Positions 1 through 64,000 of a stretch of 64,000 nucleotides of DNA are shown piece by piece. How positions within the stretch are numbered: position 1 is the first letter of the stretch; every line of letters starts with the position of its first letter. Made by a program: the position numbers and the translations under genes. Location: positions 35,627 to 99,626 of the forward strand of contig NZ_WGNY01000041.1 in NCBI RefSeq assembly GCF_016124325.1, given 5' to 3'. The stretch is from Phenylobacterium sp. (GTDB taxonomy: Bacteria; Pseudomonadota; Alphaproteobacteria; Caulobacterales; Caulobacteraceae). The notes beneath the pieces are model-generated. The model worked only from the letters and a program-made list of their open reading frames with translations. It had not been told where the DNA came from and made no database searches.

Positions 1-1146
1 CAGGTCTACAAGCTCAGCCTGCTGCCCTCGGGCGTGGTCCAGGGCAAGCTGTCGATCATCGGCAACGGCGTCGTGGTCGATCCCTGGCACCTGCTCTCCG
101 AGATCGCGGGCATCCGCGCCCAGGGCGTCGACATCACCCCCGAGCTGCTGGCCCTGGCCGACAACGCCTGCCTGATCCTGCCGATCCACCGCGACCTCGA
201 CCAGGCGCGCGAGGCCGCCGCCCAGAACAAGATCGGCACCACCGGCCGCGGCATCGGCCCGGCCTACGAGGACAAGGTCGGCCGCCGCGCCATCCGCGTG
301 GCCGACCTCGCCGACCGCGCGGCCCTGGAGGCCAAGATCGACCGCCTGCTGGCCCACCACGAGCCCCTGCGCCGCGGCCTGGGCCTGCCCGAGGTGGACG
401 CCGCCGCCCTGCTGGCCGAGCTGGAGGCGATGGCGCCGAAGATCCTGCCCTACGCGCGGCCCGCGTGGCTGATGCTGGACGAGCAGGTGAAGGCCGGCCG
501 CCGGGTGCTGTTCGAAGGCGCCCAGGGCGCCCTGCTGGACGTCGACCACGGCACCTATCCGTATGTGACCTCGTCCAACACCGTGGCCGGCCAGGCCGCC
601 GCCGGCTCGGGCCTGGGTCCGAAGGGGCCGGGCTACGTCCTGGGCATCGTCAAGGCCTACACCACCCGGGTGGGCGAGGGGCCGTTCCCCACCGAGCTGT
701 TCGACGACGTGGGCCAGCATCTCGGCACGGTCGGCCGCGAGTTCGGCACCGTCACCGGCCGGTCGCGCCGCTGCGGCTGGTTCGACGCGGCCCTGGTGCG
801 CCAGAGCGTGGCCCTGAACGGGATCGCCGGCATCGCCCTGACCAAGCTCGACGTGCTCGACGGCCTGCCGACGCTCAAGATCTGCACGGGCTACCGGCTG
901 AACGGCGCCGACATCGGCTACCTGCCGGCCGGCCTCAAGGCCCAGAGCCAGCTCGAACCGGTCTACGAGGAGCTGGAAGGGTGGAGCGAGACCACCCAGG
1001 GCGCCCGCTCCTGGATCGACCTGCCGGCCAATGCGGTGAAGTACGTGCGCCGGATCGAGGAGCTGATCGGCGCCCCCGTGGCGCTGCTGTCCACCAGCCC
1101 GCAGCGCGACGACACCATCCTCATGCGCGACCCGTTCCAGGACTGA
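1..1146 (+). CDS. purA: Adenylosuccinate synthase (5' truncated by window edge)
   Basis: Frame open from base 1 ([31 protein letters not shown]...); [34 protein letters not shown] and [11 protein letters not shown] motifs typical of PurA. Confidence 0.97.
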
Positions 1147-1217
1147 AAGAGAGCTTTCTTATCAAGCCGTTCTTTACCGGTCGGGCCTAGAACGGGCGTC
1201 GACTTCCGGGGGACGGA

Positions 1218-2036
1218 TTGGTGTTTGACGGCGACAGCAAGCTCTTCGACAAGATGGCGCCGCACCTCAAGCGGGTGCTTGTCGCCGACCCGCAGGCCGC
1301 CAGCGCGCGCCTGCTCAGCGAGCTTTTGCGCGACATCGCGCGGAGCCACGTCTGGGTCGGGCCCACCAACGACCGGGCGCTGAAGATCGCCCAGACGTGC
1401 GATCCCCAGCTCGTCTTCGTCGAGCTGGCCGATGACAAGCTCGACGGCCTGGACTTCATCCGCAAGCTGCGCCGCAGCACCTGGAGCTGCCGCCAGGCGC
1501 CGGTGATCGCCATCACCGGCTCGGCCACGGCGCCGCTGATCCTGGCGGCCCGGGACGCCGGCGCCCACGAGTTCCTGCGCAAGCCCTTCAGCATGAAGGA
1601 CCTGGCCCGTCGCCTCGAGGCGGTGACGCTGAAGGATCGCGACTGGGTGGAGGGCGTCGCCTACATCGGCCCCGACCGCCGCCGCTTCAATTCGGGCGAC
1701 TACGCCGGCCCGCTGAAGCGCAAGACCGACGGCTCCGAGACGCCCTACCAGCAGAAGATCAATCAGGCGCTGAAGATCGTGCGCGCCGCCGTGGCCGCCG
1801 CCGACAGCGATCCCCAGCAGGCGATGCGCGCGATGCTGGCCCAGGCCAACATGCTGCAGACCACCGCCACCGACTTCCGCCTCACCCTGGCGGCGTCGGA
1901 GTTCTACCGCCACCTCACCAAGGCCAAGCACTTCGACGCCCCGATGACGACGGAGAACGCCGGCAAGTGGGCGGCCAGCGTCCTGGCGTTCCTGCCGAAG
2001 GACGCCGACGCAAGGGGCCGGGAAGAGGCGGCCTAG
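1218..2036 (+). CDS. Receiver-domain (CheY-like) protein with C-terminal YIGPDRRRF motif; Glu at expected phosphoacceptor position
   Basis: VLVADPQ...LVFVELADDKLDGLDFIRKLR...PVIAITG...GAHEFLRKPF; resembles the 47033-47518 regulator. Confidence 0.8.
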   Translation: MVFDGDSKLFDKMAPHLKRVLVADPQAASARLLSELLRDIARSHVWVGPTNDRALKIAQTCDPQLVFVELADDKLDGLDFIRKLRRSTWSCRQAPVIAITGSATAPLILAARDAGAHEFLRKPFSMKDLARRLEAVTLKDRDWVEGVAYIGPDRRRFNSGDYAGPLKRKTDGSETPYQQKINQALKIVRAAVAAADSDPQQAMRAMLAQANMLQTTATDFRLTLAASEFYRHLTKAKHFDAPMTTENAGKWAASVLAFLPKDADARGREEAA

Positions 2037-2112
2037 GCCGCGCTCCGATCCGCCGGCATTCGTCGCTCTCGCCCAGCTTGTTCGGGCGACCCATGGATAG
2101 GGACATCGGCCC

Positions 2113-2349
2113 TCAGGCCGCCAGGACCTCGAGGTCCTGCGGAACCACGTCGCGCAGCAGGCGCGCGCGCCGGCGCGCCTCGATCTCGGCGCCCAGCGGG
2201 CGCGGCAGGCTCGGTCGGGCCGCCGTGGTCCAGTCGCGGCGGAACACGACCCACGCCGTGAACGTCCAGCTCGGCAGGCGCAGTTCGCCGGGCGCGTAGG
2301 CGGCGAGCGGTCGCGAACGGGAGATGCGAGGTAACGAAGCGGCAACCAT
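2113..2349 (-). CDS. Small hypothetical protein (~78 aa)
   Basis: ORF from ATG at 2349: MVAASLPRISRSRPLAAYAPGELRLPSWTFTAWVVFRRDW...; no family recognised. Confidence 0.4.
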   Translation of the reverse strand: MVAASLPRISRSRPLAAYAPGELRLPSWTFTAWVVFRRDWTTAARPSLPRPLGAEIEARRRARLLRDVVPQDLEVLAA

Positions 2350-2403
2350 GCCGATCAATACGGCCGGTCCGCGGCCTTGGATGAGGCCTGCCGCCCGCGC
2401 CGG

Positions 2404-2438
2404 AAAAAAAGCCCCCGATCCGGCGGGGATCGGGGGCT
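2404..2438 (-). terminator. Rho-independent terminator (minus strand)
   Basis: Minus strand agcccccgatcc-ccgcc-ggatcgggggct followed by TTTTTTT. Confidence 0.75.
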
Positions 2439-2439
2439 C

Positions 2440-2575
2440 GCAAAGGCGCCCGCAGGTTCCAGGTTCCTGCGGGCCTTCGCCAGGGCGGCGAACGTCCGCT
2501 GCGGCCCCCCTAAGACCGCCGCAGTCGTTCTCCCCGGCCGGGCTAGGCCCGGCGGGGGCCCCGGAGAGAGGTTTC
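2440..2575 (-). ncRNA. Candidate structured small RNA ending at the 2404-2438 terminator
   Basis: Successive hairpins on minus strand: gccgggc-tag-gcccggc; ctgcggc...gccgcag; long gcgaaggcccgcagg-aacctggaa-cctgcgggcgcctttgc; then terminator. No convincing ORF. Confidence 0.4.
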
Positions 2576-2995
2576 GGACGCCGTTGCGGTGCCTCGACGG
2601 ACGAAGCGCCCGTGCTGCGCACCAGCAGCGGCGGGCGGTGTCGGGGCGTGACGGCGCGGGCGGGTGTCGGGTGTGCCTGCGTCGCCGGCTGCGAACGAAA
2701 CCTGAGGCTAGATGACCAGCGCTCGGCCCGAGCCGACAGGGCCACGTTCCGATCTTTCTCCGATCTGGAGCCGATCTTTAGCGGCACGGCGCTGATTTGA
2801 TTGTGCTACAGGTGCTCTTGATCGGGTCGATTAACTCTGATCGGTTTCGGCTCCAGGCCTCATATCTGGAGCGCAATCCTGGTGTCGCGACGCGACGTGT
2901 CGTTTGGGTTGTGTTCTGCGGGGGCGGGGCGAGGGGTTGAGCGCGGCAAGGCGGCGGGACCGAGCGCGCTCGAATGGAACGGGGTCGGGAGTAGC

Positions 2996-4579
2996 ATGCA
3001 GCTGGCGCATCAGGCTGCGTTTTCCTTGGGTTCGCTGGAAGTGCGGCCGCCCACCTGCGAGGTGGTGCTGCCGGCCGGCCGCGAGGTTCTGCAACCGCGG
3101 GTCATGCAGGTTCTGGTCACGCTCGCCCGGGCGCGCGGCGCCGTCGTCAGCCGGGACGATCTGATCGCCACCTGCTGGGGCGGCCGGGTGGTGGGCGAAG
3201 ACGCCATCACGCTGGTGATGATGAAGCTGCGAAAGCTCGCGGCGCGCAGCGGCGGGGCCTTCGCCGTCGAGACGGTGCCGCGGGTGGGCTACCGCCTGGT
3301 CACAAATGGGGCGGCCGCGGGCGAGGCGCCGCCGTCGGGCGGCGGCGGCGCGCAGGCGCGGCCCCGGCTGGCCGTCCTGGAATTCACCCACCCGCCGGGC
3401 GACGACGAACAGGCCTGGTTCGCCGAAGCGCTCGCCGACGAACTGACGGCGGGGCTGTCCAAGTCGCCGTTGCTGGCCGTCACGCCCCGCCAGACGCTGC
3501 TGCACTCCGACGTGGTCGGGCAGCGGGCCGGCGCCATCTGCGACCGGCTGGGCGTGGACTATGTGCTGGACGGCAAGGTGCGGAGCCTCGGCGGGACCGT
3601 GCGCGTCTCGGTCGACCTGATCCAGGGCTCCGACGAGACCAGCGCCTGGTCGGCGCGCTACGACCGGCCGATGTCCGACCTGTTCGCGCTGATGAACGAG
3701 ATCACCACCTCGATCATCGGCACGGTCGAACCGGCGCTGCTCGAACGCGAGGAACACCGGGCGATGCGCACGCCCGAGCACGACCTGCAGTTCTGGCGCC
3801 TGTTCGTCCGCGGCCGCCGGCTCTTCTGGCGCTCCACCGACAAGGACGTCCGCGAGGCCGAGAAGCTGCTCGAACGCGCCCTGGAACTGGAGCCGGAGGA
3901 CGTCTCGGCGCTGTCGATCCTGGCGCACTGCAAGCTCTACGACGTCTGGGTCGGCTCGGCCCCCGACCCGGCCGGCGCGATCGCCGAGGCCTACCGGATC
4001 GCGCTCAAGGCCGTCGCCGCGGGGGCGTTCGACGCCTTCGCTCACTATACCCTGGGCGTGGTGCTCTCGCTGATGGAGCGCCTGGACGAGGCCAAGGCCG
4101 AACAGCGACGGGCGCTGGAACTCAACTCCTACCTGGCCGCGGCCTCCGGCGAACTGGGCCGGCTGCTCGCCTTCGAAGGCGCCTCGGACGAGGCCATCGC
4201 CTATTCCGAGCGCGCCATCGCGGCCAGCCCCAACGATCCGCACACCTGGCTCTGGTTCCGGTCCAAGGCGGTCGCCCGCTTCGTCGCCGGCGACTACGAG
4301 GCCGCCGCGCGCGACGCCGCCGACGCCAGCGCCCGCGGGCCAGAGCGGTTCCCGCTGCATTTCCTGCTGGCGGCCTGCTACAGCGGCGCCGGGCGCATGA
4401 CCGACGCGCGCCGGGCGCTCGACGATGGGGAGCGGCTGGCCCGCGGCCGCGCCGGCCGCACGGAATCCAACGTATCGGCCTACACGGTCGAGGCCCTGCG
4501 CACGGGCCATCCGTTCGTCCACCACGCCGACTTCGACCGGCTGGTCGACGCGCTTCGCAAGGCGGGCTGGCAAGCCTAG
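2996..4579 (+). CDS. Winged-helix (OmpR/CadC-type) transcriptional regulator with TolB-like and TPR region
   Basis: N-terminal FSLGSLEVRPPTCEVVLPAG...VSRDDLIATCWGGRVVGEDAI...VPRVGYRLV trans_reg_C signature; C-terminal TPR-like helices; in-frame upstream GTG at 2882 possible. Confidence 0.85.
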   Translation: MQLAHQAAFSLGSLEVRPPTCEVVLPAGREVLQPRVMQVLVTLARARGAVVSRDDLIATCWGGRVVGEDAITLVMMKLRKLAARSGGAFAVETVPRVGYRLVTNGAAAGEAPPSGGGGAQARPRLAVLEFTHPPGDDEQAWFAEALADELTAGLSKSPLLAVTPRQTLLHSDVVGQRAGAICDRLGVDYVLDGKVRSLGGTVRVSVDLIQGSDETSAWSARYDRPMSDLFALMNEITTSIIGTVEPALLEREEHRAMRTPEHDLQFWRLFVRGRRLFWRSTDKDVREAEKLLERALELEPEDVSALSILAHCKLYDVWVGSAPDPAGAIAEAYRIALKAVAAGAFDAFAHYTLGVVLSLMERLDEAKAEQRRALELNSYLAAASGELGRLLAFEGASDEAIAYSERAIAASPNDPHTWLWFRSKAVARFVAGDYEAAARDAADASARGPERFPLHFLLAACYSGAGRMTDARRALDDGERLARGRAGRTESNVSAYTVEALRTGHPFVHHADFDRLVDALRKAGWQA

Positions 4580-4755
4580 AGCGCGTCACGGCTGGCTTGA
4601 ATCAAGCCATCCGGGATCAACGCAAGCGGGAAGGCCTCCAGCGGTCGAGCGCGCATCCTGAGCGCGCCGTTAAGCCTATTCAAACGGCTGGGTGGCAACC
4701 TGCCTGGGACGACAACCTAGGCGGAGCCGGGGCAGAATACCCTGGATAGCTCAAA

Positions 4756-6951
4756 ATGACCCATTCTTCGATGCCACAAAAGGTCGCAATCCTGGGTGGC
4801 GGCATGGGCGGTCTGGTGACCGCCTTCGAGCTCACCAATCAGCCGGGCTGGCAGGAGCGCTTCGAGGTCACGGTCTATCAGCTGGGCTGGCGGCTCGGCG
4901 GCAAGTGCGCCTCCTCGCGGGGCCCCAACGCCCGCATCGAGGAGCACGGCATCCACGGCTTCATGGGCAGCTACTTCAACGCCCTGCCGATGATGTCCGA
5001 CCTCTACGCCGAACTGGGCCGCAAGCCGGGCCAGCCGCTGGCGACCTTCGAGGAGGCCTTCAACCCCTCGAACTTCACCCTCCTGTGGGAGTGGCAGAAC
5101 GGCGAACTGAAGCCCTGGCCGGCGCGCACGCCGCCCAACGACATCCCGCCGACCGACGGCTCCTATTACAAGGGCGTCCAGACCGCGATCGCCGCCATCA
5201 TCACCGAGGTGGGCGAGATGCTGGAGGCCGTGCCCGGCGTGCCCAAGCTGGTGTCCGAGGCGCTCGAACTGCTGCTCGACAAGGCCAAGGCGCAGCTGAA
5301 CGCGCCGATCCCGCTGGGCCCCGACCATCCGCTGCTGCACGAGGTGCGGACCGCCCGCAAGGTCGTGGCCGGCATCGTCAAGACCATCGACGTGCTCGCC
5401 CCGTCGATCGCCGCCCACGCCGACACCCTGCGCCAGGCGCTGCTCACCCTGGACTTCTACGCCACCCTGATCGTGGGCGTGCTGGCCGACAACGTCGCTG
5501 TCGAGGGCTACGACCGCCTCGACGAGGAGAACTGGAGCGACTGGCTCGTCCGCCACGGCATCAGCAAGGCCACCCTGGCCTCGCCGGTGGTCATGGTCAC
5601 GGTCAACATCTGCTACCAGAGCCCCAACGGCGACACGAGCCGCGCCGCGCGCATGGGCGCCGGCTGCTACGTGGACTGGACGATGCGCGGCTGCGCCTAC
5701 ATGGGCGCGCTGCTCTGGAGCTTCTCGGCCGGCACCGGCGAGACGATCGTCGCGCCGATGTACGAGGTGCTCAAGCGCCGCGGCGTGAAGTTCGAGTTCT
5801 TCCACAAGGTCGACGCGCTGCGCCTGACCGACGACCGCCGCGCCATCGGAGCGATCGAATACACGCTGCAGGCCACGCTGAAGGACCCCGAGGCCGGCTA
5901 CCATCCGCTGATCGACGTGAAGGGCCTGCCGTCCTGGCCGGCCGACCCCCACTACGACCAGCTGGTCGAGGGCGAGTACCTGCGGGCCACCGAGATCGAC
6001 CTGGAATCCTACTGGAACGGCTGGCCGAACGCGGCCTTCCCGCACCTGAAGGAGCCCCGCTACCTGCGCCGCGGCCACGAGTTCGACCAGGTGGTCTTCG
6101 CCATCTCGATGGGCGCCATCCCCTACCTCTGCAAGGAGCTGATCGAGGAAAGCCCGGCCTGGGCCGGCATGGTGGAGCACCTCCCGACGGTGCAGACCCA
6201 GGCCATGCAGCTCTGGCTCTCGCGCGACATGTACGAGATGGGCTGGGCCGAGAAGCTGGATCCGGCCACCAACGAGCTGGCCCTATCCGGCACCTACTTC
6301 TGCGCGCCGAACGGCAACGCCAACTTCCCCGACCTGCTGAAGTGGGAGGAGTGGCCCGCCGACCAGTATCCCAAGGCGCTCTGGTACTTCTGCGGCCTGA
6401 TGCCCGACTACGAGGCCCCGCCGCCCTTCTCCGACACCGACTATCCGCGCCGCCAGTCCGAGCGGGTGAAGGCCCAGTGCATCCAGTACCTGCAGGCCAC
6501 CATCGGCTTCATGCTGCCCAAGGCGACCGTGCGGGCCAACAGCGGCCTGGGCGACCCGATGGGCCTCGACTTCGGCCTGCTGGTCGACACGAGCGATTGC
6601 GGCGCCGAAGGCGTCCAGCGCTTCGACAGCCAGTTCTGGCGCGCCAACATCGACCCCACCGAGCGCTACGTCACCAGCCCGCCCGGCAGCGTCGCCTACC
6701 GGCTGGAGGCCTGGGGCTCGGGCTTCGAGAACCTGACGCTCGCCGGCGACTGGATCTACACCGGCCTCAACGTCGGCAGTTTCGAGGGCGCCACCATGGG
6801 GGGCAAGCTGGCCAGCTACGCCATCAGCGCCTCGCCGGCCCTCGACACCATCATCGGCTATCCCACCATGCCGCGCCCGCCGTCCGCGCGCTCGGCCGTC
6901 CCGCCGCCGCACGAGGGCGTCCAGGCGCCGAAGCTGCGCGCCGTCGGATAG
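4756..6951 (+). CDS. FAD/NAD(P)-binding amine-oxidase/desaturase-like oxidoreductase
   Basis: KVAILGGGMGGLVTAFELTNQ dinucleotide-binding motif, LGWRLGGKCAS, C-terminal LTLAGDWIYTGLNVGSFEGATMGGKLAS. Confidence 0.85.
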   Translation: MTHSSMPQKVAILGGGMGGLVTAFELTNQPGWQERFEVTVYQLGWRLGGKCASSRGPNARIEEHGIHGFMGSYFNALPMMSDLYAELGRKPGQPLATFEEAFNPSNFTLLWEWQNGELKPWPARTPPNDIPPTDGSYYKGVQTAIAAIITEVGEMLEAVPGVPKLVSEALELLLDKAKAQLNAPIPLGPDHPLLHEVRTARKVVAGIVKTIDVLAPSIAAHADTLRQALLTLDFYATLIVGVLADNVAVEGYDRLDEENWSDWLVRHGISKATLASPVVMVTVNICYQSPNGDTSRAARMGAGCYVDWTMRGCAYMGALLWSFSAGTGETIVAPMYEVLKRRGVKFEFFHKVDALRLTDDRRAIGAIEYTLQATLKDPEAGYHPLIDVKGLPSWPADPHYDQLVEGEYLRATEIDLESYWNGWPNAAFPHLKEPRYLRRGHEFDQVVFAISMGAIPYLCKELIEESPAWAGMVEHLPTVQTQAMQLWLSRDMYEMGWAEKLDPATNELALSGTYFCAPNGNANFPDLLKWEEWPADQYPKALWYFCGLMPDYEAPPPFSDTDYPRRQSERVKAQCIQYLQATIGFMLPKATVRANSGLGDPMGLDFGLLVDTSDCGAEGVQRFDSQFWRANIDPTERYVTSPPGSVAYRLEAWGSGFENLTLAGDWIYTGLNVGSFEGATMGGKLASYAISASPALDTIIGYPTMPRPPSARSAVPPPHEGVQAPKLRAVG

Positions 6952-7017
6952 ATTCGAAAGCCCGCGGGCTCCGGCCCGCGGGAACTCGCCTCGGGCGTGT
7001 GGCATTGACCATGGCAC

Positions 7018-7485
7018 ATGCAACCGAAGACGCCGTTCAGACCCGCCGCGATGGGTATGGTGGCGCTCACGCTGTGTGCGTGCGCCCCGCCGCCCCATGA
7101 CCCCGACGCCACGACCCGGCACGTGGAGCGCCAGGGACGGCTGCGCGCCGGACTGGTGGCGGGCGTCGCGCCCGGCCAGGCCGAGCGGATGCGCCGCCTC
7201 GCCGGCGACATAGCCCAGGCGCACCATGCGCGGCTGGATGCGCGGACCGGCCCCGCGGGAGCCCTGATGCGCGACCTGGAGGCCGGCCGCCTCGATCTCG
7301 TGGTGGGGGTGTTCCCCAAGCGCTCGCCCTGGTCGAGGCGCGTCGCCTTCTCGGCCCCCTTCCCGAAGGCCGACGTCGCCAAGGACACGCCCGTCGTGCG
7401 CGTGGCCGTCCATCCCGGGGAGAACCGCTGGCTAATGGGCATCGAGCGGACGATCGCCGCGCAGAGCGGAGGCGAACAGGGATGA
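7018..7485 (+). CDS. Short periplasmic SBP family-3-like lipoprotein
   Basis: Lipobox-like LTLCACAP; GRLDLVVGVFPKRSPWSRRVAFSAPF resembles family 3 solute-binding core; ATGA overlap with next gene. Confidence 0.65.
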   Translation: MQPKTPFRPAAMGMVALTLCACAPPPHDPDATTRHVERQGRLRAGLVAGVAPGQAERMRRLAGDIAQAHHARLDARTGPAGALMRDLEAGRLDLVVGVFPKRSPWSRRVAFSAPFPKADVAKDTPVVRVAVHPGENRWLMGIERTIAAQSGGEQG

Positions 7486-8390
7486 AGCACGTACCGCAAG
7501 CCATCGAGGCCGACCTCAAGCACGCCCGGGCGCTCGAGCTGTGGACCCTCTTTTGGCAGCTCTCGATCGTGGCGGTGATGTTCTTCGCCATGGGCTCCAG
7601 CCAGGCCATGAAGTCGGCCTGGGTCGAGGACGTCCTGGGCATGGTCCCGGCGACCGTTTTCCTGGTCGCGCTCCATTTCGAGCAGAAGGCGCCGACGGAG
7701 AAGTTCCCCTTCGGCTTCGCCCGCGTGAACAGCCTGGCGTTCCTGATCGCCTCGGCGGCCCTGATCTTCATGGGCCTCTATCTGATCTACGACGGCGGCA
7801 TGAAGCTGGTGCGAATGGAGCACCCGACCATCGGCGCGGCGCCCCTGCTGGGCCCGGATGTCTGGATGGGCTGGGTGATGCTGGCGGCGCTGGCCTACTC
7901 GACCGTGCCGCCGATCATCCTCGGCCGGCTCAAGCAGCCCGTCGCCAAGCGCCTGCAGGACAAGGTGCTGCACACCGACGCCCTGATGCAGAAGGCCGAC
8001 TGGATGACGGGCGTGGCCGGCGGCGTCGGCATCCTGGGCGTCGGGTTCGGGTGGTGGTGGGCCGACTCGGCCGCCGCCGTGCTGATCGCCGTCGACATCG
8101 TCAACGACGGCCGCCGCGCCCTGACCATCGCCACCGCCGAACTGATCGACGGCGCGCCGCGCGAGCTGGGCCGGAACGCCGTGGCCGACGAGGCGCGCAG
8201 CCTGCGCCAAGGCCTGCAGTCGAAATTCGGCGCGGACCGCGTCCGCCTGCGCGAGAGCGGGCGCTTCATCCTGGCCGAGGTGGATGGCGGAAAGCCGCCC
8301 GCCCAGTCGGATCCCGAGGCGTTGTGGTCGGGCGACCAGGAACGCCGCTGGCGTCTCGCCGACGTCACCGCGACCGTCGCCCGCCGCTAG
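7482..8390 (+). CDS. Cation diffusion facilitator-like membrane transporter
   Basis: Multiple TM segments; EKFPFGFARVNSLAFLIAS and KVLHTDALMQKADW...WWWADSAAAVLIAVDIVNDG similar to CDF proteins. Confidence 0.75.
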   Translation: MKHVPQAIEADLKHARALELWTLFWQLSIVAVMFFAMGSSQAMKSAWVEDVLGMVPATVFLVALHFEQKAPTEKFPFGFARVNSLAFLIASAALIFMGLYLIYDGGMKLVRMEHPTIGAAPLLGPDVWMGWVMLAALAYSTVPPIILGRLKQPVAKRLQDKVLHTDALMQKADWMTGVAGGVGILGVGFGWWWADSAAAVLIAVDIVNDGRRALTIATAELIDGAPRELGRNAVADEARSLRQGLQSKFGADRVRLRESGRFILAEVDGGKPPAQSDPEALWSGDQERRWRLADVTATVARR

Positions 8391-8395
8391 GGCGC

Positions 8396-10234
8396 TCAAT
8401 CCGTCGGATAGATCTTGACGCTCTTGGCCACCGAGTCGGCCACGTGCTCCTTGGTGATCACCCCGGCCACGTCCTCGCCGCGCGGCACGCCGCGCCCGCG
8501 CACGACCACGGCCATGATCGAATCCTTGCGCCACATGCGGTTGATGACGTCGAAGACGATGGCGTCCTCGCCCACCACGGTGAAGTCGCGGCTGGCCACC
8601 TCGCCCAGGGTGACGCCGGTGTTGGCCTCGGTCAGGCCACGGCGCAGGCCGGTGTTCACGCGGATCACGCCGTAGAGCCGGTCCTTGTGGGTGACCACCA
8701 CATAGCGCAGCCGCCCCTCGCGCTCGTGCTGGCGCAGGAACGCGTCGAAGCTCGCCTCCATGGGCAGGACCAGCACGTCGGGGTCCATCACCTCGGCGGC
8801 GCGGCGCACCAGGAACATGTTGGCGTGGCGGGCCTTGGGGATCGCCTGGCCCCGGCGCACCAGCTTCAGCGTGTAGATGGTCTCCGCCGACAGCACCCGG
8901 CGCGCGCCCACGCTCATCGCCACCGCCACGATCATCGGCATGATGATGTCGTAGCTCAGCGTCATTTCGAAGATCATCACCACGGCGGTCATCACCGCCC
9001 CGGTTCCGCCGCCGACCATCGCGCCCATGCCCACCATGGCGAAGGCCGGCACGCTCAACCCGATCGGGAAGCCGAACTGGTCGAGCAGGGCCGCGAACCC
9101 GCCGCCCAGCGCCGCTCCCATGAACAGCGAGGGCGAGAAGACCCCGCCCGACGAGCCGGATCCCAGGCTGAGCGAGGTGGCCAGCAGCTTCAGCACGAAC
9201 AGCAGGCCCAGCAGCCAGGCCAGCGTCATCTTGCCGGTCAGGATCGCGTCGATGGTGCCGTAGCCGACGCCGTCGACGTAGTACTCGCCGAAGACCAGGA
9301 ACAGGACGTACATCATCACGCCCAGGAGCAGCATGCCCAGGATGTGGCGCAGGAAGCGCGACGGCATCCGGTCGAACAGGTCCTCGAAGAAGTGCAGGCC
9401 GTGGATGAAGCCCGCCGCGGCCGCCCCGGTCAGCCCGCCCAGCAGGGCGTAGAGCGCCAGCACCACGATCCCGTCCGCGCCCAGCGCCATGGGCGCCAGC
9501 GGCGGCACCTGGAAGGCCGGCTGGTCGCCGATGAACCAGCGCCCGATGAACGTCGCCGCCCCGGTCGCGATCGCCACCGGCAGGAAGCTCGTCACCCCCA
9601 CCTCGGGCAGCATCAGCTCGATGGCGAACATCACCCCGCCGATGGGGGTGTTGAAGGTGGCCGCGATGCCCGCGCCCGCGCCGGCCGCCACCAGGGCGAT
9701 GCGTTGGCCCGCCGGCATGCGGATGATCTGGCCCAGGGTCGAGCCCAGCGCCGAGCCGATCTGGATGATCGGCCCTTCGCGGCCCACCGACGCCCCGGTC
9801 CCGATCGCCACCGCCGAGGCCAGCGACTTCACCACCGCCACCACCGGGCGGATCACCCCGCCCTTGTAGTAGATGGCGTCCATCACCTCGGGCACGCCGT
9901 GGCCCTTGGCCTCGGGCGCGAAGTTGACCACCAGGAAGGTGACGATCACCCCGCCCACCACCGGGACCAGGATCACCCACGGGCCCCAGGGCGCCGCGGC
10001 GGTGAAGACGTTGGCGTCGTAGTCGAAGCTCAGCCGCCCGGAGAAGGCGATGTTGTGGACGAGGCCGATCAGGTCGCGGAAGCCCACGGCGCCGAAGCCG
10101 GTCACCACGCCGACTATCAGGGCGAGGAACACCAGCGTCATCAGCGGCAGCCGCTGCTTCTCCTCCAGCTCCACGACGCTCTTCGTGCGTTCCGGGAAGA
10201 GCGATCCGCGAAGCCTGGCGCCGAGAGAGGTCAC
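8396..10234 (-). CDS. ClC-family chloride channel/transporter with CBS domains
   Basis: GASVGREGPIIQIGSALGS, GSGSSGGVFSPSLFMGAALGG signatures; C-terminal CBS-like pair; GTG start (VTSLGARL) preferred. Confidence 0.9.
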   Translation of the reverse strand: MTSLGARLRGSLFPERTKSVVELEEKQRLPLMTLVFLALIVGVVTGFGAVGFRDLIGLVHNIAFSGRLSFDYDANVFTAAAPWGPWVILVPVVGGVIVTFLVVNFAPEAKGHGVPEVMDAIYYKGGVIRPVVAVVKSLASAVAIGTGASVGREGPIIQIGSALGSTLGQIIRMPAGQRIALVAAGAGAGIAATFNTPIGGVMFAIELMLPEVGVTSFLPVAIATGAATFIGRWFIGDQPAFQVPPLAPMALGADGIVVLALYALLGGLTGAAAAGFIHGLHFFEDLFDRMPSRFLRHILGMLLLGVMMYVLFLVFGEYYVDGVGYGTIDAILTGKMTLAWLLGLLFVLKLLATSLSLGSGSSGGVFSPSLFMGAALGGGFAALLDQFGFPIGLSVPAFAMVGMGAMVGGGTGAVMTAVVMIFEMTLSYDIIMPMIVAVAMSVGARRVLSAETIYTLKLVRRGQAIPKARHANMFLVRRAAEVMDPDVLVLPMEASFDAFLRQHEREGRLRYVVVTHKDRLYGVIRVNTGLRRGLTEANTGVTLGEVASRDFTVVGEDAIVFDVINRMWRKDSIMAVVVRGRGVPRGEDVAGVITKEHVADSVAKSVKIYPTD

Positions 10235-10476
10235 GCCGCGTCCTCCCGGATGTCTTCCGCGGCGCCCATCGCCGCGCGCAACGCAAAGCACCCGAAGTCA
10301 GCAGGGTGCGCCTCGATCATCTCCCGAGTCACGCCTCGTTCCGTTTCATCGCAGGGCCGGACGCCCGGCCATGAGGGCCGGACCACGCCGATGCGTAGCC
10401 ATTAGCTCGTACCGCGATGTTTGTGGAGGGGCGCCCCTGCGGCAGGCCAGCGCGTCCCGGCGCGCGCGGCCGCCGC

Positions 10477-11151
10477 TCAGCCCACCCCGTGCGCCTCGGC
10501 CTTGGCCACGCCGTCCCGGACGATCCGCAGCAGCGGGTTGGGCCGGGGCTCGCCCACCTTGGTCAGGCGGTTGCGGTCGATGTGGTGGAAGGGCTCGTCC
10601 CGCCCGCGCACCTGCAGCACCGTGTCGGACACGTAGCTCCAGGTCCCGTCGTCGTGGAAGGTGACGTCCAGCGTGTAGGCGTCGGTGCGGAACGCCCACT
10701 CCAGGAAGTCGGTCGAGCAGATGCCGTAGCCCGGCCCGCCGCGTTCGGCCCGCACCTTGATCGTGTCGGCGTCCGCCGCCGCCTGGCCGCTCGCCAGCGC
10801 GTTCTGGCCGCGCGGGATGGTCAGGGTCTGCATCACCAGCCCGGTGGCCGGCTCCCACAGCCAGTAGCCGATCTGGTCGTGGAAAGTGGTGTCCTCGTCG
10901 GTGGAGACCACGTGCACGTGGTAGCGCAGGCCGTAGAGGATCTGCGGGCCGTTGGGCTGCGGGTCGATCGGCTGCATCTCGATGCGCTCGAGGTACGTCC
11001 GGCGCTCGGGCCCTTCGGCCTTGGGGTTCACGTCGACGCCCTTCCGCCCCTCCCAGACGCCCGCCAGCCGGCGCAGCGGCCCCAGGTTGGCCAGGGTGTC
11101 GGGATCGACGTCCTCCGGCTCGGTGAAGATGTCGTCGGGAAAGTCGTGCAT
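10477..11151 (-). CDS. FABP-like/heme-binding beta-barrel (nitrobindin-like, DUF1794) protein
   Basis: LRRLAGVWEGRKGVDVNPK...YLERIEMQPIDPQPNGPQILYGLRYH; beta-rich. Confidence 0.7.
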   Translation of the reverse strand: MHDFPDDIFTEPEDVDPDTLANLGPLRRLAGVWEGRKGVDVNPKAEGPERRTYLERIEMQPIDPQPNGPQILYGLRYHVHVVSTDEDTTFHDQIGYWLWEPATGLVMQTLTIPRGQNALASGQAAADADTIKVRAERGGPGYGICSTDFLEWAFRTDAYTLDVTFHDDGTWSYVSDTVLQVRGRDEPFHHIDRNRLTKVGEPRPNPLLRIVRDGVAKAEAHGVG

Positions 11152-11229
11152 CTCGCCCCCCAAATGGCCGCATGGCCGGCCCGTCGATTTCCGGTTAGCG
11201 CGTTCCGCGCCGCGCGCAAGCCCGCGCCG

Positions 11230-11886
11230 TCAGCCGGCGAGCCCCGGGAACAGCGCCCGCAGGCTCGTGACCATCATCTCCACCGCGATGGCCGCCAGGA
11301 TCATGCCCATCAGCCGCCTGGCGATGGCGGTCACCCTAGGGGACAGTCGTCGCCCGATCATCGGCGCGGCGAACAGCGAGACGCCCAGCAGAGCCAGGAA
11401 GGCGACGAGGCCCGCCGCCAGCCCGGCCAGCTGGTGCTGCGCCATCGCCGTCTGGCCGAACACCACCAGGGTGGCGATGGTCCCGGGGCCCACCAGCAGC
11501 GGCATTGTGAGGGGATAGACCGCCACGTCCGGGCCGGCCCCGCCCGCGCCATCGTCGTCGGCGGCCATCTCCTGGTCGGTGGGCTTGTGCTGGGTGCTCG
11601 CGCCCCCGTGCAGCATGTCGAGCGCGATCAGCAGCACCAGCAGGCCGCCGGCCAGCCGGAAGTCGTCGACGGTGATGCCGAAGAAGCCGAGGATCGCTCC
11701 ACCCGCCAGCGCCGAGACCGCGCAGCCGATGGTCACGCCCGCCAGGGCGACCCCGGCGATCCGCCGCTGCTGCGCCTCGGTGCAGCCCTCCGTCAGCGAC
11801 AGGAAGACCGGGATGTTGGCGATCGGGTTCATGATCGCGAACAGCGCCGCGAACACCTTGATCGCGAAGGCGAGGTCCAGCGCCAT
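11230..11886 (-). CDS. MarC family integral membrane protein
   Basis: FAALFAIMNPIANIPVFLSLTEG motif, multiple TM helices. Confidence 0.9.
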   Translation of the reverse strand: MALDLAFAIKVFAALFAIMNPIANIPVFLSLTEGCTEAQQRRIAGVALAGVTIGCAVSALAGGAILGFFGITVDDFRLAGGLLVLLIALDMLHGGASTQHKPTDQEMAADDDGAGGAGPDVAVYPLTMPLLVGPGTIATLVVFGQTAMAQHQLAGLAAGLVAFLALLGVSLFAAPMIGRRLSPRVTAIARRLMGMILAAIAVEMMVTSLRALFPGLAG

Positions 11887-11968
11887 CGGCTCCCCCTTGT
11901 CGGCCGCACGTCCCGCCAAGACGAGGCGATCCGGCCGCGGGGGTCAACTCGCGCGGGATCCGACCCGA

Positions 11969-12003
11969 CAAAAAGGCGGCCGGAGCTTTCGCCCCGGCCG
12001 CCG
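11969..12003 (-). terminator. Rho-independent terminator downstream of rpoH
   Basis: Minus strand ggcggccgg...ccggccgcc stem followed by T-run. Confidence 0.75.
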
Positions 12004-12031
12004 GTCTTCGTGTTCGCTGCGTCGGCGCGGC

Positions 12032-12919
12032 TTAGGCGTCGACGAGATTCCGTTCGGCCGCCGCCGCCCGCATGGACTTCTGCAGCTTCTCGAAGGCGCG
12101 CACCTCGATCTGGCGCACGCGCTCGCGGCTGACGCCGTACTCGCTGGCCAGTTCCTCCAGCGTGGTCGGCTCGTCCTTCAGGCGCCGCTCCGTGAGGATG
12201 TGGCGCTCGCGGTCGGTGAGCTCGGTCATCGCCTCTTCCAGCAGGCTCATGCGCAGATTGCGCTCCTGGGTGTCGGCGATCACCGTCTCCTGGCTGGGGG
12301 TCTCGTCGTCGACCAGCCAGTCCTGCCATTCGCTCTCGCCGTCCGAACGCAGCGGGGCGTTCAGGCTGGCGTCGCCGCCGGAGAGGCGGCGGTTCATGCT
12401 GACGACTTCCTCGTCCAGCACGCCCAGCTTGGTGGCGATCTGGCTCACCTGGTCGGGGCGCAGGTCGCCTTCCTGCAGGGCGGCGATCTCGGACTTCGCC
12501 TTGCGCAGGTTGAAGAACAGCTTCTTCTGCGCCGCGGTGGTGCCCATCTTCACGAGCGACCAGCTGCGCAGGATGTATTCCTGGATCGAGGCGCGGATCC
12601 ACCACATGGCGTAGGTCGCCAGGCGGAAGCCCTTGTCCGGGTCGAACTTCTTCACCGCCTGCATCAGCCCGACGTTGCCTTCGGAGATGACCTCGCCGAT
12701 CGGCAGGCCATAGCCGCGGTAGCCCATGGCGATCTTCGCCACGAGGCGCAGGTGGCTGGTGACCAGCTGGTGGGCGGCCTCGGGGTCCTGATGCTCCTGC
12801 CAGGCCTTGGCGAGCATGAACTCCTGGTCCTTGCCCAGCATCGGGAACTTGCGGATTTCCGCCAGGTAGCGGCTGAGACCGCCTTCCGGCGTCATGACGG
12901 CGAGCGCGTTGGCGGCCAT
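12032..12919 (-). CDS. rpoH: RNA polymerase sigma-32 factor
   Basis: HLRLVAKIAMGYRGYGLPIGEVISEGNVGLMQAVKKFDPDKGFRLATYAMWWIRASIQEYILRSWSLVKMGTTAAQKKLFFNLR. Confidence 0.97.
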   Translation of the reverse strand: MAANALAVMTPEGGLSRYLAEIRKFPMLGKDQEFMLAKAWQEHQDPEAAHQLVTSHLRLVAKIAMGYRGYGLPIGEVISEGNVGLMQAVKKFDPDKGFRLATYAMWWIRASIQEYILRSWSLVKMGTTAAQKKLFFNLRKAKSEIAALQEGDLRPDQVSQIATKLGVLDEEVVSMNRRLSGGDASLNAPLRSDGESEWQDWLVDDETPSQETVIADTQERNLRMSLLEEAMTELTDRERHILTERRLKDEPTTLEELASEYGVSRERVRQIEVRAFEKLQKSMRAAAAERNLVDA

Positions 12920-13083
12920 GCGACTATCCCCTGTACTCGTGTTCCAACTCTCCGGGCTGTTCGGGCCGCGCCCACGCTGACTGTCGCTCTGCGACGCGTG
13001 CGCTGACGGCGAACTCATCCCCACAACTCTCAGATAGGTATCCGGTTGCGGTGACGGTAGGCCGCCAGGGAGGTTGCGGCCCG

Positions 13084-13114
13084 AAAAAGTCCGACTGCTA
13101 TGGTCGGGATTTTT
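13084..13114. terminator. Hairpin flanked by A- and T-runs (possible bidirectional terminator) upstream of rpoH
   Basis: aaaaagtccgactgctatggtcgggattttt. Confidence 0.45.
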
Positions 13115-13286
13115 ACAGTGCTTAGATGGCGCCAACAAGGCGCCGTTTCTCATAGGTGCGATAGGCTTCCTGCATGCGGCGCAGGGCCGGGCGTGGGCCG
13201 ACACGCGTCGCCTTGTCGGAACCCGGCGGTGTCGTTCGTCCTCGGGTCGGAAGTCCGTCATCCGCCGCGAGCAACAGGAGCACCCA

Positions 13287-13754
13287 ATGACCCCCTTCGT
13301 CACCTGCCTATGGTTCGACCGCGAGGCCGAGGAGGCCGCCAACTTCTACGCCTCGATCTTCCCGAACTCGAAGGTTGGCCGGGTCACGCCCTATCCGGCC
13401 GATGCGCCGGGCGGTCAGGCCGGCCAGACCATGACGGTCGAGTTCGAGCTGAACGGCCAGAGGTTCGTCGGGCTGAACGGCGGCCCGCTCTTCAAGTTCA
13501 ACGAAGCCATCTCGATCCAGGTCCCCTGCGAAAGCCAGGCCGAGATCGACCGCCTTTGGGCCGCGCTCACCGCGGACGGGGGCGAGGAGAGCGTCTGCGG
13601 CTGGTGCAAGGACCGCTTCGGCCTGTCCTGGCAGGTGGCGCCGGCGATCATGCCGGACTTGCTGAGCGGTCCGCGCGCCGCCGAGGTGATGGCCGCCTTC
13701 ATGCAGATGCGGAAGTTCGATCTCGCCGCGGTGGAGGCCGCGGCGGCCAGCTAG
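13287..13754 (+). CDS. VOC family (PhnB-like) protein
   Basis: MTPFVTCLWFDREAEEAANFYASIFPNSKVGRVTPY...WCKDRFGLSWQVAP. Confidence 0.92.
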   Translation: MTPFVTCLWFDREAEEAANFYASIFPNSKVGRVTPYPADAPGGQAGQTMTVEFELNGQRFVGLNGGPLFKFNEAISIQVPCESQAEIDRLWAALTADGGEESVCGWCKDRFGLSWQVAPAIMPDLLSGPRAAEVMAAFMQMRKFDLAAVEAAAAS

Positions 13755-13815
13755 AGCCTTCCCGGATCGGGTGGGATCATCCGATCCGGACCAGAAGGCT
13801 CCATCTTCATGGGCC

Positions 13816-15132
13816 CTAGCTCCGCTTGTTCGTCTCCGACAGCAGGAACACCGAGACGAACGAGATCAGGCTGAGCACCACCATGTAGCCCGAGATCGCC
13901 AGCGAGGTGTGGAACTTCTCCAGCAGCGCCACGGCGATCATCGGGGCGAACCCGCCCGCCGCGATCGCGCCGAGCTGGTAGCCCATCGAGGCGCCGGAAT
14001 AGCGCAGCTCCACCGAGAACATCTCGGCGAACAGCGCCGCCTGGGGCCCGTACATCAGGTTCAGCAGGATCAGGCCGATGGCGATGGCGGTCAGCATGAG
14101 GCCGAAGCTGGCGGTGTCGACCATCAGGAAGAACGGGACCGCCCAGGCCGCCGAGAGCAGCGCGCCCAGCATGAACACCCCGCGCCGCCCGTAGCGGTCC
14201 GACAGCGAGGCCGCGAAGGGCAGGCTGGGCGCCGAGATCAGGCTGCCCAGCAGCACCGCCCACAGCACCGTCGATTTCTCCAGGTGGAGGTGGGTGGTCG
14301 CGTACGAAACCACATAGGTGATGATGATGTAGAAGCAGCCGTTCGAGGCCACGAAGGCGCCGGCCGCCAGCAGGATCTCGCGCGGATGCTGGGTCAGCGC
14401 CTGCAGGATCGGCGAGCGGTTGCGTCGCGCCTCGGCCGCCTGGCGTTCCTCCTCGGCGTCGGCCAGGGCCTTGAACTCCGGCGTGTCCTCCAGCTTGAGC
14501 TGGACGTAGAGGGCCAGGCCCACCAGGGCGATCGAGGCCACGAACGGCGCGCGCCAGCCCCAGGCCTGGAAGGCCTCGGGGTCCACCCAGTCGGCCATCA
14601 GCAGGAACACGAGGTTGGCCAGCACCACCCCGGCCGGCACGCCCAGCTGGGCGAAGCTGCCGTAGAAGCCGCGCTGGCCGGGCGGGGCGCTCTCGATGGC
14701 GAGCAGGGCCGCCCCGCCCCACTGGCCGCCCACCGCCAGCCCCTGGGCGAAGCGCAGCACGATCAGGATGATGGGGGCGAACACGCCGAGCGTGGCGTAG
14801 CCGGGCAGCAGGCCCACCAGGGTGGTGGCCCCGCCCATCAGCAGCATCGCCGTCACCAGCGCCTTCTTGCGCCCCATCCTGTCGCCGAAATGCCCGAACA
14901 GCACCCCGCCCACCGGCCGGGCGATGAACCCCACGGCGAAGGTGGAGAACGAGGCCAGGGTCGCCACCATCGGCGGCAGGTCGGCGGAGAAGAAGAGCCT
15001 GGGGAAAACGAGGGCCGCGGCCGTCCCGTAGATGAAGAAGTCGTACCACTCGATACTGGACGCGGCGAGCGCGGTCAGCGCCACGCGGGCGGTGGAATTC
15101 TCGCGCGCGGGCGCGGCGGCCGATGTGGTCAA
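13816..15132 (-). CDS. MFS transporter, metabolite:H+ symporter (MHS) type
   Basis: SSIEWYDFFIYGTAAALVFPRLFF; RPVGGVLFGHFGDRMGRKKALV; RFAQGLAVGGQWGGAALLA. Confidence 0.93.
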   Translation of the reverse strand: MTTSAAAPARENSTARVALTALAASSIEWYDFFIYGTAAALVFPRLFFSADLPPMVATLASFSTFAVGFIARPVGGVLFGHFGDRMGRKKALVTAMLLMGGATTLVGLLPGYATLGVFAPIILIVLRFAQGLAVGGQWGGAALLAIESAPPGQRGFYGSFAQLGVPAGVVLANLVFLLMADWVDPEAFQAWGWRAPFVASIALVGLALYVQLKLEDTPEFKALADAEEERQAAEARRNRSPILQALTQHPREILLAAGAFVASNGCFYIIITYVVSYATTHLHLEKSTVLWAVLLGSLISAPSLPFAASLSDRYGRRGVFMLGALLSAAWAVPFFLMVDTASFGLMLTAIAIGLILLNLMYGPQAALFAEMFSVELRYSGASMGYQLGAIAAGGFAPMIAVALLEKFHTSLAISGYMVVLSLISFVSVFLLSETNKRS

Positions 15133-15260
15133 AACGCTTTCCTCCCCGGCGCGCTTGGATCGCGCGCTTCCTTCCCCAAGGTCCGGCCACTATGGCACGG
15201 TTGGCGGGGCCGGGTGTGACCATACCGAAATTTCGTCGGGCGGGGCCGCCTCCAGCGGTG

Positions 15261-15300
15261 TCATCCCGGTTTCGGCAAAGCCGAAGACCGGGACCCATGG
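15261..15300 (+). repeat. Dispersed palindromic repeat, copy R1
   Basis: tcatcccggtttcggcaaagccgaagaccgggacccatgg. Confidence 0.75.
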
Positions 15301-15397
15301 ACCTCGGCCCGCCCGGACCACCCGGCCGCCTGGCTCTTGCCGAGCACCTGAAAAGCGGCAAGGTTGAGCTAGTTCTTTCTGTGGAGCTGAAGTTGCG

Positions 15398-17863
15398 ATG
15401 GTCGACGCGCACCTGCAGCACGTCAGCGGCGCAGGCGCGGTCGCAGCCCAGGTCGTCGGCGACCACAACCAGGTCCACATCATCGTGGGCGGCGCGACGC
15501 TCGCGCTCGAAAAGCTCCATGAGCGCCGGGCCGAGCCCCAGAGCATCATCGAACTCTTGCGCGTCGACATCCGCGCCACCCGGCTCGTCGGCCGCGACGC
15601 GCCGCTGAACGCCCTGGCCGCGTGGCGGGACGACGCGGCCTCCATATCGGTCCGCTGCATCGCCGGCCAGGCCGGCGCCGGCAAGACGCGGCTGGCGATC
15701 GAGGCCTGCGAGGCGGCGGAAGCCGCGGGCTGGGCCGCGGGGTTCGTATCGAGCGAAGAGCTGCGCCGCTTCCATGAGGCCAACAACCTCGTCCACTGGC
15801 GGCTCGACCGCGACACTCTCGTCGTCCTGGACTACGCCGCCTCGTCCCTGCTGATCCTGAAGTCCTGGCTCGGCCTTCTGGCGCCCCATCGCGACGCGCC
15901 GGCGGATCACAAGCTGCGCATCCTCCTGCTCGAACGCCACGCTGATCCGGACATGGGCTGGTGGGCGGACTTGGCCCGGCGCGAGTCGCTGAGCCGCGCG
16001 GGCCCGGCCGATCTCATCGGCGGCGAGCAACCCGTTAGGCTCACGCCCCTCGACGGCCTTGAGGATCGCCGCGCGCTTCTGGCCCAGGCGATGGAGCTCG
16101 CCGCGCCGCTGCTGGATCCGCCGCGGGCGGCCCGGGTCCCACCGGCGCTAGGCGCCGACCCTTGGTTCGACCGGAGGCTGGGCGATACGCGTATCGAGAA
16201 CGGGCCGCTCTACCTGGTCATGGCCGGCGTCCATGCGGCTCGGCATGGCGCCACGACGGCGCTGTCGCTGGACCGCGGCGAACTGGCCTTCGCCATGGCG
16301 GACATCGAACAGGCCCGGCTCAGGCGTTTTGCCGCGGCCCGGGGCTTCCGGGACGACGGGGCGCTGCTTTGCCACCTCGCGGCCTGCGTCACCCTTCAGA
16401 ATGGTTGCCAAACCGATGCGCTCCTGGCGCTGGTCCGTGAAGAAATGGAGGCGATGGCGTTTCCGGCGCCGATGGGACCGGAGGGTGTGGCGGGCGCGCT
16501 CCTCGATGCCCTATCGACGTCCGGCGCCGGGCTCGACGCCATTCGTCCGGACCTCATCGGCGAGGCCTTTCTGCTTCGCACGATTGATGGCGGCCCCCTG
16601 CGCCCGCCAGAGGCCAGTCAGGCCATCGTTCTGCGCGCTTATCATCGCGACGTGGCGGGCGTGGTCGGGGCCTTGGTCCGATGCGCCGTCGATCACGCCG
16701 AGGGGCGCCGCGACCATGCCGCGCCGGACTGGCTGGGCGCCGTGGTCGATCAGTCGAGCGACGTCACGGCCTTGATGCGGATATCGGACGACCTGCCCGA
16801 GCAGACCTTGGCCCTTCGCGAGCTGGCCGCGGCGATCGAAGCGCGGATCGCAAGTATTCTCAGGTCGCGCGCAGACGGGCACGTGGATTTTCAGTCGACG
16901 CTGGCCGGCTCGCTCAACAATCTCGCCAATCGCCTGAGCGCCCTGGGCCAGCGGGAGGCGGCGCTGGAGGCCGCGCAAGAGGCCGTCGAACTCTACCGCA
17001 CCCTCGCCGCGGCGCGGCCCGACGCCTTCACGCCCGACCTGGCCGGCTCGCTCAACAACCTCGCCGCTCACTTGAGCGACCTGGGCCAGGGGGAGGCGGC
17101 GCTGGAGGCCGCGCAAGAGGCCGTCAAACTCTACCGCGCTCTCGCCGCGGCGCGGCCCGACGCCTTCACGCGAAACCTGGCCATGTCGCTCAACAACCTC
17201 GCCAATTGCCTGAGCGACCTGGGCCAGGGGGAGGCGGCGCTGGAGGCCGCGCAAGAGGCCGTCGAACTCCACCGCACCCTCGCCACGGCCCGGCCCGACG
17301 CCTTCACGCCCAACCTGGCCAATTCGCTCAACAACCTCGCCAATTGCCTGAGCGACCTGGGCCAGGGGGAGGCGGCGCTGGAGGCCGCGCAAGAGGCCGT
17401 CGAACTCTACCGCACCCTCGCCGCGGCGCGGCCCGACGCCTTCACGCCGGACCTGGCCGGCTCGCTCAACAACCTCGCCGCTCACTTGAGCGACCTGGGC
17501 CAGGGGGAGGCGGCGCTGGAGGCCGCGCGCGAGGCCGTCGAACTCCACCGCGCTCTCGCCGCGGCCCGGCCCGACGCCTTCACGCCCGACCTGGCCATGT
17601 CGATTTCCGTGCTTGCAGATGCGCTCGAAGCCCACGGACGTCCAACGGAAGCCGTCGCTCACGACCATGAGGCCGTCGCGACGCTGTCGCCCTATCTTCA
17701 GGCGCAACCGGAAGTCTATGCTGTGCGCATGCTTTCGATCGTTCAGGACTACGTCCGTCGAGCCGCGATGGTCCAAATCGCCTTGGACGAAGAACTGCTG
17801 GAGCCAATCCTCGAACGGCTCGCCCCGTTCCTTCAGAAGAACCTGGGCTCACCCCCTTCCTGA
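15398..17863 (+). CDS. STAND/NLR-like NTPase with N-terminal RHIM-like motif and C-terminal TPR array
   Basis: LQHVSGAGAVAAQVVGDHNQVHIIVGG at N-term; Walker A GQAGAGKT; Walker B-like DTLVVLDYAA; five 46-aa TPR units. Confidence 0.88.
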   Translation: MVDAHLQHVSGAGAVAAQVVGDHNQVHIIVGGATLALEKLHERRAEPQSIIELLRVDIRATRLVGRDAPLNALAAWRDDAASISVRCIAGQAGAGKTRLAIEACEAAEAAGWAAGFVSSEELRRFHEANNLVHWRLDRDTLVVLDYAASSLLILKSWLGLLAPHRDAPADHKLRILLLERHADPDMGWWADLARRESLSRAGPADLIGGEQPVRLTPLDGLEDRRALLAQAMELAAPLLDPPRAARVPPALGADPWFDRRLGDTRIENGPLYLVMAGVHAARHGATTALSLDRGELAFAMADIEQARLRRFAAARGFRDDGALLCHLAACVTLQNGCQTDALLALVREEMEAMAFPAPMGPEGVAGALLDALSTSGAGLDAIRPDLIGEAFLLRTIDGGPLRPPEASQAIVLRAYHRDVAGVVGALVRCAVDHAEGRRDHAAPDWLGAVVDQSSDVTALMRISDDLPEQTLALRELAAAIEARIASILRSRADGHVDFQSTLAGSLNNLANRLSALGQREAALEAAQEAVELYRTLAAARPDAFTPDLAGSLNNLAAHLSDLGQGEAALEAAQEAVKLYRALAAARPDAFTRNLAMSLNNLANCLSDLGQGEAALEAAQEAVELHRTLATARPDAFTPNLANSLNNLANCLSDLGQGEAALEAAQEAVELYRTLAAARPDAFTPDLAGSLNNLAAHLSDLGQGEAALEAAREAVELHRALAAARPDAFTPDLAMSISVLADALEAHGRPTEAVAHDHEAVATLSPYLQAQPEVYAVRMLSIVQDYVRRAAMVQIALDEELLEPILERLAPFLQKNLGSPPS
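16910..17599 (+). repeat. Five tandem 138-bp (46-aa) near-identical TPR-coding units
   Basis: Units begin at 16910, 17048, 17186, 17324 and 17462 (tcgctcaacaa...), exact 138-bp period; units 2 and 5 differ at only a few bases. Confidence 0.97.
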
Positions 17864-17927
17864 GCGGATACGCTCGTCATGCGTGACGCGTCATCGATCC
17901 AATACCTACCCAAACGGAGCCCGAGAG

Positions 17928-18320
17928 ATGACAGGCATGGAACTCGCCGCCGCCGCCGTCGCAGTCGTCGCCCCCTATCTGGTCGAGGCCGGCAAGGGCG
18001 CCGCCAAGACCGTTGGAGGTGAGGTCGCCAAGCCCGTTCTTGAGTGGATGCGGGCGAAGCTGGGGGGGCGCGCCAAGGCAGCCCTTGCCGATTTGGAGGC
18101 GCACCCTGACGTCGAGGTCAATCGCGACGACCTCCGTGTACAGCTCGTCAAGGCGCTGGCGGCGGACCCATCGTTGAAGGAAGAGCTGGGGGCGCTCCTC
18201 CCGACCGGCGCGACGCAGGCCGTACAGATGACGCAGAACGTGCAAGGTCCTGGGGCGGCCGGCGCGCAGGTCTTCGGTTCGAACAACCAGACCACCGTGC
18301 GGGGCGGAAGGGCCGACTGA
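17928..18320 (+). CDS. Small helical (Bell-like) putative effector with C-terminal RHIM-like motif
   Basis: MTGMELAAAAVAVVAPYLVEAGKGAAKTVGGEVAKPVLEWMRAKL...; C-term TQNVQGPGAAGAQVFGSNNQTTVRGG; ggag RBS-like sequence upstream of ATG. Confidence 0.8.
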   Translation: MTGMELAAAAVAVVAPYLVEAGKGAAKTVGGEVAKPVLEWMRAKLGGRAKAALADLEAHPDVEVNRDDLRVQLVKALAADPSLKEELGALLPTGATQAVQMTQNVQGPGAAGAQVFGSNNQTTVRGGRAD

Positions 18321-18327
18321 AGCTCTC

Positions 18328-18366
18328 GGTCCCGGTCTTGCGCCTGCGGCGCAAACCGGGATGACA
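18328..18366 (-). repeat. Dispersed palindromic repeat, copy R2 (inverted relative to R1)
   Basis: ggtcccggtcttgcgcctgcggcgcaaaccgggatgaca. Confidence 0.7.
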
Positions 18367-18386
18367 CGCGGTGGGAAGCGCCGCCC

Positions 18387-19373
18387 TCACAGCTTCTCCA
18401 ACCGCTCCTGCAGCCCGGCCATGTCCGGGGGCAGGGGGCTCTCGAACCTTAGCGTCTCGCCCGTCACCGGATGGCGGAAGCCCAGCACGGCGGCGTGCAG
18501 GGCCTGGCGCGCCAGCCCCGTCGCGGCGATCGCCTCGCGCACCGGCTGGGCCGGATTGCCGGAGCCATAGACCGGGTCGCCCAGGCAGGGCGTGCCCTTG
18601 CTGGCCAGGTGGACGCGGATCTGGTGCGTGCGGCCCGTCTCCAGGCGGCAGGCCACCCGCGCCGCCAGCGGCCGGTCCGACGGGCCGAAGATGCGCTCGA
18701 CGGCGTAGTGGGTGATGGCGTGGCGGCCGCCGGACTTCACCATCGCCATCTTCTTGCGGTCGTGGGTCGAGCGGGCGATGGCGCCCTCGATGGTCCCCTT
18801 GGCGGGCCGGGGCGCGCCGCGGGTCAGGGCCACATAGGCGCGCTCGATGTCGTGGGCGGCGAACAGCGCCGAGAGCCCCTGGTGGGCCACGTCGGTCTTG
18901 GCGGCCACCACCACCCCCGACGTCTCCTTGTCGATCCGGTGCACGACGCCCGGCCGCGCCACGCCGCCGATCCCCGACAGGCTCGCCCCGCAGTGATGCA
19001 GGAGCGCGTTCACCAGCGTGCCGCTCTCGCTGCCGGGCGCGGGGTGCATGGCCATGCCCGGCGGCTTGTCGACCACGATCAGGTGCTCGTCCTCGAACAG
19101 CACCGTGAGCGGGATGTCTTCGGGTTGCGGCTCGGCCGGCGCCGGGGGCGGGATCTCCAGCCGGTACTCGCCCGCCTGCGCCTTGGCCGAGCCGTCGGTG
19201 ACCGGCGCCGCGCCGAAGGCCACGCGGCCCTCGGCGATCAGCGCCTGGATGCGGGCGCGCGACAGCTCGGGCAGGGCCTCGGCCAGCGCCTTGTCCACCC
19301 GCGTTCCCGCCGCCTCCGGGCTCAGTTCGACCCGGCGCAGGTCGTAGGCGTCCGCCTCGTCCTCAGCCGCCAT
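18387..19373 (-). CDS. rluD: RluA/RluD family 23S rRNA pseudouridine synthase
   Basis: S4-like N-terminus; GVVHRIDKETSGVVVAAKTDVAHQGLSALFAAHDIERAYVALTRG; ETGRTHQIRVHLASKGTPCLGDPVYG. Confidence 0.93.
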   Translation of the reverse strand: MAAEDEADAYDLRRVELSPEAAGTRVDKALAEALPELSRARIQALIAEGRVAFGAAPVTDGSAKAQAGEYRLEIPPPAPAEPQPEDIPLTVLFEDEHLIVVDKPPGMAMHPAPGSESGTLVNALLHHCGASLSGIGGVARPGVVHRIDKETSGVVVAAKTDVAHQGLSALFAAHDIERAYVALTRGAPRPAKGTIEGAIARSTHDRKKMAMVKSGGRHAITHYAVERIFGPSDRPLAARVACRLETGRTHQIRVHLASKGTPCLGDPVYGSGNPAQPVREAIAATGLARQALHAAVLGFRHPVTGETLRFESPLPPDMAGLQERLEKL

Positions 19374-19680
19374 TCTTGCCCGTCGCGTCCTCCTCGTGGC
19401 CCGTGATCGAGCCGTCCTTGAAGAGGTATTCCTTGAGCTGCTCGCCGGCGTCCTCGTCGTTGCGCCGGATCCACTCGAGGATCATGGCGGCGTGCTCCAG
19501 CTCCTCGCGGGCGTTGTGCAGCAGGATCGCCTTCAGCTCCTTGTCCTGGGTGTCGTCGGCGCGCTGGCGGTACCAGTCCACCGCCTCGAACTCCTCCATC
19601 AGCGAGGTGATGGCGTAGTGCATCTCCAGCGTCTTGCGGCTGAGCTTCTCGCGGGCGACGTGGAGCGTCTCACTGGACAT
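19363..19680 (-). CDS. Encapsulated-ferritin-like (EncFtn family) protein
   Basis: AITSLMEEFEAVDWYRQRADDTQDKELKAILLHNAREELEHAAMILEWIRRND...LKEYLF matches EncFtn core (E,E,E,W,Y ... E..EH); 11-bp overlap with rluD. Confidence 0.85.
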   Translation of the reverse strand: MSSETLHVAREKLSRKTLEMHYAITSLMEEFEAVDWYRQRADDTQDKELKAILLHNAREELEHAAMILEWIRRNDEDAGEQLKEYLFKDGSITGHEEDATGKNGG

Positions 19681-19744
19681 CGACTGTCATTCTCCTGTGC
19701 TAGACGAAAGTCATATCGGGTGGGGAAACAACGGAGCAACGGCC

Positions 19745-21400
19745 ATGAGGATCAATCGGCGCAAGGCGCTCGCTCTGCTGGGCCTGGGCGCGGCGACCCC
19801 GGCGGCGGCGCAGACCGCCAAGCCCCTGGGCGTTTCCTTCGACCACGGCGTGGCCTCCGGCGACCCGCGGCAGGACCGCGTTATCATCTGGACGCGCATC
19901 ACGCCGCAGAGCCCGCACCGCGAGATCGCCTACACCTGGAGCGTCACCCCGCTCGACCGCCGCGCCGGCGGGGCGAAGAAGGGCTCGGGCGTCACCGGCC
20001 CCGACCGCGACTACACGGTGAAGGTGGACGTCACCGGCCTCGACGCCGGGCGCGCCTATACGTTCGCCTTCGAGTCCGAGGGCGTCGCCTCGCCCGTGGG
20101 CCGCACCCAGACCCTGCCGGCCGGGCCGACCAAGGACGTGGTGCTCGCGGTCGCCTCGTGCTCGCTCTACCCGAACGGCTACTTCAACGCCTACAAGGCC
20201 ATCGCCGACCTCGAGCGGGTCGACGCCGTCCTGCACCTGGGCGACTACATCTACGAATACGGCGGGCCGGGCAGCTACGGCATGGACTCGCCGGTGGCGG
20301 CCCAGCGCCATCACGATCCCTTCCACGAGATCGTCAGCCTCGACGACTACCGCCGCCGCCACGCCCAGTACAAGGCCGACCCCGACACCCAGGCCGCCCA
20401 CGCCCGCGCGCCCTGGATCGTCGTCTGGGACGACCACGAGACCGCCAACGACAGCTACGTCGGCGGCGCCGAGAACCACCAGCCCGAGACCGAGGGCGAC
20501 TGGAACGCGCGCAAGGCCCGCGCGCTCAAGGCCTATTTCGAGTGGATGCCGATCCGCGAGCCGGCCGGCGGCGGCCTGGCCGAGGCCGCCATGCGCAGCT
20601 TCGACTTCGGCGACCTCGCCACCCTGATCATGGTCGAGACGCGCCTGACCGCGCGCACCCACCAGCTCAGCCTGAAGACCGACCTGCCGGTGGTCGACGG
20701 CAAGCCCGACGTGGCCGCCTTCAAGGCCAGGCTCGACGACCCCTCGCGCCGGATGATGAGCGACCAGCAGGAGGCCTGGATCGGCGCCGAGGCCGCCCGC
20801 TCGGTGAAGTCCGGCCGCGCCTGGCAGGTGCTGGGCAACCAGGTGGTCATGGCCCGGGTCATGCCGTTCAGCCCCAAGGCGGTGCTCACCCCCGACCAGC
20901 TCGCCGCCATCACCTCGGAATATCCTGAACGCGTGAAGGCGATGGAGCAGGCCGCCGCCCTCGGCGTGCCGACCGCGCTCGACATGTGGCAGGGCTATCC
21001 CGTCGATCGCGAGCGCCTCTACCGCGCGCTCGACCAGGCCAACGCCCGGCCCATCGTGGTCTCCGGCGACAGCCACTCGTTCTGGGCCAACGAGCTCAGC
21101 GACGCGTCCGGCAAGCTGATCGCCGCCGAGTTCGGCACGACGGGGATCACCAGCCCGGGCGCCGGCATGATCGCCGGCGGCCTCAACGTCGGCGTGCCCG
21201 TCGCCAAGGCGAACCCGGAGGTGCTGTTCAACGACCAGGTGGCCAAGGGCTTCGTGCTGCTCACCCTCACCCGCGACAAGGCGCGCGCCGACCTGATGGC
21301 CGTGTCCACCATCGTCTCGCGCGACTTCACCACCGCCCCGGTGAAGAGCTTCGAGGTCACGCCCCAGGGCGCGGGCGTCTCGCGGGTGAAGGAGGTCTGA
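19745..21400 (+). CDS. phoD: Alkaline phosphatase D family protein, Tat-type leader
   Basis: MRINRRKALALLGLGAATPAAAQ; FDHGVASGDPRQDRVIIWTRITP; LHLGDYIYEYG; WDDHETANDSY. Confidence 0.93.
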   Translation: MRINRRKALALLGLGAATPAAAQTAKPLGVSFDHGVASGDPRQDRVIIWTRITPQSPHREIAYTWSVTPLDRRAGGAKKGSGVTGPDRDYTVKVDVTGLDAGRAYTFAFESEGVASPVGRTQTLPAGPTKDVVLAVASCSLYPNGYFNAYKAIADLERVDAVLHLGDYIYEYGGPGSYGMDSPVAAQRHHDPFHEIVSLDDYRRRHAQYKADPDTQAAHARAPWIVVWDDHETANDSYVGGAENHQPETEGDWNARKARALKAYFEWMPIREPAGGGLAEAAMRSFDFGDLATLIMVETRLTARTHQLSLKTDLPVVDGKPDVAAFKARLDDPSRRMMSDQQEAWIGAEAARSVKSGRAWQVLGNQVVMARVMPFSPKAVLTPDQLAAITSEYPERVKAMEQAAALGVPTALDMWQGYPVDRERLYRALDQANARPIVVSGDSHSFWANELSDASGKLIAAEFGTTGITSPGAGMIAGGLNVGVPVAKANPEVLFNDQVAKGFVLLTLTRDKARADLMAVSTIVSRDFTTAPVKSFEVTPQGAGVSRVKEV

Positions 21401-21426
21401 GGGGGCGTCCCGTCGACCCTCTCGCG

Positions 21427-21470
21427 TGTCATCCCGGTTTCCGCCGGAGGCGGAAGACCGGGACCCATGA
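21427..21470 (+). repeat. Dispersed palindromic repeat, copy R3
   Basis: tgtcatcccggtttccgccggaggcggaagaccgggacccatga. Confidence 0.75.
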
Positions 21471-21530
21471 ACACCGGATCGCTGTCGGTCCGGCGCCGCG
21501 CCGCTGCGGGCCCTCTCCGCCTTCGACGTC

Positions 21531-21576
21531 CATGGGTCCCGGTCTTCGGCTCTCGCCGAAACCGGGATGACACGCG
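21531..21576 (-). repeat. Dispersed palindromic repeat, copy R4 (inverted relative to R3)
   Basis: catgggtcccggtcttcggctctcgccgaaaccgggatgacacgcg. Confidence 0.75.
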
Positions 21577-21587
21577 AGGTGAGGCGT

Positions 21588-22214
21588 CTACCGCCGCTCC
21601 AGCGCCAGGCGCACGCCGAAGGCCAGGAACAGGCCGCCGGTCGCCCGGTCCAGCCAGCGCACCACCGCGGCCTTCTGCAGCGCCCCGGCGATCGGCCGCG
21701 TGGCGCCGATCAGCACCGCGAACCACGCCAGCCCCATCAGCACGTGCAGCGACGCCAGCAGGATCGCGAACGGCGCCACGGCCACGCCCTGCGGGATGAA
21801 CTGGGGCAGGAACGAGACGTAGAAGATCCCCGCCTTGGGGTTCAGCAGGTTGTTCAGCGCCCCGCGCCACAGCCACTGGACGCCGTGCGCCTGCGGGCCC
21901 CGGGCGGCGGCCACGTCGAACCGCTCGCGCGGGCGGGCGATCAGGTGGACGCCCAGCCAGACCAGATAGGCCGCCCCCGCCCACTTCAGGATCTCGAACG
22001 CCAGGGTCGAGGCCGCCAGCAGCGCGCCCAGGCCGAAGCCCACCGCCGCGCCCCAGCCCAGGGTGCCCAGGCAGATCCCCACCGCCGCATAGGCCGCCGG
22101 CCGCGGCCCCTCCGACGCCGCCGTCCGCAGCACCAGCGCCGTGTCCAGCCCCGGCGTGAGGGTCAGCAGGCCCGCCGCCACGCTGAACGCGATCAGCGCC
22201 TCGGGAACCGTCAC
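21588..22214 (-). CDS. LysE/RhtB family translocator
   Basis: [32 protein letters not shown]...[25 protein letters not shown] start overlapping hisI stop (GTGA). Confidence 0.9.
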
Positions 22215-22600
22215 CTCCGCACCAGCCGGCCGCCCTCGACCACCCGGTAGAAGCACGAGCGCGCGCCCGTGTGGCAGGCCCCGCCGTCGCCCTGCGGCCG
22301 CACCTTCAGCCACACCGCGTCCTGGTCGCAGTCGACCCTGAGTTCGTCCACCACCTGGATCTGCCCGCTGGTGGCGCCCTTGTGCCAGAGCTCGTTCCGC
22401 GAGCGGCTGAAGTAGTGCGCCTGCCCCGTGGCGATCGTCTTCTCCAGCGCCTCGGCGTTCATCCACGCCAGCATCAGCACCTCGCCGGTGTCGGCATGCG
22501 TGGTCACCGCCGCGATCAGGCCGGCGGCGTCGAAGCGCGGGCTGAGCGTCTCGCCCTGTTCGAGGGCGTCCTTGGAGGCGGCGGTGGGGAAGTGGGTCAT
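22211..22600 (-). CDS. hisI: Phosphoribosyl-AMP cyclohydrolase
   Basis: [42 protein letters not shown]...[12 protein letters not shown]...[13 protein letters not shown]. Confidence 0.95.
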
Positions 22601-22713
22601 GGGCCCCATATGGCGCCGCTGCGCGCGACGCGCACCGGGTTTTCCGCGCGACGCGCACTGGGTTTTCATCGCGTCTGCACGCGTCCTGCCGCGCGCCCGC
22701 CTAGCCTGCGCCC

Positions 22714-23691
22714 ATGAACCTGAAGGACAGGATCAAGGCCCGGGTCCTGGCCTTCGACGCCGCCGCGCGGCCCTGGGCGGCGCGCGGGCCGCTGCACGCC
22801 TTCGCCTACGAGTTCCTGCTGTTCGGGCTGAAGCAGGCCTGGGCCTGCCTGTTCGGCGGGACGCTGGTGGCGCTGCTGATCGCCACCCGCCTCTTCTGGC
22901 CGCCCGACGCCCCGCTCGCCCGCTACGACCTGCTGGTCCTCTGCGCCGTGGCCCTCCAGGCCGGCCTGCTCGCCACCCGGCTGGAACACTGGGACGAGGC
23001 CCTGGTCATCGCCGTCTTCCACCTCGTCGGCACCGCCATGGAGGTGTTCAAGACCGCCCACGGCTCGTGGATCTACCCGGAGCACAGCCTGCTTCGCATC
23101 GGCGGCGTGCCGCTGTTCTCGGGCTTCATGTACGCCGCCATCGGCTCGTACCTGGCCCGCGCCTGGCGGCTGTTCGAGCTGCGCTTCGAACGCTACCCCC
23201 CGGTCTGGACCACCTGGGCCCTGGCCATCGCCGCCTACGTCAACTTCTTCGCCCACCACTACGTCATGGACGTGCGCCTCGCCCTCTTCGCCGCCTCGTT
23301 CCTGATGTTCGCCCGCGCCAGCTTCGTCTTCACGCCCGACCGCACGCCCCGGCGGATGCCCATGCTGCTGGGCTTCCTGCTGGTCGCGGTCTTCATCTGG
23401 ATCGCCGAGAACGTCGGCACCTTCACCGCCGCCTGGCGCTACCCCAGCCAGCACGACGGCTGGCGCCTCGTCCCGCTGGGCAAGCTGGGCGCCTGGTACC
23501 TGCTGATGCTGCTCAGCTTCGTCCTGGTCTCGGCCGTCCGCCGCCCCCGGCCGCCGGGGGAGGGCGAGGCCACCAATCCGCTGACGGCGCCGCGCCCTGG
23601 CGGGCCGTCCCACCCGCGCGAGCCGCCCCAGTCGCGCGCTCAGTCGCGCGCCTCGCGCTCCAGCTCCCCGGTCGCCGGGTTGCGCAGATAG
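22714..23691 (+). CDS. DUF817 family membrane protein
   Basis: [61 protein letters not shown]. Confidence 0.85.
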
Positions 23692-24419
23692 GCCACCACC
23701 TTCGTCGTTCCGTCGGCCTGGGTCTCGCGGCGGAACTCGCGCATCTGGAAGATCACCTGCGTCGGCCCCCGCGCGCCCGCGGCCCCCGCCGCCTCGGCCT
23801 CCAGCGGCCGCACGCGCCCGAACCGGGCCGGCGCCAGCGCCGCCGCCGTCCAGCGCAACTGCGACAGCTTCACGTGGGTGGCGTAGGCGTCCTTCGGCGT
23901 GATCCGCTGGGCGATCTCCCAGCCCAGGTCGCACATCCGCTCGGCCTGCGCCTGGCGCGCCAGCTCCAGGTCGGCGGCGAACTCGGGCCGCGCCGAACGC
24001 CACTTGTGCACCAGCGACAGCGACGGCATGTCCGGGTCGGCGCAGATGGCGCTCATCGTCTGGCCGTCGGCGATCCGCGAGCAGACCTCGGCCGCCAGGT
24101 GCGGACACCAGCGCGGCTTCCGCCCGCCCTCGCCGTGCCACCCCGCCGCGCGCCTCGCCCGCCCCATCGCCTCGGCGAAGGCCGGCAGGGTCCGGGCCCA
24201 GGCCTGCACGCTCGACCGGTTCGGCATGGCCGCGTCGCGGCAGATCGCGCGCAGCGTCTCGCCCGCCTCCAGCCGCGCGCAGACCCGCCGCGCCACCACC
24301 GCCGAGAACCGCACCGCGTTCGCCGGCCCGCCCAGCCGCCGGATCCTCGCTTGAGCCGGCCGCCGCTGCGCCGCCCGCTCCCCGTCTGGCCGCGCAGCCA
24401 CGCTCCGTCCCTCGCCCAT
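23640..24419 (-). CDS. Terminase small subunit-like (Sf6-type HTH) protein
   Basis: Two tandem HTH-like units: VCARLEAGETLRAICRDAAMPNRSSVQAWARTLPAFAEAMGRAR and VCSRIADGQTMSAICADPDMPSLSLVHKWRSARPEFAADLELAR. Confidence 0.7.
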   Translation of the reverse strand: MGEGRSVAARPDGERAAQRRPAQARIRRLGGPANAVRFSAVVARRVCARLEAGETLRAICRDAAMPNRSSVQAWARTLPAFAEAMGRARRAAGWHGEGGRKPRWCPHLAAEVCSRIADGQTMSAICADPDMPSLSLVHKWRSARPEFAADLELARQAQAERMCDLGWEIAQRITPKDAYATHVKLSQLRWTAAALAPARFGRVRPLEAEAAGAAGARGPTQVIFQMREFRRETQADGTTKVVAYLRNPATGELEREARD

Positions 24420-24553
24420 GGACGCCCTCCGCTCGGATTGTCTGGAATGGAATTTCTGGAATGGAAAAGGGCCCGGCGCAGACCGCCGGACCCTGACCAA
24501 AACCCTACCAGAACCCCGCGCCCCGCGCAAGAACAAAATAGGAACCAACCCGC

Positions 24554-24580
24554 TCATCCCGGCGAAGGCCGGGACCCAGA
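24554..24580 (+). repeat. Short dispersed palindrome, copy R5 (same family, shortened)
   Basis: catcccggcgaaggccgggacccaga. Confidence 0.5.
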
Positions 24581-24617
24581 TGGAAGGTCTCGGCCGCGCC
24601 CGCGATCCCCGCGGCGG

Positions 24618-25442
24618 CTAAGAGCGTCTCCGCCGACGCATGGCGGCGATTGTTCGCCGGCGGGTCTCCAACGAGTCGTCTTCGCCGGGCGCGCCGCCGC
24701 CGGCCTCCTCGCGCGGGGCTGCGGCGCTCAACGGAACGACCCCGAGTTCGCGCCACGCGAGACCGCCGCCGGGGCCTGCGAGCCCCACCTGCACGGGCGG
24801 CAATTGCTTGATGGCGAACCATGTGCGCACGGCGTCCGGCATCTGCTTTTCTTCCGTGCTCTCCAGCCGCAGCCGCGTGGCGAGCCGATGCGGGGTTCGA
24901 GCGACGAGGTAGGTCGCCTCGACGATGAGGTCAGCCACCCGTTCCGCGGTGGAGCAGGCGTAGAACAGCCAGGCGCGCATGAGGCGTTCGGGGATCAGGC
25001 GCTCGAAGGGCCGATCAGGGGGGAGGGACCCGATCCTGAGCTCAAGCCCCCGAAGCGTCGTGTGAGGTCGGGATTCCGGGGTGAGGTTCCAGAGAGCGCC
25101 TTCCAGGCCAATCTCGAACCAGTCCCCGAGATCGCGCGCCTGCAATTTCCCGGCGGCCGTCAGACCGAGGTCGATCCGCGGCGGATTTCGCCGATCAGGC
25201 CCGCCCGACAGCGTCTCGATCTGAAGGCTCAGCCGCACCTCGGTCGGCTCATGATCGCCCCAACGCCAGATCGCGACGTTGCTCGTGTGGGCCTCCGGCA
25301 TCTCGAACTTGCCCTGAGACGCGGCGCAATGGAGCTCGTACGGCGTGGTCAGGCGAAGGCTGACGTGTTCATCGGTCTTGACGAAGCGCTTCGGCTCCCA
25401 GGCGTTCCAGTCACCGAAATCAGTCGGGCCGCCTACGCCCAT
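24618..25442 (-). CDS. Hypothetical protein
   Basis: Long ORF with protein-like composition (MGVGGPTDFGDWNAWEPKRFVKTDEHVSLRLTTPYELH...); no family recognised. Confidence 0.6.
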   Translation of the reverse strand: MGVGGPTDFGDWNAWEPKRFVKTDEHVSLRLTTPYELHCAASQGKFEMPEAHTSNVAIWRWGDHEPTEVRLSLQIETLSGGPDRRNPPRIDLGLTAAGKLQARDLGDWFEIGLEGALWNLTPESRPHTTLRGLELRIGSLPPDRPFERLIPERLMRAWLFYACSTAERVADLIVEATYLVARTPHRLATRLRLESTEEKQMPDAVRTWFAIKQLPPVQVGLAGPGGGLAWRELGVVPLSAAAPREEAGGGAPGEDDSLETRRRTIAAMRRRRRS

Positions 25443-26311
25443 GGCGGACCCTCCGGGCCGGAGCCGCGCGGCAGCGCTCGCCACGCCTGACGACGTCGGC
25501 GCTGCTCGGCGGATCGACTGGACGGGGACGGTTGGGCGACGTCAATGATGCGGCTCTTCACAGGCGTTTCTCCTTAAGGAGCGCCTGTTGGCGACTGAGC
25601 GCCGCGCCAGACGCCTTCATTGACCATGACTGTGCACCAAGGCCCACGCCATTCAAAGGAACTTCATATTTCAATATCGAAACATAGATGGAGTTTAGAG
25701 TGTCGATCGGCTCACAATGAAGCCTTCCGGCATGCCGTGTGTGTGGAGATACCTGATCGACCCAAGTATTGACGCCTGAGCGCCAGCGCGCTGCAACTTG
25801 GGTGCAGTTGGAAGTTGAAGTCCCCTGTCTAAAAGATGTCACAATTTTCCATTTGTTCTCGGTTTGAGCTTTGATTCTAGGGGCTTCACGTCGCGCAAGT
25901 CTGACGTCTTGTCGCTCTGGCCGACAACACGCTGAGTCACTTGCATAGGTCTGCGGCTTGGCGGAAGTCGCTGGCGGGCGCGTCGGCTTCCGCTCGCTAC
26001 GCGCCCTCGTCCACGTCGACGAGCGCAGCCGCCTTCCTGGCTTGCGGGCCGCCATCTGACCGACTTCGCGCCCTCTCGACGCCCCAGGGCGACCGGTGGG
26101 TGGACGTGGCGGGAAATGCTCGCTTAAGCTGAGAGAATCCGGCGTTTTCGGACTTGGGGCACTGGGCGTTCAGCGTTCGCGAGAGAAGGCGCCGGTGGCG
26201 GGTCTACAAGGGGGGGAGAGCCATGGCGCGGAACGGCGCGGGGAGTAGGCTGCGTTCCGTCGGGGAAGACCCGCGGCCGCGCGCTCGGACGGATCTCGCA
26301 GGCCGCGGCGC

Positions 26312-28225
26312 TTGACCCGGATCATCGCTCTCGCCACCGCCTGGGGCTCGGCGCATGGCGGGATCAACGCGTTCAACACCGATCTCTGCGTCGGGCTCGC
26401 CCAGGAACTGGGGGACGCCGGCAAAGTCTATTGCGCGGTTATCGCGGGCGAGGGCAAGGCGGGCGAGGACGAGTTCAGGCTCGCGTACGAGGACGCCGCG
26501 CGGCAGGGCGTGACCCTGGTGCCGATCACGCGTCCCGACCGCGGCCAGGCGTTCGATCCCAGCTGGGCGCGCGAGGTCGCGGCCTGGCTCGAAGCGCATG
26601 GGGCCGAGGGCCATCCGAGCTACTGGATCGGCCACGATGTGAAGTCCGGCGAGGCGGCGCTGTTGGGCGCCCAGCTCACCAATGGCTCGGCCGCCCTGGT
26701 GGGCCACATGGCCTATCTGCTTTACGGCGGCCACAAGCGCGACGACGCCACGACCAAGCAGCATCAGGACCAGATGCGCACGTTCCGGAGCCGCGCTCAC
26801 GTGTTCGCCGTCGGTCCGCTGCTGCGAGATTGGCTCAGTGAAAGGCTCGATCGGCCGGTGACCATGCTGGTGCCGGGCTTCCCCACCCGGACCGAGCGGC
26901 CGCGGGCGCGGCGACGCCTCGCCGGCATCACCTTCGGCCGCCTGGGCGTCGACGACGACCGGATCAAGCAGGGCCGGCTCGCGGTGCTCGGCTTCGCCAA
27001 CGCGATCAAGGTGCTCTCCCTGACCCCGACGCACGCCGACCTGGTCAACGGCCACTTCTTCATCATGCTCGGCGTGGACAACGCGCGTCCCCAGGTGGAG
27101 GACCTCAAGCGGCGGGCGTTCGTCGAGGCCGGCCGTTCGGTGAACATGTTTGCCGAGCCCTATCAGATGGTCCGGCGCGACGTGTTCGACCGTGTCGCCG
27201 GCGCCAGTTTCGCGATGATGCTCTCGGTTCACGAAGGCTTCGGCCTCACCGCCTGGGAAGCGATCGGGCTCGGCGTGCCGGTGATCCTGTCGCGCAACAG
27301 TGGCGTTTTCCAGCTGCTCCAGGAGGCCGGCAGCGCTGCGGCTTCACGGGTTCGGGACATCAATGTACAGGGCCCTGGCGACGCGAGCGGGGAAAACCAC
27401 ACGCGATCCGATATCGAAGCCGTCTCCCGTGAGATCCAGGGGATCGCGCTCGACTTCGAACGCGCGTATCAAGACGCAGGCGAGCTCTACGGAATCCTCC
27501 AACAGAGGTACGGATGCACGTGGTCGGGAACCGCCCGGGCCCTGCTGGACGCGATGGCGGACGCGAGCCTGGCCGAGCCGAACCCCGAGCCGAATCCCGA
27601 GCCGGGCCGGCCGCCGTCGAGTTCCGGGCAGGCCCGCGGCCGCGACGCCGCGGTCGTCGCGGAGCGTCCCTGGAACGCCCATGCGGACCTCCTGGAGCTT
27701 GGCTTGAGCATCATGCAGGGGAGTGATCGGAGCCGCTTCGATCTAATGCCCGAGTTGCGGTGCACCGTGCTGTCTTTCCCGATGAGCGGCGAGCGCCAGG
27801 CGCGTATCGGCCTCACCGGTGTTCGCGTCAGCGTCCGGTGCGACGGGTCTGTGGAGATACTTCCGGGCAATCGTCTCGGAGACGATGGCGGGGCAAGCGA
27901 CGTGGTGGCGTGGTCCGGCGGTCGCTGGGACATCAGTGGTCCATGCGAGGAAGGCTTCCTGGCGCATCGTGTGCTGGGCCGGGACCGTCTGTGCGAGCTC
28001 GGCGCGCGTGACCACTTGCCAGGCGACGCAGCGGTCGAGGTCACCGCGGCGAAGGCCGAATTGGATGTCCGGCTATATGACCGGGATGGGCGGCGGCTGG
28101 CCCTGCCCGACGACACCCAGGCCGCACTGGGGCTCGTTCTCGGAAAGGGCCTGGGCGGAGGAAGCCGAATCCAGCTCGCCCGCGCGGGCGTGTCGGTAAA
28201 GGGAGCAGATGATGGTCCTGCCTGA
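26312..28225 (+). CDS. GT-B-like glycosyltransferase-type protein with uncharacterised beta-rich C-terminal region
   Basis: IIALATAWGSAHGGINAFNTDLCVGLAQEL N-term; SVHEGFGLTAWEAIGLGVPVILSRNSGVFQLLQEAGSAA typical GT4 C-terminal motif; EPNPEPNPEPGRP linker. Confidence 0.75.
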   Translation: MTRIIALATAWGSAHGGINAFNTDLCVGLAQELGDAGKVYCAVIAGEGKAGEDEFRLAYEDAARQGVTLVPITRPDRGQAFDPSWAREVAAWLEAHGAEGHPSYWIGHDVKSGEAALLGAQLTNGSAALVGHMAYLLYGGHKRDDATTKQHQDQMRTFRSRAHVFAVGPLLRDWLSERLDRPVTMLVPGFPTRTERPRARRRLAGITFGRLGVDDDRIKQGRLAVLGFANAIKVLSLTPTHADLVNGHFFIMLGVDNARPQVEDLKRRAFVEAGRSVNMFAEPYQMVRRDVFDRVAGASFAMMLSVHEGFGLTAWEAIGLGVPVILSRNSGVFQLLQEAGSAAASRVRDINVQGPGDASGENHTRSDIEAVSREIQGIALDFERAYQDAGELYGILQQRYGCTWSGTARALLDAMADASLAEPNPEPNPEPGRPPSSSGQARGRDAAVVAERPWNAHADLLELGLSIMQGSDRSRFDLMPELRCTVLSFPMSGERQARIGLTGVRVSVRCDGSVEILPGNRLGDDGGASDVVAWSGGRWDISGPCEEGFLAHRVLGRDRLCELGARDHLPGDAAVEVTAAKAELDVRLYDRDGRRLALPDDTQAALGLVLGKGLGGGSRIQLARAGVSVKGADDGPA

Positions 28226-29081
28226 GAAGACGCTGTCGGCCATGGAGGCCATCCTGAGGGCCGGCCCGGCCGACTTCATGACTCTGTGCCGCATCGCCGA
28301 CATCGATCCGCGCGTGGATTTCGCCCACGCCAACCTGCGGAACGTGGACTTCCGCGGCGGCGATCTGACGGGTTGCGACTTCACGGGGGCCGATCTCGAG
28401 AACGCTGACTTTTCCCGCGCGCGACTGGTCGATTGCCGGTTCGTCGGCGCCAACCTCAGGGCGGCGCGGCTTCTGGAGCGGGCGTTGCGGGAGAACGAGT
28501 TCGACGGGAACGCCGACGAAGACGTGCAGGTCGTCGCCCCGCCTGGCATCAGCGACCTGGGCCGCCTCAACCCAGACCTGCTGTTGGGCGAATGGGTGAC
28601 CTTTCCCCGCGAAGGTCGCGGCCGGATTCACGCCATCGAAAACCGCCCGATCGGCAACGATGAGATCAAGGTGCTGATCATAAAGCTCGAAAGCGGCGAC
28701 CCCGACCTGCCGCTCCCGCTGGCCCGCGCCGATGAGATGGGTCTCAAACGCATCGCCGCCCCGCCGGATCGGCTCGAGGATGCGCTGGCGGAGCTCGGCC
28801 GGCCGCCGCTCGGACCCGTCGACGCCACGGTGCTCGAGGATGTTCGTTCGAGGCTGACCTCTTCCGACCTGCTGGACATGGCCGTGGCGGTGCGGATGCT
28901 CTCCGGCCCGCCCGCGCGACCGATCCTCGCGGGCATGGTCGAGAAGCTGCTCGGGGTGGTGCTTGAACGGCTGGAACAGCTCGTCGCTCACCGGGCGGGC
29001 CTGGAGCAATCCGTCGCCCGTGGCCTCATCGAACGCCGGCGCCGAGGCGGCCGCGACGACGCGCCCACCGCCGGCCGGTAG
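28209..29081 (+). CDS. Pentapeptide-repeat protein fused to a CarD-like RNAP-binding domain
   Basis: DFAHANLRNVDFRGGDLTGCDFTGADLENADFSRARLVDCRFVGANL then LLLGEWVTFPREGRGRIHAIENRPIG...DLPLPLARADEMGLKRI and LTSSDLLDMAVAVRMLSG; overlaps 26312-28225 ORF by 17 nt. Confidence 0.72.
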   Translation: MMVLPEKTLSAMEAILRAGPADFMTLCRIADIDPRVDFAHANLRNVDFRGGDLTGCDFTGADLENADFSRARLVDCRFVGANLRAARLLERALRENEFDGNADEDVQVVAPPGISDLGRLNPDLLLGEWVTFPREGRGRIHAIENRPIGNDEIKVLIIKLESGDPDLPLPLARADEMGLKRIAAPPDRLEDALAELGRPPLGPVDATVLEDVRSRLTSSDLLDMAVAVRMLSGPPARPILAGMVEKLLGVVLERLEQLVAHRAGLEQSVARGLIERRRRGGRDDAPTAGR

Positions 29082-29394
29082 GCTCCCCCGCCGAGACGGC
29101 GCGAGGCCCCGGGTCGCGTCCCGGCTTCCGAGCCGGCCGGGAACGAGCCGCCTCCAGCTGGACGGCCTCGCCACCCCGACGGGGTTCGGCGGCGAGCCCA
29201 ACGCTTCGCGACCCCCATCTATCGTCGAGCGTCTGGTCCGAGCTCGCGGCCCAGCACGCGCTGTTGCCCTCGGACGAACGCCCAGCTTTCGCGCGGGCGC
29301 CCGGTGATCTCGGCGTCGGGCGACACGACACCCAATTCCGAAGAAGAATCGGTTCCCCTTCCGTTCGCTCCCGCCCGCCGCTAACCTCGCCTGC

Positions 29395-32196
29395 GTGACT
29401 CTCCCCCCGCAGACTCAGCAGCTTTCCCTCGCCCCGGCGCTGGTGGTGCTTCCCGGGCCGCGCTGCGCCATCGCGCCGCCGCAGGGGCCGGCGCAGCTCG
29501 TCCGGCCGCCCGACGCGCGCGACCTCTTTGAGACCGCCCCGGTGCTGGTGGCGCACGCGGCCATGACGGCGCGGCGCCTGGGACTCAACGCCCCGCCGCG
29601 GGGCCCGCGCCTGTTCGACGTGCTGGAGCTGTTCGCCTTCGTCCGCCCCGCGCGCTTCTGCGCCCCCTCGGCGGCGGGGCTGGCCCAGGCGCTGGGCCTG
29701 GCCGAGCCCCACGGCCCGGCCGAACAGGCCGCGGTGCTGCGCGAGGCCGCCGCCGCCCTGCTGGACGAGCTGGCGGCTGCGCCCACGCCCAGCCGCGAGG
29801 AGGCCCTGGCGGTGGCCGAGACGCTGGCGCGCGGCGGCTGGGCCTGGGGCGTCCCCGTGCTGGGCGCCCTGCGTTCGGCGCCGGCGGGTAACCAGTTCCG
29901 CTCCTCGGGCCTCGACGTCTGGACCCGCATCGCCGAGTGGGAGGCCGAGGCCCCCGTGGGCGAGCCGGGCGGCAAGCCGCTGGCGCCCGGCGAGGCCGAG
30001 CGGCGCCTCGCCTCGCTCCTGCAGACCGCCGGCCTCGACGAGGCGCGGCCCGCCCAGCGCGACTACGCCGCCGAGGCCGCCTACGTCTTCCAGCCGCGCG
30101 ACCACGAGGGCGAGCCCAACATGATGCTGGCCGAGGCCGGCACCGGCGTCGGCAAGACCCTGGGCTACCTCGCGCCCGCCTCGCTGTGGGCCGAGCTGAA
30201 CGGCCCGGCCGTCTGGGTCTCCACCTACACCCGCGCGCTCCAGCGCCAGATCGAGCGCGAGAGCCGCGCCGTCTGGCCCGACGACAAGGTCCGGGCCAGG
30301 AAGGCGGTGGTGAGGAAGGGGCGCGAGAACTACCTGTGCCTCCTGAACTTCCAGGACTTGGCCAACGCCGCCCAGCTTGGCGGGGCCGACCTGGTGGGCA
30401 TAGGGCTGGCGGCGCGCTGGGCTCGGGCCAGCCGCGACGGCGACATGACCGGCGGCGACTTCCCGGCCTGGCTGCCGGCCCTGTTCGCCGTCTCGCCGGC
30501 GGCCCAGGCCAGCCCCGCCAACCTCGTCGACCGGCGCGGCGAATGCGTCCACGCCGGCTGTCCGCACTACCGGGCCTGCTTCGTGGAGAAGGCGATCCGG
30601 GGGAGCCGGCGCGCCGACATCGTCATCGCCAACCACGCCCTGGTGCTGAGCCAGGCGGCGTTCGACGGGGCGCGGGCGGCGCGCGGCAGCAAGGGCGATG
30701 CGGAGACCACCCAGCTGCGCCGCATCGTCTTCGACGAGGGCCACCACCTGTTCGACGCGGCCGACAACGCCTTTTCCGCCGCCCTGTCGGGGCAGGAGGC
30801 GGCCGAGCTGCGCCGCTGGATCCGCGGGCCCGAGGGGCGCGGGCGGCGCGGGCGGGGCTTGGAAGCCCGGTTGAGCGACCTGCTGGGCGACCGCGAGGAG
30901 GCGCGCGGCGCCCTGGGCGCGGCGCTGTCGGCGGCGGCGGCGCTGCCGGGCGAGGGCTGGAGCGGCCGCATCGCTCCGCCGAACGGGGAGGTGCGCCCGG
31001 TGGGCGAGGTCGAGGCCTTCCTGGTGGCGGTGCTGGAGCAGCTGCGCGCCCGCGCGGCGCCGTCGGAGGTGGGCATGGAGTGCGCGGCCCGCCCGGCGCT
31101 GGACCTCGTGCGCGAGACCGCGCGGGCGGCGGCGGCGGCGCTGGCCCGGGTCGAGGCGCCGCTGCTGGCCCTGGCGCGCGCCCTGGAGGACGTCTTAGAC
31201 GTTGAATCTGAACATCTTTCCGGATCGGAGCGGGCCCGGATCGAAGGCGCCCTGCGGGGCCTCGACCGCCGCGCCCGGATGCAGCTGCCCGCCTGGCGCT
31301 CGATGCTGGCCGCCATCGACGAGGACGCCGAGGACGACCCCGACTTCGTCGACTGGTTCGACGCCAGCTTCATGTTCGGCCGCGTCGTCGACGCCGCCTG
31401 CCGCCGCCACTGGGTGGACCCCACCGAGCCCCTGACGAACGCCGTCATCGCCCCGGCGCACGGCGTGCTGGTCACCTCGGCGACGCTGGCCGACCCCACG
31501 CTGGACGACCCCTTCGCCCTGGCCGAGATGCGCACCGGCGCCGCCCGCCTGCCCGACCGCCCGAAGACGCTGAAGCTGGCCTCGCCGTTCGATTACGCCG
31601 CCCAGTCCCGCGCCTTCGTGGTCACCGACGTCTCCCGCGACGACCCGCGCCAGGTGGCGGCCGCCATGCGCGAGCTGTTCCTGGCGGCGGGGGGCGGGGG
31701 CCTGGGTCTGTTCACCGCCATCCGCCGGCTGCGGGCGGTGCACGAGCGGATCGCCGCGCCGCTCGCCGACAAGGGCCTGGCGCTCTACGCCCAGCACGTC
31801 GACCCGCTGGAGGTGGGCGCGCTGGTCGACATCTTCCGCGCCGAGGCCGACGCCTGCCTGCTGGGCACTGACGCGGTCCGGGACGGCGTCGACGTGCCGG
31901 GCCGCTCGCTCCGGCTGCTGGTGTTCGATCGCGTGCCCTGGCCCCGGCCCGACATCCTGCACAAGGCCCGCCGCGCCCGCTTCGGGAACAAGAGCTACGA
32001 CGACGCCATCGCCCGCGCCCGCATCGCCCAGGCGTTCGGGCGTCTGATCCGCCGCGCCGAGGACAAGGGCTGCTTCGTCATGCTGGACGCCAGCTCACCC
32101 ACCCGCCTGTTCTCGGGCCTGCCCGAGGGCGTGGAGCTCCAGCGCGTGACGCTGGTGGAGGCCATCGAGGCCGTCGGCGAGTTCCTGATCCGATAG
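29395..32196 (+). CDS. DinG/XPD-like ATP-dependent DNA helicase
   Basis: AEAGTGVGKTLGYLAPA (Walker A), FDEGHHLFDAAD (DEGH), CVHAGCPHYRACFVEKA Fe-S-type Cys cluster, GTDAVRDGVDVPGRSLRLLVFDRVPWPRPD. Confidence 0.92.
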   Translation: MTLPPQTQQLSLAPALVVLPGPRCAIAPPQGPAQLVRPPDARDLFETAPVLVAHAAMTARRLGLNAPPRGPRLFDVLELFAFVRPARFCAPSAAGLAQALGLAEPHGPAEQAAVLREAAAALLDELAAAPTPSREEALAVAETLARGGWAWGVPVLGALRSAPAGNQFRSSGLDVWTRIAEWEAEAPVGEPGGKPLAPGEAERRLASLLQTAGLDEARPAQRDYAAEAAYVFQPRDHEGEPNMMLAEAGTGVGKTLGYLAPASLWAELNGPAVWVSTYTRALQRQIERESRAVWPDDKVRARKAVVRKGRENYLCLLNFQDLANAAQLGGADLVGIGLAARWARASRDGDMTGGDFPAWLPALFAVSPAAQASPANLVDRRGECVHAGCPHYRACFVEKAIRGSRRADIVIANHALVLSQAAFDGARAARGSKGDAETTQLRRIVFDEGHHLFDAADNAFSAALSGQEAAELRRWIRGPEGRGRRGRGLEARLSDLLGDREEARGALGAALSAAAALPGEGWSGRIAPPNGEVRPVGEVEAFLVAVLEQLRARAAPSEVGMECAARPALDLVRETARAAAAALARVEAPLLALARALEDVLDVESEHLSGSERARIEGALRGLDRRARMQLPAWRSMLAAIDEDAEDDPDFVDWFDASFMFGRVVDAACRRHWVDPTEPLTNAVIAPAHGVLVTSATLADPTLDDPFALAEMRTGAARLPDRPKTLKLASPFDYAAQSRAFVVTDVSRDDPRQVAAAMRELFLAAGGGGLGLFTAIRRLRAVHERIAAPLADKGLALYAQHVDPLEVGALVDIFRAEADACLLGTDAVRDGVDVPGRSLRLLVFDRVPWPRPDILHKARRARFGNKSYDDAIARARIAQAFGRLIRRAEDKGCFVMLDASSPTRLFSGLPEGVELQRVTLVEAIEAVGEFLIR

Positions 32197-32270
32197 TTCG
32201 TGCTTTGTTCTTTACCGCTGCCGCGGTCGCGGCTATGCTTCGCCGCAGTCTGGACCGGAGGGGGTGTGGC

Positions 32271-33203
32271 GTGCGGCTTCGGATGCTCGTTTTCATGATT
32301 CTGGCGACTCTCTCGTCGGCGGTCAGCGCAGCGGCGGCGACGCAAAAGCCTGGCGGCTGGTCCGTTGAAGTTCAGAAGAGCGGCGACTGCCTAGGCGAAA
32401 TGGCGACAAGGGACGGCGGCAAGTTCATCCTGCTGGCTTCGCGTGGCGAGCTAACGTTCGCCGTCCAGTCAAAGTCCCCCTTGCGACCCGGCAAGGCGGG
32501 CGCGCTGGCGACCGAAGCCTACAGCTTCGATTTCGAGCCCGCCCTCAGCACGGAAGACAATGTCATCTACACGGTGCGCAACCTGACGACGCGCGAGGTG
32601 GCGGCATTGCGGTTGGCGCGCAAGGTGCGGGTCAGCGTGGACGGCGTGACGATCCTGGAGGCCGACATGGTCGAGGCTGGCCTCGATGAGGTGCTCGACG
32701 GATTGGCCGCCTGCTCAAACGGCGAAGCGGGCTGGTGGGGGCAAGGCGTGGCGCGCGCCCCGGCCGAGGGGCCGGCCTATAACGCCGAGGGGGTTTGGGC
32801 CCTGGAGGCCGGCAAGGAAGGTCAGGTCTGCATCGCACACGCCCTGGTCGGCGAGGACCGGCAGCTCCAGGTGATTGCAGTGCTCGGTCAGATGGGGCTC
32901 GCCGTCGGCGCTCTGGACGGCAAGCTGCCGCGCGGTCGGCGTGGAAAGGTCGAGACGGACGCTTACAGCTTCGGGTTCAAGCCCGACTATTCGTCAGACG
33001 TCTACATGAGGCTCGACGATCCGCTGGACAGCCAGGCGCTCTTCACCTTGCGCCGCGCCAAATCGATCCGCATCACGGTCGACGACAAGCTCCTGGTCGA
33101 GGCTTCGCTGGAGGGATCCGGCTTCCCGGAGCTTCTCAATTCGGCCGCCGCCTGCTTCATGGGCCAGGAAGGTTGGTGGGGCTTAGGCGCGCGGCAGCCC
33201 TAG
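32271..33203 (+). CDS. Secreted hypothetical protein with internal domain duplication
   Basis: GTG after ggaggggg; signal peptide MLVFMILATLSSAVSAAAA; two repeats ending AACSNGEAGWWGQG and AACFMGQEGWWGLG. Confidence 0.65.
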   Translation: MRLRMLVFMILATLSSAVSAAAATQKPGGWSVEVQKSGDCLGEMATRDGGKFILLASRGELTFAVQSKSPLRPGKAGALATEAYSFDFEPALSTEDNVIYTVRNLTTREVAALRLARKVRVSVDGVTILEADMVEAGLDEVLDGLAACSNGEAGWWGQGVARAPAEGPAYNAEGVWALEAGKEGQVCIAHALVGEDRQLQVIAVLGQMGLAVGALDGKLPRGRRGKVETDAYSFGFKPDYSSDVYMRLDDPLDSQALFTLRRAKSIRITVDDKLLVEASLEGSGFPELLNSAAACFMGQEGWWGLGARQP

Positions 33204-33240
33204 GGCCTTGCCAGGACTGGATTCCGTGTCCCCGGTGCGC

Positions 33241-33500
33241 CGCGGGCTCACGCTGCCGGATCCTTGGCCAAGGTGGCCTCCAGGGCGCCCAGGATCATCG
33301 TCCGGCCCAGGGTCGAGGGCTCGACCATTCCTCCGGCGTGTCGACTGGATGAGGCTCACTTCGCAGCCGCCTGGCGCGGGCGCGATCTCGACGCGGGTGT
33401 AGCCCGGATCCAACTGCGGCGCCGCGGAGGTGAACACCAGCCGCCGCGGCCGGTCGATCTCGAGGTGTTCGCCGGTGCGCAGCCCCTCGCCCATGTCGAC
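33241..33500 (-). pseudogene. Truncated/frameshifted SRPBCC (AHSA1-like) remnant
   Basis: GEHLEIDRPRRLVFTSAAPQ...TRVEIAPAPGGCEVSLIQST in one frame, TPEEWSSPRPWAGR and MILGALEATLAKDPAA continue in other frames; N-terminal half absent. Confidence 0.55.
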
Positions 33501-34475
33501 TCAGCTGGCCTGTCGCATCCAGCCGGCGAGGCTCTCCGCGCCCGGGTGGGGCGCCCGGCGCTGATCGCGGGGCCGAAGGCCCAGCTGCCCGCGCGCCTCG
33601 TCCATGCGCAGGCGCCAGATCGTTTCCCAGCGCACGCCGAGCAGCGGCGGGCTGTCGCGCCCGTGCACCCAGCCCGAGAACACGATATCGAGCAGCAGCC
33701 CGGCGCCCGGCGGCCGTTGCAGCGCCGCCATCGCCAGGACCAGGGCGACGAGCAAGGCCGAGAACTGGTGGCCGAACTGGCCCATCTGGAACGCCGCCAG
33801 AGCGACATCGTCCAGCTCGGTGTCGCCGTAGCCCGCGGCGAGGCGCCAGAGCGTGTGGCATTGCAGGATGCGGGTGTTGACGTAGTCGAGCGGCGGCGGC
33901 AGGTCGTCGAGGCCGAGCGCCTCGCGGTCCAGGATCTCCAACTCGGAGGGCTGACGCACGGCCCGGCGATAGAATTCGGCGCCCAGGGAGCCCGCCGGAC
34001 AGCTCTTCAAGTCTCCTAGTTCGAACCGCCCAGGCAGGCCATTCGCGGCGGCCTCGCGCACGCCGGCGAAATCGAGCGTCGCCTCGGCCACCCGCACGTT
34101 GAGCGCTCCGGGCAGCAGGCCGGCGAGCCGCGCCGTCGCGCCGGCGAACGCCACCTTGTCGCGCGCCTCCGCGGGCAGCTCGACCAGCGCCCAGAAAGCG
34201 TTCCAGAACTCGGGCGACAGGTCGAGGCGCTGGCCGAGGTGGCGCGGCGGCCTGACCGAGAGGACCGGCTTGCCGAGCCACCCCCCGGCCGCATTGTCGT
34301 AGACTTCCATGAGACGCTCCGGGGCGACGACCGCCACATGGAGCGTCTTGGCCGCCAGGGCCCTCAGGCCCAGGCCCGTCGCGTCTCGCCGCAAGCCGAT
34401 CGCAAGCGCGGCAGGATCCCCGCCGCCTGCGATGGTCATGGCCTCAAAGGCTTCGCGTACACCCGGACCGACCAT
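33501..34475 (-). CDS. Coq4-like protein with degenerate metal motif
   Basis: CPAGSLGAEFYRRAV...YVNTRILQCHTLWRLAAGYGDTELDDVALAAFQMGQ resembles Coq4 HDLxH...GY..DELGE..LLAF. Confidence 0.6.
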   Translation of the reverse strand: MVGPGVREAFEAMTIAGGGDPAALAIGLRRDATGLGLRALAAKTLHVAVVAPERLMEVYDNAAGGWLGKPVLSVRPPRHLGQRLDLSPEFWNAFWALVELPAEARDKVAFAGATARLAGLLPGALNVRVAEATLDFAGVREAAANGLPGRFELGDLKSCPAGSLGAEFYRRAVRQPSELEILDREALGLDDLPPPLDYVNTRILQCHTLWRLAAGYGDTELDDVALAAFQMGQFGHQFSALLVALVLAMAALQRPPGAGLLLDIVFSGWVHGRDSPPLLGVRWETIWRLRMDEARGQLGLRPRDQRRAPHPGAESLAGWMRQAS

Positions 34476-34576
34476 CCGAATCCCCCCCAGCCGGACGGGG
34501 CCGATGCGCGGTCCAGCATGTCACGGAATCTTCAGATAGATGGCAGCGCTTGTCGACCCGGCTGCGACGGAAGGCC

Positions 34577-34837
34577 TCAGCGGGCTCCGCCCTGGCGCAT
34601 CTTGGCCATGGCGGCCTCGAGTTCGGCGGCGGTGACCTTGCCGTCGTGGTTCGCGTCGACGAGCGCGAAGCGTTCCGCGGGGCGGCCGGCCGCGACCCAC
34701 TCGTCCTTGCTCACGGCGCCGTCGCCGTTCGCGTCCCACGCTTTGATGATGTCGGCAGGCGCCGGCATCTGGGCATGGGCGGCGCCGGATGCGGCGACAA
34801 GGCCCGCCACGCCTGCGGCGATCAGAAACCTGTGCAT
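34577..34837 (-). CDS. Secreted EF-hand protein
   Basis: Signal peptide MHRFLIAAGVAGLVAASGAAHA; two EF-hand loops DANGDGAVSKDEW and DANHDGKVTAAEL. Confidence 0.88.
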   Translation of the reverse strand: MHRFLIAAGVAGLVAASGAAHAQMPAPADIIKAWDANGDGAVSKDEWVAAGRPAERFALVDANHDGKVTAAELEAAMAKMRQGGAR

Positions 34838-34914
34838 GTGGAATATAGCTCCCGTGGTGGAGCCGCGGACTGAGCGCGCCGACTGTAACGGACGTATTTC
34901 GGGAATGTGGCCGA

Positions 34915-35847
34915 TCAGTGCTTGCCGCGATCGCGACCGAAGTTCGGCTCCGCGCTCTCCTGGCCGAGCGCCACGATCCCGCGGCGGATCTCTCGCGTGC
35001 GGCTGAACAGCTCGAACAGCTTGTCGCCCTCGCCCCAGCGGATCGCGCGGCTGAGGGCCTGGAGATCCTCGCTGAAGCGGCCCAGCACCTCCAGCACCGC
35101 GTCCTTGTTGGTGAGGAAGACATCGCGCCACATGGTGGGATCGGACGCGGCGATGCGGGTGAAGTCGCGGAACCCGCCGGCCGAGTACTTCATCACCTCG
35201 GCCTGGGTGACCTCCTCGAGGTCGGCGGCGGTGCCCACAATGTTGTAGGCGATCAGGTGGGGCAGGTGGCTGGTGATCGCGAGCACGAGATCATGGTGGC
35301 GCGCGTCCATCTGCTCGACGTTGGCGCCCAGCGCCGTCCAGAAGGCGGTCAGGCGCGCGACGGCGCCGGCATAGGCCTCGTCGGCCCGCGCCTCAGGCGT
35401 CAGGATGATCCAGCGGTTGCGGAACAGTTCGGCGAAGCCGGCGTCGGGGCCGGATTGCTCGGTGCCGGCGATCGGGTGGCCCGGGATCACGTGGACGGTC
35501 TCGGGGCACGCCTTGGCCAGGGCCGCGGCCACATGGGCCTTCACCGAGCCGACGTCGGTGACCGTGGCGCCGGGCTTGAGGCCTGGCGCGGCCGCTTCGG
35601 CGGCGGCGCCCATCGACATCACCGGCACGGCGAAGACGACAAGGTCGGCGTCGGCGACGGCCTCGGCGGGGTCGGCGGTGAGCCGGTCGGCCAGGCCGAG
35701 CGCGGCGATCCGCTCGCGGGCGGAGTCCGATGTCTCGCCGACGGCGATCTCGCCCGCGGCGCCGGCCTCACGGGCCGCTCGGATCACCGACGAGCCGATC
35801 AGGCCGCAGCCGATCACCGCCACCTTCGCGTAGACCGGAGTGGCCAT
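34915..35847 (-). CDS. tyrA: Prephenate/arogenate dehydrogenase
   Basis: KVAVIGCGLIGSSVIRAAREAG; GHPIAGTEQSGPDAGFAELFRNRWIILTP; adjacent to hisC and chorismate mutase. Confidence 0.92.
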   Translation of the reverse strand: MATPVYAKVAVIGCGLIGSSVIRAAREAGAAGEIAVGETSDSARERIAALGLADRLTADPAEAVADADLVVFAVPVMSMGAAAEAAAPGLKPGATVTDVGSVKAHVAAALAKACPETVHVIPGHPIAGTEQSGPDAGFAELFRNRWIILTPEARADEAYAGAVARLTAFWTALGANVEQMDARHHDLVLAITSHLPHLIAYNIVGTAADLEEVTQAEVMKYSAGGFRDFTRIAASDPTMWRDVFLTNKDAVLEVLGRFSEDLQALSRAIRWGEGDKLFELFSRTREIRRGIVALGQESAEPNFGRDRGKH

Positions 35848-35852
35848 CGGGG

Positions 35853-36980
35853 TCAGGCCTTCATGAAGGCGGCCAGCGCCTCGACGAGGGCGCGGTTGTG
35901 CTCTTCCAGTCCGATGGTGATCCGCAGGTGGTTCGGCAGGCCGTAGTTGGCGACGCCGCGCACGATCAGGCCGCGCCGGGCGAGGTGCGCCTCGGCCTCA
36001 CGGGCGGTGCGGCCGGGCGTGTCCGGGAAGCCGACCAGGACGAAATTGGCCTGCGAGGGCACGACCTCCAGGCCCATGCCCCCCAGTTGCTGCGCCAGCC
36101 AGGGCCGCCAGTCGGCGACGAGATCGCGCGAGCGTTGCTGGAACTCGGTGTCGGCCAGAGCCGCGATGGCGGCCTGCTGGGCGGCGATGGAGGTGTTGAA
36201 CGGCGCGCGGATGCGATCCAGCGCGTCGGCGATCGGCGCCGGGCAGTAGGCCCAGCCGATACGCAGCGCCGCCAGCCCGTGCAGCTTGGAGAAGGTGCGC
36301 GTGACGATGACGTTGTCGTGGCCGCGGGCGAGGTCCAGCCCATCGTCGAAGCGGGGGTCGGTGGCGAACTCGGCATAGGCGCCGTCCAGGACGAGGACGA
36401 CGTTGGCGGGCAGGGCGGCGTGCAGGGCGCGCAGTTCGTCGCCGGTCATGAAGGTGCCGGTGGGATTGCCCGGCTGGGTGATGAAGACGAGGCGGGTGCG
36501 TTCGTCGACCTGCTCGACCACCTTCTCGACGGAGATCTGGTAGCCCGGCTCGTCGGCCAGCCGGACCTCGCCCTGGCAGGCGCGTGCGCCGATCGAATAG
36601 GCGGAGAAGCCGTACTGGCCCATGACGATGTTGTCGCCCGGCTCCAGGAAGACCTGGTTGATCAGGTGCAGCACCTCGTCGGTGCCGTCGCCGAACACCA
36701 GCCGCTCGGGCTCGAGGCCGAAGTGGGCGCAGACCGCCGCGCGCAGTCCGCTGGCCCGGCTGTCGGGATAGATGTTCAGCGTGTCGGCGGCCTCGATGAA
36801 GGCCGACCGCGCCTTGGGGCTGCTGCCCAGGATGTTCTCGTTGGACGACAGCTTTATGGGATGAGCCACGCCGTCCGCCTGCGACTTGCCCGGGACATAG
36901 GCCTGGATGTCGAGGATCCCCGGCTTGGGCATGGGGCGCGGCGCACGGGCGCGGTCGAGGGTTTCGGTGGTGTCAGGCAT
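35853..36980 (-). CDS. hisC: Histidinol-phosphate aminotransferase
   Basis: KLSSNENILGSSPKA; QPGNPTGTFMTGDELRAL; DGAYAEFATDPRFDDG; RTFSKLHGLAALRIGWAYCP. Confidence 0.94.
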   Translation of the reverse strand: MPDTTETLDRARAPRPMPKPGILDIQAYVPGKSQADGVAHPIKLSSNENILGSSPKARSAFIEAADTLNIYPDSRASGLRAAVCAHFGLEPERLVFGDGTDEVLHLINQVFLEPGDNIVMGQYGFSAYSIGARACQGEVRLADEPGYQISVEKVVEQVDERTRLVFITQPGNPTGTFMTGDELRALHAALPANVVLVLDGAYAEFATDPRFDDGLDLARGHDNVIVTRTFSKLHGLAALRIGWAYCPAPIADALDRIRAPFNTSIAAQQAAIAALADTEFQQRSRDLVADWRPWLAQQLGGMGLEVVPSQANFVLVGFPDTPGRTAREAEAHLARRGLIVRGVANYGLPNHLRITIGLEEHNRALVEALAAFMKA

Positions 36981-37027
36981 TCGCAGACAGAAGACTGGAC
37001 GGGGCCGGGTCGGCCGGAGGCGACCTC

Positions 37028-37828
37028 TTACACGTCCAGCGGCGCGGGCGCAGCCCCGATGACGCCCGTCAGGCGGCCGGGCGCACGGGCCAGGCGTTCG
37101 TCCTGCGGCTGATAGTAGCCCGCCAGCATCAGCAGTCGCAGGCCGCCGCTCTCGGCCACGATGTCGCCCGCCACGCCGTCACGGCTGAGCGCGTCGAGGA
37201 TTCCGGCGCCCGGGCCGGGGGCGTCGGTCACCCAGAATGTGCGGTCGTCGCCCGTCGGCTCGACATCGACAGCCGCCACCGCGAGGGCCGTCATGGGCCC
37301 CCAGGCGGCCAGGCAGGGCAGGGCGGCGAAGACCTTGAGCTGGGGCTCGGCGAGCAGCCGGCCCCACCAGGCGCTCTCGGCGCCCAGCGCGCAGATGGCG
37401 ACCCCGCCCGGCGTCTTGGCCTGGGCGATGGCGTCTTCCGGACGGGCCAGCTGGCTGAGCGGCGGAGCGGCGCCGAAGCGGTGGCGGGCCAGTTCGACCG
37501 TGCGGCCAGGATCGCGACCACCCCAGACGGCCAGGTGGAACGGCCCCTGGACCGAAAGGCTGTCGCCGATCAGCTCACGCCAGATCCTGACAATGAGCGC
37601 GGGGCTCGCCGCGGCGCGATTCGAGGCGATGAGGCGGCGCAGGATCGCGGCCTCGCGGCTGGGGCGCAGGGCGAAGCGGCCGGCGTCGCCCGCGGCCGCC
37701 TTGGCGTCGGCGACGATCCGCGCGAGGCCCGCGCGCTCGTCCACCAGGCGCAAGAGTTCGGTGTCGAGCGCATCGATGCGCTGACGCACGGCCTCCAGTG
37801 AGGGCGCCCCGGACTTCGCCTGCGACAT
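37028..37828 (-). CDS. Chorismate mutase domain protein
   Basis: LEAVRQRIDALDTELLRLVDERAGLARIVADAKAA...FALRPSREAAILRRLIASN. Confidence 0.88.
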   Translation of the reverse strand: MSQAKSGAPSLEAVRQRIDALDTELLRLVDERAGLARIVADAKAAAGDAGRFALRPSREAAILRRLIASNRAAASPALIVRIWRELIGDSLSVQGPFHLAVWGGRDPGRTVELARHRFGAAPPLSQLARPEDAIAQAKTPGGVAICALGAESAWWGRLLAEPQLKVFAALPCLAAWGPMTALAVAAVDVEPTGDDRTFWVTDAPGPGAGILDALSRDGVAGDIVAESGGLRLLMLAGYYQPQDERLARAPGRLTGVIGAAPAPLDV

Positions 37829-37921
37829 AAATCTCCCCGAAACAGGAGCTCGCGACCTAAGGGATTGCCGAGGCGCGCGCAATAGCCCCGCGCGCGGCAA
37901 GAAAGTTGCGTTTGAAACGGA

Positions 37922-39028
37922 TCAGGCCGCCGCGGCCGATCCGGACTCCTCAAGGGCCTGCTGAAGGGCCGCCAGAAGCTGTTCCGGCTTCATCGGCTTT
38001 TCGACGACGCCGTTCATGCCGGCCGCGAGATAGGCTTCGGCGTCATCAGGGTCGGCGTTGGCCGTGAGCGCGATGATGGGCGTTTCGCCAACCCGTCCGG
38101 GCAGGCCGCGGATCGCGCGCGTGGCCGCCACGCCGTCCATGCGCGGCATCTTGATGTCCATGAGGATCAGGTCGAAGCGGCCCGTCCGCACGGCTTCCAC
38201 CGCCTCCTCGCCATCCTCGGCGGCCTCGCTGGTGCAGTCGAACATCTCGACAAGCGACTGGGCGACCATGCGGTTGGTGGCGTTGTCGTCGACCACGAGG
38301 ATGTGGGCGGCGCGGCCCGGCTCCTGGACGACTTCCTCGACGGTGTCGGGCAGGAATTCGAGGTCGATCTCGAACGTCGCGGTGTCGGAGGCGCCGGCGT
38401 TGGCTTCCTTGCGCAGGCGGCCGCCCAGGCCCTCCAGCACGCGGCGGGCCAGCATGGCCTCGAGCGCGACCTCCAGCCCGAACCGCGCTTCGATGCTCCG
38501 GATGCGGCTCTCGAAGTCCTGCGCGTCCCACGAGGCGTCCCGAGGGCCGCGCACGCGCCCCTCGACCCTGACGCCGCCGGCGGTCGCGCGGGCGGTGAGG
38601 CTGGCCTCGACGGCGCCGCGCGCCTGGGCGCTCACGGCCTCGCCGATGAAGCCGTCGAAAATCTGTCGGAGGCGCCGCGCGTCGCCGAGGGCCGCGGCTT
38701 CGGGATCGCCATCGTAGGAGACGAGGAGGGTCACGCCCGCGGCGGCGGCGCGCGGATGCCAACGGTCCTGAATGTCGTCCATGAGTTCGCGCAGGCGAAC
38801 CGGGCCGATGTCGAGGACCAGGCCGTCAAAGGCGACGGCGCGCAGGTCCATCGCCGAATCGATGATGCGCTGAACGCCCGCGGCGGCCTCGGAGACGCCC
38901 GCCACGCACGCTTCGCCGTCCGGAGTCAGCCGCTGGCGCGCCAGCTGCTCGGTGAGCGCCAGGACGCCCTCCATCTGCTGACGGACCTCGGCCGTGACGC
39001 GTTCGGCGAAGAACTGGGGAAGCGACAT
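37922..39028 (-). CDS. Histidine-kinase-like protein with C-terminal receiver; H-box His not conserved
   Basis: TAEVRQQMEGVLALTEQL in place of (S)HEIRTPLNGVLG; receiver VDDNATNRMVAQSL...LILMDIKMPRMDG...KPMKPEQL. Confidence 0.82.
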   Translation of the reverse strand: MSLPQFFAERVTAEVRQQMEGVLALTEQLARQRLTPDGEACVAGVSEAAAGVQRIIDSAMDLRAVAFDGLVLDIGPVRLRELMDDIQDRWHPRAAAAGVTLLVSYDGDPEAAALGDARRLRQIFDGFIGEAVSAQARGAVEASLTARATAGGVRVEGRVRGPRDASWDAQDFESRIRSIEARFGLEVALEAMLARRVLEGLGGRLRKEANAGASDTATFEIDLEFLPDTVEEVVQEPGRAAHILVVDDNATNRMVAQSLVEMFDCTSEAAEDGEEAVEAVRTGRFDLILMDIKMPRMDGVAATRAIRGLPGRVGETPIIALTANADPDDAEAYLAAGMNGVVEKPMKPEQLLAALQQALEESGSAAAA

Positions 39029-39130
39029 GGACCTATGCAATCGCAGGAACCTTCCCGGCATTGTGGCTGCCAGCACTTGCGTAGAGGTTAAACTGCACGC
39101 GAAGGCCGTTTCGGAATTGACGTCGCGTCG

Positions 39131-39168
39131 AAAAGAAGCGGGCGGCGGGCCGTGCAGCCCGCCGCCCG
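39131..39168 (-). terminator. Putative terminator downstream of TonB receptor
   Basis: Minus strand cgggcggcgggc-tgcacg-gcccgccgcccg stem, short T-rich tail. Confidence 0.5.
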
Positions 39169-39245
39169 GAAGTCGGCGCTAGGGCTTCGCCGGGTGGAGC
39201 GGTGTCCGCTTCACCCGGGCCGGCCCTGGGGAGGAAACGCGCCAA

Positions 39246-41789
39246 TCAGAACCGGTATTGCAGTTCCACGCCGTAGGTGCGCGGGGCGACCAGGCCGCGG
39301 GTGATCGCCGTGCCGGTCTGCGCCAGATAGGGGACGCCGTTCACCGTCAGGCCCGGGTTGGGGACGCCGAACACCGCCGTCGGGTTGGTCGAGCCGGTGG
39401 ACGTGTAGCCCTGCTTGTCGAAGGCGTTCTTGATGAAGGCGATGACCGTGTAGCGGTCCTGGGCCTCACGCCAGATCGCCCGGAAGTCGGCCGTGCCGTA
39501 GGACGGCACCTCGAAAGCCGGGTCGGCGAACGGCTGGTAGATGGTCTTGTCGGTCCAGGTGTAGGTGCCCGAGAAGGTCAGCGAGCCCGGCTCGAATTCG
39601 AAGGTGTAGTTCGCATTGAGGGCGAACTTGTTCTTCGGCGACTGGTAGAGCGGCGAGCCCTTCAGGTCCTGGAACACCAGCAGCACGTTGTTCGTGACCG
39701 CCGTGCCGCCCGACGGGCGGGCGCTGGGAAGCAGGGCCGACGGGTCGGCCGGATCGTAGAAGCAGCAGCCGTCGGTGATCTTGGTGTTCAGGTAGCCGTA
39801 GCTGGCGTTGATCTGCAGGTGGTCGATCGGCTGCCAGACGGCCTCCAGCTCCAGGCCGTAGGCGCGGGCGTCGACGTTGACGAAGTTGTTGGCCGACGCC
39901 GTGCGGGCGGCGTTTAGCTGCTGCAGGTTGATCTGCAGGTCGTTGTAGTCGTTGTAGAACACCGCGCCGTTGATCTGCAGCGTCCGCGCGATGGTCTTCT
40001 TGGTCCCCACCTCGAAGGCGTTGACCGTCTCCTTCTTGGCTTCCGGATCGGGCGCGAGCGTGCCCAGCAGGAAGCCGCCCGACTTATAGCCGCGGCTGTA
40101 CTTGGCGTAGACCAGGGTGTCGGAGTCCGGCGTCCAGTCGAGGTTCAGCGTGCCCGACAGCGCTTCCCAGGAGTTGGAGAGGCTGCGCGAGTTCTGGACG
40201 CCCGCCGTGGTGGGGTCGAGGTCGGTGGAGACGTCGAACGCCAGGGCGCCGCCCAGCGCCGGGCCGAACGGGCCGGCCGGGGAGTAGAGGACCAGGCGCT
40301 GGCTTTCCGTGCCGTCCTTCTTGTCGTGGCTGTACCGCAGGCCGGCGGTCACAGCGAACTGCTCGTTGAGCTCGTACTTGGCCTGGCCGAACACCGCCCA
40401 GGCGTCGGACGTCAGCGAGGCGTTCTGGTCGGCGAAGTCGCGGGTCGGGTTGGCCGCAGCCGGGATCAGGATCGGCGCGCCCGTCGTCGGGTTGATGCCG
40501 CCGAAGTAGTAGGGCGACGCGAGCTGGACCTGCTGCGGGTCGCCCAGTTGGATCCGCTGACGGTACTTCTCGTGGTACTGGTAGAGGCCCAGGATCCAGG
40601 TGAGCGGGCCGTCCGACTTCGAGGTGAGGTTCACCTCGTTGGAATAGTAGCGCTTATGCTCGTCGAAGTCGGTGGTGTAGTCCACGTAGACGCCGGGCAC
40701 GCCGGCCACCGTGATCGGTCCCGTGCGGCTGGTGCCGTCGTAGTCGCCGCCCGTCTGGTAGTTGTACTTCTGGAAGCCGCCGATCCACTTCACGTCGGCG
40801 AAGCCCAGGTCGTAGGTCACCTGGGCGGTCACCAGGTGGTTGCCGCGCAGCTGGCCGTAGCCGTTGCGGTTGGTGTTCTGGACGTAGGGGTCGCTGGCGC
40901 CCGGATTGGCCGTCGTGTAGCCGAACGCGGGGCTGGTCACGAGGCCGCCGATCGGCTGGAAGGCGCGGGTCGTGTCGTAGGGCGTGATCAGGTTGGCGAG
41001 GCGGTCGCCGACGCCCAGCGTGTCGTCCCAGGTGGTGCGGCTGTAACGCACCCAGGCCGTCGACTTCTCGGAGAGTTCGGCCTCGGCCTGGAACTCGAAG
41101 TAGGTGCGGTTGATGGTGGCGCCTTCGTTCGCGCTGCCGATGTTGTTGATGTAGCCCTCGGTCTGCTTCTCCTTGCTGCCGCCGATCTTGAAGCGGAGGT
41201 TGTCGGCGACCGGGATCGAGACGACGCCTTCGACGCGGTAGCGGTCGTAGTTGCCGTAGACGCCGCGCACTTCGCCGCCGAACTCGCGCGCCGGGTGCTT
41301 GGAGATGGTGTTGAGCGCGCCGCCCATGGCGTTGCGGCCGTACAGGGTGCCTTGCGGGCCCCGCAGGATCTCGGTGCGCTCCACGAACAGCGGCGACTTG
41401 AAGAGCTCGGACGAGCTCGCCGAATAGAAGCCGTCGGTGTAGCTCGCCACGCCCGGGTCGTTGCCGATGTAGAAGGTGTTACGGCCGGCGCCGCGGAGGC
41501 TGACCCGGTCGGTGCCCGAATAGTTCATGCCGGGCGTGAAGTTCACGAAGTCCTGGATGCCGGTCATGCCGACGATGTCGCGCTTGGCCGAGGTGTAGGC
41601 CGAAACCGCGACCGGCACGTCCTGCAGCGACTGCTCGCGCTTTTCGGCGGTGACGACGAGTTCCTCGACCGTGTTGACGCTGTCGGCGTCGGTCGACTGG
41701 GCGAAGGCGGGCTGGGCGAAGGCGGCCAGGGCGAGGGCGGAAGCGCCGACGGCGAGAAGCGCCCGGCGCGGGGCGGAGTTGCGAGACAT
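39246..41789 (-). CDS. TonB-dependent receptor
   Basis: Signal peptide; VEELVVTAEKREQSLQDVPVAVSAY plug; RGPQGTLYGRNAMGGALNTISKHP; C-terminal ELQYRF. Confidence 0.95.
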   Translation of the reverse strand: MSRNSAPRRALLAVGASALALAAFAQPAFAQSTDADSVNTVEELVVTAEKREQSLQDVPVAVSAYTSAKRDIVGMTGIQDFVNFTPGMNYSGTDRVSLRGAGRNTFYIGNDPGVASYTDGFYSASSSELFKSPLFVERTEILRGPQGTLYGRNAMGGALNTISKHPAREFGGEVRGVYGNYDRYRVEGVVSIPVADNLRFKIGGSKEKQTEGYINNIGSANEGATINRTYFEFQAEAELSEKSTAWVRYSRTTWDDTLGVGDRLANLITPYDTTRAFQPIGGLVTSPAFGYTTANPGASDPYVQNTNRNGYGQLRGNHLVTAQVTYDLGFADVKWIGGFQKYNYQTGGDYDGTSRTGPITVAGVPGVYVDYTTDFDEHKRYYSNEVNLTSKSDGPLTWILGLYQYHEKYRQRIQLGDPQQVQLASPYYFGGINPTTGAPILIPAAANPTRDFADQNASLTSDAWAVFGQAKYELNEQFAVTAGLRYSHDKKDGTESQRLVLYSPAGPFGPALGGALAFDVSTDLDPTTAGVQNSRSLSNSWEALSGTLNLDWTPDSDTLVYAKYSRGYKSGGFLLGTLAPDPEAKKETVNAFEVGTKKTIARTLQINGAVFYNDYNDLQINLQQLNAARTASANNFVNVDARAYGLELEAVWQPIDHLQINASYGYLNTKITDGCCFYDPADPSALLPSARPSGGTAVTNNVLLVFQDLKGSPLYQSPKNKFALNANYTFEFEPGSLTFSGTYTWTDKTIYQPFADPAFEVPSYGTADFRAIWREAQDRYTVIAFIKNAFDKQGYTSTGSTNPTAVFGVPNPGLTVNGVPYLAQTGTAITRGLVAPRTYGVELQYRF

Positions 41790-42095
41790 GAAGGTCCTCC
41801 CGGGGTCCGGCGGGATCTCCGCCGGCCTCGTGCGTTGCGTCTTGTTGGAATGGGCGCGGGGAGGCGCCCGGGGCGCGGACCCTCAAGCGCAGCCGGCGCA
41901 AACGTCAACTGGACAGCGATAACTTACGCCGTAACCCGCGCCGCTTTTTTCCGAGTGTGGCGAAAGTACCGCATTTTAGAAATGTCCCGTTAAAATCGAA
42001 CAATGGTCACCGATCCCTTGTGCAGTAAGGGTTGGCGCAACGGTGAAATCCGAACGTTGGCATACCGGTGAGTGAAAAGTGTCGCCTCGCGACAT

Positions 42096-42129
42096 GAAAA
42101 AAGGGGCGGCGGATTGCTCCGCCGCCCCC
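42096..42129 (-). terminator. Rho-independent terminator downstream of TonB receptor
   Basis: Minus strand ggggcggcgga-gcaa-tccgccgcccc followed by TTTTTT. Confidence 0.75.
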
Positions 42130-42153
42130 GAAAGGCGTCCTGAGAGGTGTCGA

Positions 42154-44991
42154 CTACCAGCGCTTGGTGACCGAGACGCCGTAGGTGCGCGGCTCGGTGT
42201 AGAAGGCGTTCCGGTAGAGGCCCGACGAGTCGTCGGTCAGGTAGAAGTCAGTGATCGCCTTCTCGTTGGTGGCGTTCTTCACGAACCCGGCCAACTCCAC
42301 GCCCAGGTCGCTGTTGGTGACCGTCAGCGTCAGGTTGACGTTGTCCCAGCTTTTGATCCGGTCGGCGCTGGAGTTGTAGATCCGCGCGAAGGTCTGGGAC
42401 TGGTGGTAGTAGTCGCCGCGCAGCGTGGCGTCCCAGTCGCCCAGGATCCACGTGTACTGGGCGCCCAGCGAGACGGTCCAGTGCGGCGAGTTCGGCAGTT
42501 CGTTGCCGCTCAGGTTCACCGGGACGCCCTCGCTGACCAGCCCGCCGAAGGCGTTGGTGCCGGCCGCGAGCGCGCCCGACCCGGCGATGTTGGTCCCCGC
42601 GCCGGCCGCCGACACCAGGGTGCAGACGCCCAGCAGATTGTAGGGGTTGGTGGCGTTGGCGATGGTCAGCGCCGTCGCCGCATCGGCCGTCGAGACCACG
42701 CAGTTGGACGCGCTGCTCGACTTCACGAGCGTCAGCAGCGAATTGCCCTGCGTACGGTCGAAGGTGTCGATCGAGCTGGCGTTCTTGATCTTGGAGTCGA
42801 GGTAGCCGACCGAGGCGTTGAAGCGCAGGCCCTGCAGCGGCTGCCAGATCGACTCCATCTCCACGCCCTTCACCTCGGCGTCGATGTTCTCGTTGATCGA
42901 GGTGCGGTTGATGATCTTGGAGACCTGGTAGCCCTTGTAGTCGTAGTAGAAGCCGGTGAGGTTCAGCTGCAGGGTGCCGTCGGCCAGGGTGTTCTTGGTG
43001 CCGACCTCGAAGGAGTTGATGAACTCCGGCTTGAAGATCGGCGAGGTGGGCACAAGACCGATCCCCGGGCTGAAGGCCGGGTTCAGGCCGCCGGCCTTAT
43101 AGCCGCGCGAGTAGAACGCGTAGACCAGGGTGTCGTTGGTGAAGTCGAGCTCCGGCTTCCAGTCGAAGCCGAACCGGCCCGTGGGCTTCTTGAACTTCAC
43201 CTTCAGGTCGCCGTTCGGCGTCGGGCCGATGCCGGGCGTGCCCAGCGTGACCGAGTGCGAGCGGACGCGCTTGTCGTCGACCGTGTAGCGCAGGCCGGCG
43301 GTCCACTTGAACGTCGGCGTCATCTGCCAGTAGAGCTCGCCGAACGCGGCGTACGACAGGAGCCGGTAGGGGCCGTAGTTGTCGTAGTAGGCGTGACCGC
43401 TGCGGTTCGGGTCGGCGTTGGGGTCCACGCTGATGCAGGGCGCCGCGCCGACGCAGTTCGGGTTGCCGGTCGTGAGCAGGTTGTTGATCTGGTAGTAGCC
43501 CGTCCCCGTGTTGAACATCACGTAGTAGTCGCCGTCAGAGCGGTACCGGGTGATGAAGCCCCCGACGTTGAAGTTGAACGGCCCGTCGAAGCTCGACTGG
43601 AACCGGATCTCGTGGCTCCACTGATCGGTGTAGGCCGACGAGATGTCGCTGGTGGCGAAGCGGTTCAGCGCGCCGTTCTGCGGGTCGCTGATCACGCCGT
43701 TCGGGAACAGCGACGGATAGATCGCGGTGGCGTAGCCGGGGACCCCGGCGAACGCGTTCACCGGGTTCGGCGTGGTGTTGAAGCCGGTGCTCGGCGTGTA
43801 GCGGTTGTAGTCCTGCCGCGTGTAGAGCTTGTAGTAGGTATAGGCCGACAGCCAGTTCATCGTGATGTTGTCGGTGACATCGTACTCGGCGTTGAACTCG
43901 TAGATGTCGGTCTTGGACTTGTAGATCGGGTCGAAGGTCGACTCGATGTCGCGGATGTTCGGCGTCTGCATCTTGCCGGCGTAGGCGTCGCCGGTCTGGA
44001 AGCCGCCCAGCGCGCCGAACAGGCCGCCCAGGGTGCCCTGCGAGTTCACCGTGCCCAGCACATTGGCCGAGTAGAGCGAGGTGGACGAGCAGCCCTGGCT
44101 GAAGAGGCCGCGCTCGATCTGGCCGATCAGGCCGCCGGCGGCGGTGGAGTAGCCGACGCCGCCGACGTTCGCGGGCCCGTTGTCCTTGGTGCAGAACTGC
44201 TTGCCGATCCGCGAGCGGTTGTCGTCTTCCTCGAAGTGATCGAACAGCAGCCAGGTGCGCAGCTTGTCGGTCGGATGGAACGCCAGCGTCGCGCGCATGC
44301 CGTAGAGGTCGCGGTCGTCGGCGTCGTTGCCGGTGACGAGGTTGGTGCCGAAGCCGTCGCGCTTCAGGTACGAACCCGCCAGGCGCAGGGCGAACATGTC
44401 GCCGAGCGGCACGTTGACCATGCCCCGCAGCTTCTTGGTGCTGTAGTTGCCGTATTCGGCGCGGACATTGGCCTCGAACACGTCCTTGGGCTTGGCGGTG
44501 ATGAGGTTCACCACGCCGCCGGTGGCGTTACGGCCATAGAGGGTGCCCTGCGGACCGCGGAGCACTTCGACGCGCTCCATGTCGTAGAATTCGGTCTCGA
44601 ACAGGTTGTTGGCGATCAGCGGGGCGTTGTTCAGGTGGATGCCGGTGCCGGCGTCGCCCGAGGCGGCCACCAGCTTCGAGCCGATGCCGCGGATCTGGAA
44701 GTTGTAGCCCGTGAAGTTCCCCTTGGAGAAGTTCACGTTCGGCACGGCCAGCACCAGGTTCGGGCCGCCGTCGATCTTGGATTTCTCGAGCGCGTTCTGG
44801 TCGAAGGCCGAAACGGCGATCGGCACGTCCTGGAGGGCTTCCTCCTTCTTCTGCGCCGTGACGACCAGTTCCTCGATGACGTTGCCGGCCGAGGCGGCCT
44901 GTTGCGCCATCGCCGGCGTGGCGAAGGCGGCAAGGGCGCTCAGCGAGACGCCAACGGCCAGCAGGCCGCGCAAACTGCGGGTATCAGACAT
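42154..44991 (-). CDS. TonB-dependent receptor
   Basis: IEELVVTAQKKEEALQDVPIAVSAFDQ; RGPQGTLYGRNATGGVVNLITAKP; C-terminal TYGVSVTKRW. Confidence 0.95.
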   Translation of the reverse strand: MSDTRSLRGLLAVGVSLSALAAFATPAMAQQAASAGNVIEELVVTAQKKEEALQDVPIAVSAFDQNALEKSKIDGGPNLVLAVPNVNFSKGNFTGYNFQIRGIGSKLVAASGDAGTGIHLNNAPLIANNLFETEFYDMERVEVLRGPQGTLYGRNATGGVVNLITAKPKDVFEANVRAEYGNYSTKKLRGMVNVPLGDMFALRLAGSYLKRDGFGTNLVTGNDADDRDLYGMRATLAFHPTDKLRTWLLFDHFEEDDNRSRIGKQFCTKDNGPANVGGVGYSTAAGGLIGQIERGLFSQGCSSTSLYSANVLGTVNSQGTLGGLFGALGGFQTGDAYAGKMQTPNIRDIESTFDPIYKSKTDIYEFNAEYDVTDNITMNWLSAYTYYKLYTRQDYNRYTPSTGFNTTPNPVNAFAGVPGYATAIYPSLFPNGVISDPQNGALNRFATSDISSAYTDQWSHEIRFQSSFDGPFNFNVGGFITRYRSDGDYYVMFNTGTGYYQINNLLTTGNPNCVGAAPCISVDPNADPNRSGHAYYDNYGPYRLLSYAAFGELYWQMTPTFKWTAGLRYTVDDKRVRSHSVTLGTPGIGPTPNGDLKVKFKKPTGRFGFDWKPELDFTNDTLVYAFYSRGYKAGGLNPAFSPGIGLVPTSPIFKPEFINSFEVGTKNTLADGTLQLNLTGFYYDYKGYQVSKIINRTSINENIDAEVKGVEMESIWQPLQGLRFNASVGYLDSKIKNASSIDTFDRTQGNSLLTLVKSSSASNCVVSTADAATALTIANATNPYNLLGVCTLVSAAGAGTNIAGSGALAAGTNAFGGLVSEGVPVNLSGNELPNSPHWTVSLGAQYTWILGDWDATLRGDYYHQSQTFARIYNSSADRIKSWDNVNLTLTVTNSDLGVELAGFVKNATNEKAITDFYLTDDSSGLYRNAFYTEPRTYGVSVTKRW

Positions 44992-45238
44992 CTGTTCCTC
45001 CCAGGGCGCCCGGGCTCTTGTGTCTGGCCCGTGATCGCCGTCACGCCGCGAAACGTGCGCCTGCGGGGAGGCGGCGCGGCCCCCCGTTCAGCGAGCCGTG
45101 AAGCTCCGCCTGTGACTATCGCGTGTCAACGGAATCCGGGGTGGCGTAAGGGATTGCGGTCAAGGTGTGGCGCCGAAAACAACGAACCTGACGTTGCGTC
45201 CGCTTCCCCTGTGGCGCCCCGCAGGCCATATGGGGCCG

Positions 45239-45955
45239 ATGAACGAAGGCGCCCTCGTCCTCTTTTCCGGCGGCCAGGATTCGACCGCCTGCCTGGCCTG
45301 GGCCCTGCACCGGTTCGACCGCGTCGAGACCGTGGGTTTCGACTATGGCCAGAAGCACGCCGTCGAGCTCGAGGCGCGGCGGCATGTGCGCGCGCGCATG
45401 GCCCGGGAATTCCCGGCCTGGGCGGGCCGCCTCGGCGATGACCACATGCTGGACATGCGCGGCTTCGGGGCCGTGGCCGACTCGGCGCTCACCCGCGACC
45501 GCGAGATCGAGATGACCGAGCGGGGCCTGCCGTCGACCTTCGTGCCCGGACGCAACCTCGTGTTCCTCGCCTACGCGGCGGCGCTCGCCGACCGCCGCGG
45601 CCTGAAGGCCCTGGTCGGCGGCATGTGCGAGACGGACTTCTCGGGGTATCCCGACTGCCGGCGCGCGACCCTGGACGCCATGCAGACGGCGCTAAACCTG
45701 GGCATGGAGCAGGACTTCAGCGTCGAAACCCCGCTGATGTGGCTGACGAAGGCGCAGACGTGGGCGCTCGCCAAGGGGCTGGGCGGCGAGCCGCTGGTGG
45801 CGATCACCGTCGAGGACACCCACACCTGTTACCTGGGCGAGCGCGGGACGCTGCACCCCTGGGGCCATGGCTGCGGGGTCTGCCCGGCGTGCGAGTTGCG
45901 TGCGCGCGGGTTCGAGCAGTGGGTCGCCGAGGGCCGCCCGGAGCTGGCGCCTTGA
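45239..45955 (+). CDS. queC: 7-cyano-7-deazaguanine synthase
   Basis: [70 protein letters not shown]. Confidence 0.95.
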
Positions 45956-46584
45956 GCTACGCGGTCAAGGAGATCTTCCTGACCCTGCAGGGCGAGGGCG
46001 GTCAGGCCGGCCGCCCGGCCGTGTTCTGCCGCTTCGCGGGCTGCAATCTGTGGAGCGGGCGCGAGGCCGATCGCGCCTCGGCGGTCTGCACCTTCTGCGA
46101 CACTGACTTCGTGGGCATGGACGGCGCGGGCGGCGGCCGCTTCGCCGATGCTGCGGCGCTGGCGGCGGCCATCGAGGCGGCCTGGACGGGCGGGCAGGAC
46201 GACCGGCTCACCGTGCTGACCGGCGGCGAACCGCTGCTGCAGGTGGACGACGCCCTGGTGGCGGCGCTGCATGCGCGCGGCTTTTCCATCGCGCTGGAGA
46301 CCAATGGCACGCTCCCGGCCCCGGCGGGGATCGACTGGGTTTGCGTCAGTCCCAAGGCCGACGCGCCGGTCGTCCAGACCCGCGGGCAGGAACTGAAACT
46401 GGTCTATCCGCAGCCGGGCGTCGATCCGGCCGCCTTCGAGCACCTCGACTTCGAGACGTTCCGGCTGCAGCCGCTGGACGGGCCCGATCGCGCCGCCAAC
46501 ACCGAGGCCGCCATCGCCTATTGCCTCGCCCATCCGCGCTGGCGCCTAAGCATGCAGACGCACAAGTACCTCGGCATCGCTTGA
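45952..46584 (+). CDS. queE: 7-carboxy-7-deazaguanine synthase
   Basis: [32 protein letters not shown]...[10 protein letters not shown] radical SAM; probable TTG start overlapping queC stop. Confidence 0.93.
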
Positions 46585-46659
46585 CGCAGCGCATGGCGCG
46601 CGCCGGTTGAAGCGTGTAAGAGCGCCGCGCGCCGGACGGGCGCCGCTTTTCGACGACCC

Positions 46660-47028
46660 ATGACGACTCCTATTTTCGAGATCACCAAGGCCGCGACGTT
46701 CGATGCGGCCCACTACATCACCGAAGGGCCCGAGCACCGGCCCTATACGAACCTGCACGGGCATTCGTTCCGCGTGGAGGCGACCGTGCGCGGCGAAGCC
46801 CAGCCGGTGGGTTGGGTGGCCGACCTCGCCGACCTGGATTCGGCCCTGAAGAGCGTGGCGGGCGAGCTCGACCATGGCCTGCTCAACGACAAGCCGGGCC
46901 TCGAGCGTCCGACGCTCGAGCACATCTGCCTCTATTTCGCCGAGCGCCTGAGGCCGACGTTCCCGGGGCTGTCGCGGGTTGTGGTTTCGCGTCCCACCAT
47001 CGGCGAGAGCTGCGCGCTGAGCCTTTGA
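46660..47028 (+). CDS. queD: 6-carboxy-5,6,7,8-tetrahydropterin synthase
   Basis: FEITKAATFDAAHYI...YTNLHGHSFRVEATVRG...ELDHGLLND..RPTLEHICLYFAERL. Confidence 0.94.
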   Translation: MTTPIFEITKAATFDAAHYITEGPEHRPYTNLHGHSFRVEATVRGEAQPVGWVADLADLDSALKSVAGELDHGLLNDKPGLERPTLEHICLYFAERLRPTFPGLSRVVVSRPTIGESCALSL

Positions 47029-47032
47029 ACGA

Positions 47033-47518
47033 CTAGCGGTCGTTGGCCCGGCGGCGAGGCCCCTTGTAGGTGGGATCGTTGCGACGCCGCCGATCGGGCC
47101 CGAAATAGTCGGCGCTGCGGATGTAGGGCCGTGGATGTTCGATGGCCTGGTGCAGGCGCTCGATCACGCCCCGCGCCGTCAACGGCTTGGCCAGGAACTC
47201 GTTCACGCCCGCGTCGCGGGCCTCGTTCACCCGGGCGAAGGTGGAATGGCCCGTGACCATGATCACCGGCGCCATCTGGTTCGGGCTGTCGGGCGAGTTG
47301 CGCAGCAGGCGGACGAAATCGATGCCGTCCAGCGGCTGCATCGACAGGTCGGTCATGACGATGTCGATGTCGTGGTCCCGCATCATCTGCAGACCCTGGG
47401 CGCCGTCATTGGCCTCGTAGATGTGCGTCACGCCGATCGCACGCAGGATCTCGGCGAGGAGAACCCGCATGTAGTGGTTATCGTCCACGAGAAGGATCTT
47501 CAGCAGGTCGTAACGCAC
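47033..47518 (-). CDS. CheY-like response regulator
   Basis: ILLVDDNHYMRVLLAEIL...DIVMTDLSMQPLDGIDFVRLLR...EFLAKPL; C-term DYFGPDRRRRND. Confidence 0.92.
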   Translation of the reverse strand: MRYDLLKILLVDDNHYMRVLLAEILRAIGVTHIYEANDGAQGLQMMRDHDIDIVMTDLSMQPLDGIDFVRLLRNSPDSPNQMAPVIMVTGHSTFARVNEARDAGVNEFLAKPLTARGVIERLHQAIEHPRPYIRSADYFGPDRRRRNDPTYKGPRRRANDR

Positions 47519-47701
47519 GAAGTCCGATCTACCGGGTCGGTTCAGGCGGGGCGACTCATCTCTGCACGAGGCGCTGAGCGAGGGTGGCGCTGATTAAGGT
47601 GACCCACGTTACCCGGTCAATCGAATATCGGGGTTGCCAAATCGGAAACGCTCATTGCGATCAGAGGTTTGCCGTCCCTCGGACCGTTCGGTTGAATCCG
47701 C

Positions 47702-48832
47702 TCAACTGCCGGATGGTCCCGGGCGGAACGCCCCGCCGCCGGCCTGGCCGCGGTGGCGCAGGAAGGCGTCGGCCAGCACGCAGGCGGTCATCGCCTCGAC
47801 CACGGGCACGGCCCGCAGGCCCACGCAGGGGTCGTGGCGGCCCTTGGTGCGAAGCTCGATCTCCTCTCCGGCCTCGTTCAGGCTGGCCCGCGGCGTCAGG
47901 ATCGAGGAGGTAGGCTTGAAGGCCACCCGCGCGGTCACCGCCTGGCCGGTGGAAATGCCGCCCAGCACCCCGCCCGCCTTGTTGGACAGGAAGACGGGCC
48001 CGTCGTTGCCCATCCGCATCTCGTCGGCGTTCTCTTCGCCCGAAAGGGCGGCGGCGGCGAACCCGGCGCCGATCTCGACGCCCTTGGCCGCGTTGATCGA
48101 CATGAGCGCTGCGGCGAGCTCGGCGTCGAGCTTGCCGTAGATCGGCGCGCCCCAGCCCGCGGGCACGCCGGTGGCTTCGACCGCGACGACGGCGCCGGTG
48201 GACGAGCCGGCCTTGCGCACCTTCTCCAGATGGGCTTCCCAGACCGGCACGATTTCGGGGTCGGGCGCCCAGAATTGGTTGTCGCCGGTCACGTCGAAGT
48301 CGATCCGCCCGGGCTCGACCGCGTGCGGGCCGATCTGGACCACGGCGCCGCGGATGGTCACGCCTTCGAGGATCTTGCGGGCGATGGCGCCGGCGGCCAC
48401 GCGTGCGGCGGTCTCCCGCGCCGACTGGCGGCCGCCGCCGCGGTAGTCGCGCACGCCGTACTTGGCGAAGTAGGCGTAGTCGGCGTGCCCGGGCCGGAAC
48501 GCCTGGGCGATCTCGGAATAGTCGCGGCTGCGCTGGTCGACGTTCTCGATCATCAGCGAGATCGGCGTGCCGGTGGTGACCTGGCCGCCGTAGCGGGCCT
48601 TCACCTTCTCGTCCTCGAACACGCCGGAGAGGATGCGCACGGCGTCCGGCTCCTGGCGCTGGGTGACGAACTTGCCCTGGCCCGGACGGCGGCGGTCGAG
48701 CCACGGCTGGATGTCGGCCTCGGTCAGCGGGATTCCAGGCGGGCAGCCGTCGACCACGCAGCCCAGGGCCGGCCCGTGGCTCTCGCCCCAGGTGGTCACG
48801 CGGAAGAGGTGGCCGAAGGTGTTGTGGCTCAT
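47702..48832 (-). CDS. aroC: Chorismate synthase
   Basis: [73 protein letters not shown]. Confidence 0.97.
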
Positions 48833-48872
48833 GGCCCCGCGCTTCTAGCCGAAGCGCGCGCCGCCACCAATC

Positions 48873-49949
48873 CTAGGGCGCGCCCAGCGTGCGGCCGAAG
48901 AAGTCGAGCGCCATGTCGATCGCCGCCTGGTGGGTCGGGTCCTGGGGCGGCTCGTCGCGGCAGAGCTCCGTGACGGCGCGCCCGGCGTCGGTGCAGGTCG
49001 ACAGGAAGTCGTAGTGCTTGACACCCGGCAGCTCCCTGACCTCGGCGCCGGGGATCATCCGCGCGGCGACGCGGCCGTTGGTGTCCGGCGGCGCGACGGG
49101 ATCGGCGTCGCCCAGCAGGATCGCTGTCGGGACCTTTATCGACGCCAGGCTCTCGGGCGTCAGGCCCTGGACGATGGCTGGCGCGATGGCGAAAGCCGCC
49201 TTCACGCCTGGAATCCGGTGGTCGTCACCCGCGTGGGCGACCGCGCCGGCCAGCTCGGGCGACTTCAGGGCCTTCTCGGCGTCGTCCATGCTGAGGGCGT
49301 ATTCTTTCTGCGGCCGGCAGACCCCGTCCTCGGGATGCCGCCGGCAGAAAGCGACGAAGCGGAACATCTCCGGCCGAGCGCCCGCCGAGACAAGGGTCGT
49401 GAAGCCGCCCGCCGAGAAGCCCGACACGCCCACCTTCGCGCCGTCGATGCGCGGGCCGATCTCGGGATCGGCCTTCGCCGCCCCAAGCGCCGCGGCCAGA
49501 TCGTCGGCGCGGGTCCAGGACAGGATCGCGCCGGGCGTCGTCATCTTGTCGAGGCCGTTGTTGCCGGGATGGTCGACGGCCACGACCACGTAGCCCGCCC
49601 GCGCCAGCGGCACGCCGAACCAGCCCATCATCCGGGCGGTTCCGCCGAAGCCGTGAGAGAATAGGATCACGGGCCGCACCTTCGCGTCGGCGAAGGGCGC
49701 GTCGGGCGCGACGGCGCCGACGACGAACAGAGGCTTGCCTGGCGGGCCGAGGTCGATGCGCTCTTCCTTCGCGCCCTCAGCGGCCGGGTACCAGACCGTG
49801 ACCCGCACGGTCGTGCGGTGTTCGGCGTCCCGCAACGCCGCCGTGGCATCTGACGCCTGCAGGTGGCGCTCGCCCACCGGCCCCGCCAGCGCCCCGAACG
49901 CTACGCTCAGAGCGGTCGCTATCACGCTCGCGGCCAGGGATGCCCGCAT
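48873..49949 (-). CDS. Secreted alpha/beta hydrolase (dienelactone hydrolase/PAF-AH-like)
   Basis: Signal peptide; VILFSHGFGGTARMMGW; KVGVSGFSAGGFTTL nucleophile elbow; late His in GVKHYDF. Confidence 0.85.
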   Translation of the reverse strand: MRASLAASVIATALSVAFGALAGPVGERHLQASDATAALRDAEHRTTVRVTVWYPAAEGAKEERIDLGPPGKPLFVVGAVAPDAPFADAKVRPVILFSHGFGGTARMMGWFGVPLARAGYVVVAVDHPGNNGLDKMTTPGAILSWTRADDLAAALGAAKADPEIGPRIDGAKVGVSGFSAGGFTTLVSAGARPEMFRFVAFCRRHPEDGVCRPQKEYALSMDDAEKALKSPELAGAVAHAGDDHRIPGVKAAFAIAPAIVQGLTPESLASIKVPTAILLGDADPVAPPDTNGRVAARMIPGAEVRELPGVKHYDFLSTCTDAGRAVTELCRDEPPQDPTHQAAIDMALDFFGRTLGAP

Positions 49950-50021
49950 CGCCTCCCCCCTCTCGTTCCGATTTTCCGCGATGTTAGCCGCGCTGCCCCG
50001 GGGTCGCCGCTTAAATCCCCG

Positions 50022-50714
50022 TCATGCGGCCCAGGCGGCGGCGAAGCGGCGCAGGAGCGTGAGCGCGGCGCTGTCGGTCGCGCCGGTCCTGGCGGCGAGC
50101 CGCACGAAGAGGTGGCCGTGGGGCCGTCCGGCGCGCGCGGGCAGGCCCTGGCCGTCGATCCGCGCCAGGCCCCGCTCGGCGGCCTTCCGGTCGATCCAGA
50201 CGCTGCGGCGGCCCATCGGGGTCTCCAGGCTGATGCGGCCGCCCTTCCTGAGCGTGGCGGGCGCGACCTTGGCCGTGATCCAGAGATCGTCGCCGCGGAC
50301 CAGCATGCCGTCCTGGGCGCGGATATAGACGGAGAGTTCGGTCCCCGCCGCGCGCACCTTGTCGCCCGAACGCAGGCCGGGAGGCAGGGTGAGGCGGATC
50401 AGCCGGCCGTCTGCCAGGCGGTGGTCGGTCTCGCCGCCCTCCAGGGCGACGCGAGGCGAGATCTCCAGCGAGCGCTCGCGCGGCTTGCGCGGCCCGGCCT
50501 GGGCGACCTCGGTGTCGACGTCCGGTCCGTCCTGCAGCCGGCGATAGGCCTCGACCACCTGGCGGAAGGCGCCTTCGTCGCCGCCGGCGTCGGGGTGGGC
50601 GCGCTTGGCGGCGTCGCGAAAGGCCTGGCGCACCTCGGCCGGAGTGGCGGCGGCGGTCACGCCCAGCACCTCGCGGGCGAATTTCGGCGTCATGTCGGGA
50701 AGCGCCCGAGTCAT
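50022..50714 (-). CDS. DnaJ-domain protein
   Basis: AREVLGVTAAATPAEVRQAFRDAAKRAHPDAGGDEGAFRQVVEAYRRLQ with HPD motif. Confidence 0.88.
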   Translation of the reverse strand: MTRALPDMTPKFAREVLGVTAAATPAEVRQAFRDAAKRAHPDAGGDEGAFRQVVEAYRRLQDGPDVDTEVAQAGPRKPRERSLEISPRVALEGGETDHRLADGRLIRLTLPPGLRSGDKVRAAGTELSVYIRAQDGMLVRGDDLWITAKVAPATLRKGGRISLETPMGRRSVWIDRKAAERGLARIDGQGLPARAGRPHGHLFVRLAARTGATDSAALTLLRRFAAAWAA

Positions 50715-50795
50715 GAACCGCGACGTTAAGGTGAACGACCTCAACACACCGTTAAGCCTCGCAAGGCAGGCGCACGCCGCGCTATAGGGCCGGAC

Positions 50796-51461
50796 GTGAC
50801 CGAGAAGACCTTCATCCCGCCGTCGCCCAGCGAGGACGACTACGTGGCCCAGGTGGCCGCCGCCGGCCCGCCGCCGCAGCTCACCGAGGACGATCCCTTC
50901 GTCCTGTTCCGCGAGTGGCTGGCCGAAGCCCTGCAGAAGGAAGCCAACGACGGCAACGCCATGGCGCTCGCCACGGTGGACGAGAGCGGCCTGCCCGACG
51001 TGCGCATGGTGCTGCTGAAGGACGTCGATCCGTCAGGCTTCGTCTTCTACACCAACCTCGGCAGCGCCAAGGGCCGCCAGCTCGCGGCCAATCCCAAGGC
51101 GGCGCTGCTGTTCCACTGGAAATCGCTGCGCCGGCAGGTGCGGGTGCGCGGCGAGATCAGCCGGGTGACCGACGCCGAGGCCGACGCCTACTGGGCCACC
51201 CGGGCGCGGCCCGCCCAGCTCGGGGCCTGGGCCTCGGCCCAGTCGCAGCCGCTTCCCGACCGGATGGCGTTCGAGAAGAAGATCGCCGAGTACGGCCTCA
51301 AGTTCGGCCTGGGCAAGCCGCCGCGGCCGCCGCACTGGTCGGGCTTCCGCCTTGCGCCGCTCACGATCGAGTTCTGGCGCGACCGGCCCTTCCGCCTGCA
51401 CGAGCGGCTGGTGTTCGAGCGGGCCGGCGACGGCTGGTCGACGCACAGGCTGTTTCCTTGA
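50796..51461 (+). CDS. pdxH: Pyridoxamine 5'-phosphate oxidase
   Basis: [69 protein letters not shown] start. Confidence 0.95.
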
Positions 51462-52942
51462 GCGACGCCGTCGAGGACGAAATCGTCGCCTGGCTCACGC
51501 CGCTGAGCGATCGGCGGATCGACACCGCCTGCGCCCACGTGTTCCTGCAGCCCGACCGGGTGCTGAAGGTGAAGCGGCACGACGACCTGGGCTACGCCGA
51601 CTTCTCCACCGACGCCCAGCGGCTCTGGGCCCTGGAGCGCGAGCTGGAGTTCAATCGGCCCGCCGCGCCCGACATCTACCGCGCCGTTCGCCGGATCACC
51701 CGCGAGGCCGATGGTTCGCTCGCCATCGACGGGGCCGGCGAGACGCTGGACCACGTGCTGGAGATGCGGCGCTTCGACGAGACCTGGGTGCTGTCGGCCC
51801 GGCCCGAGGCCGTGGACGGCGAACTGGCCGAGCGGCTGGGCCGCGCCATCGCCGGCTTCCACGCCACGGCGCCCCTGCGGCCGGCGGGCGGCCTGACGGC
51901 GCTCGCCTGGACCGTCGGCTCCAACGCCCAGCTCCTGCGCAACACCTGCAAGGGGCTCGACCAGGACCGGGTGGAGGTGATGATCGCGCTGACCGAGACG
52001 GCGCTGGAGGAGCAGTCGGCGCTGCTGGCGCATCGCTCGGCGACGGGCTTCGCGCGGCGCTGTCACGGCGACCTGCACCTGGGCAACATCCTGCTGGAGA
52101 ACGGCCAGCCGATCCTGTTCGACTGCATCGAGTTCAGCGACCTGCTGTCGGATCTCGACGTGCAGTACGACCTGGCCTTCCTGCTGATGGACCTGGACTT
52201 CCGCGACCGGCGCGACGCCGCCGTCCGCGCGCTGTCGGCCTATCTGGACGAAGCCGCGCGCAGCTTCCCGGCCGAGATCTGGCGGGGCATGGCCGCGATG
52301 CCGCTGATGCTGTCGGTGCGGGCGGCCGTCCGCGCCCATGTGACCGCCCACTCCGGCGAAGTGGAGACCGCGCGGGCCTATGTGGAGGCGGCCATCACCC
52401 ACCTGTCGCCGCCGCCGCCCGTGCTGGCGGCCGTGGGCGGGCTGTCGGGCTCGGGCAAGTCGACCTTCGCCCGCGCCATGGCGCCCGGCCTGGGCGCCTC
52501 GCCCGGCGCGGTGATCCTGCGCACCGACGAGGTCCGCAAGCGGCTGGCCGGGGTCGCGCCCACCGAAACCCTGCCCGCCGAGGCCTATGCGCCGGAGGCT
52601 CAGGCGCGCGCCTACGACGAGATGTTCGCCAACGCCGCCGACCTGCTGCGCGCCGGCGCCTCGGTCGTGCTGGACGCCACCTTCATCGACGCCGGGCTGC
52701 GGACCCGCGCCGCGGCGCTGGCGGACGATTGCGGGGTCGCGTTCCGCCCCGCCTGGCTGGAGGCTCCGGTCGAACTGCTAGCCGCGCGCGTGGCCGGCCG
52801 CTCGGGCGACGCCTCGGACGCGACGGTCGACGTGCTGCGCGAGCAGGCCTCGCGCCTGGGTGGCGAGATCGGCTGGACGAAGGTCGACGCCGCGGCGCCT
52901 ACGGCGGCGGCGGTCGCAACCTGGAACCGCGCGAAGGCCTGA
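51458..52942 (+). CDS. Aminoglycoside phosphotransferase-like kinase fused to P-loop (AAA/zeta-like) kinase
   Basis: [32 protein letters not shown]-like site; [16 protein letters not shown] Walker A; probable TTG start overlapping pdxH stop. Confidence 0.85.
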
Positions 52943-53018
52943 TCTCGTTGCGGAAACGGCCTCGGCTGACTAAGCCTAGACGCCAAGTAACGATCGATAA
53001 CCTGGGAGACGCTCGCCC

Positions 53019-54665
53019 ATGCTGGGCCTGATGCAGAACTGGCCGCTCACGGTCGACAAGATCCTGGACCACGCCAAGCACTGGCACGGTGACCGCGAGG
53101 TGGTCAGCCGATCGGTCGAGGGGCCGATCGTGCGCACGACCTATGCGCAGATTCACGAGCGGGCGAAGAAGCTGTCCAACGCCCTGCGCGGCCTGGGCGT
53201 GCTGCCGGGCGACCGGGTGGCGACGCTGGCCTGGAACACGGGCCGCCACGTCGAGGCCTGGTACGGCATCATGGGGATCGGCGCGGTTTGCCACACGCTG
53301 AACCCGCGGCTGTTCGCCGACCAGCTCTGCTACATCATCAACCACGCCGAAGATAAGATCATCTTCACCGACCTGACCTTCGTGCCGGTGCTGGCCGAGA
53401 ACCGGGCCCGGATGCCGACGGTCGAGCACATCGTGGTGATGACCGACCGGGCCGGAATGAAGGGCGTCGACCTGCCCGGGGCCCTCTGCTTCGAGGATCT
53501 GGTCGAGCGGAGCTCGGCCGAGTGCGACTGGGGCGGCTTCGACGAGAACACCGCCGCGGGCCTCTGCTACACCTCGGGCACGACCGGCAATCCGAAGGGC
53601 GTGCTCTACTCCCACCGTTCGAACTTCCTGCACACCCTGGTGACCCTGGGCGCCGACGTCATGGGCCTGTCGGCCCGCGACACCGTGCTGCCGGTGGTGC
53701 CGATGTTCCATGCCAACGCCTGGGGCCTGGCGTTCAGCTGCGCGGCCGTGGGCGCCAAGATGGTGATGCCGGGCCAGAAGCTGGACGGCGCTTCTGTGCA
53801 CGAGCTTCTGGAGACCGAAGGCGTGACCTTCTCGGCCGCCGTGCCGACCGTCTGGCAGATGCTGCTGGCGCACCTGCGCGAGACCAAGGGCGAGCTTTCG
53901 ACCCTCAAGCGCGTGGTGATCGGCGGCTCGGCCGTGCCGGAAGCGATCGTGCGCGGCTTCCGCGACGAGTACGGCGTCGACGTCACCCACGCCTGGGGCA
54001 TGACCGAGACCTCGCCGCTCGGCACCCAGGCCACGCCCAACGCCGCCATCGCCGCCATGAGCGAGGAGGAGCAGCTCCGCTACAAGCTGAAGCAGGGCCG
54101 CCCGCCGCTGGGCGTGGAGATGAAGCTCACCGACGACCAGGGCGCCCGCCTGCCGCACGACGGGACCACCTTCGGCAAGCTCAAGGTGAAGGGGCCGTTC
54201 GTGGTGGGCGAGTACTTCAAGGGCGAGGGCGGGGCGATCCTCGATCCCGAGGGGTTCTTCGACACCGGCGACGTCTCCACCATCGACGACCAGGGCTTCA
54301 TGCAGATCACCGACCGGGCCAAGGACGTGATCAAGTCCGGCGGCGAATGGATCAGCTCCATCGAGATCGAGAACATCGCCGTCGGCCACCCCAAGGCCGC
54401 CCTGGCGGCGGTCATCGGCGCCTTCCACCCCAAGTGGGACGAGCGGCCGGTGCTGCTGGTCAAGCTGGAGCACGGCGTCGAGGCGGCCAAGGAGGACTTC
54501 CTGAAGTTCCTCGAAGGCAAGATCGCCAAGTGGTGGATGCCCGACGACGTGGTCTTCGTCGACGACATCCCGCTGGGCGCCACCGGCAAGATCGACAAGA
54601 AGGTCATCCGCGAGCGGATGAAGGATTACGTCCTGCCGACGGCCAAGGCCAAGGAGAACGCTTGA
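53019..54665 (+). CDS. Fatty-acyl-CoA synthetase (AMP-forming)
   Basis: [77 protein letters not shown]. Confidence 0.93.
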
Positions 54666-54682
54666 TTTCGGGGCTCCACCCT

Positions 54683-54731
54683 GAGCGCGATCCGCAAAAG
54701 TGGAGACCGGTTTTGCGGTCAGATCGCGCTC
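54683..54731. repeat. Palindromic intergenic repeat (gagcgcgatc...gatcgcgctc)
   Basis: gagcgcgatccgcaaaagtggagaccggttttgcggtcagatcgcgctc; resembles repeat seen in many alphaproteobacteria. Confidence 0.7.
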
Positions 54732-54779
54732 AAACTCTTGGATTCGAGCCCCTTTAAGGGCTCTGGGCTTTGCCGGGGC

Positions 54780-55304
54780 ATGGACGTCGAGCTGAAACCG
54801 GCCGCCGAGGCCGACTATCCCGCCATCGTGGCCCTCACCAACCGCGCCTTCCGCCAGACCGGCGAAGGCGCGAGCTGGAACGTCGAGGACGTGATCGCGG
54901 GCGACCGCATAACCGAGGGCCTGCTGCGCGAGGAGGTCGCCGGCGCGCCGGACGGGCATCTGCTGATCTGGCGCGACGCGGCGGGCGAGCACCTGGGGCA
55001 TGTGCGCCTGGAGCCCATGGCCGACGGGGCCTGGTATCTCGGCATGCTGACCGTGCGGCCCGACCGCCAGGACCAGAAGCTGGGCCGCCGCCTGCTGGCC
55101 GCCGCCGAGGACTTCGCGCGCGGTCACGGCGCGGACCGCATCCGCATGACGGTGGTGAACGTCCGCGACACCCTGATCGCCTGGTACGAGCGCCGCGGCT
55201 ACGCGCGCACCGGCGAGACCGAGCCCTTTCCCTACGGCGACGATCGCTTCGGGACGCCGACGCGGGACGACCTCTGCTTCGTCGTGCTTGAGCGGGGGCT
55301 GTAG
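54780..55304 (+). CDS. GNAT family N-acetyltransferase
   Basis: YLGMLTVRPDRQDQKLGRRLLAAAEDFARGHGADRIRMTVVNVRDTLIAWYERRGYARTGE. Confidence 0.92.
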   Translation: MDVELKPAAEADYPAIVALTNRAFRQTGEGASWNVEDVIAGDRITEGLLREEVAGAPDGHLLIWRDAAGEHLGHVRLEPMADGAWYLGMLTVRPDRQDQKLGRRLLAAAEDFARGHGADRIRMTVVNVRDTLIAWYERRGYARTGETEPFPYGDDRFGTPTRDDLCFVVLERGL

Positions 55305-55456
55305 GCGCCTGCGGCGAGACGGGAAGAGGGCGACCGACGGCCCGACCGTCGCGCCAGGCCGGCGTTTCGTCGCTGCGGCCTTGAAATCTTCCAGCCGCTC
55401 CAATGGTCTGGCCCGCCCATGGCGCGGCGCCGCGCCCGGGCGTCCAGGAGTTTCGA

Positions 55457-56893
55457 ATGCGCATACGCCGACAGGCCGTTCCGGCTGCGGGAAAACCGGC
55501 CGAGCCGCGGCGTAGCCGGGCGCTCTCCCGCCGAAACGTCCTCGCCTTCGCGCCGTCGCTGTTGGTCGCCTCCGGAGCGGCGCGCGCCTGGGCGGCCACG
55601 GGCGCCGTCTCGCACTGGCGGCTGCGCATGCCCCACACCGCGTTCGGCCCGCTCGACCTCCTCGTCGAGATGCGGCGAACCGGCGACGAGAGCTTCACGG
55701 TCGTCAGCAGCTCCGGCGCGATCGACCTCGTCCGGCGGCTGCCGGGCGCCGCCGCGCCGCCGACGGACATCGCCGACGGCCTCTGGGCGTTCGCCTTCAC
55801 GCGCGAAGGCGGCGGCTGGCGCGGCGTTTCGCTGGCGTCGCGCAAGGGCGACGAGGCCCGGATCACGCGGCTCGATCCGGAGGCGATCGAGGGCGAGATC
55901 GCCAAGGGCTGGTTCCGAGGCTCCTTCTCCGCCGCCCCGGCGCTGGGCAGGGCCGCCCGCTTGCGGGACTATCCGGCCGCCGCCGCCGGGCTTCGCGAGG
56001 TGGTCGCCGCCAGGCTCTTCGATCCGCATCTGGCCCGCGGGCCGGAGTTCGGGCGGTTCCTGTCGCGCCTCGATGCGGTCGCCGCCCGGGCCCGGGACGA
56101 CCTCGACCTTTGCCTCGCCGCGCGCTGGGCGTGGGACGGCCGGCCCGCCGCCTCGCACTTCGAATTGCGCCGGTCCGACGTCTCGGCGGCCGACCTCGCG
56201 GCCCGGTTCGAGACCATGAACGCCGGCGGCCGGGGCGCCGAGCTGAGGTTCGAAGACGATGTGGCGATCCTCCGTGTCTCGACGATGATGGGCGGCGACA
56301 CCCTGCAGCAGATCGAGGCCGCCTGGCGCACGGTGGCCGAGCGGCGTCCGCAGGCGCTGATCATCGACCTGCGGGGAAATCCCGGCGGCGCGTTTGCGAT
56401 CAAGCCGCTCACCGCGCCGCTCCTGACCGCGCCGCTGGACGCGGGCGTCTTCGCCTCGCGTCTCTGGCGAAGGGACCATTCGGAGGCGCCGGGGCGCGCG
56501 GCCATGATGGCGGCGCCGGCCATTGAGGGAACCTCGCTGATCGCCTTCTGGCGCACGGTGCAGGCCCAGCCCCTCACGCGCGTGAGGATCGATCCCGAGC
56601 CGATCGGCTTCGAGGGGCGCGTCGATGTGCTGGTCGACGGGCGCACGGCCAGCGCCGCCGAGATGGCCGCCGACGCGCTCCGGCGCACGGGCAGGGTCCG
56701 TCTGGTGGGCGAGCCGACGGCCGGGCAGATGCTGTCGGGGGCCTATTTCGACCTGCCCGAAGGCTTCCAGGTCTACCTACCCGTCGCCGACTACTTCGCT
56801 GGCGGGGACCGCCGCCTGGAGGGCGCTGGCGTGATCCCGGATGTCCGCGCGGCCAGCGGCGACGCCCTGGAGGTCGCGAAAGGGGCGGCCTGA
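55457..56893 (+). CDS. S41-like peptidase, secreted
   Basis: Tat-like leader SRRNVLAFAPSLLVASGAARAWAA; ALIIDLRGNPGGAF; VDGRTASAAEMAADALRRTGRVRLVGEPTAGQ. Confidence 0.82.
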   Translation: MRIRRQAVPAAGKPAEPRRSRALSRRNVLAFAPSLLVASGAARAWAATGAVSHWRLRMPHTAFGPLDLLVEMRRTGDESFTVVSSSGAIDLVRRLPGAAAPPTDIADGLWAFAFTREGGGWRGVSLASRKGDEARITRLDPEAIEGEIAKGWFRGSFSAAPALGRAARLRDYPAAAAGLREVVAARLFDPHLARGPEFGRFLSRLDAVAARARDDLDLCLAARWAWDGRPAASHFELRRSDVSAADLAARFETMNAGGRGAELRFEDDVAILRVSTMMGGDTLQQIEAAWRTVAERRPQALIIDLRGNPGGAFAIKPLTAPLLTAPLDAGVFASRLWRRDHSEAPGRAAMMAAPAIEGTSLIAFWRTVQAQPLTRVRIDPEPIGFEGRVDVLVDGRTASAAEMAADALRRTGRVRLVGEPTAGQMLSGAYFDLPEGFQVYLPVADYFAGGDRRLEGAGVIPDVRAASGDALEVAKGAA

Positions 56894-56909
56894 GCCGGGC
56901 GAGAGCGCG

Positions 56910-57341
56910 TCAGGTCCGCGGGTAGAGGATCACCTGGGTGCAGCGGAACGCCGCCATCAGCCGGCCGGTGGCCGCGTCGGTGACGGCGGCGTCCCAGACC
57001 TGGGTCGTGCGCCCGCCGTGCAGCAGCGTGGCGGTGCAGATCGCCTCGCCTTCCCGCAGGATGCCGGTGAAGTTGCACTTGACCTCGGCCGTGGTGAAGC
57101 CGCTCGCGCCCTCCGGCCACGCGGTCGAGACGCCGTAGGCGCAAAGGATGTCCGCCACCGACAGCACCGCCCCGGCGAGGAGATAGCCGGTGTGGGCCAC
57201 GAGGTCGGGCCGCGCGCTGAAGCGTCCGACCACCCGCCCGTCGGCGACCTCGGTGATCATGAGGCCGAGATGCTCCGGCAGCTTGCCGAGGTTGGCGCGG
57301 TTCAGGTCCTCGACGCTGGTGTGGTTGGCGGTCTTGGGCAC
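56910..57341 (-). CDS. PaaI-type thioesterase
   Basis: HLGLMITEVADGRVVGRFSARPDLVAHTGYLLAGAVLSVADILCAYGVS; GTG start likely. Confidence 0.82.
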   Translation of the reverse strand: MPKTANHTSVEDLNRANLGKLPEHLGLMITEVADGRVVGRFSARPDLVAHTGYLLAGAVLSVADILCAYGVSTAWPEGASGFTTAEVKCNFTGILREGEAICTATLLHGGRTTQVWDAAVTDAATGRLMAAFRCTQVILYPRT

Positions 57342-57346
57342 GACGG

Positions 57347-58240
57347 TCAGGCCAGCCGGTAGATGCTGTCCGGGCCCGGCTCGCCGTCGGCCTTCAGCGT
57401 CCCGTTGCGCACCATATGGATCATGCCGGCCAGCATCGAGCGGGCGGCCGCCGGATGCAGGCGGGCGTCCACGTCGGCGTAGAGGCGCGGGACGAGGTCG
57501 CGGATGCGGGCCGGGCCGGTCTTGAGCGCGTCGGTGATCTGGTCGAGGCGTTCCTGGCGGTGGTCCGCATACGCCTGGATGAACGCCTCGACCTCGCGGA
57601 TCGGCGGGCCATGGGTGGGCCAGAGCACCTCGAACTTCCTCGCGCGGATCGCCTCGAGGCTGGCGAGATAGTCGGTCATGTCGCCGTCGGGCGGGGTGAT
57701 GACCGTGGTGGACCAGCCCATGATGTGATCGCCGCTGAAGCAGGCGTTCTCCTCGGCCAGGGCGAAGCACAGGTGGTTGGAGGTGTGGCCGGGCGTGGGG
57801 ATCGTCTCCAGCGTCCAGCCGGGCCCCGACAGGGTTCCGCCGGCGCACAGGCTGACGTCGGGCTGGAAGGACAGGTCGTGGCCGGCCTCCATCTTCACCC
57901 CGCCGTCGTCCTCGTCGTGGGCGGCCACCGCGCAGCCGTAGATCGTCGCCCCCGTCGCGGCCTTCAGCGGCCCGGCCAGGGGCGAGTGGTCGGAGTGGTG
58001 GTGGGTGATGACGATGTGGGTGATCCGCTCGCCCTCGACGGCCGCCAGGATCGCCGCCAGATGCGCCGGATCGTCGGGCCCCGGATCGATCACCGCCACC
58101 TCGCCGCGGCCCACGATGTAGGTCCCGGTGCCGCGGAAGGTGAACGGGCCGGGATTGTTGGCCGTCACCCGCCGGATCAGCGGCGAGACCTGGTCGCAGC
58201 GGCCGTATTCGATGTCGATCTCGCGGACGTAGGGGATCAT
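57347..58240 (-). CDS. MBL-fold metallohydrolase
   Basis: HIVITHHHSDHSPLAG (HxHxDH), TPGHTSNHLCFALAEENACFSGDHIMGWSTTVI, LWPTHGPPI. Confidence 0.92.
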   Translation of the reverse strand: MIPYVREIDIEYGRCDQVSPLIRRVTANNPGPFTFRGTGTYIVGRGEVAVIDPGPDDPAHLAAILAAVEGERITHIVITHHHSDHSPLAGPLKAATGATIYGCAVAAHDEDDGGVKMEAGHDLSFQPDVSLCAGGTLSGPGWTLETIPTPGHTSNHLCFALAEENACFSGDHIMGWSTTVITPPDGDMTDYLASLEAIRARKFEVLWPTHGPPIREVEAFIQAYADHRQERLDQITDALKTGPARIRDLVPRLYADVDARLHPAAARSMLAGMIHMVRNGTLKADGEPGPDSIYRLA

Positions 58241-58647
58241 CCGCCCAGGGGCCCCGAAAGGTCGTAGCCGGCCGCGCGGCCCAGGCCGACGAGCTCGCCA
58301 CGGCTCCTCGCGCCCGACATGGCCTGGCTGAGCGACCAGGTGACGATCGACCGCGTGCCCGACCGGCAGAAGGCCAGCACCGGGGCCGGCGCGTCGGCCA
58401 GCACGTTCAGCGTTTCGGTCACCTGCTCGGCCGTCGGGCCGCCGCGCACCGGGATGTGGACGTAGACCAGCCCCGCGGCCCTGGCGGCCGCCTCGATCTC
58501 AGCGCCCGCCGGCTGGCCCGGATCCTCGCCGTCGGGGCGGTTGTTGATGATGGTGCGGAAACCCTGGCCGGCGGCCTCGGCCACGTCGGCCACGCTGATC
58601 TGCGGGCTCACGGAAATGTCGTCGGTGACGCGTCGGAAGTCAGACAT
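58237..58647 (-). CDS. TIGR01244-type phosphatase/sulfurtransferase-like protein
   Basis: MSDFRRVTDDISVSPQISVADVAEAAGQGFRTIINNRPDGEDPGQP...VLAFCRSGTRS. Confidence 0.88.
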   Translation of the reverse strand: MSDFRRVTDDISVSPQISVADVAEAAGQGFRTIINNRPDGEDPGQPAGAEIEAAARAAGLVYVHIPVRGGPTAEQVTETLNVLADAPAPVLAFCRSGTRSIVTWSLSQAMSGARSRGELVGLGRAAGYDLSGPLGG

Positions 58648-58760
58648 GGGGCTCCACGGGAACTGGTTTGGCCGCTTCGTTGACATCATCGGGGGTGGGT
58701 GGAACTTTCGCAACGGCCGGCCCCCGAAAAGGCCCGTGTGGAAGAGGCCCTTTCCCGCCC

Positions 58761-59684
58761 ATGTTGCGTTTCATAGGCCGGCGGTTGCTGGTGGCCATAC
58801 CGACCCTGTTCCTGGTGATCACCGTCGCCTTCTTCATGATGCGCGCGGCGCCGGGCAGTCCGTTCGACATGGACCGCAAGCTCTCGCCCGAGATCGAGGC
58901 CAACGTCCTGGCCAAGTACGGCATGAACAAGCCGCTGCCGGAACAGTACGTCGACTACCTGGCCGGCGTGGCCCGGGGCGACCTCGGCCCGTCGCTGAAG
59001 TACCGGGACAAGACGGTCCTCGACATCCTCCAGCAGAACTATCCGGTCTCGCTCCGGCTGGGCCTGTCGGCCATCGCCATCGCCTCCATCGTCGGCGTGA
59101 GTCTGGGGGTGATCGCGGCGCTGCGGCAGAACGGCCCGGCGGACAATCTCGTGATGGCCGTGGCGATCCTGGGCGTGTGCATTCCCACCTTCGTCACCGC
59201 GCCGCTGCTGGTGCTGGGGATCGCCTCCAAGCTGGGGTGGCTGCCGACGGCGGGTTGGAACAACGGAGCCCTGCCGAACCTCGTGCTGCCGGTCACCGTG
59301 CTGGCGCTGCCGCAGATCGCCATCATCTCCCGGCTGACCCGGGCGGGCATGATCGAGGTGCTGCACGCCAACTACATCCGCACGGCGCGCGCCAAGGGGC
59401 TGTCCGAGACCACGATCGTGCGCAAGCACGCCTTGCGCGCCGCGATCCTGCCGCTGGTCAGCTACCTGGGACCGGCCTGCGCGGGGCTGATCACGGGCTC
59501 GCTGGTGGTGGAGAAGATCTTCAACTTGCCGGGGCTCGGGAAGTTCTTCGTCGTATCGGCCCTCCAGCGCGATTACACGGTGGTGATGGGGATGGTGATC
59601 GTCTACGCGGCGCTGATCCTGCTGCTCAACCTGGTGGCCGACCTGCTGTACGCGGCCCTCGATCCGCGCGTGAGGCTGGCATGA
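58761..59684 (+). CDS. oppB: Peptide ABC transporter permease, OppB/DppB type
   Basis: MLRFIGRRLLVAIPTLFLVITVAFFMMRAAPGSPFD; NYIRTARAKGLSETTIVRKHALRAAILPL. Confidence 0.92.
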   Translation: MLRFIGRRLLVAIPTLFLVITVAFFMMRAAPGSPFDMDRKLSPEIEANVLAKYGMNKPLPEQYVDYLAGVARGDLGPSLKYRDKTVLDILQQNYPVSLRLGLSAIAIASIVGVSLGVIAALRQNGPADNLVMAVAILGVCIPTFVTAPLLVLGIASKLGWLPTAGWNNGALPNLVLPVTVLALPQIAIISRLTRAGMIEVLHANYIRTARAKGLSETTIVRKHALRAAILPLVSYLGPACAGLITGSLVVEKIFNLPGLGKFFVVSALQRDYTVVMGMVIVYAALILLLNLVADLLYAALDPRVRLA

Positions 59685-60577
59685 GCGTCTTTGTCTCGGC
59701 CTCCGGCGACCGCGCCGACCTAGCCGCCATCCGCGGCCGCAGCCTGTGGGATGACGCGCGCCGGCGCCTGATGGCCAACCGCGCCGCGGTGGCCAGCATG
59801 ATCGTGCTGGGCCTGCTGGTGGCGCTGGCCGCCGTCGGGCCCTTCCTCACGCCCTTCCCCTACGATCAGGTCAACAAGCAGGACGTCTGGGTCCCGCCGC
59901 TGACCCACGGCCACCTCCTGGGCACGGACGCCCTCGGCCGCGATCTCCTGGCCCGGCTGCTCGTGGGCCTGCGGGTCTCACTGGCCATCGGGGCGGTGGC
60001 GACCTCGGTGTCGCTGGCGATCGGCGTCGCCTGGGGGGCCACGGCCGGCTACCTCGGCGGCGCGGTCGACGAGGTGATGATGCGCTTCGTCGACGTGCTC
60101 TACTCGCTGCCCTTCATCTTCTTCGTGATCCTGCTGATGGTCACCTTCGGGTCGAACATCGTGCTGATCTTCGTGGCCATCGGCGCGGTCGAATGGCTGA
60201 CCATGAGCCGGATCGTGCGCGGCCAGACGCTGACGCTGAAGAACAGGGAGTTCGTGGAGGCCGCCCGCGCGGCGGGCCTGGGGCGCACGGCCATCGTCGC
60301 CCGTCACATTGTGCCCAACCTGTTGGGGCCGGTGGTGGTCTATGTGACGCTGACCATTCCCGCGGTGATCCTGGCCGAGAGCTTTCTCAGCTTCCTGGGG
60401 CTCGGCGTTCAGCCGCCGATGGCTTCGCTGGGCACGCTAATCGCCGGCGGCGCTCAGGATATGGAGCTGGCGCCCTGGCTGCTCGTCTTCCCGTCGCTGG
60501 TGATGGTGGCGACGCTGATGTGCTTCAACTTCATCGGCGACGGCCTGCGCGACGCCATCGACCCCAAGGACCGGTAG
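59681..60577 (+). CDS. oppC: Peptide ABC transporter permease, OppC/DppC type
   Basis: HLLGTDALGRDLLARLLVGLRVSLAIG; NREFVEAARAAGLGRTAIVARHIVPNLLGPVVVY; ATGA overlap with oppB. Confidence 0.92.
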   Translation: MSVFVSASGDRADLAAIRGRSLWDDARRRLMANRAAVASMIVLGLLVALAAVGPFLTPFPYDQVNKQDVWVPPLTHGHLLGTDALGRDLLARLLVGLRVSLAIGAVATSVSLAIGVAWGATAGYLGGAVDEVMMRFVDVLYSLPFIFFVILLMVTFGSNIVLIFVAIGAVEWLTMSRIVRGQTLTLKNREFVEAARAAGLGRTAIVARHIVPNLLGPVVVYVTLTIPAVILAESFLSFLGLGVQPPMASLGTLIAGGAQDMELAPWLLVFPSLVMVATLMCFNFIGDGLRDAIDPKDR

Positions 60578-60580
60578 CGC

Positions 60581-61111
60581 CTACTCGACCCGCTTCACGC
60601 GCACGGCCCGCTGGTTCTCGATAATCATCAGGAAGCTGCCGAGCGACGCCTTGCGGACCCTGACCGCCATGCCGGGCTTGGGAGTCTTGAACAGCTCGTT
60701 GTGGTCGATCTGATCCCAGACGGCGCCATCCTCGAGCTTGAAGCGCCACTGGCCCGTCGCCAGCCGCCCGGCGCTCGCGAGCTTGCCGGAGACATTCTCG
60801 AGCTCCTCCTGGGTCTCGCCCTTCTCGAAGAGCGAGATCGAGGGAAGGCTGAAGCCGAAGGCCTGGCGGCGGACCTTCCGCGCCTGGTCGCGGTCGACGA
60901 CCACGATGTCGCCCTTGGTCTCGGCCTGGTCGAAGGCCGCGGCGGCCTTGTCGTAGCAGGCCAGCCGGGCCGAATCGTCGGTCAGCTTGCGGCAGTCGGA
61001 CAGGGCCTGGACGATGGCCGCGCGCTCCGGCGCGGCGGGCGCGGCGAGGGCGGGCGAGCCGGCCAGCGCGGCGGCCGCGGCCAGAATCATCGTGTCGCGC
61101 GGTGAGATCAT
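60581..61111 (-). CDS. Secreted hypothetical protein
   Basis: Signal peptide MISPRDTMILAAAAALAGSPALAAP; LSDCRKLTDDSARLACYDKAAAAFD motif. Confidence 0.75.
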   Translation of the reverse strand: MISPRDTMILAAAAALAGSPALAAPAAPERAAIVQALSDCRKLTDDSARLACYDKAAAAFDQAETKGDIVVVDRDQARKVRRQAFGFSLPSISLFEKGETQEELENVSGKLASAGRLATGQWRFKLEDGAVWDQIDHNELFKTPKPGMAVRVRKASLGSFLMIIENQRAVRVKRVE

Positions 61112-61452
61112 GATGCGGCCCCTCTGTTCGTCTCCGCTCCCATACGCGGCCGCTCTGTCTAGGCGCAATGGTGCGGCTGGATTGCGGCATGAACGTATCA
61201 ATCGCGACCGGCGTCCATTCGCTTCGTAGGGGACAGTTGACGAAACCTTGCCCGGTTTCGTGGGGGGTGCGGCAATCTGTGACCAGAATGCGACAGGTGG
61301 GCGCCCGAAACATTGCGGATCGCTAATGTTCGTTGACCAGCCGTCTCTGACACCCGTAACTCCGCCGTAACCGGAATCCATCGGGTTCCGGGACCGATCT
61401 CTTTTTGTGGGGAGCGGCCGCCCGAGGGCAGGACCGCTGGAGGATCAAGACC

Positions 61453-64000
61453 GTGAAATTCAAGTCCATGCGGGAACGCCTTCTGGCGTCTTCAATGATT
61501 TGCGGCGCAGCTCTCTTCGGGGTCTCGACCCAAGCGGCCGCGCAGGAGTCCGTGTCGGAAGTGGTCGTGACCGGCACGCGCATTCCGTCGCCGAACCTCG
61601 AGAGCGTCAGCCCCGTGACGGCCGTCAGCGCCCAAGAGCTGAAGGCTCAGGGCGTGACCCGCGTCGAAGACATGCTGAACACCCTGCCGCAGGCCTTCGC
61701 GGCGCAGGGCGCGGCGCTGTCGAACGGCTCGACGGGCACCGCGACGGTGAACCTCCGCGGCCTGGGCGCGACCCGGACCCTGGTGCTGATCGACGGCCGC
61801 CGCCTGATGCCCGGCACGCCGAACACCTCGGGCGGCGCGCTGGCCGCCGACATCAACTTCATCCCCTCGGCCCTGGTGCAGCGCGTTGACGTGCTGACGG
61901 GCGGCGCCTCGGCCGTGTACGGCGCCGACGCCGTGGCCGGCGTGGTGAACTTCATCCTGCAGAAGGATTTCGAAGGCGTCCGCGTCGACGCCCAGTACGG
62001 CATCTACCAGCACAACAACAACGACGACTTCGCCCAGGGCGTGGTCTCGGCCTCGGGCGCGGCCTCGGCCACGCCGCAGTTCTACCAGCTGCCGAAGCAC
62101 AACGTCCGTGACGGCGAGCAGACCGAAGTCACGCTGACGATCGGCGTCAACGCGCCGGACGGCAAGGGCAACGTGACCGCCTACGCCGGCTACCGCCACG
62201 TCGAGCCGATCCTGCAAGGCAACCGCGACTATTCGAGCTGCACCTTCTTCTCCGGCACGCCGGACTTCTCGCAGTTCGGCTGCGGCGGTTCGGGCACGGC
62301 CTTCCCGGTGCGCGTCGGCTCGCAGATCGTCGACACCAACGGCCCGGGCAACACCTTCCGCACCCGGACCGGCGCCGACGTCTACAACTACGGCCCGGCC
62401 AACTACTTCCAGCGTCCGGACGACCGCTACATCATGGGCGCCTTCGCGCACTATGAGATCGCGCCGTGGGCCGAAGCCTACGCCGACCTGATGTTCATGG
62501 ACGACACGTCCACCTACCAGATCGCGCCGGGCGGCATCTTCGCCGGCACCTGGTCGATCAACTGCGCCAACCCGTTCCTGTCGGATCAAGAGCGTGGCCT
62601 GATGCCGGTCGCGGCCGGTTCCGGCGGCGGCACCTGCCTCAGCAACCCCGGCACCGACGCCTCGCCGAACTACTTCCGCGGCACGGGCTCCCGCCGGAAC
62701 ATCGAAGGCGGCGGCCGTCAGGGCAAGACGGAGCACACCCAGTACCGCTACGTCGTGGGCCTGCGCGGCGACATCGCCGACAACTGGAACTACGACTTCT
62801 ACATGCAGTATGGCCGCGTGAAGTTCAGCCAGGTGCAGACGGCGTTCTTCCGGACCGCCGCCATCAACAACGCCCTGGACGTGGTGAGCGTCAACGGCGT
62901 GCCGACCTGCCGCTCGGTGGTCAACGGCTCCGACCCGGCCTGCGTGCCCTACAACCTGTTCCAGCTCGGCCAGGTGACCCAGGCCGCCCTCGACTACCTG
63001 CAGACCCCCAGCTATTCGACCGGCAACACCTATGAGCGGGTGGTCAACTTCTCGGTCGGCGGCGACCTGACCGACTACGGCATCAAGAGCCCGTGGGCCG
63101 AAGAAGGCGTCGGCGTTTCGTTCGGCGCGGAATACCGCCGCGAAGGCCTCGACTCGGCGGCCGACTACATCTCGGCTTCGGGCGGCCTGAACGGCGCGGG
63201 CGGCGCTTCGCCGCCGGTCAACGGCAGCTACGACGTCTACGAACTCTTCGGCGAAGCGCGCATCCCGCTGATCCAGGACGCGCCGTTCGCCAAGCGTCTG
63301 CAGATGGAGCTGGCCTACCGCTACTCCGACTACTCGACCGGCGTGACCACCGACACCTACAAGATCGCCGGCGACTGGCAGGTCATCGACGATCTGCGGT
63401 TCCGCGCCAGCTACCAGCGCGCGGTGCGTGCGCCGCACGTGCTGGAGCTGTTCAGCCCGCAGAACGTCGTCCTCGACGGCACGCAGGACCCCTGCGCCGG
63501 CCTGTCGGCGGGCGACCCGCTGGTCGCGGCCTGCGCCCAGGCGTTCAACCTGACCACGGCCCAGGTGCTGGCGATCGAAGCCAACCCCGCGCCGCAGTAC
63601 AACGGCCTGACCGGCGGTAACCCGAATCTGAACCCGGAAACCTCGGACACCATCTCGTTCGGCGTCGTCCTGACCCCGACCTTCCTGCCGGGCTTCAACT
63701 TCTCGGCCGACTACTTCAACATCAAGGTGAAGGACTACATCTCGGGCATCGGCGCCGACGTCATCATCAACCGGTGCCTTTCGACCCAGGATCCGTACTT
63801 CTGTAACCTGATCCACCGCGACGCCGACAACTCGCTGTGGCTGTCGAACGACGGCTACATCGTCGACACGACGCTGAACACCGGCGCCCTGCGCACGAAG
63901 GGCATCGACTTCAACGCGTCGTACCGGACCGACCTCGACATGATCGGGATCGAGAACGGCGGCGGGATCAACATCAGCTTCGTCGGCACCTGGCTCGACA
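61453..64000 (+). CDS. TonB-dependent receptor (3' truncated by window edge)
   Basis: Frame open from GTG 61453 to window end; SEVVVTGTRIPSPNLESVSPVTAVSAQELKAQGVTRVEDMLNTLPQAFA; RTLVLIDGRRLMPG; GGASAVYGADAVAGVVNFIL. Confidence 0.95.
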   Translation, partial: MKFKSMRERLLASSMICGAALFGVSTQAAAQESVSEVVVTGTRIPSPNLESVSPVTAVSAQELKAQGVTRVEDMLNTLPQAFAAQGAALSNGSTGTATVNLRGLGATRTLVLIDGRRLMPGTPNTSGGALAADINFIPSALVQRVDVLTGGASAVYGADAVAGVVNFILQKDFEGVRVDAQYGIYQHNNNDDFAQGVVSASGAASATPQFYQLPKHNVRDGEQTEVTLTIGVNAPDGKGNVTAYAGYRHVEPILQGNRDYSSCTFFSGTPDFSQFGCGGSGTAFPVRVGSQIVDTNGPGNTFRTRTGADVYNYGPANYFQRPDDRYIMGAFAHYEIAPWAEAYADLMFMDDTSTYQIAPGGIFAGTWSINCANPFLSDQERGLMPVAAGSGGGTCLSNPGTDASPNYFRGTGSRRNIEGGGRQGKTEHTQYRYVVGLRGDIADNWNYDFYMQYGRVKFSQVQTAFFRTAAINNALDVVSVNGVPTCRSVVNGSDPACVPYNLFQLGQVTQAALDYLQTPSYSTGNTYERVVNFSVGGDLTDYGIKSPWAEEGVGVSFGAEYRREGLDSAADYISASGGLNGAGGASPPVNGSYDVYELFGEARIPLIQDAPFAKRLQMELAYRYSDYSTGVTTDTYKIAGDWQVIDDLRFRASYQRAVRAPHVLELFSPQNVVLDGTQDPCAGLSAGDPLVAACAQAFNLTTAQVLAIEANPAPQYNGLTGGNPNLNPETSDTISFGVVLTPTFLPGFNFSADYFNIKVKDYISGIGADVIINRCLSTQDPYFCNLIHRDADNSLWLSNDGYIVDTTLNTGALRTKGIDFNASYRTDLDMIGIENGGGINISFVGTWLD

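Follow-up and report, generated by a model that had tools for sequence, protein, structure and literature searches.

Kaur et al. (2021) predicted, on computational grounds, that a family of GT4 glycosyltransferases acts as an effector in conflict systems (PMC8195603), and our literature search retrieved no experimental report of GT4 domains as conflict effectors. The same account also describes, for another conflict system using GT4 effectors, a GreA/B-C module that associates with RNA polymerase (RNAP). A further point of comparison is provided by the CdnL/CarD factors: in Caulobacter CdnL, mutation of V39 or P54 lowers binding to RNAP-β, whereas mutation of R52 does not, and residues W90, R92, R93, Y127 and R130 form a solvent-exposed basic/hydrophobic patch and bubble wedge (PMC5324124).

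Here, we analysed two overlapping genes, ORF1 and ORF2, in a stretch of 64,000 nucleotides from Phenylobacterium sp. (contig NZ_WGNY01000041.1), hereafter the window. An earlier note on this DNA had proposed a nucleotide-sugar-dependent modifier accompanied by a transcription-targeting partner. The conflict-type GT4 effector of this proposal stood, ORF1 carrying a GT4-conflict domain (PF20706) with its active site; an established two-gene operon with a transcription-targeting partner is a plausible proposal built on one occurrence.

ORF1 has in common with the GT4-conflict family, as presented by Kaur et al. (PMC8195603), a full-length domain, the HGGIN and EX7E motifs, a sporadic distribution and a modular C-terminus. 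It differs in its orphan C-terminus and in that no STAND, TPR, MoxR-vWA, CATRA or AP-GTPase module was found on its chain or among the eight neighbours scanned, while an ORF2-type partner was found neither in the available part of that account nor beside any homologue here. The GreA/B-C - TPR - PIN systems, in the description of which GT4 is named (PMC8195603), offer a parallel in concept, namely a conflict protein that docks on RNAP; here, however, the RNAP-type domain is CarD/CdnL-like and belongs to a second protein, which also bears pentapeptide repeats, and Pfam detected no GreA/B-C, TPR or PIN domain in ORF1 or ORF2. With the CdnL/CarD factors, ORF2 shares the RNAP-interacting module, the equivalents of V39 and P54 and the helical region after it, but it has lost the equivalents of W90, R92, R93 and R130 and is fused behind pentapeptide repeats. 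Azospirillum griseum likewise has a short GT4 protein whose gene overlaps the one after it (locus L117: GT4, MoxR-type AAA and FGE-domain protein); its C-terminal module and partner genes are unrelated to those of the ORF1-ORF2 pair. Finally, the pentapeptide coil of ORF2 resembles by sequence the DNA mimics Qnr and MfpA, whose pentapeptide segments span about 180-220 aa; the ORF2 repeats are shorter, about 65 aa, and there is no evidence for gyrase targeting by ORF2. The ORF1 architecture and the ORF2 partner were found nowhere else in this search.

The two genes and their products

Both reading frames and the 17-nt overlap reported in the earlier note were confirmed on the sequence (Table 1). 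An AGGGAG sequence lies within ORF1, just 5' of the ORF2 ATG codons at 28209 and 28212, which makes translational coupling from ORF1 to ORF2 likely, as had been suggested. GC content at codon position 2 is the lowest throughout both genes and supports one reading frame each; since this minimum is kept in the ORF1 frame, the odd C-terminus of ORF1 is not an obvious frameshift. The reading of this region as a frameshift or remnant was rejected on the codon-position pattern and on a six-frame comparison with the homologue loci, which came back empty.

Table 1. Features of the gene pair, in coordinates of the window
Feature	Position	Strand	Details
ORF1	26312..28225	+	TTG start, 637 aa, stop TGA 28223-28225
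GT4-conflict domain of ORF1, aa 6-411	26327..27544	+	PF20706; EX7E E308/E316, donor-site R210 and K219, GHD 107-109, H132
C-terminal ~225 aa of ORF1 (aa ~412-637)	27545..28222	+	Pro/Glu-rich linker aa ~420-445, then region without detectable relatives
AGGGAG, resembling a ribosome-binding site, plus the 17-nt overlap of the two ORFs	28199..28225	+	Read from sequence; overlap 28209-28225
ORF2	28209..29081	+	ATG start, 290 aa; helical N-terminus, pentapeptide repeats, CarD/CdnL-like domain
Pentapeptide-repeat segment of ORF2, aa ~36-100	28314..28508	+	About 13 repeats; PF00805 E 1.8e-14; designed and natural pentapeptide structures matched
CarD/CdnL-like segment of ORF2, aa ~126-264	28584..29000	+	RNAP-interacting (RID) module with V155, P170

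The N-terminal part of ORF1 scores 223.8 bits (E 4.7e-66) on PF20706 (‘Family 4 Glycosyltransferase in conflict systems’), whose cut-off is 26, and the match spans the whole model (profile positions 2-385 of 385). The cut-off of 26 bits is loose, firing in 14/14 control genomes and also on ordinary GT4 enzymes; a class-wide PF20706 search is hence uninformative and a single match near the cut-off does not mean a conflict GT4. The ORF1 score is about 3 times that of the best other match in the class sample, and general glycosyltransferase models gave only about 22 bits (Pfam) and 25.5 bits or less (NCBIfam). The signature ATAWGSAHGGINAFNTDLC is present at aa 8-26, together with the HGGIN and EX7E motifs. 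Its attribution in the earlier note to the GT4-like domain of STAND/TPR-type conflict proteins was supported by the PF20706 match, by matches in 39/39 scanned relatives and by the STAND NTPases or TPRs that many of these carry.

In GT4 enzymes, EX7E and R/K constitute the catalytic and donor residues. R210, K219 and E308 are found in 39/39 aligned family members and E316 in 38/39, while GHD and H132 are invariant in the 39 aligned GT4-conflict members. With these residues intact in ORF1 and near-invariant in the GT4-conflict family to which it belongs, ORF1 looks like an active enzyme, and its assignment as a putative conflict-type effector is well supported by homology. A PADLOC-DB 2023 search limited to the ORF1 and ORF2 proteins returned 0 families at E<=1.

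The C-terminus of ORF1 had no match in Pfam, in solved structures or among the C-termini of the homologues, and forms a group with no other member when the latter are clustered by single linkage. Single-sequence AlphaFold predictions gave a pLDDT of 40 for this region and of 44 for ORF2, with no confident structure.

ORF2 had been described in the earlier note as a pentapeptide-CarD protein. Its pentapeptide part is certain (PF00805); its second half appears to be CarD/CdnL-like, by a homology that is weak, real but divergent. The CarD part lies below the Pfam cut-off (13.2 vs 23 bits) and matches solved CarD chains with E-values of 4.6e-4 to 7e-4 and CdnL-type genes of relatives at about 1e-5 to 4e-8; a same-order CdnL profile scores 27.5 bits on ORF2, vs at most 4.9 for 1000 shuffles. 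Under four alignment settings, V155 and P170 correspond to CdnL V39 and P54, and the positions of W90, R92, R93 and R130 are occupied by D205, T207, V208 and E245; equivalents of R52 and Y127 are also missing. ORF2 would thus keep the RNAP-β contact residues and shed the DNA/bubble residues, a pattern that is suggestive, not proof, as it concerns two residues in a region of 23-25% identity. Given the loss of the W90/R92/R93/R130 equivalents, we classify ORF2 as CarD-like rather than CdnL. Nor is it the housekeeping copy, since the genome encodes a separate intact CdnL (L183; G000 contig 55, 96904-97377).

Homologues, partners and genomic setting

A genome scan with the single ORF1 protein as query detected no relative. 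Three plasmid relatives of ORF1 were found, and with a search alignment built from the first plasmid relatives, scanning 85,462 species genomes yielded 66 ORF1-type loci, of which 64 were treated as real. Most homologues are proteins of 1000-1900 aa with TPR, STAND, AAA_16, NACHT or HEAT matches C-terminal to GT4; in some of them (L082, L092, L109) the GT4 domain is itself C-terminal, behind another region. Single linkage sorts the C-termini of the homologues into 14 groups, among which the one of STAND/TPR type is the largest (n=35). The nearest relative and closest good GT4 relative (L117, 41%) is the short A. griseum protein, whose gene shares 4 nt with another that encodes an AAA domain of the ‘MoxR-vWA-beta-propeller’ type. 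In the tree, the ORF1 GT4 domain sits on a long branch and groups with L074, L117, L076 and L085 with a support of 93/85, below the strict mark; these four are mainly alphaproteobacterial and differ among themselves in the region after GT4. The genes coupled downstream of homologues also vary, including a Schlafen-AlbA_2 type (four Geobacterales-type loci), a MoxR-type AAA (L117) and a GTP cyclohydrolase II (L078), which is the pattern of varied partners described for GT4 effectors by Kaur et al. (PMC8195603).

Several of these loci are of interest in their own right. The Geobacterales-type loci (L099:7986-13321, L103:7986-13333, L113:7986- and L128:542-) contain a repeated unit of two genes that share 4 nt, one for a GT4 protein of ~1300-1400 aa and the other for a 470-aa protein, which in L099 carries Schlafen AlbA_2 and RecG-type C-terminal domains; this operon is better conserved than the ORF1-ORF2 pair. 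An apparent effector swap links L117 (7974-14659) and L118 (1-3543), where a common C-terminal module is borne by GT4 and by a calcineurin-like phosphoesterase, respectively; a MoxR-type AAA gene comes next in both, and L117 also has an FGE-sulfatase-domain gene. Rhizobium proteins of ~1313-1381 aa (L072, 4980-8918; also L119, L132 and L134) include a plasmid-encoded combination of GT4 with B12-binding and radical-SAM domains (L072), families matched by 4/39 members of the GT4 alignment (A2). In Pedobacter, a GT4-TPR protein (L078:7929-10757) is followed by the GTP cyclohydrolase II gene at a 0 nt gap.

The co-conservation expected of the two genes was not borne out in the samples searched. 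No relative of ORF2 was found by tblastn, phmmer or six-frame comparison in the three plasmid loci or in the 64 loci of homologues, 48 of which include sequence downstream, and full-length ORF2 was absent from the class-wide sample (384 other genomes), the partly overlapping phylum-wide sample (398 others), the phage collection and plasmids. The pair is thus a single case, seen once in everything searched, and the functional unity of the operon rests on the 17-nt overlap. A phage or prophage origin of the pair was considered and rejected: ORF1 had no relatives in the phage collection or viral contigs, and viral contigs matched ORF2 only in its pentapeptide segment (41% over aa 35-98).

The surroundings of the homologues were surveyed through 86 flanking proteins. 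The 25 most frequent of the 170 Pfam families matched include no sugar-pathway or polysaccharide family, so that the homologues do not lie consistently in polysaccharide loci; the absence of sugar-pathway genes near ORF1, remarked upon in the earlier note, likewise held among the eight neighbours scanned. Defence-type proteins occur among the 86 (JetC, MzaA twice, PtuA, PD-T4-6 and a mad6-like protein), plain counts that speak only against a polysaccharide-locus setting.

The pair was probably gained by horizontal transfer at a variable site beside a conserved helicase, a history consistent with its low GC3, its absence from relatives and the variability of the site. GC3 is 0.83 and 0.85 for the two genes, compared with values that mostly fall at 0.91-0.98 for the clearest genes nearby, and 100 other genomes of the genus contain no ORF1 relative at E<=1e-15. 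To the right of the pair lies a DinG-like helicase gene (29395-32196), present in 56/59 other same-genus genomes sampled; past it synteny is often kept, and its left side is variable. The pair is absent in the 12 relatives examined at this site; in two of these, a PIN-domain gene together with a transposase was recognised there by eye instead. No convincing tRNA, RNA family, promoter-like site or long repeat at element ends was found. The variable site of the window also holds a phage terminase-small-subunit-like gene (23640-24557, minus strand; Sf6 type, E 1.3e-34); two relatives, L174 and L179, have related genes close to the same DinG-like helicase. The segment 24618-26300 contains an orphan frame of 288 aa that matches no family and adjoins a stretch of lower GC (59-61% vs 70%) just upstream of ORF1, possibly acquired DNA.

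Possible functions of the pair

We put at roughly 40% the probability that ORF1 is a conflict effector and ORF2 its RNAP-tethering partner. ORF1, for which homology and active site are established, would act in the cytoplasm when the cell responds to an invader, transferring a sugar from an NDP-sugar to its putative target. ORF2 would hold the glycosyltransferase on RNAP, as suggested by its retention of the CdnL polymerase-contact residues and loss of the DNA/bubble-wedge ones; the precedent of GreA/B-C for RNAP-associated conflict proteins (PMC8195603) makes such a tether reasonable. Most relatives carry a STAND NTPase and a TPR/HEAT sensor on the same chain, where ORF1 has a short orphan C-terminus and a coupled partner; this C-terminus and the pentapeptide coil may be the joining or sensing surfaces. 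The modified target might be RNAP or something bound to it, such as a transcription factor of the invader, a sigma region, or else the enzyme itself. Transcription would thereby be stopped in the infected cell. An ‘RNAP-targeting two-gene system’ is, however, something we infer from a single case. A more far-reaching reading, which we consider unlikely, makes the pair a new conflict system of two genes: a pentapeptide-CarD adaptor that kept polymerase binding and shed DNA binding would deliver the GT4 effector to RNAP, and transcription would be glycosylated or blocked during invasion.

It is quite conceivable, if on the doubtful side, that the two genes do not belong together: ORF1 could be an effector, stand-alone or remnant, that has become separated from its sensor module, and ORF2 an unrelated overlapping cargo gene, their pairing being meaningless. 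The lack of co-conservation in the 48 homologue loci with downstream sequence, an ORF1 C-terminus unlike that of all relatives and the variability of the site upstream of the helicase in the genus all favour this explanation, whereas the open frames with coding-like codon-position patterns and the ribosome-site-like sequence for ORF2 inside ORF1 speak against it, and the fully kept active site argues against decay.

The same variable position and the overlap of two co-directional genes would also suit a toxin-antitoxin-like pair, in which ORF1 would glycosylate an essential host target and ORF2 would restrain it, either by binding it or by repressing the operon in a manner linked to RNAP; the prediction of GT4 domains as effectors (PMC8195603) agrees with a toxin role. 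ORF2, however, lacks the CdnL DNA-contact residues, which makes autorepression through DNA unlikely, as well as any known antitoxin fold, and a toxin-first order is the less usual one, so that we hold this arrangement improbable. We give still less credence to ORF1 being an ordinary GT4 enzyme that glycosylates envelope components or metabolites, with ORF2 incidental: general GT4 motifs are present and metabolic GT4 models give weak matches, but PF20706 reaches 224 bits vs about 22 for general Pfam and 25.5 or less for NCBIfam models, neither the scanned neighbours nor the homologue loci point to sugar or polysaccharide pathways, and no ORF1 relative was found in 100 other genomes of the genus.

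A conflict effector ORF1 tethered to RNAP by ORF2, if real, would mean that immunity docked on RNAP makes use of the CarD fold in addition to GreA/B-C. As a short, STAND-free GT4 protein with a partner that points to the RNAP β lobe, ORF1 would offer a direct test of what GT4 effectors modify.
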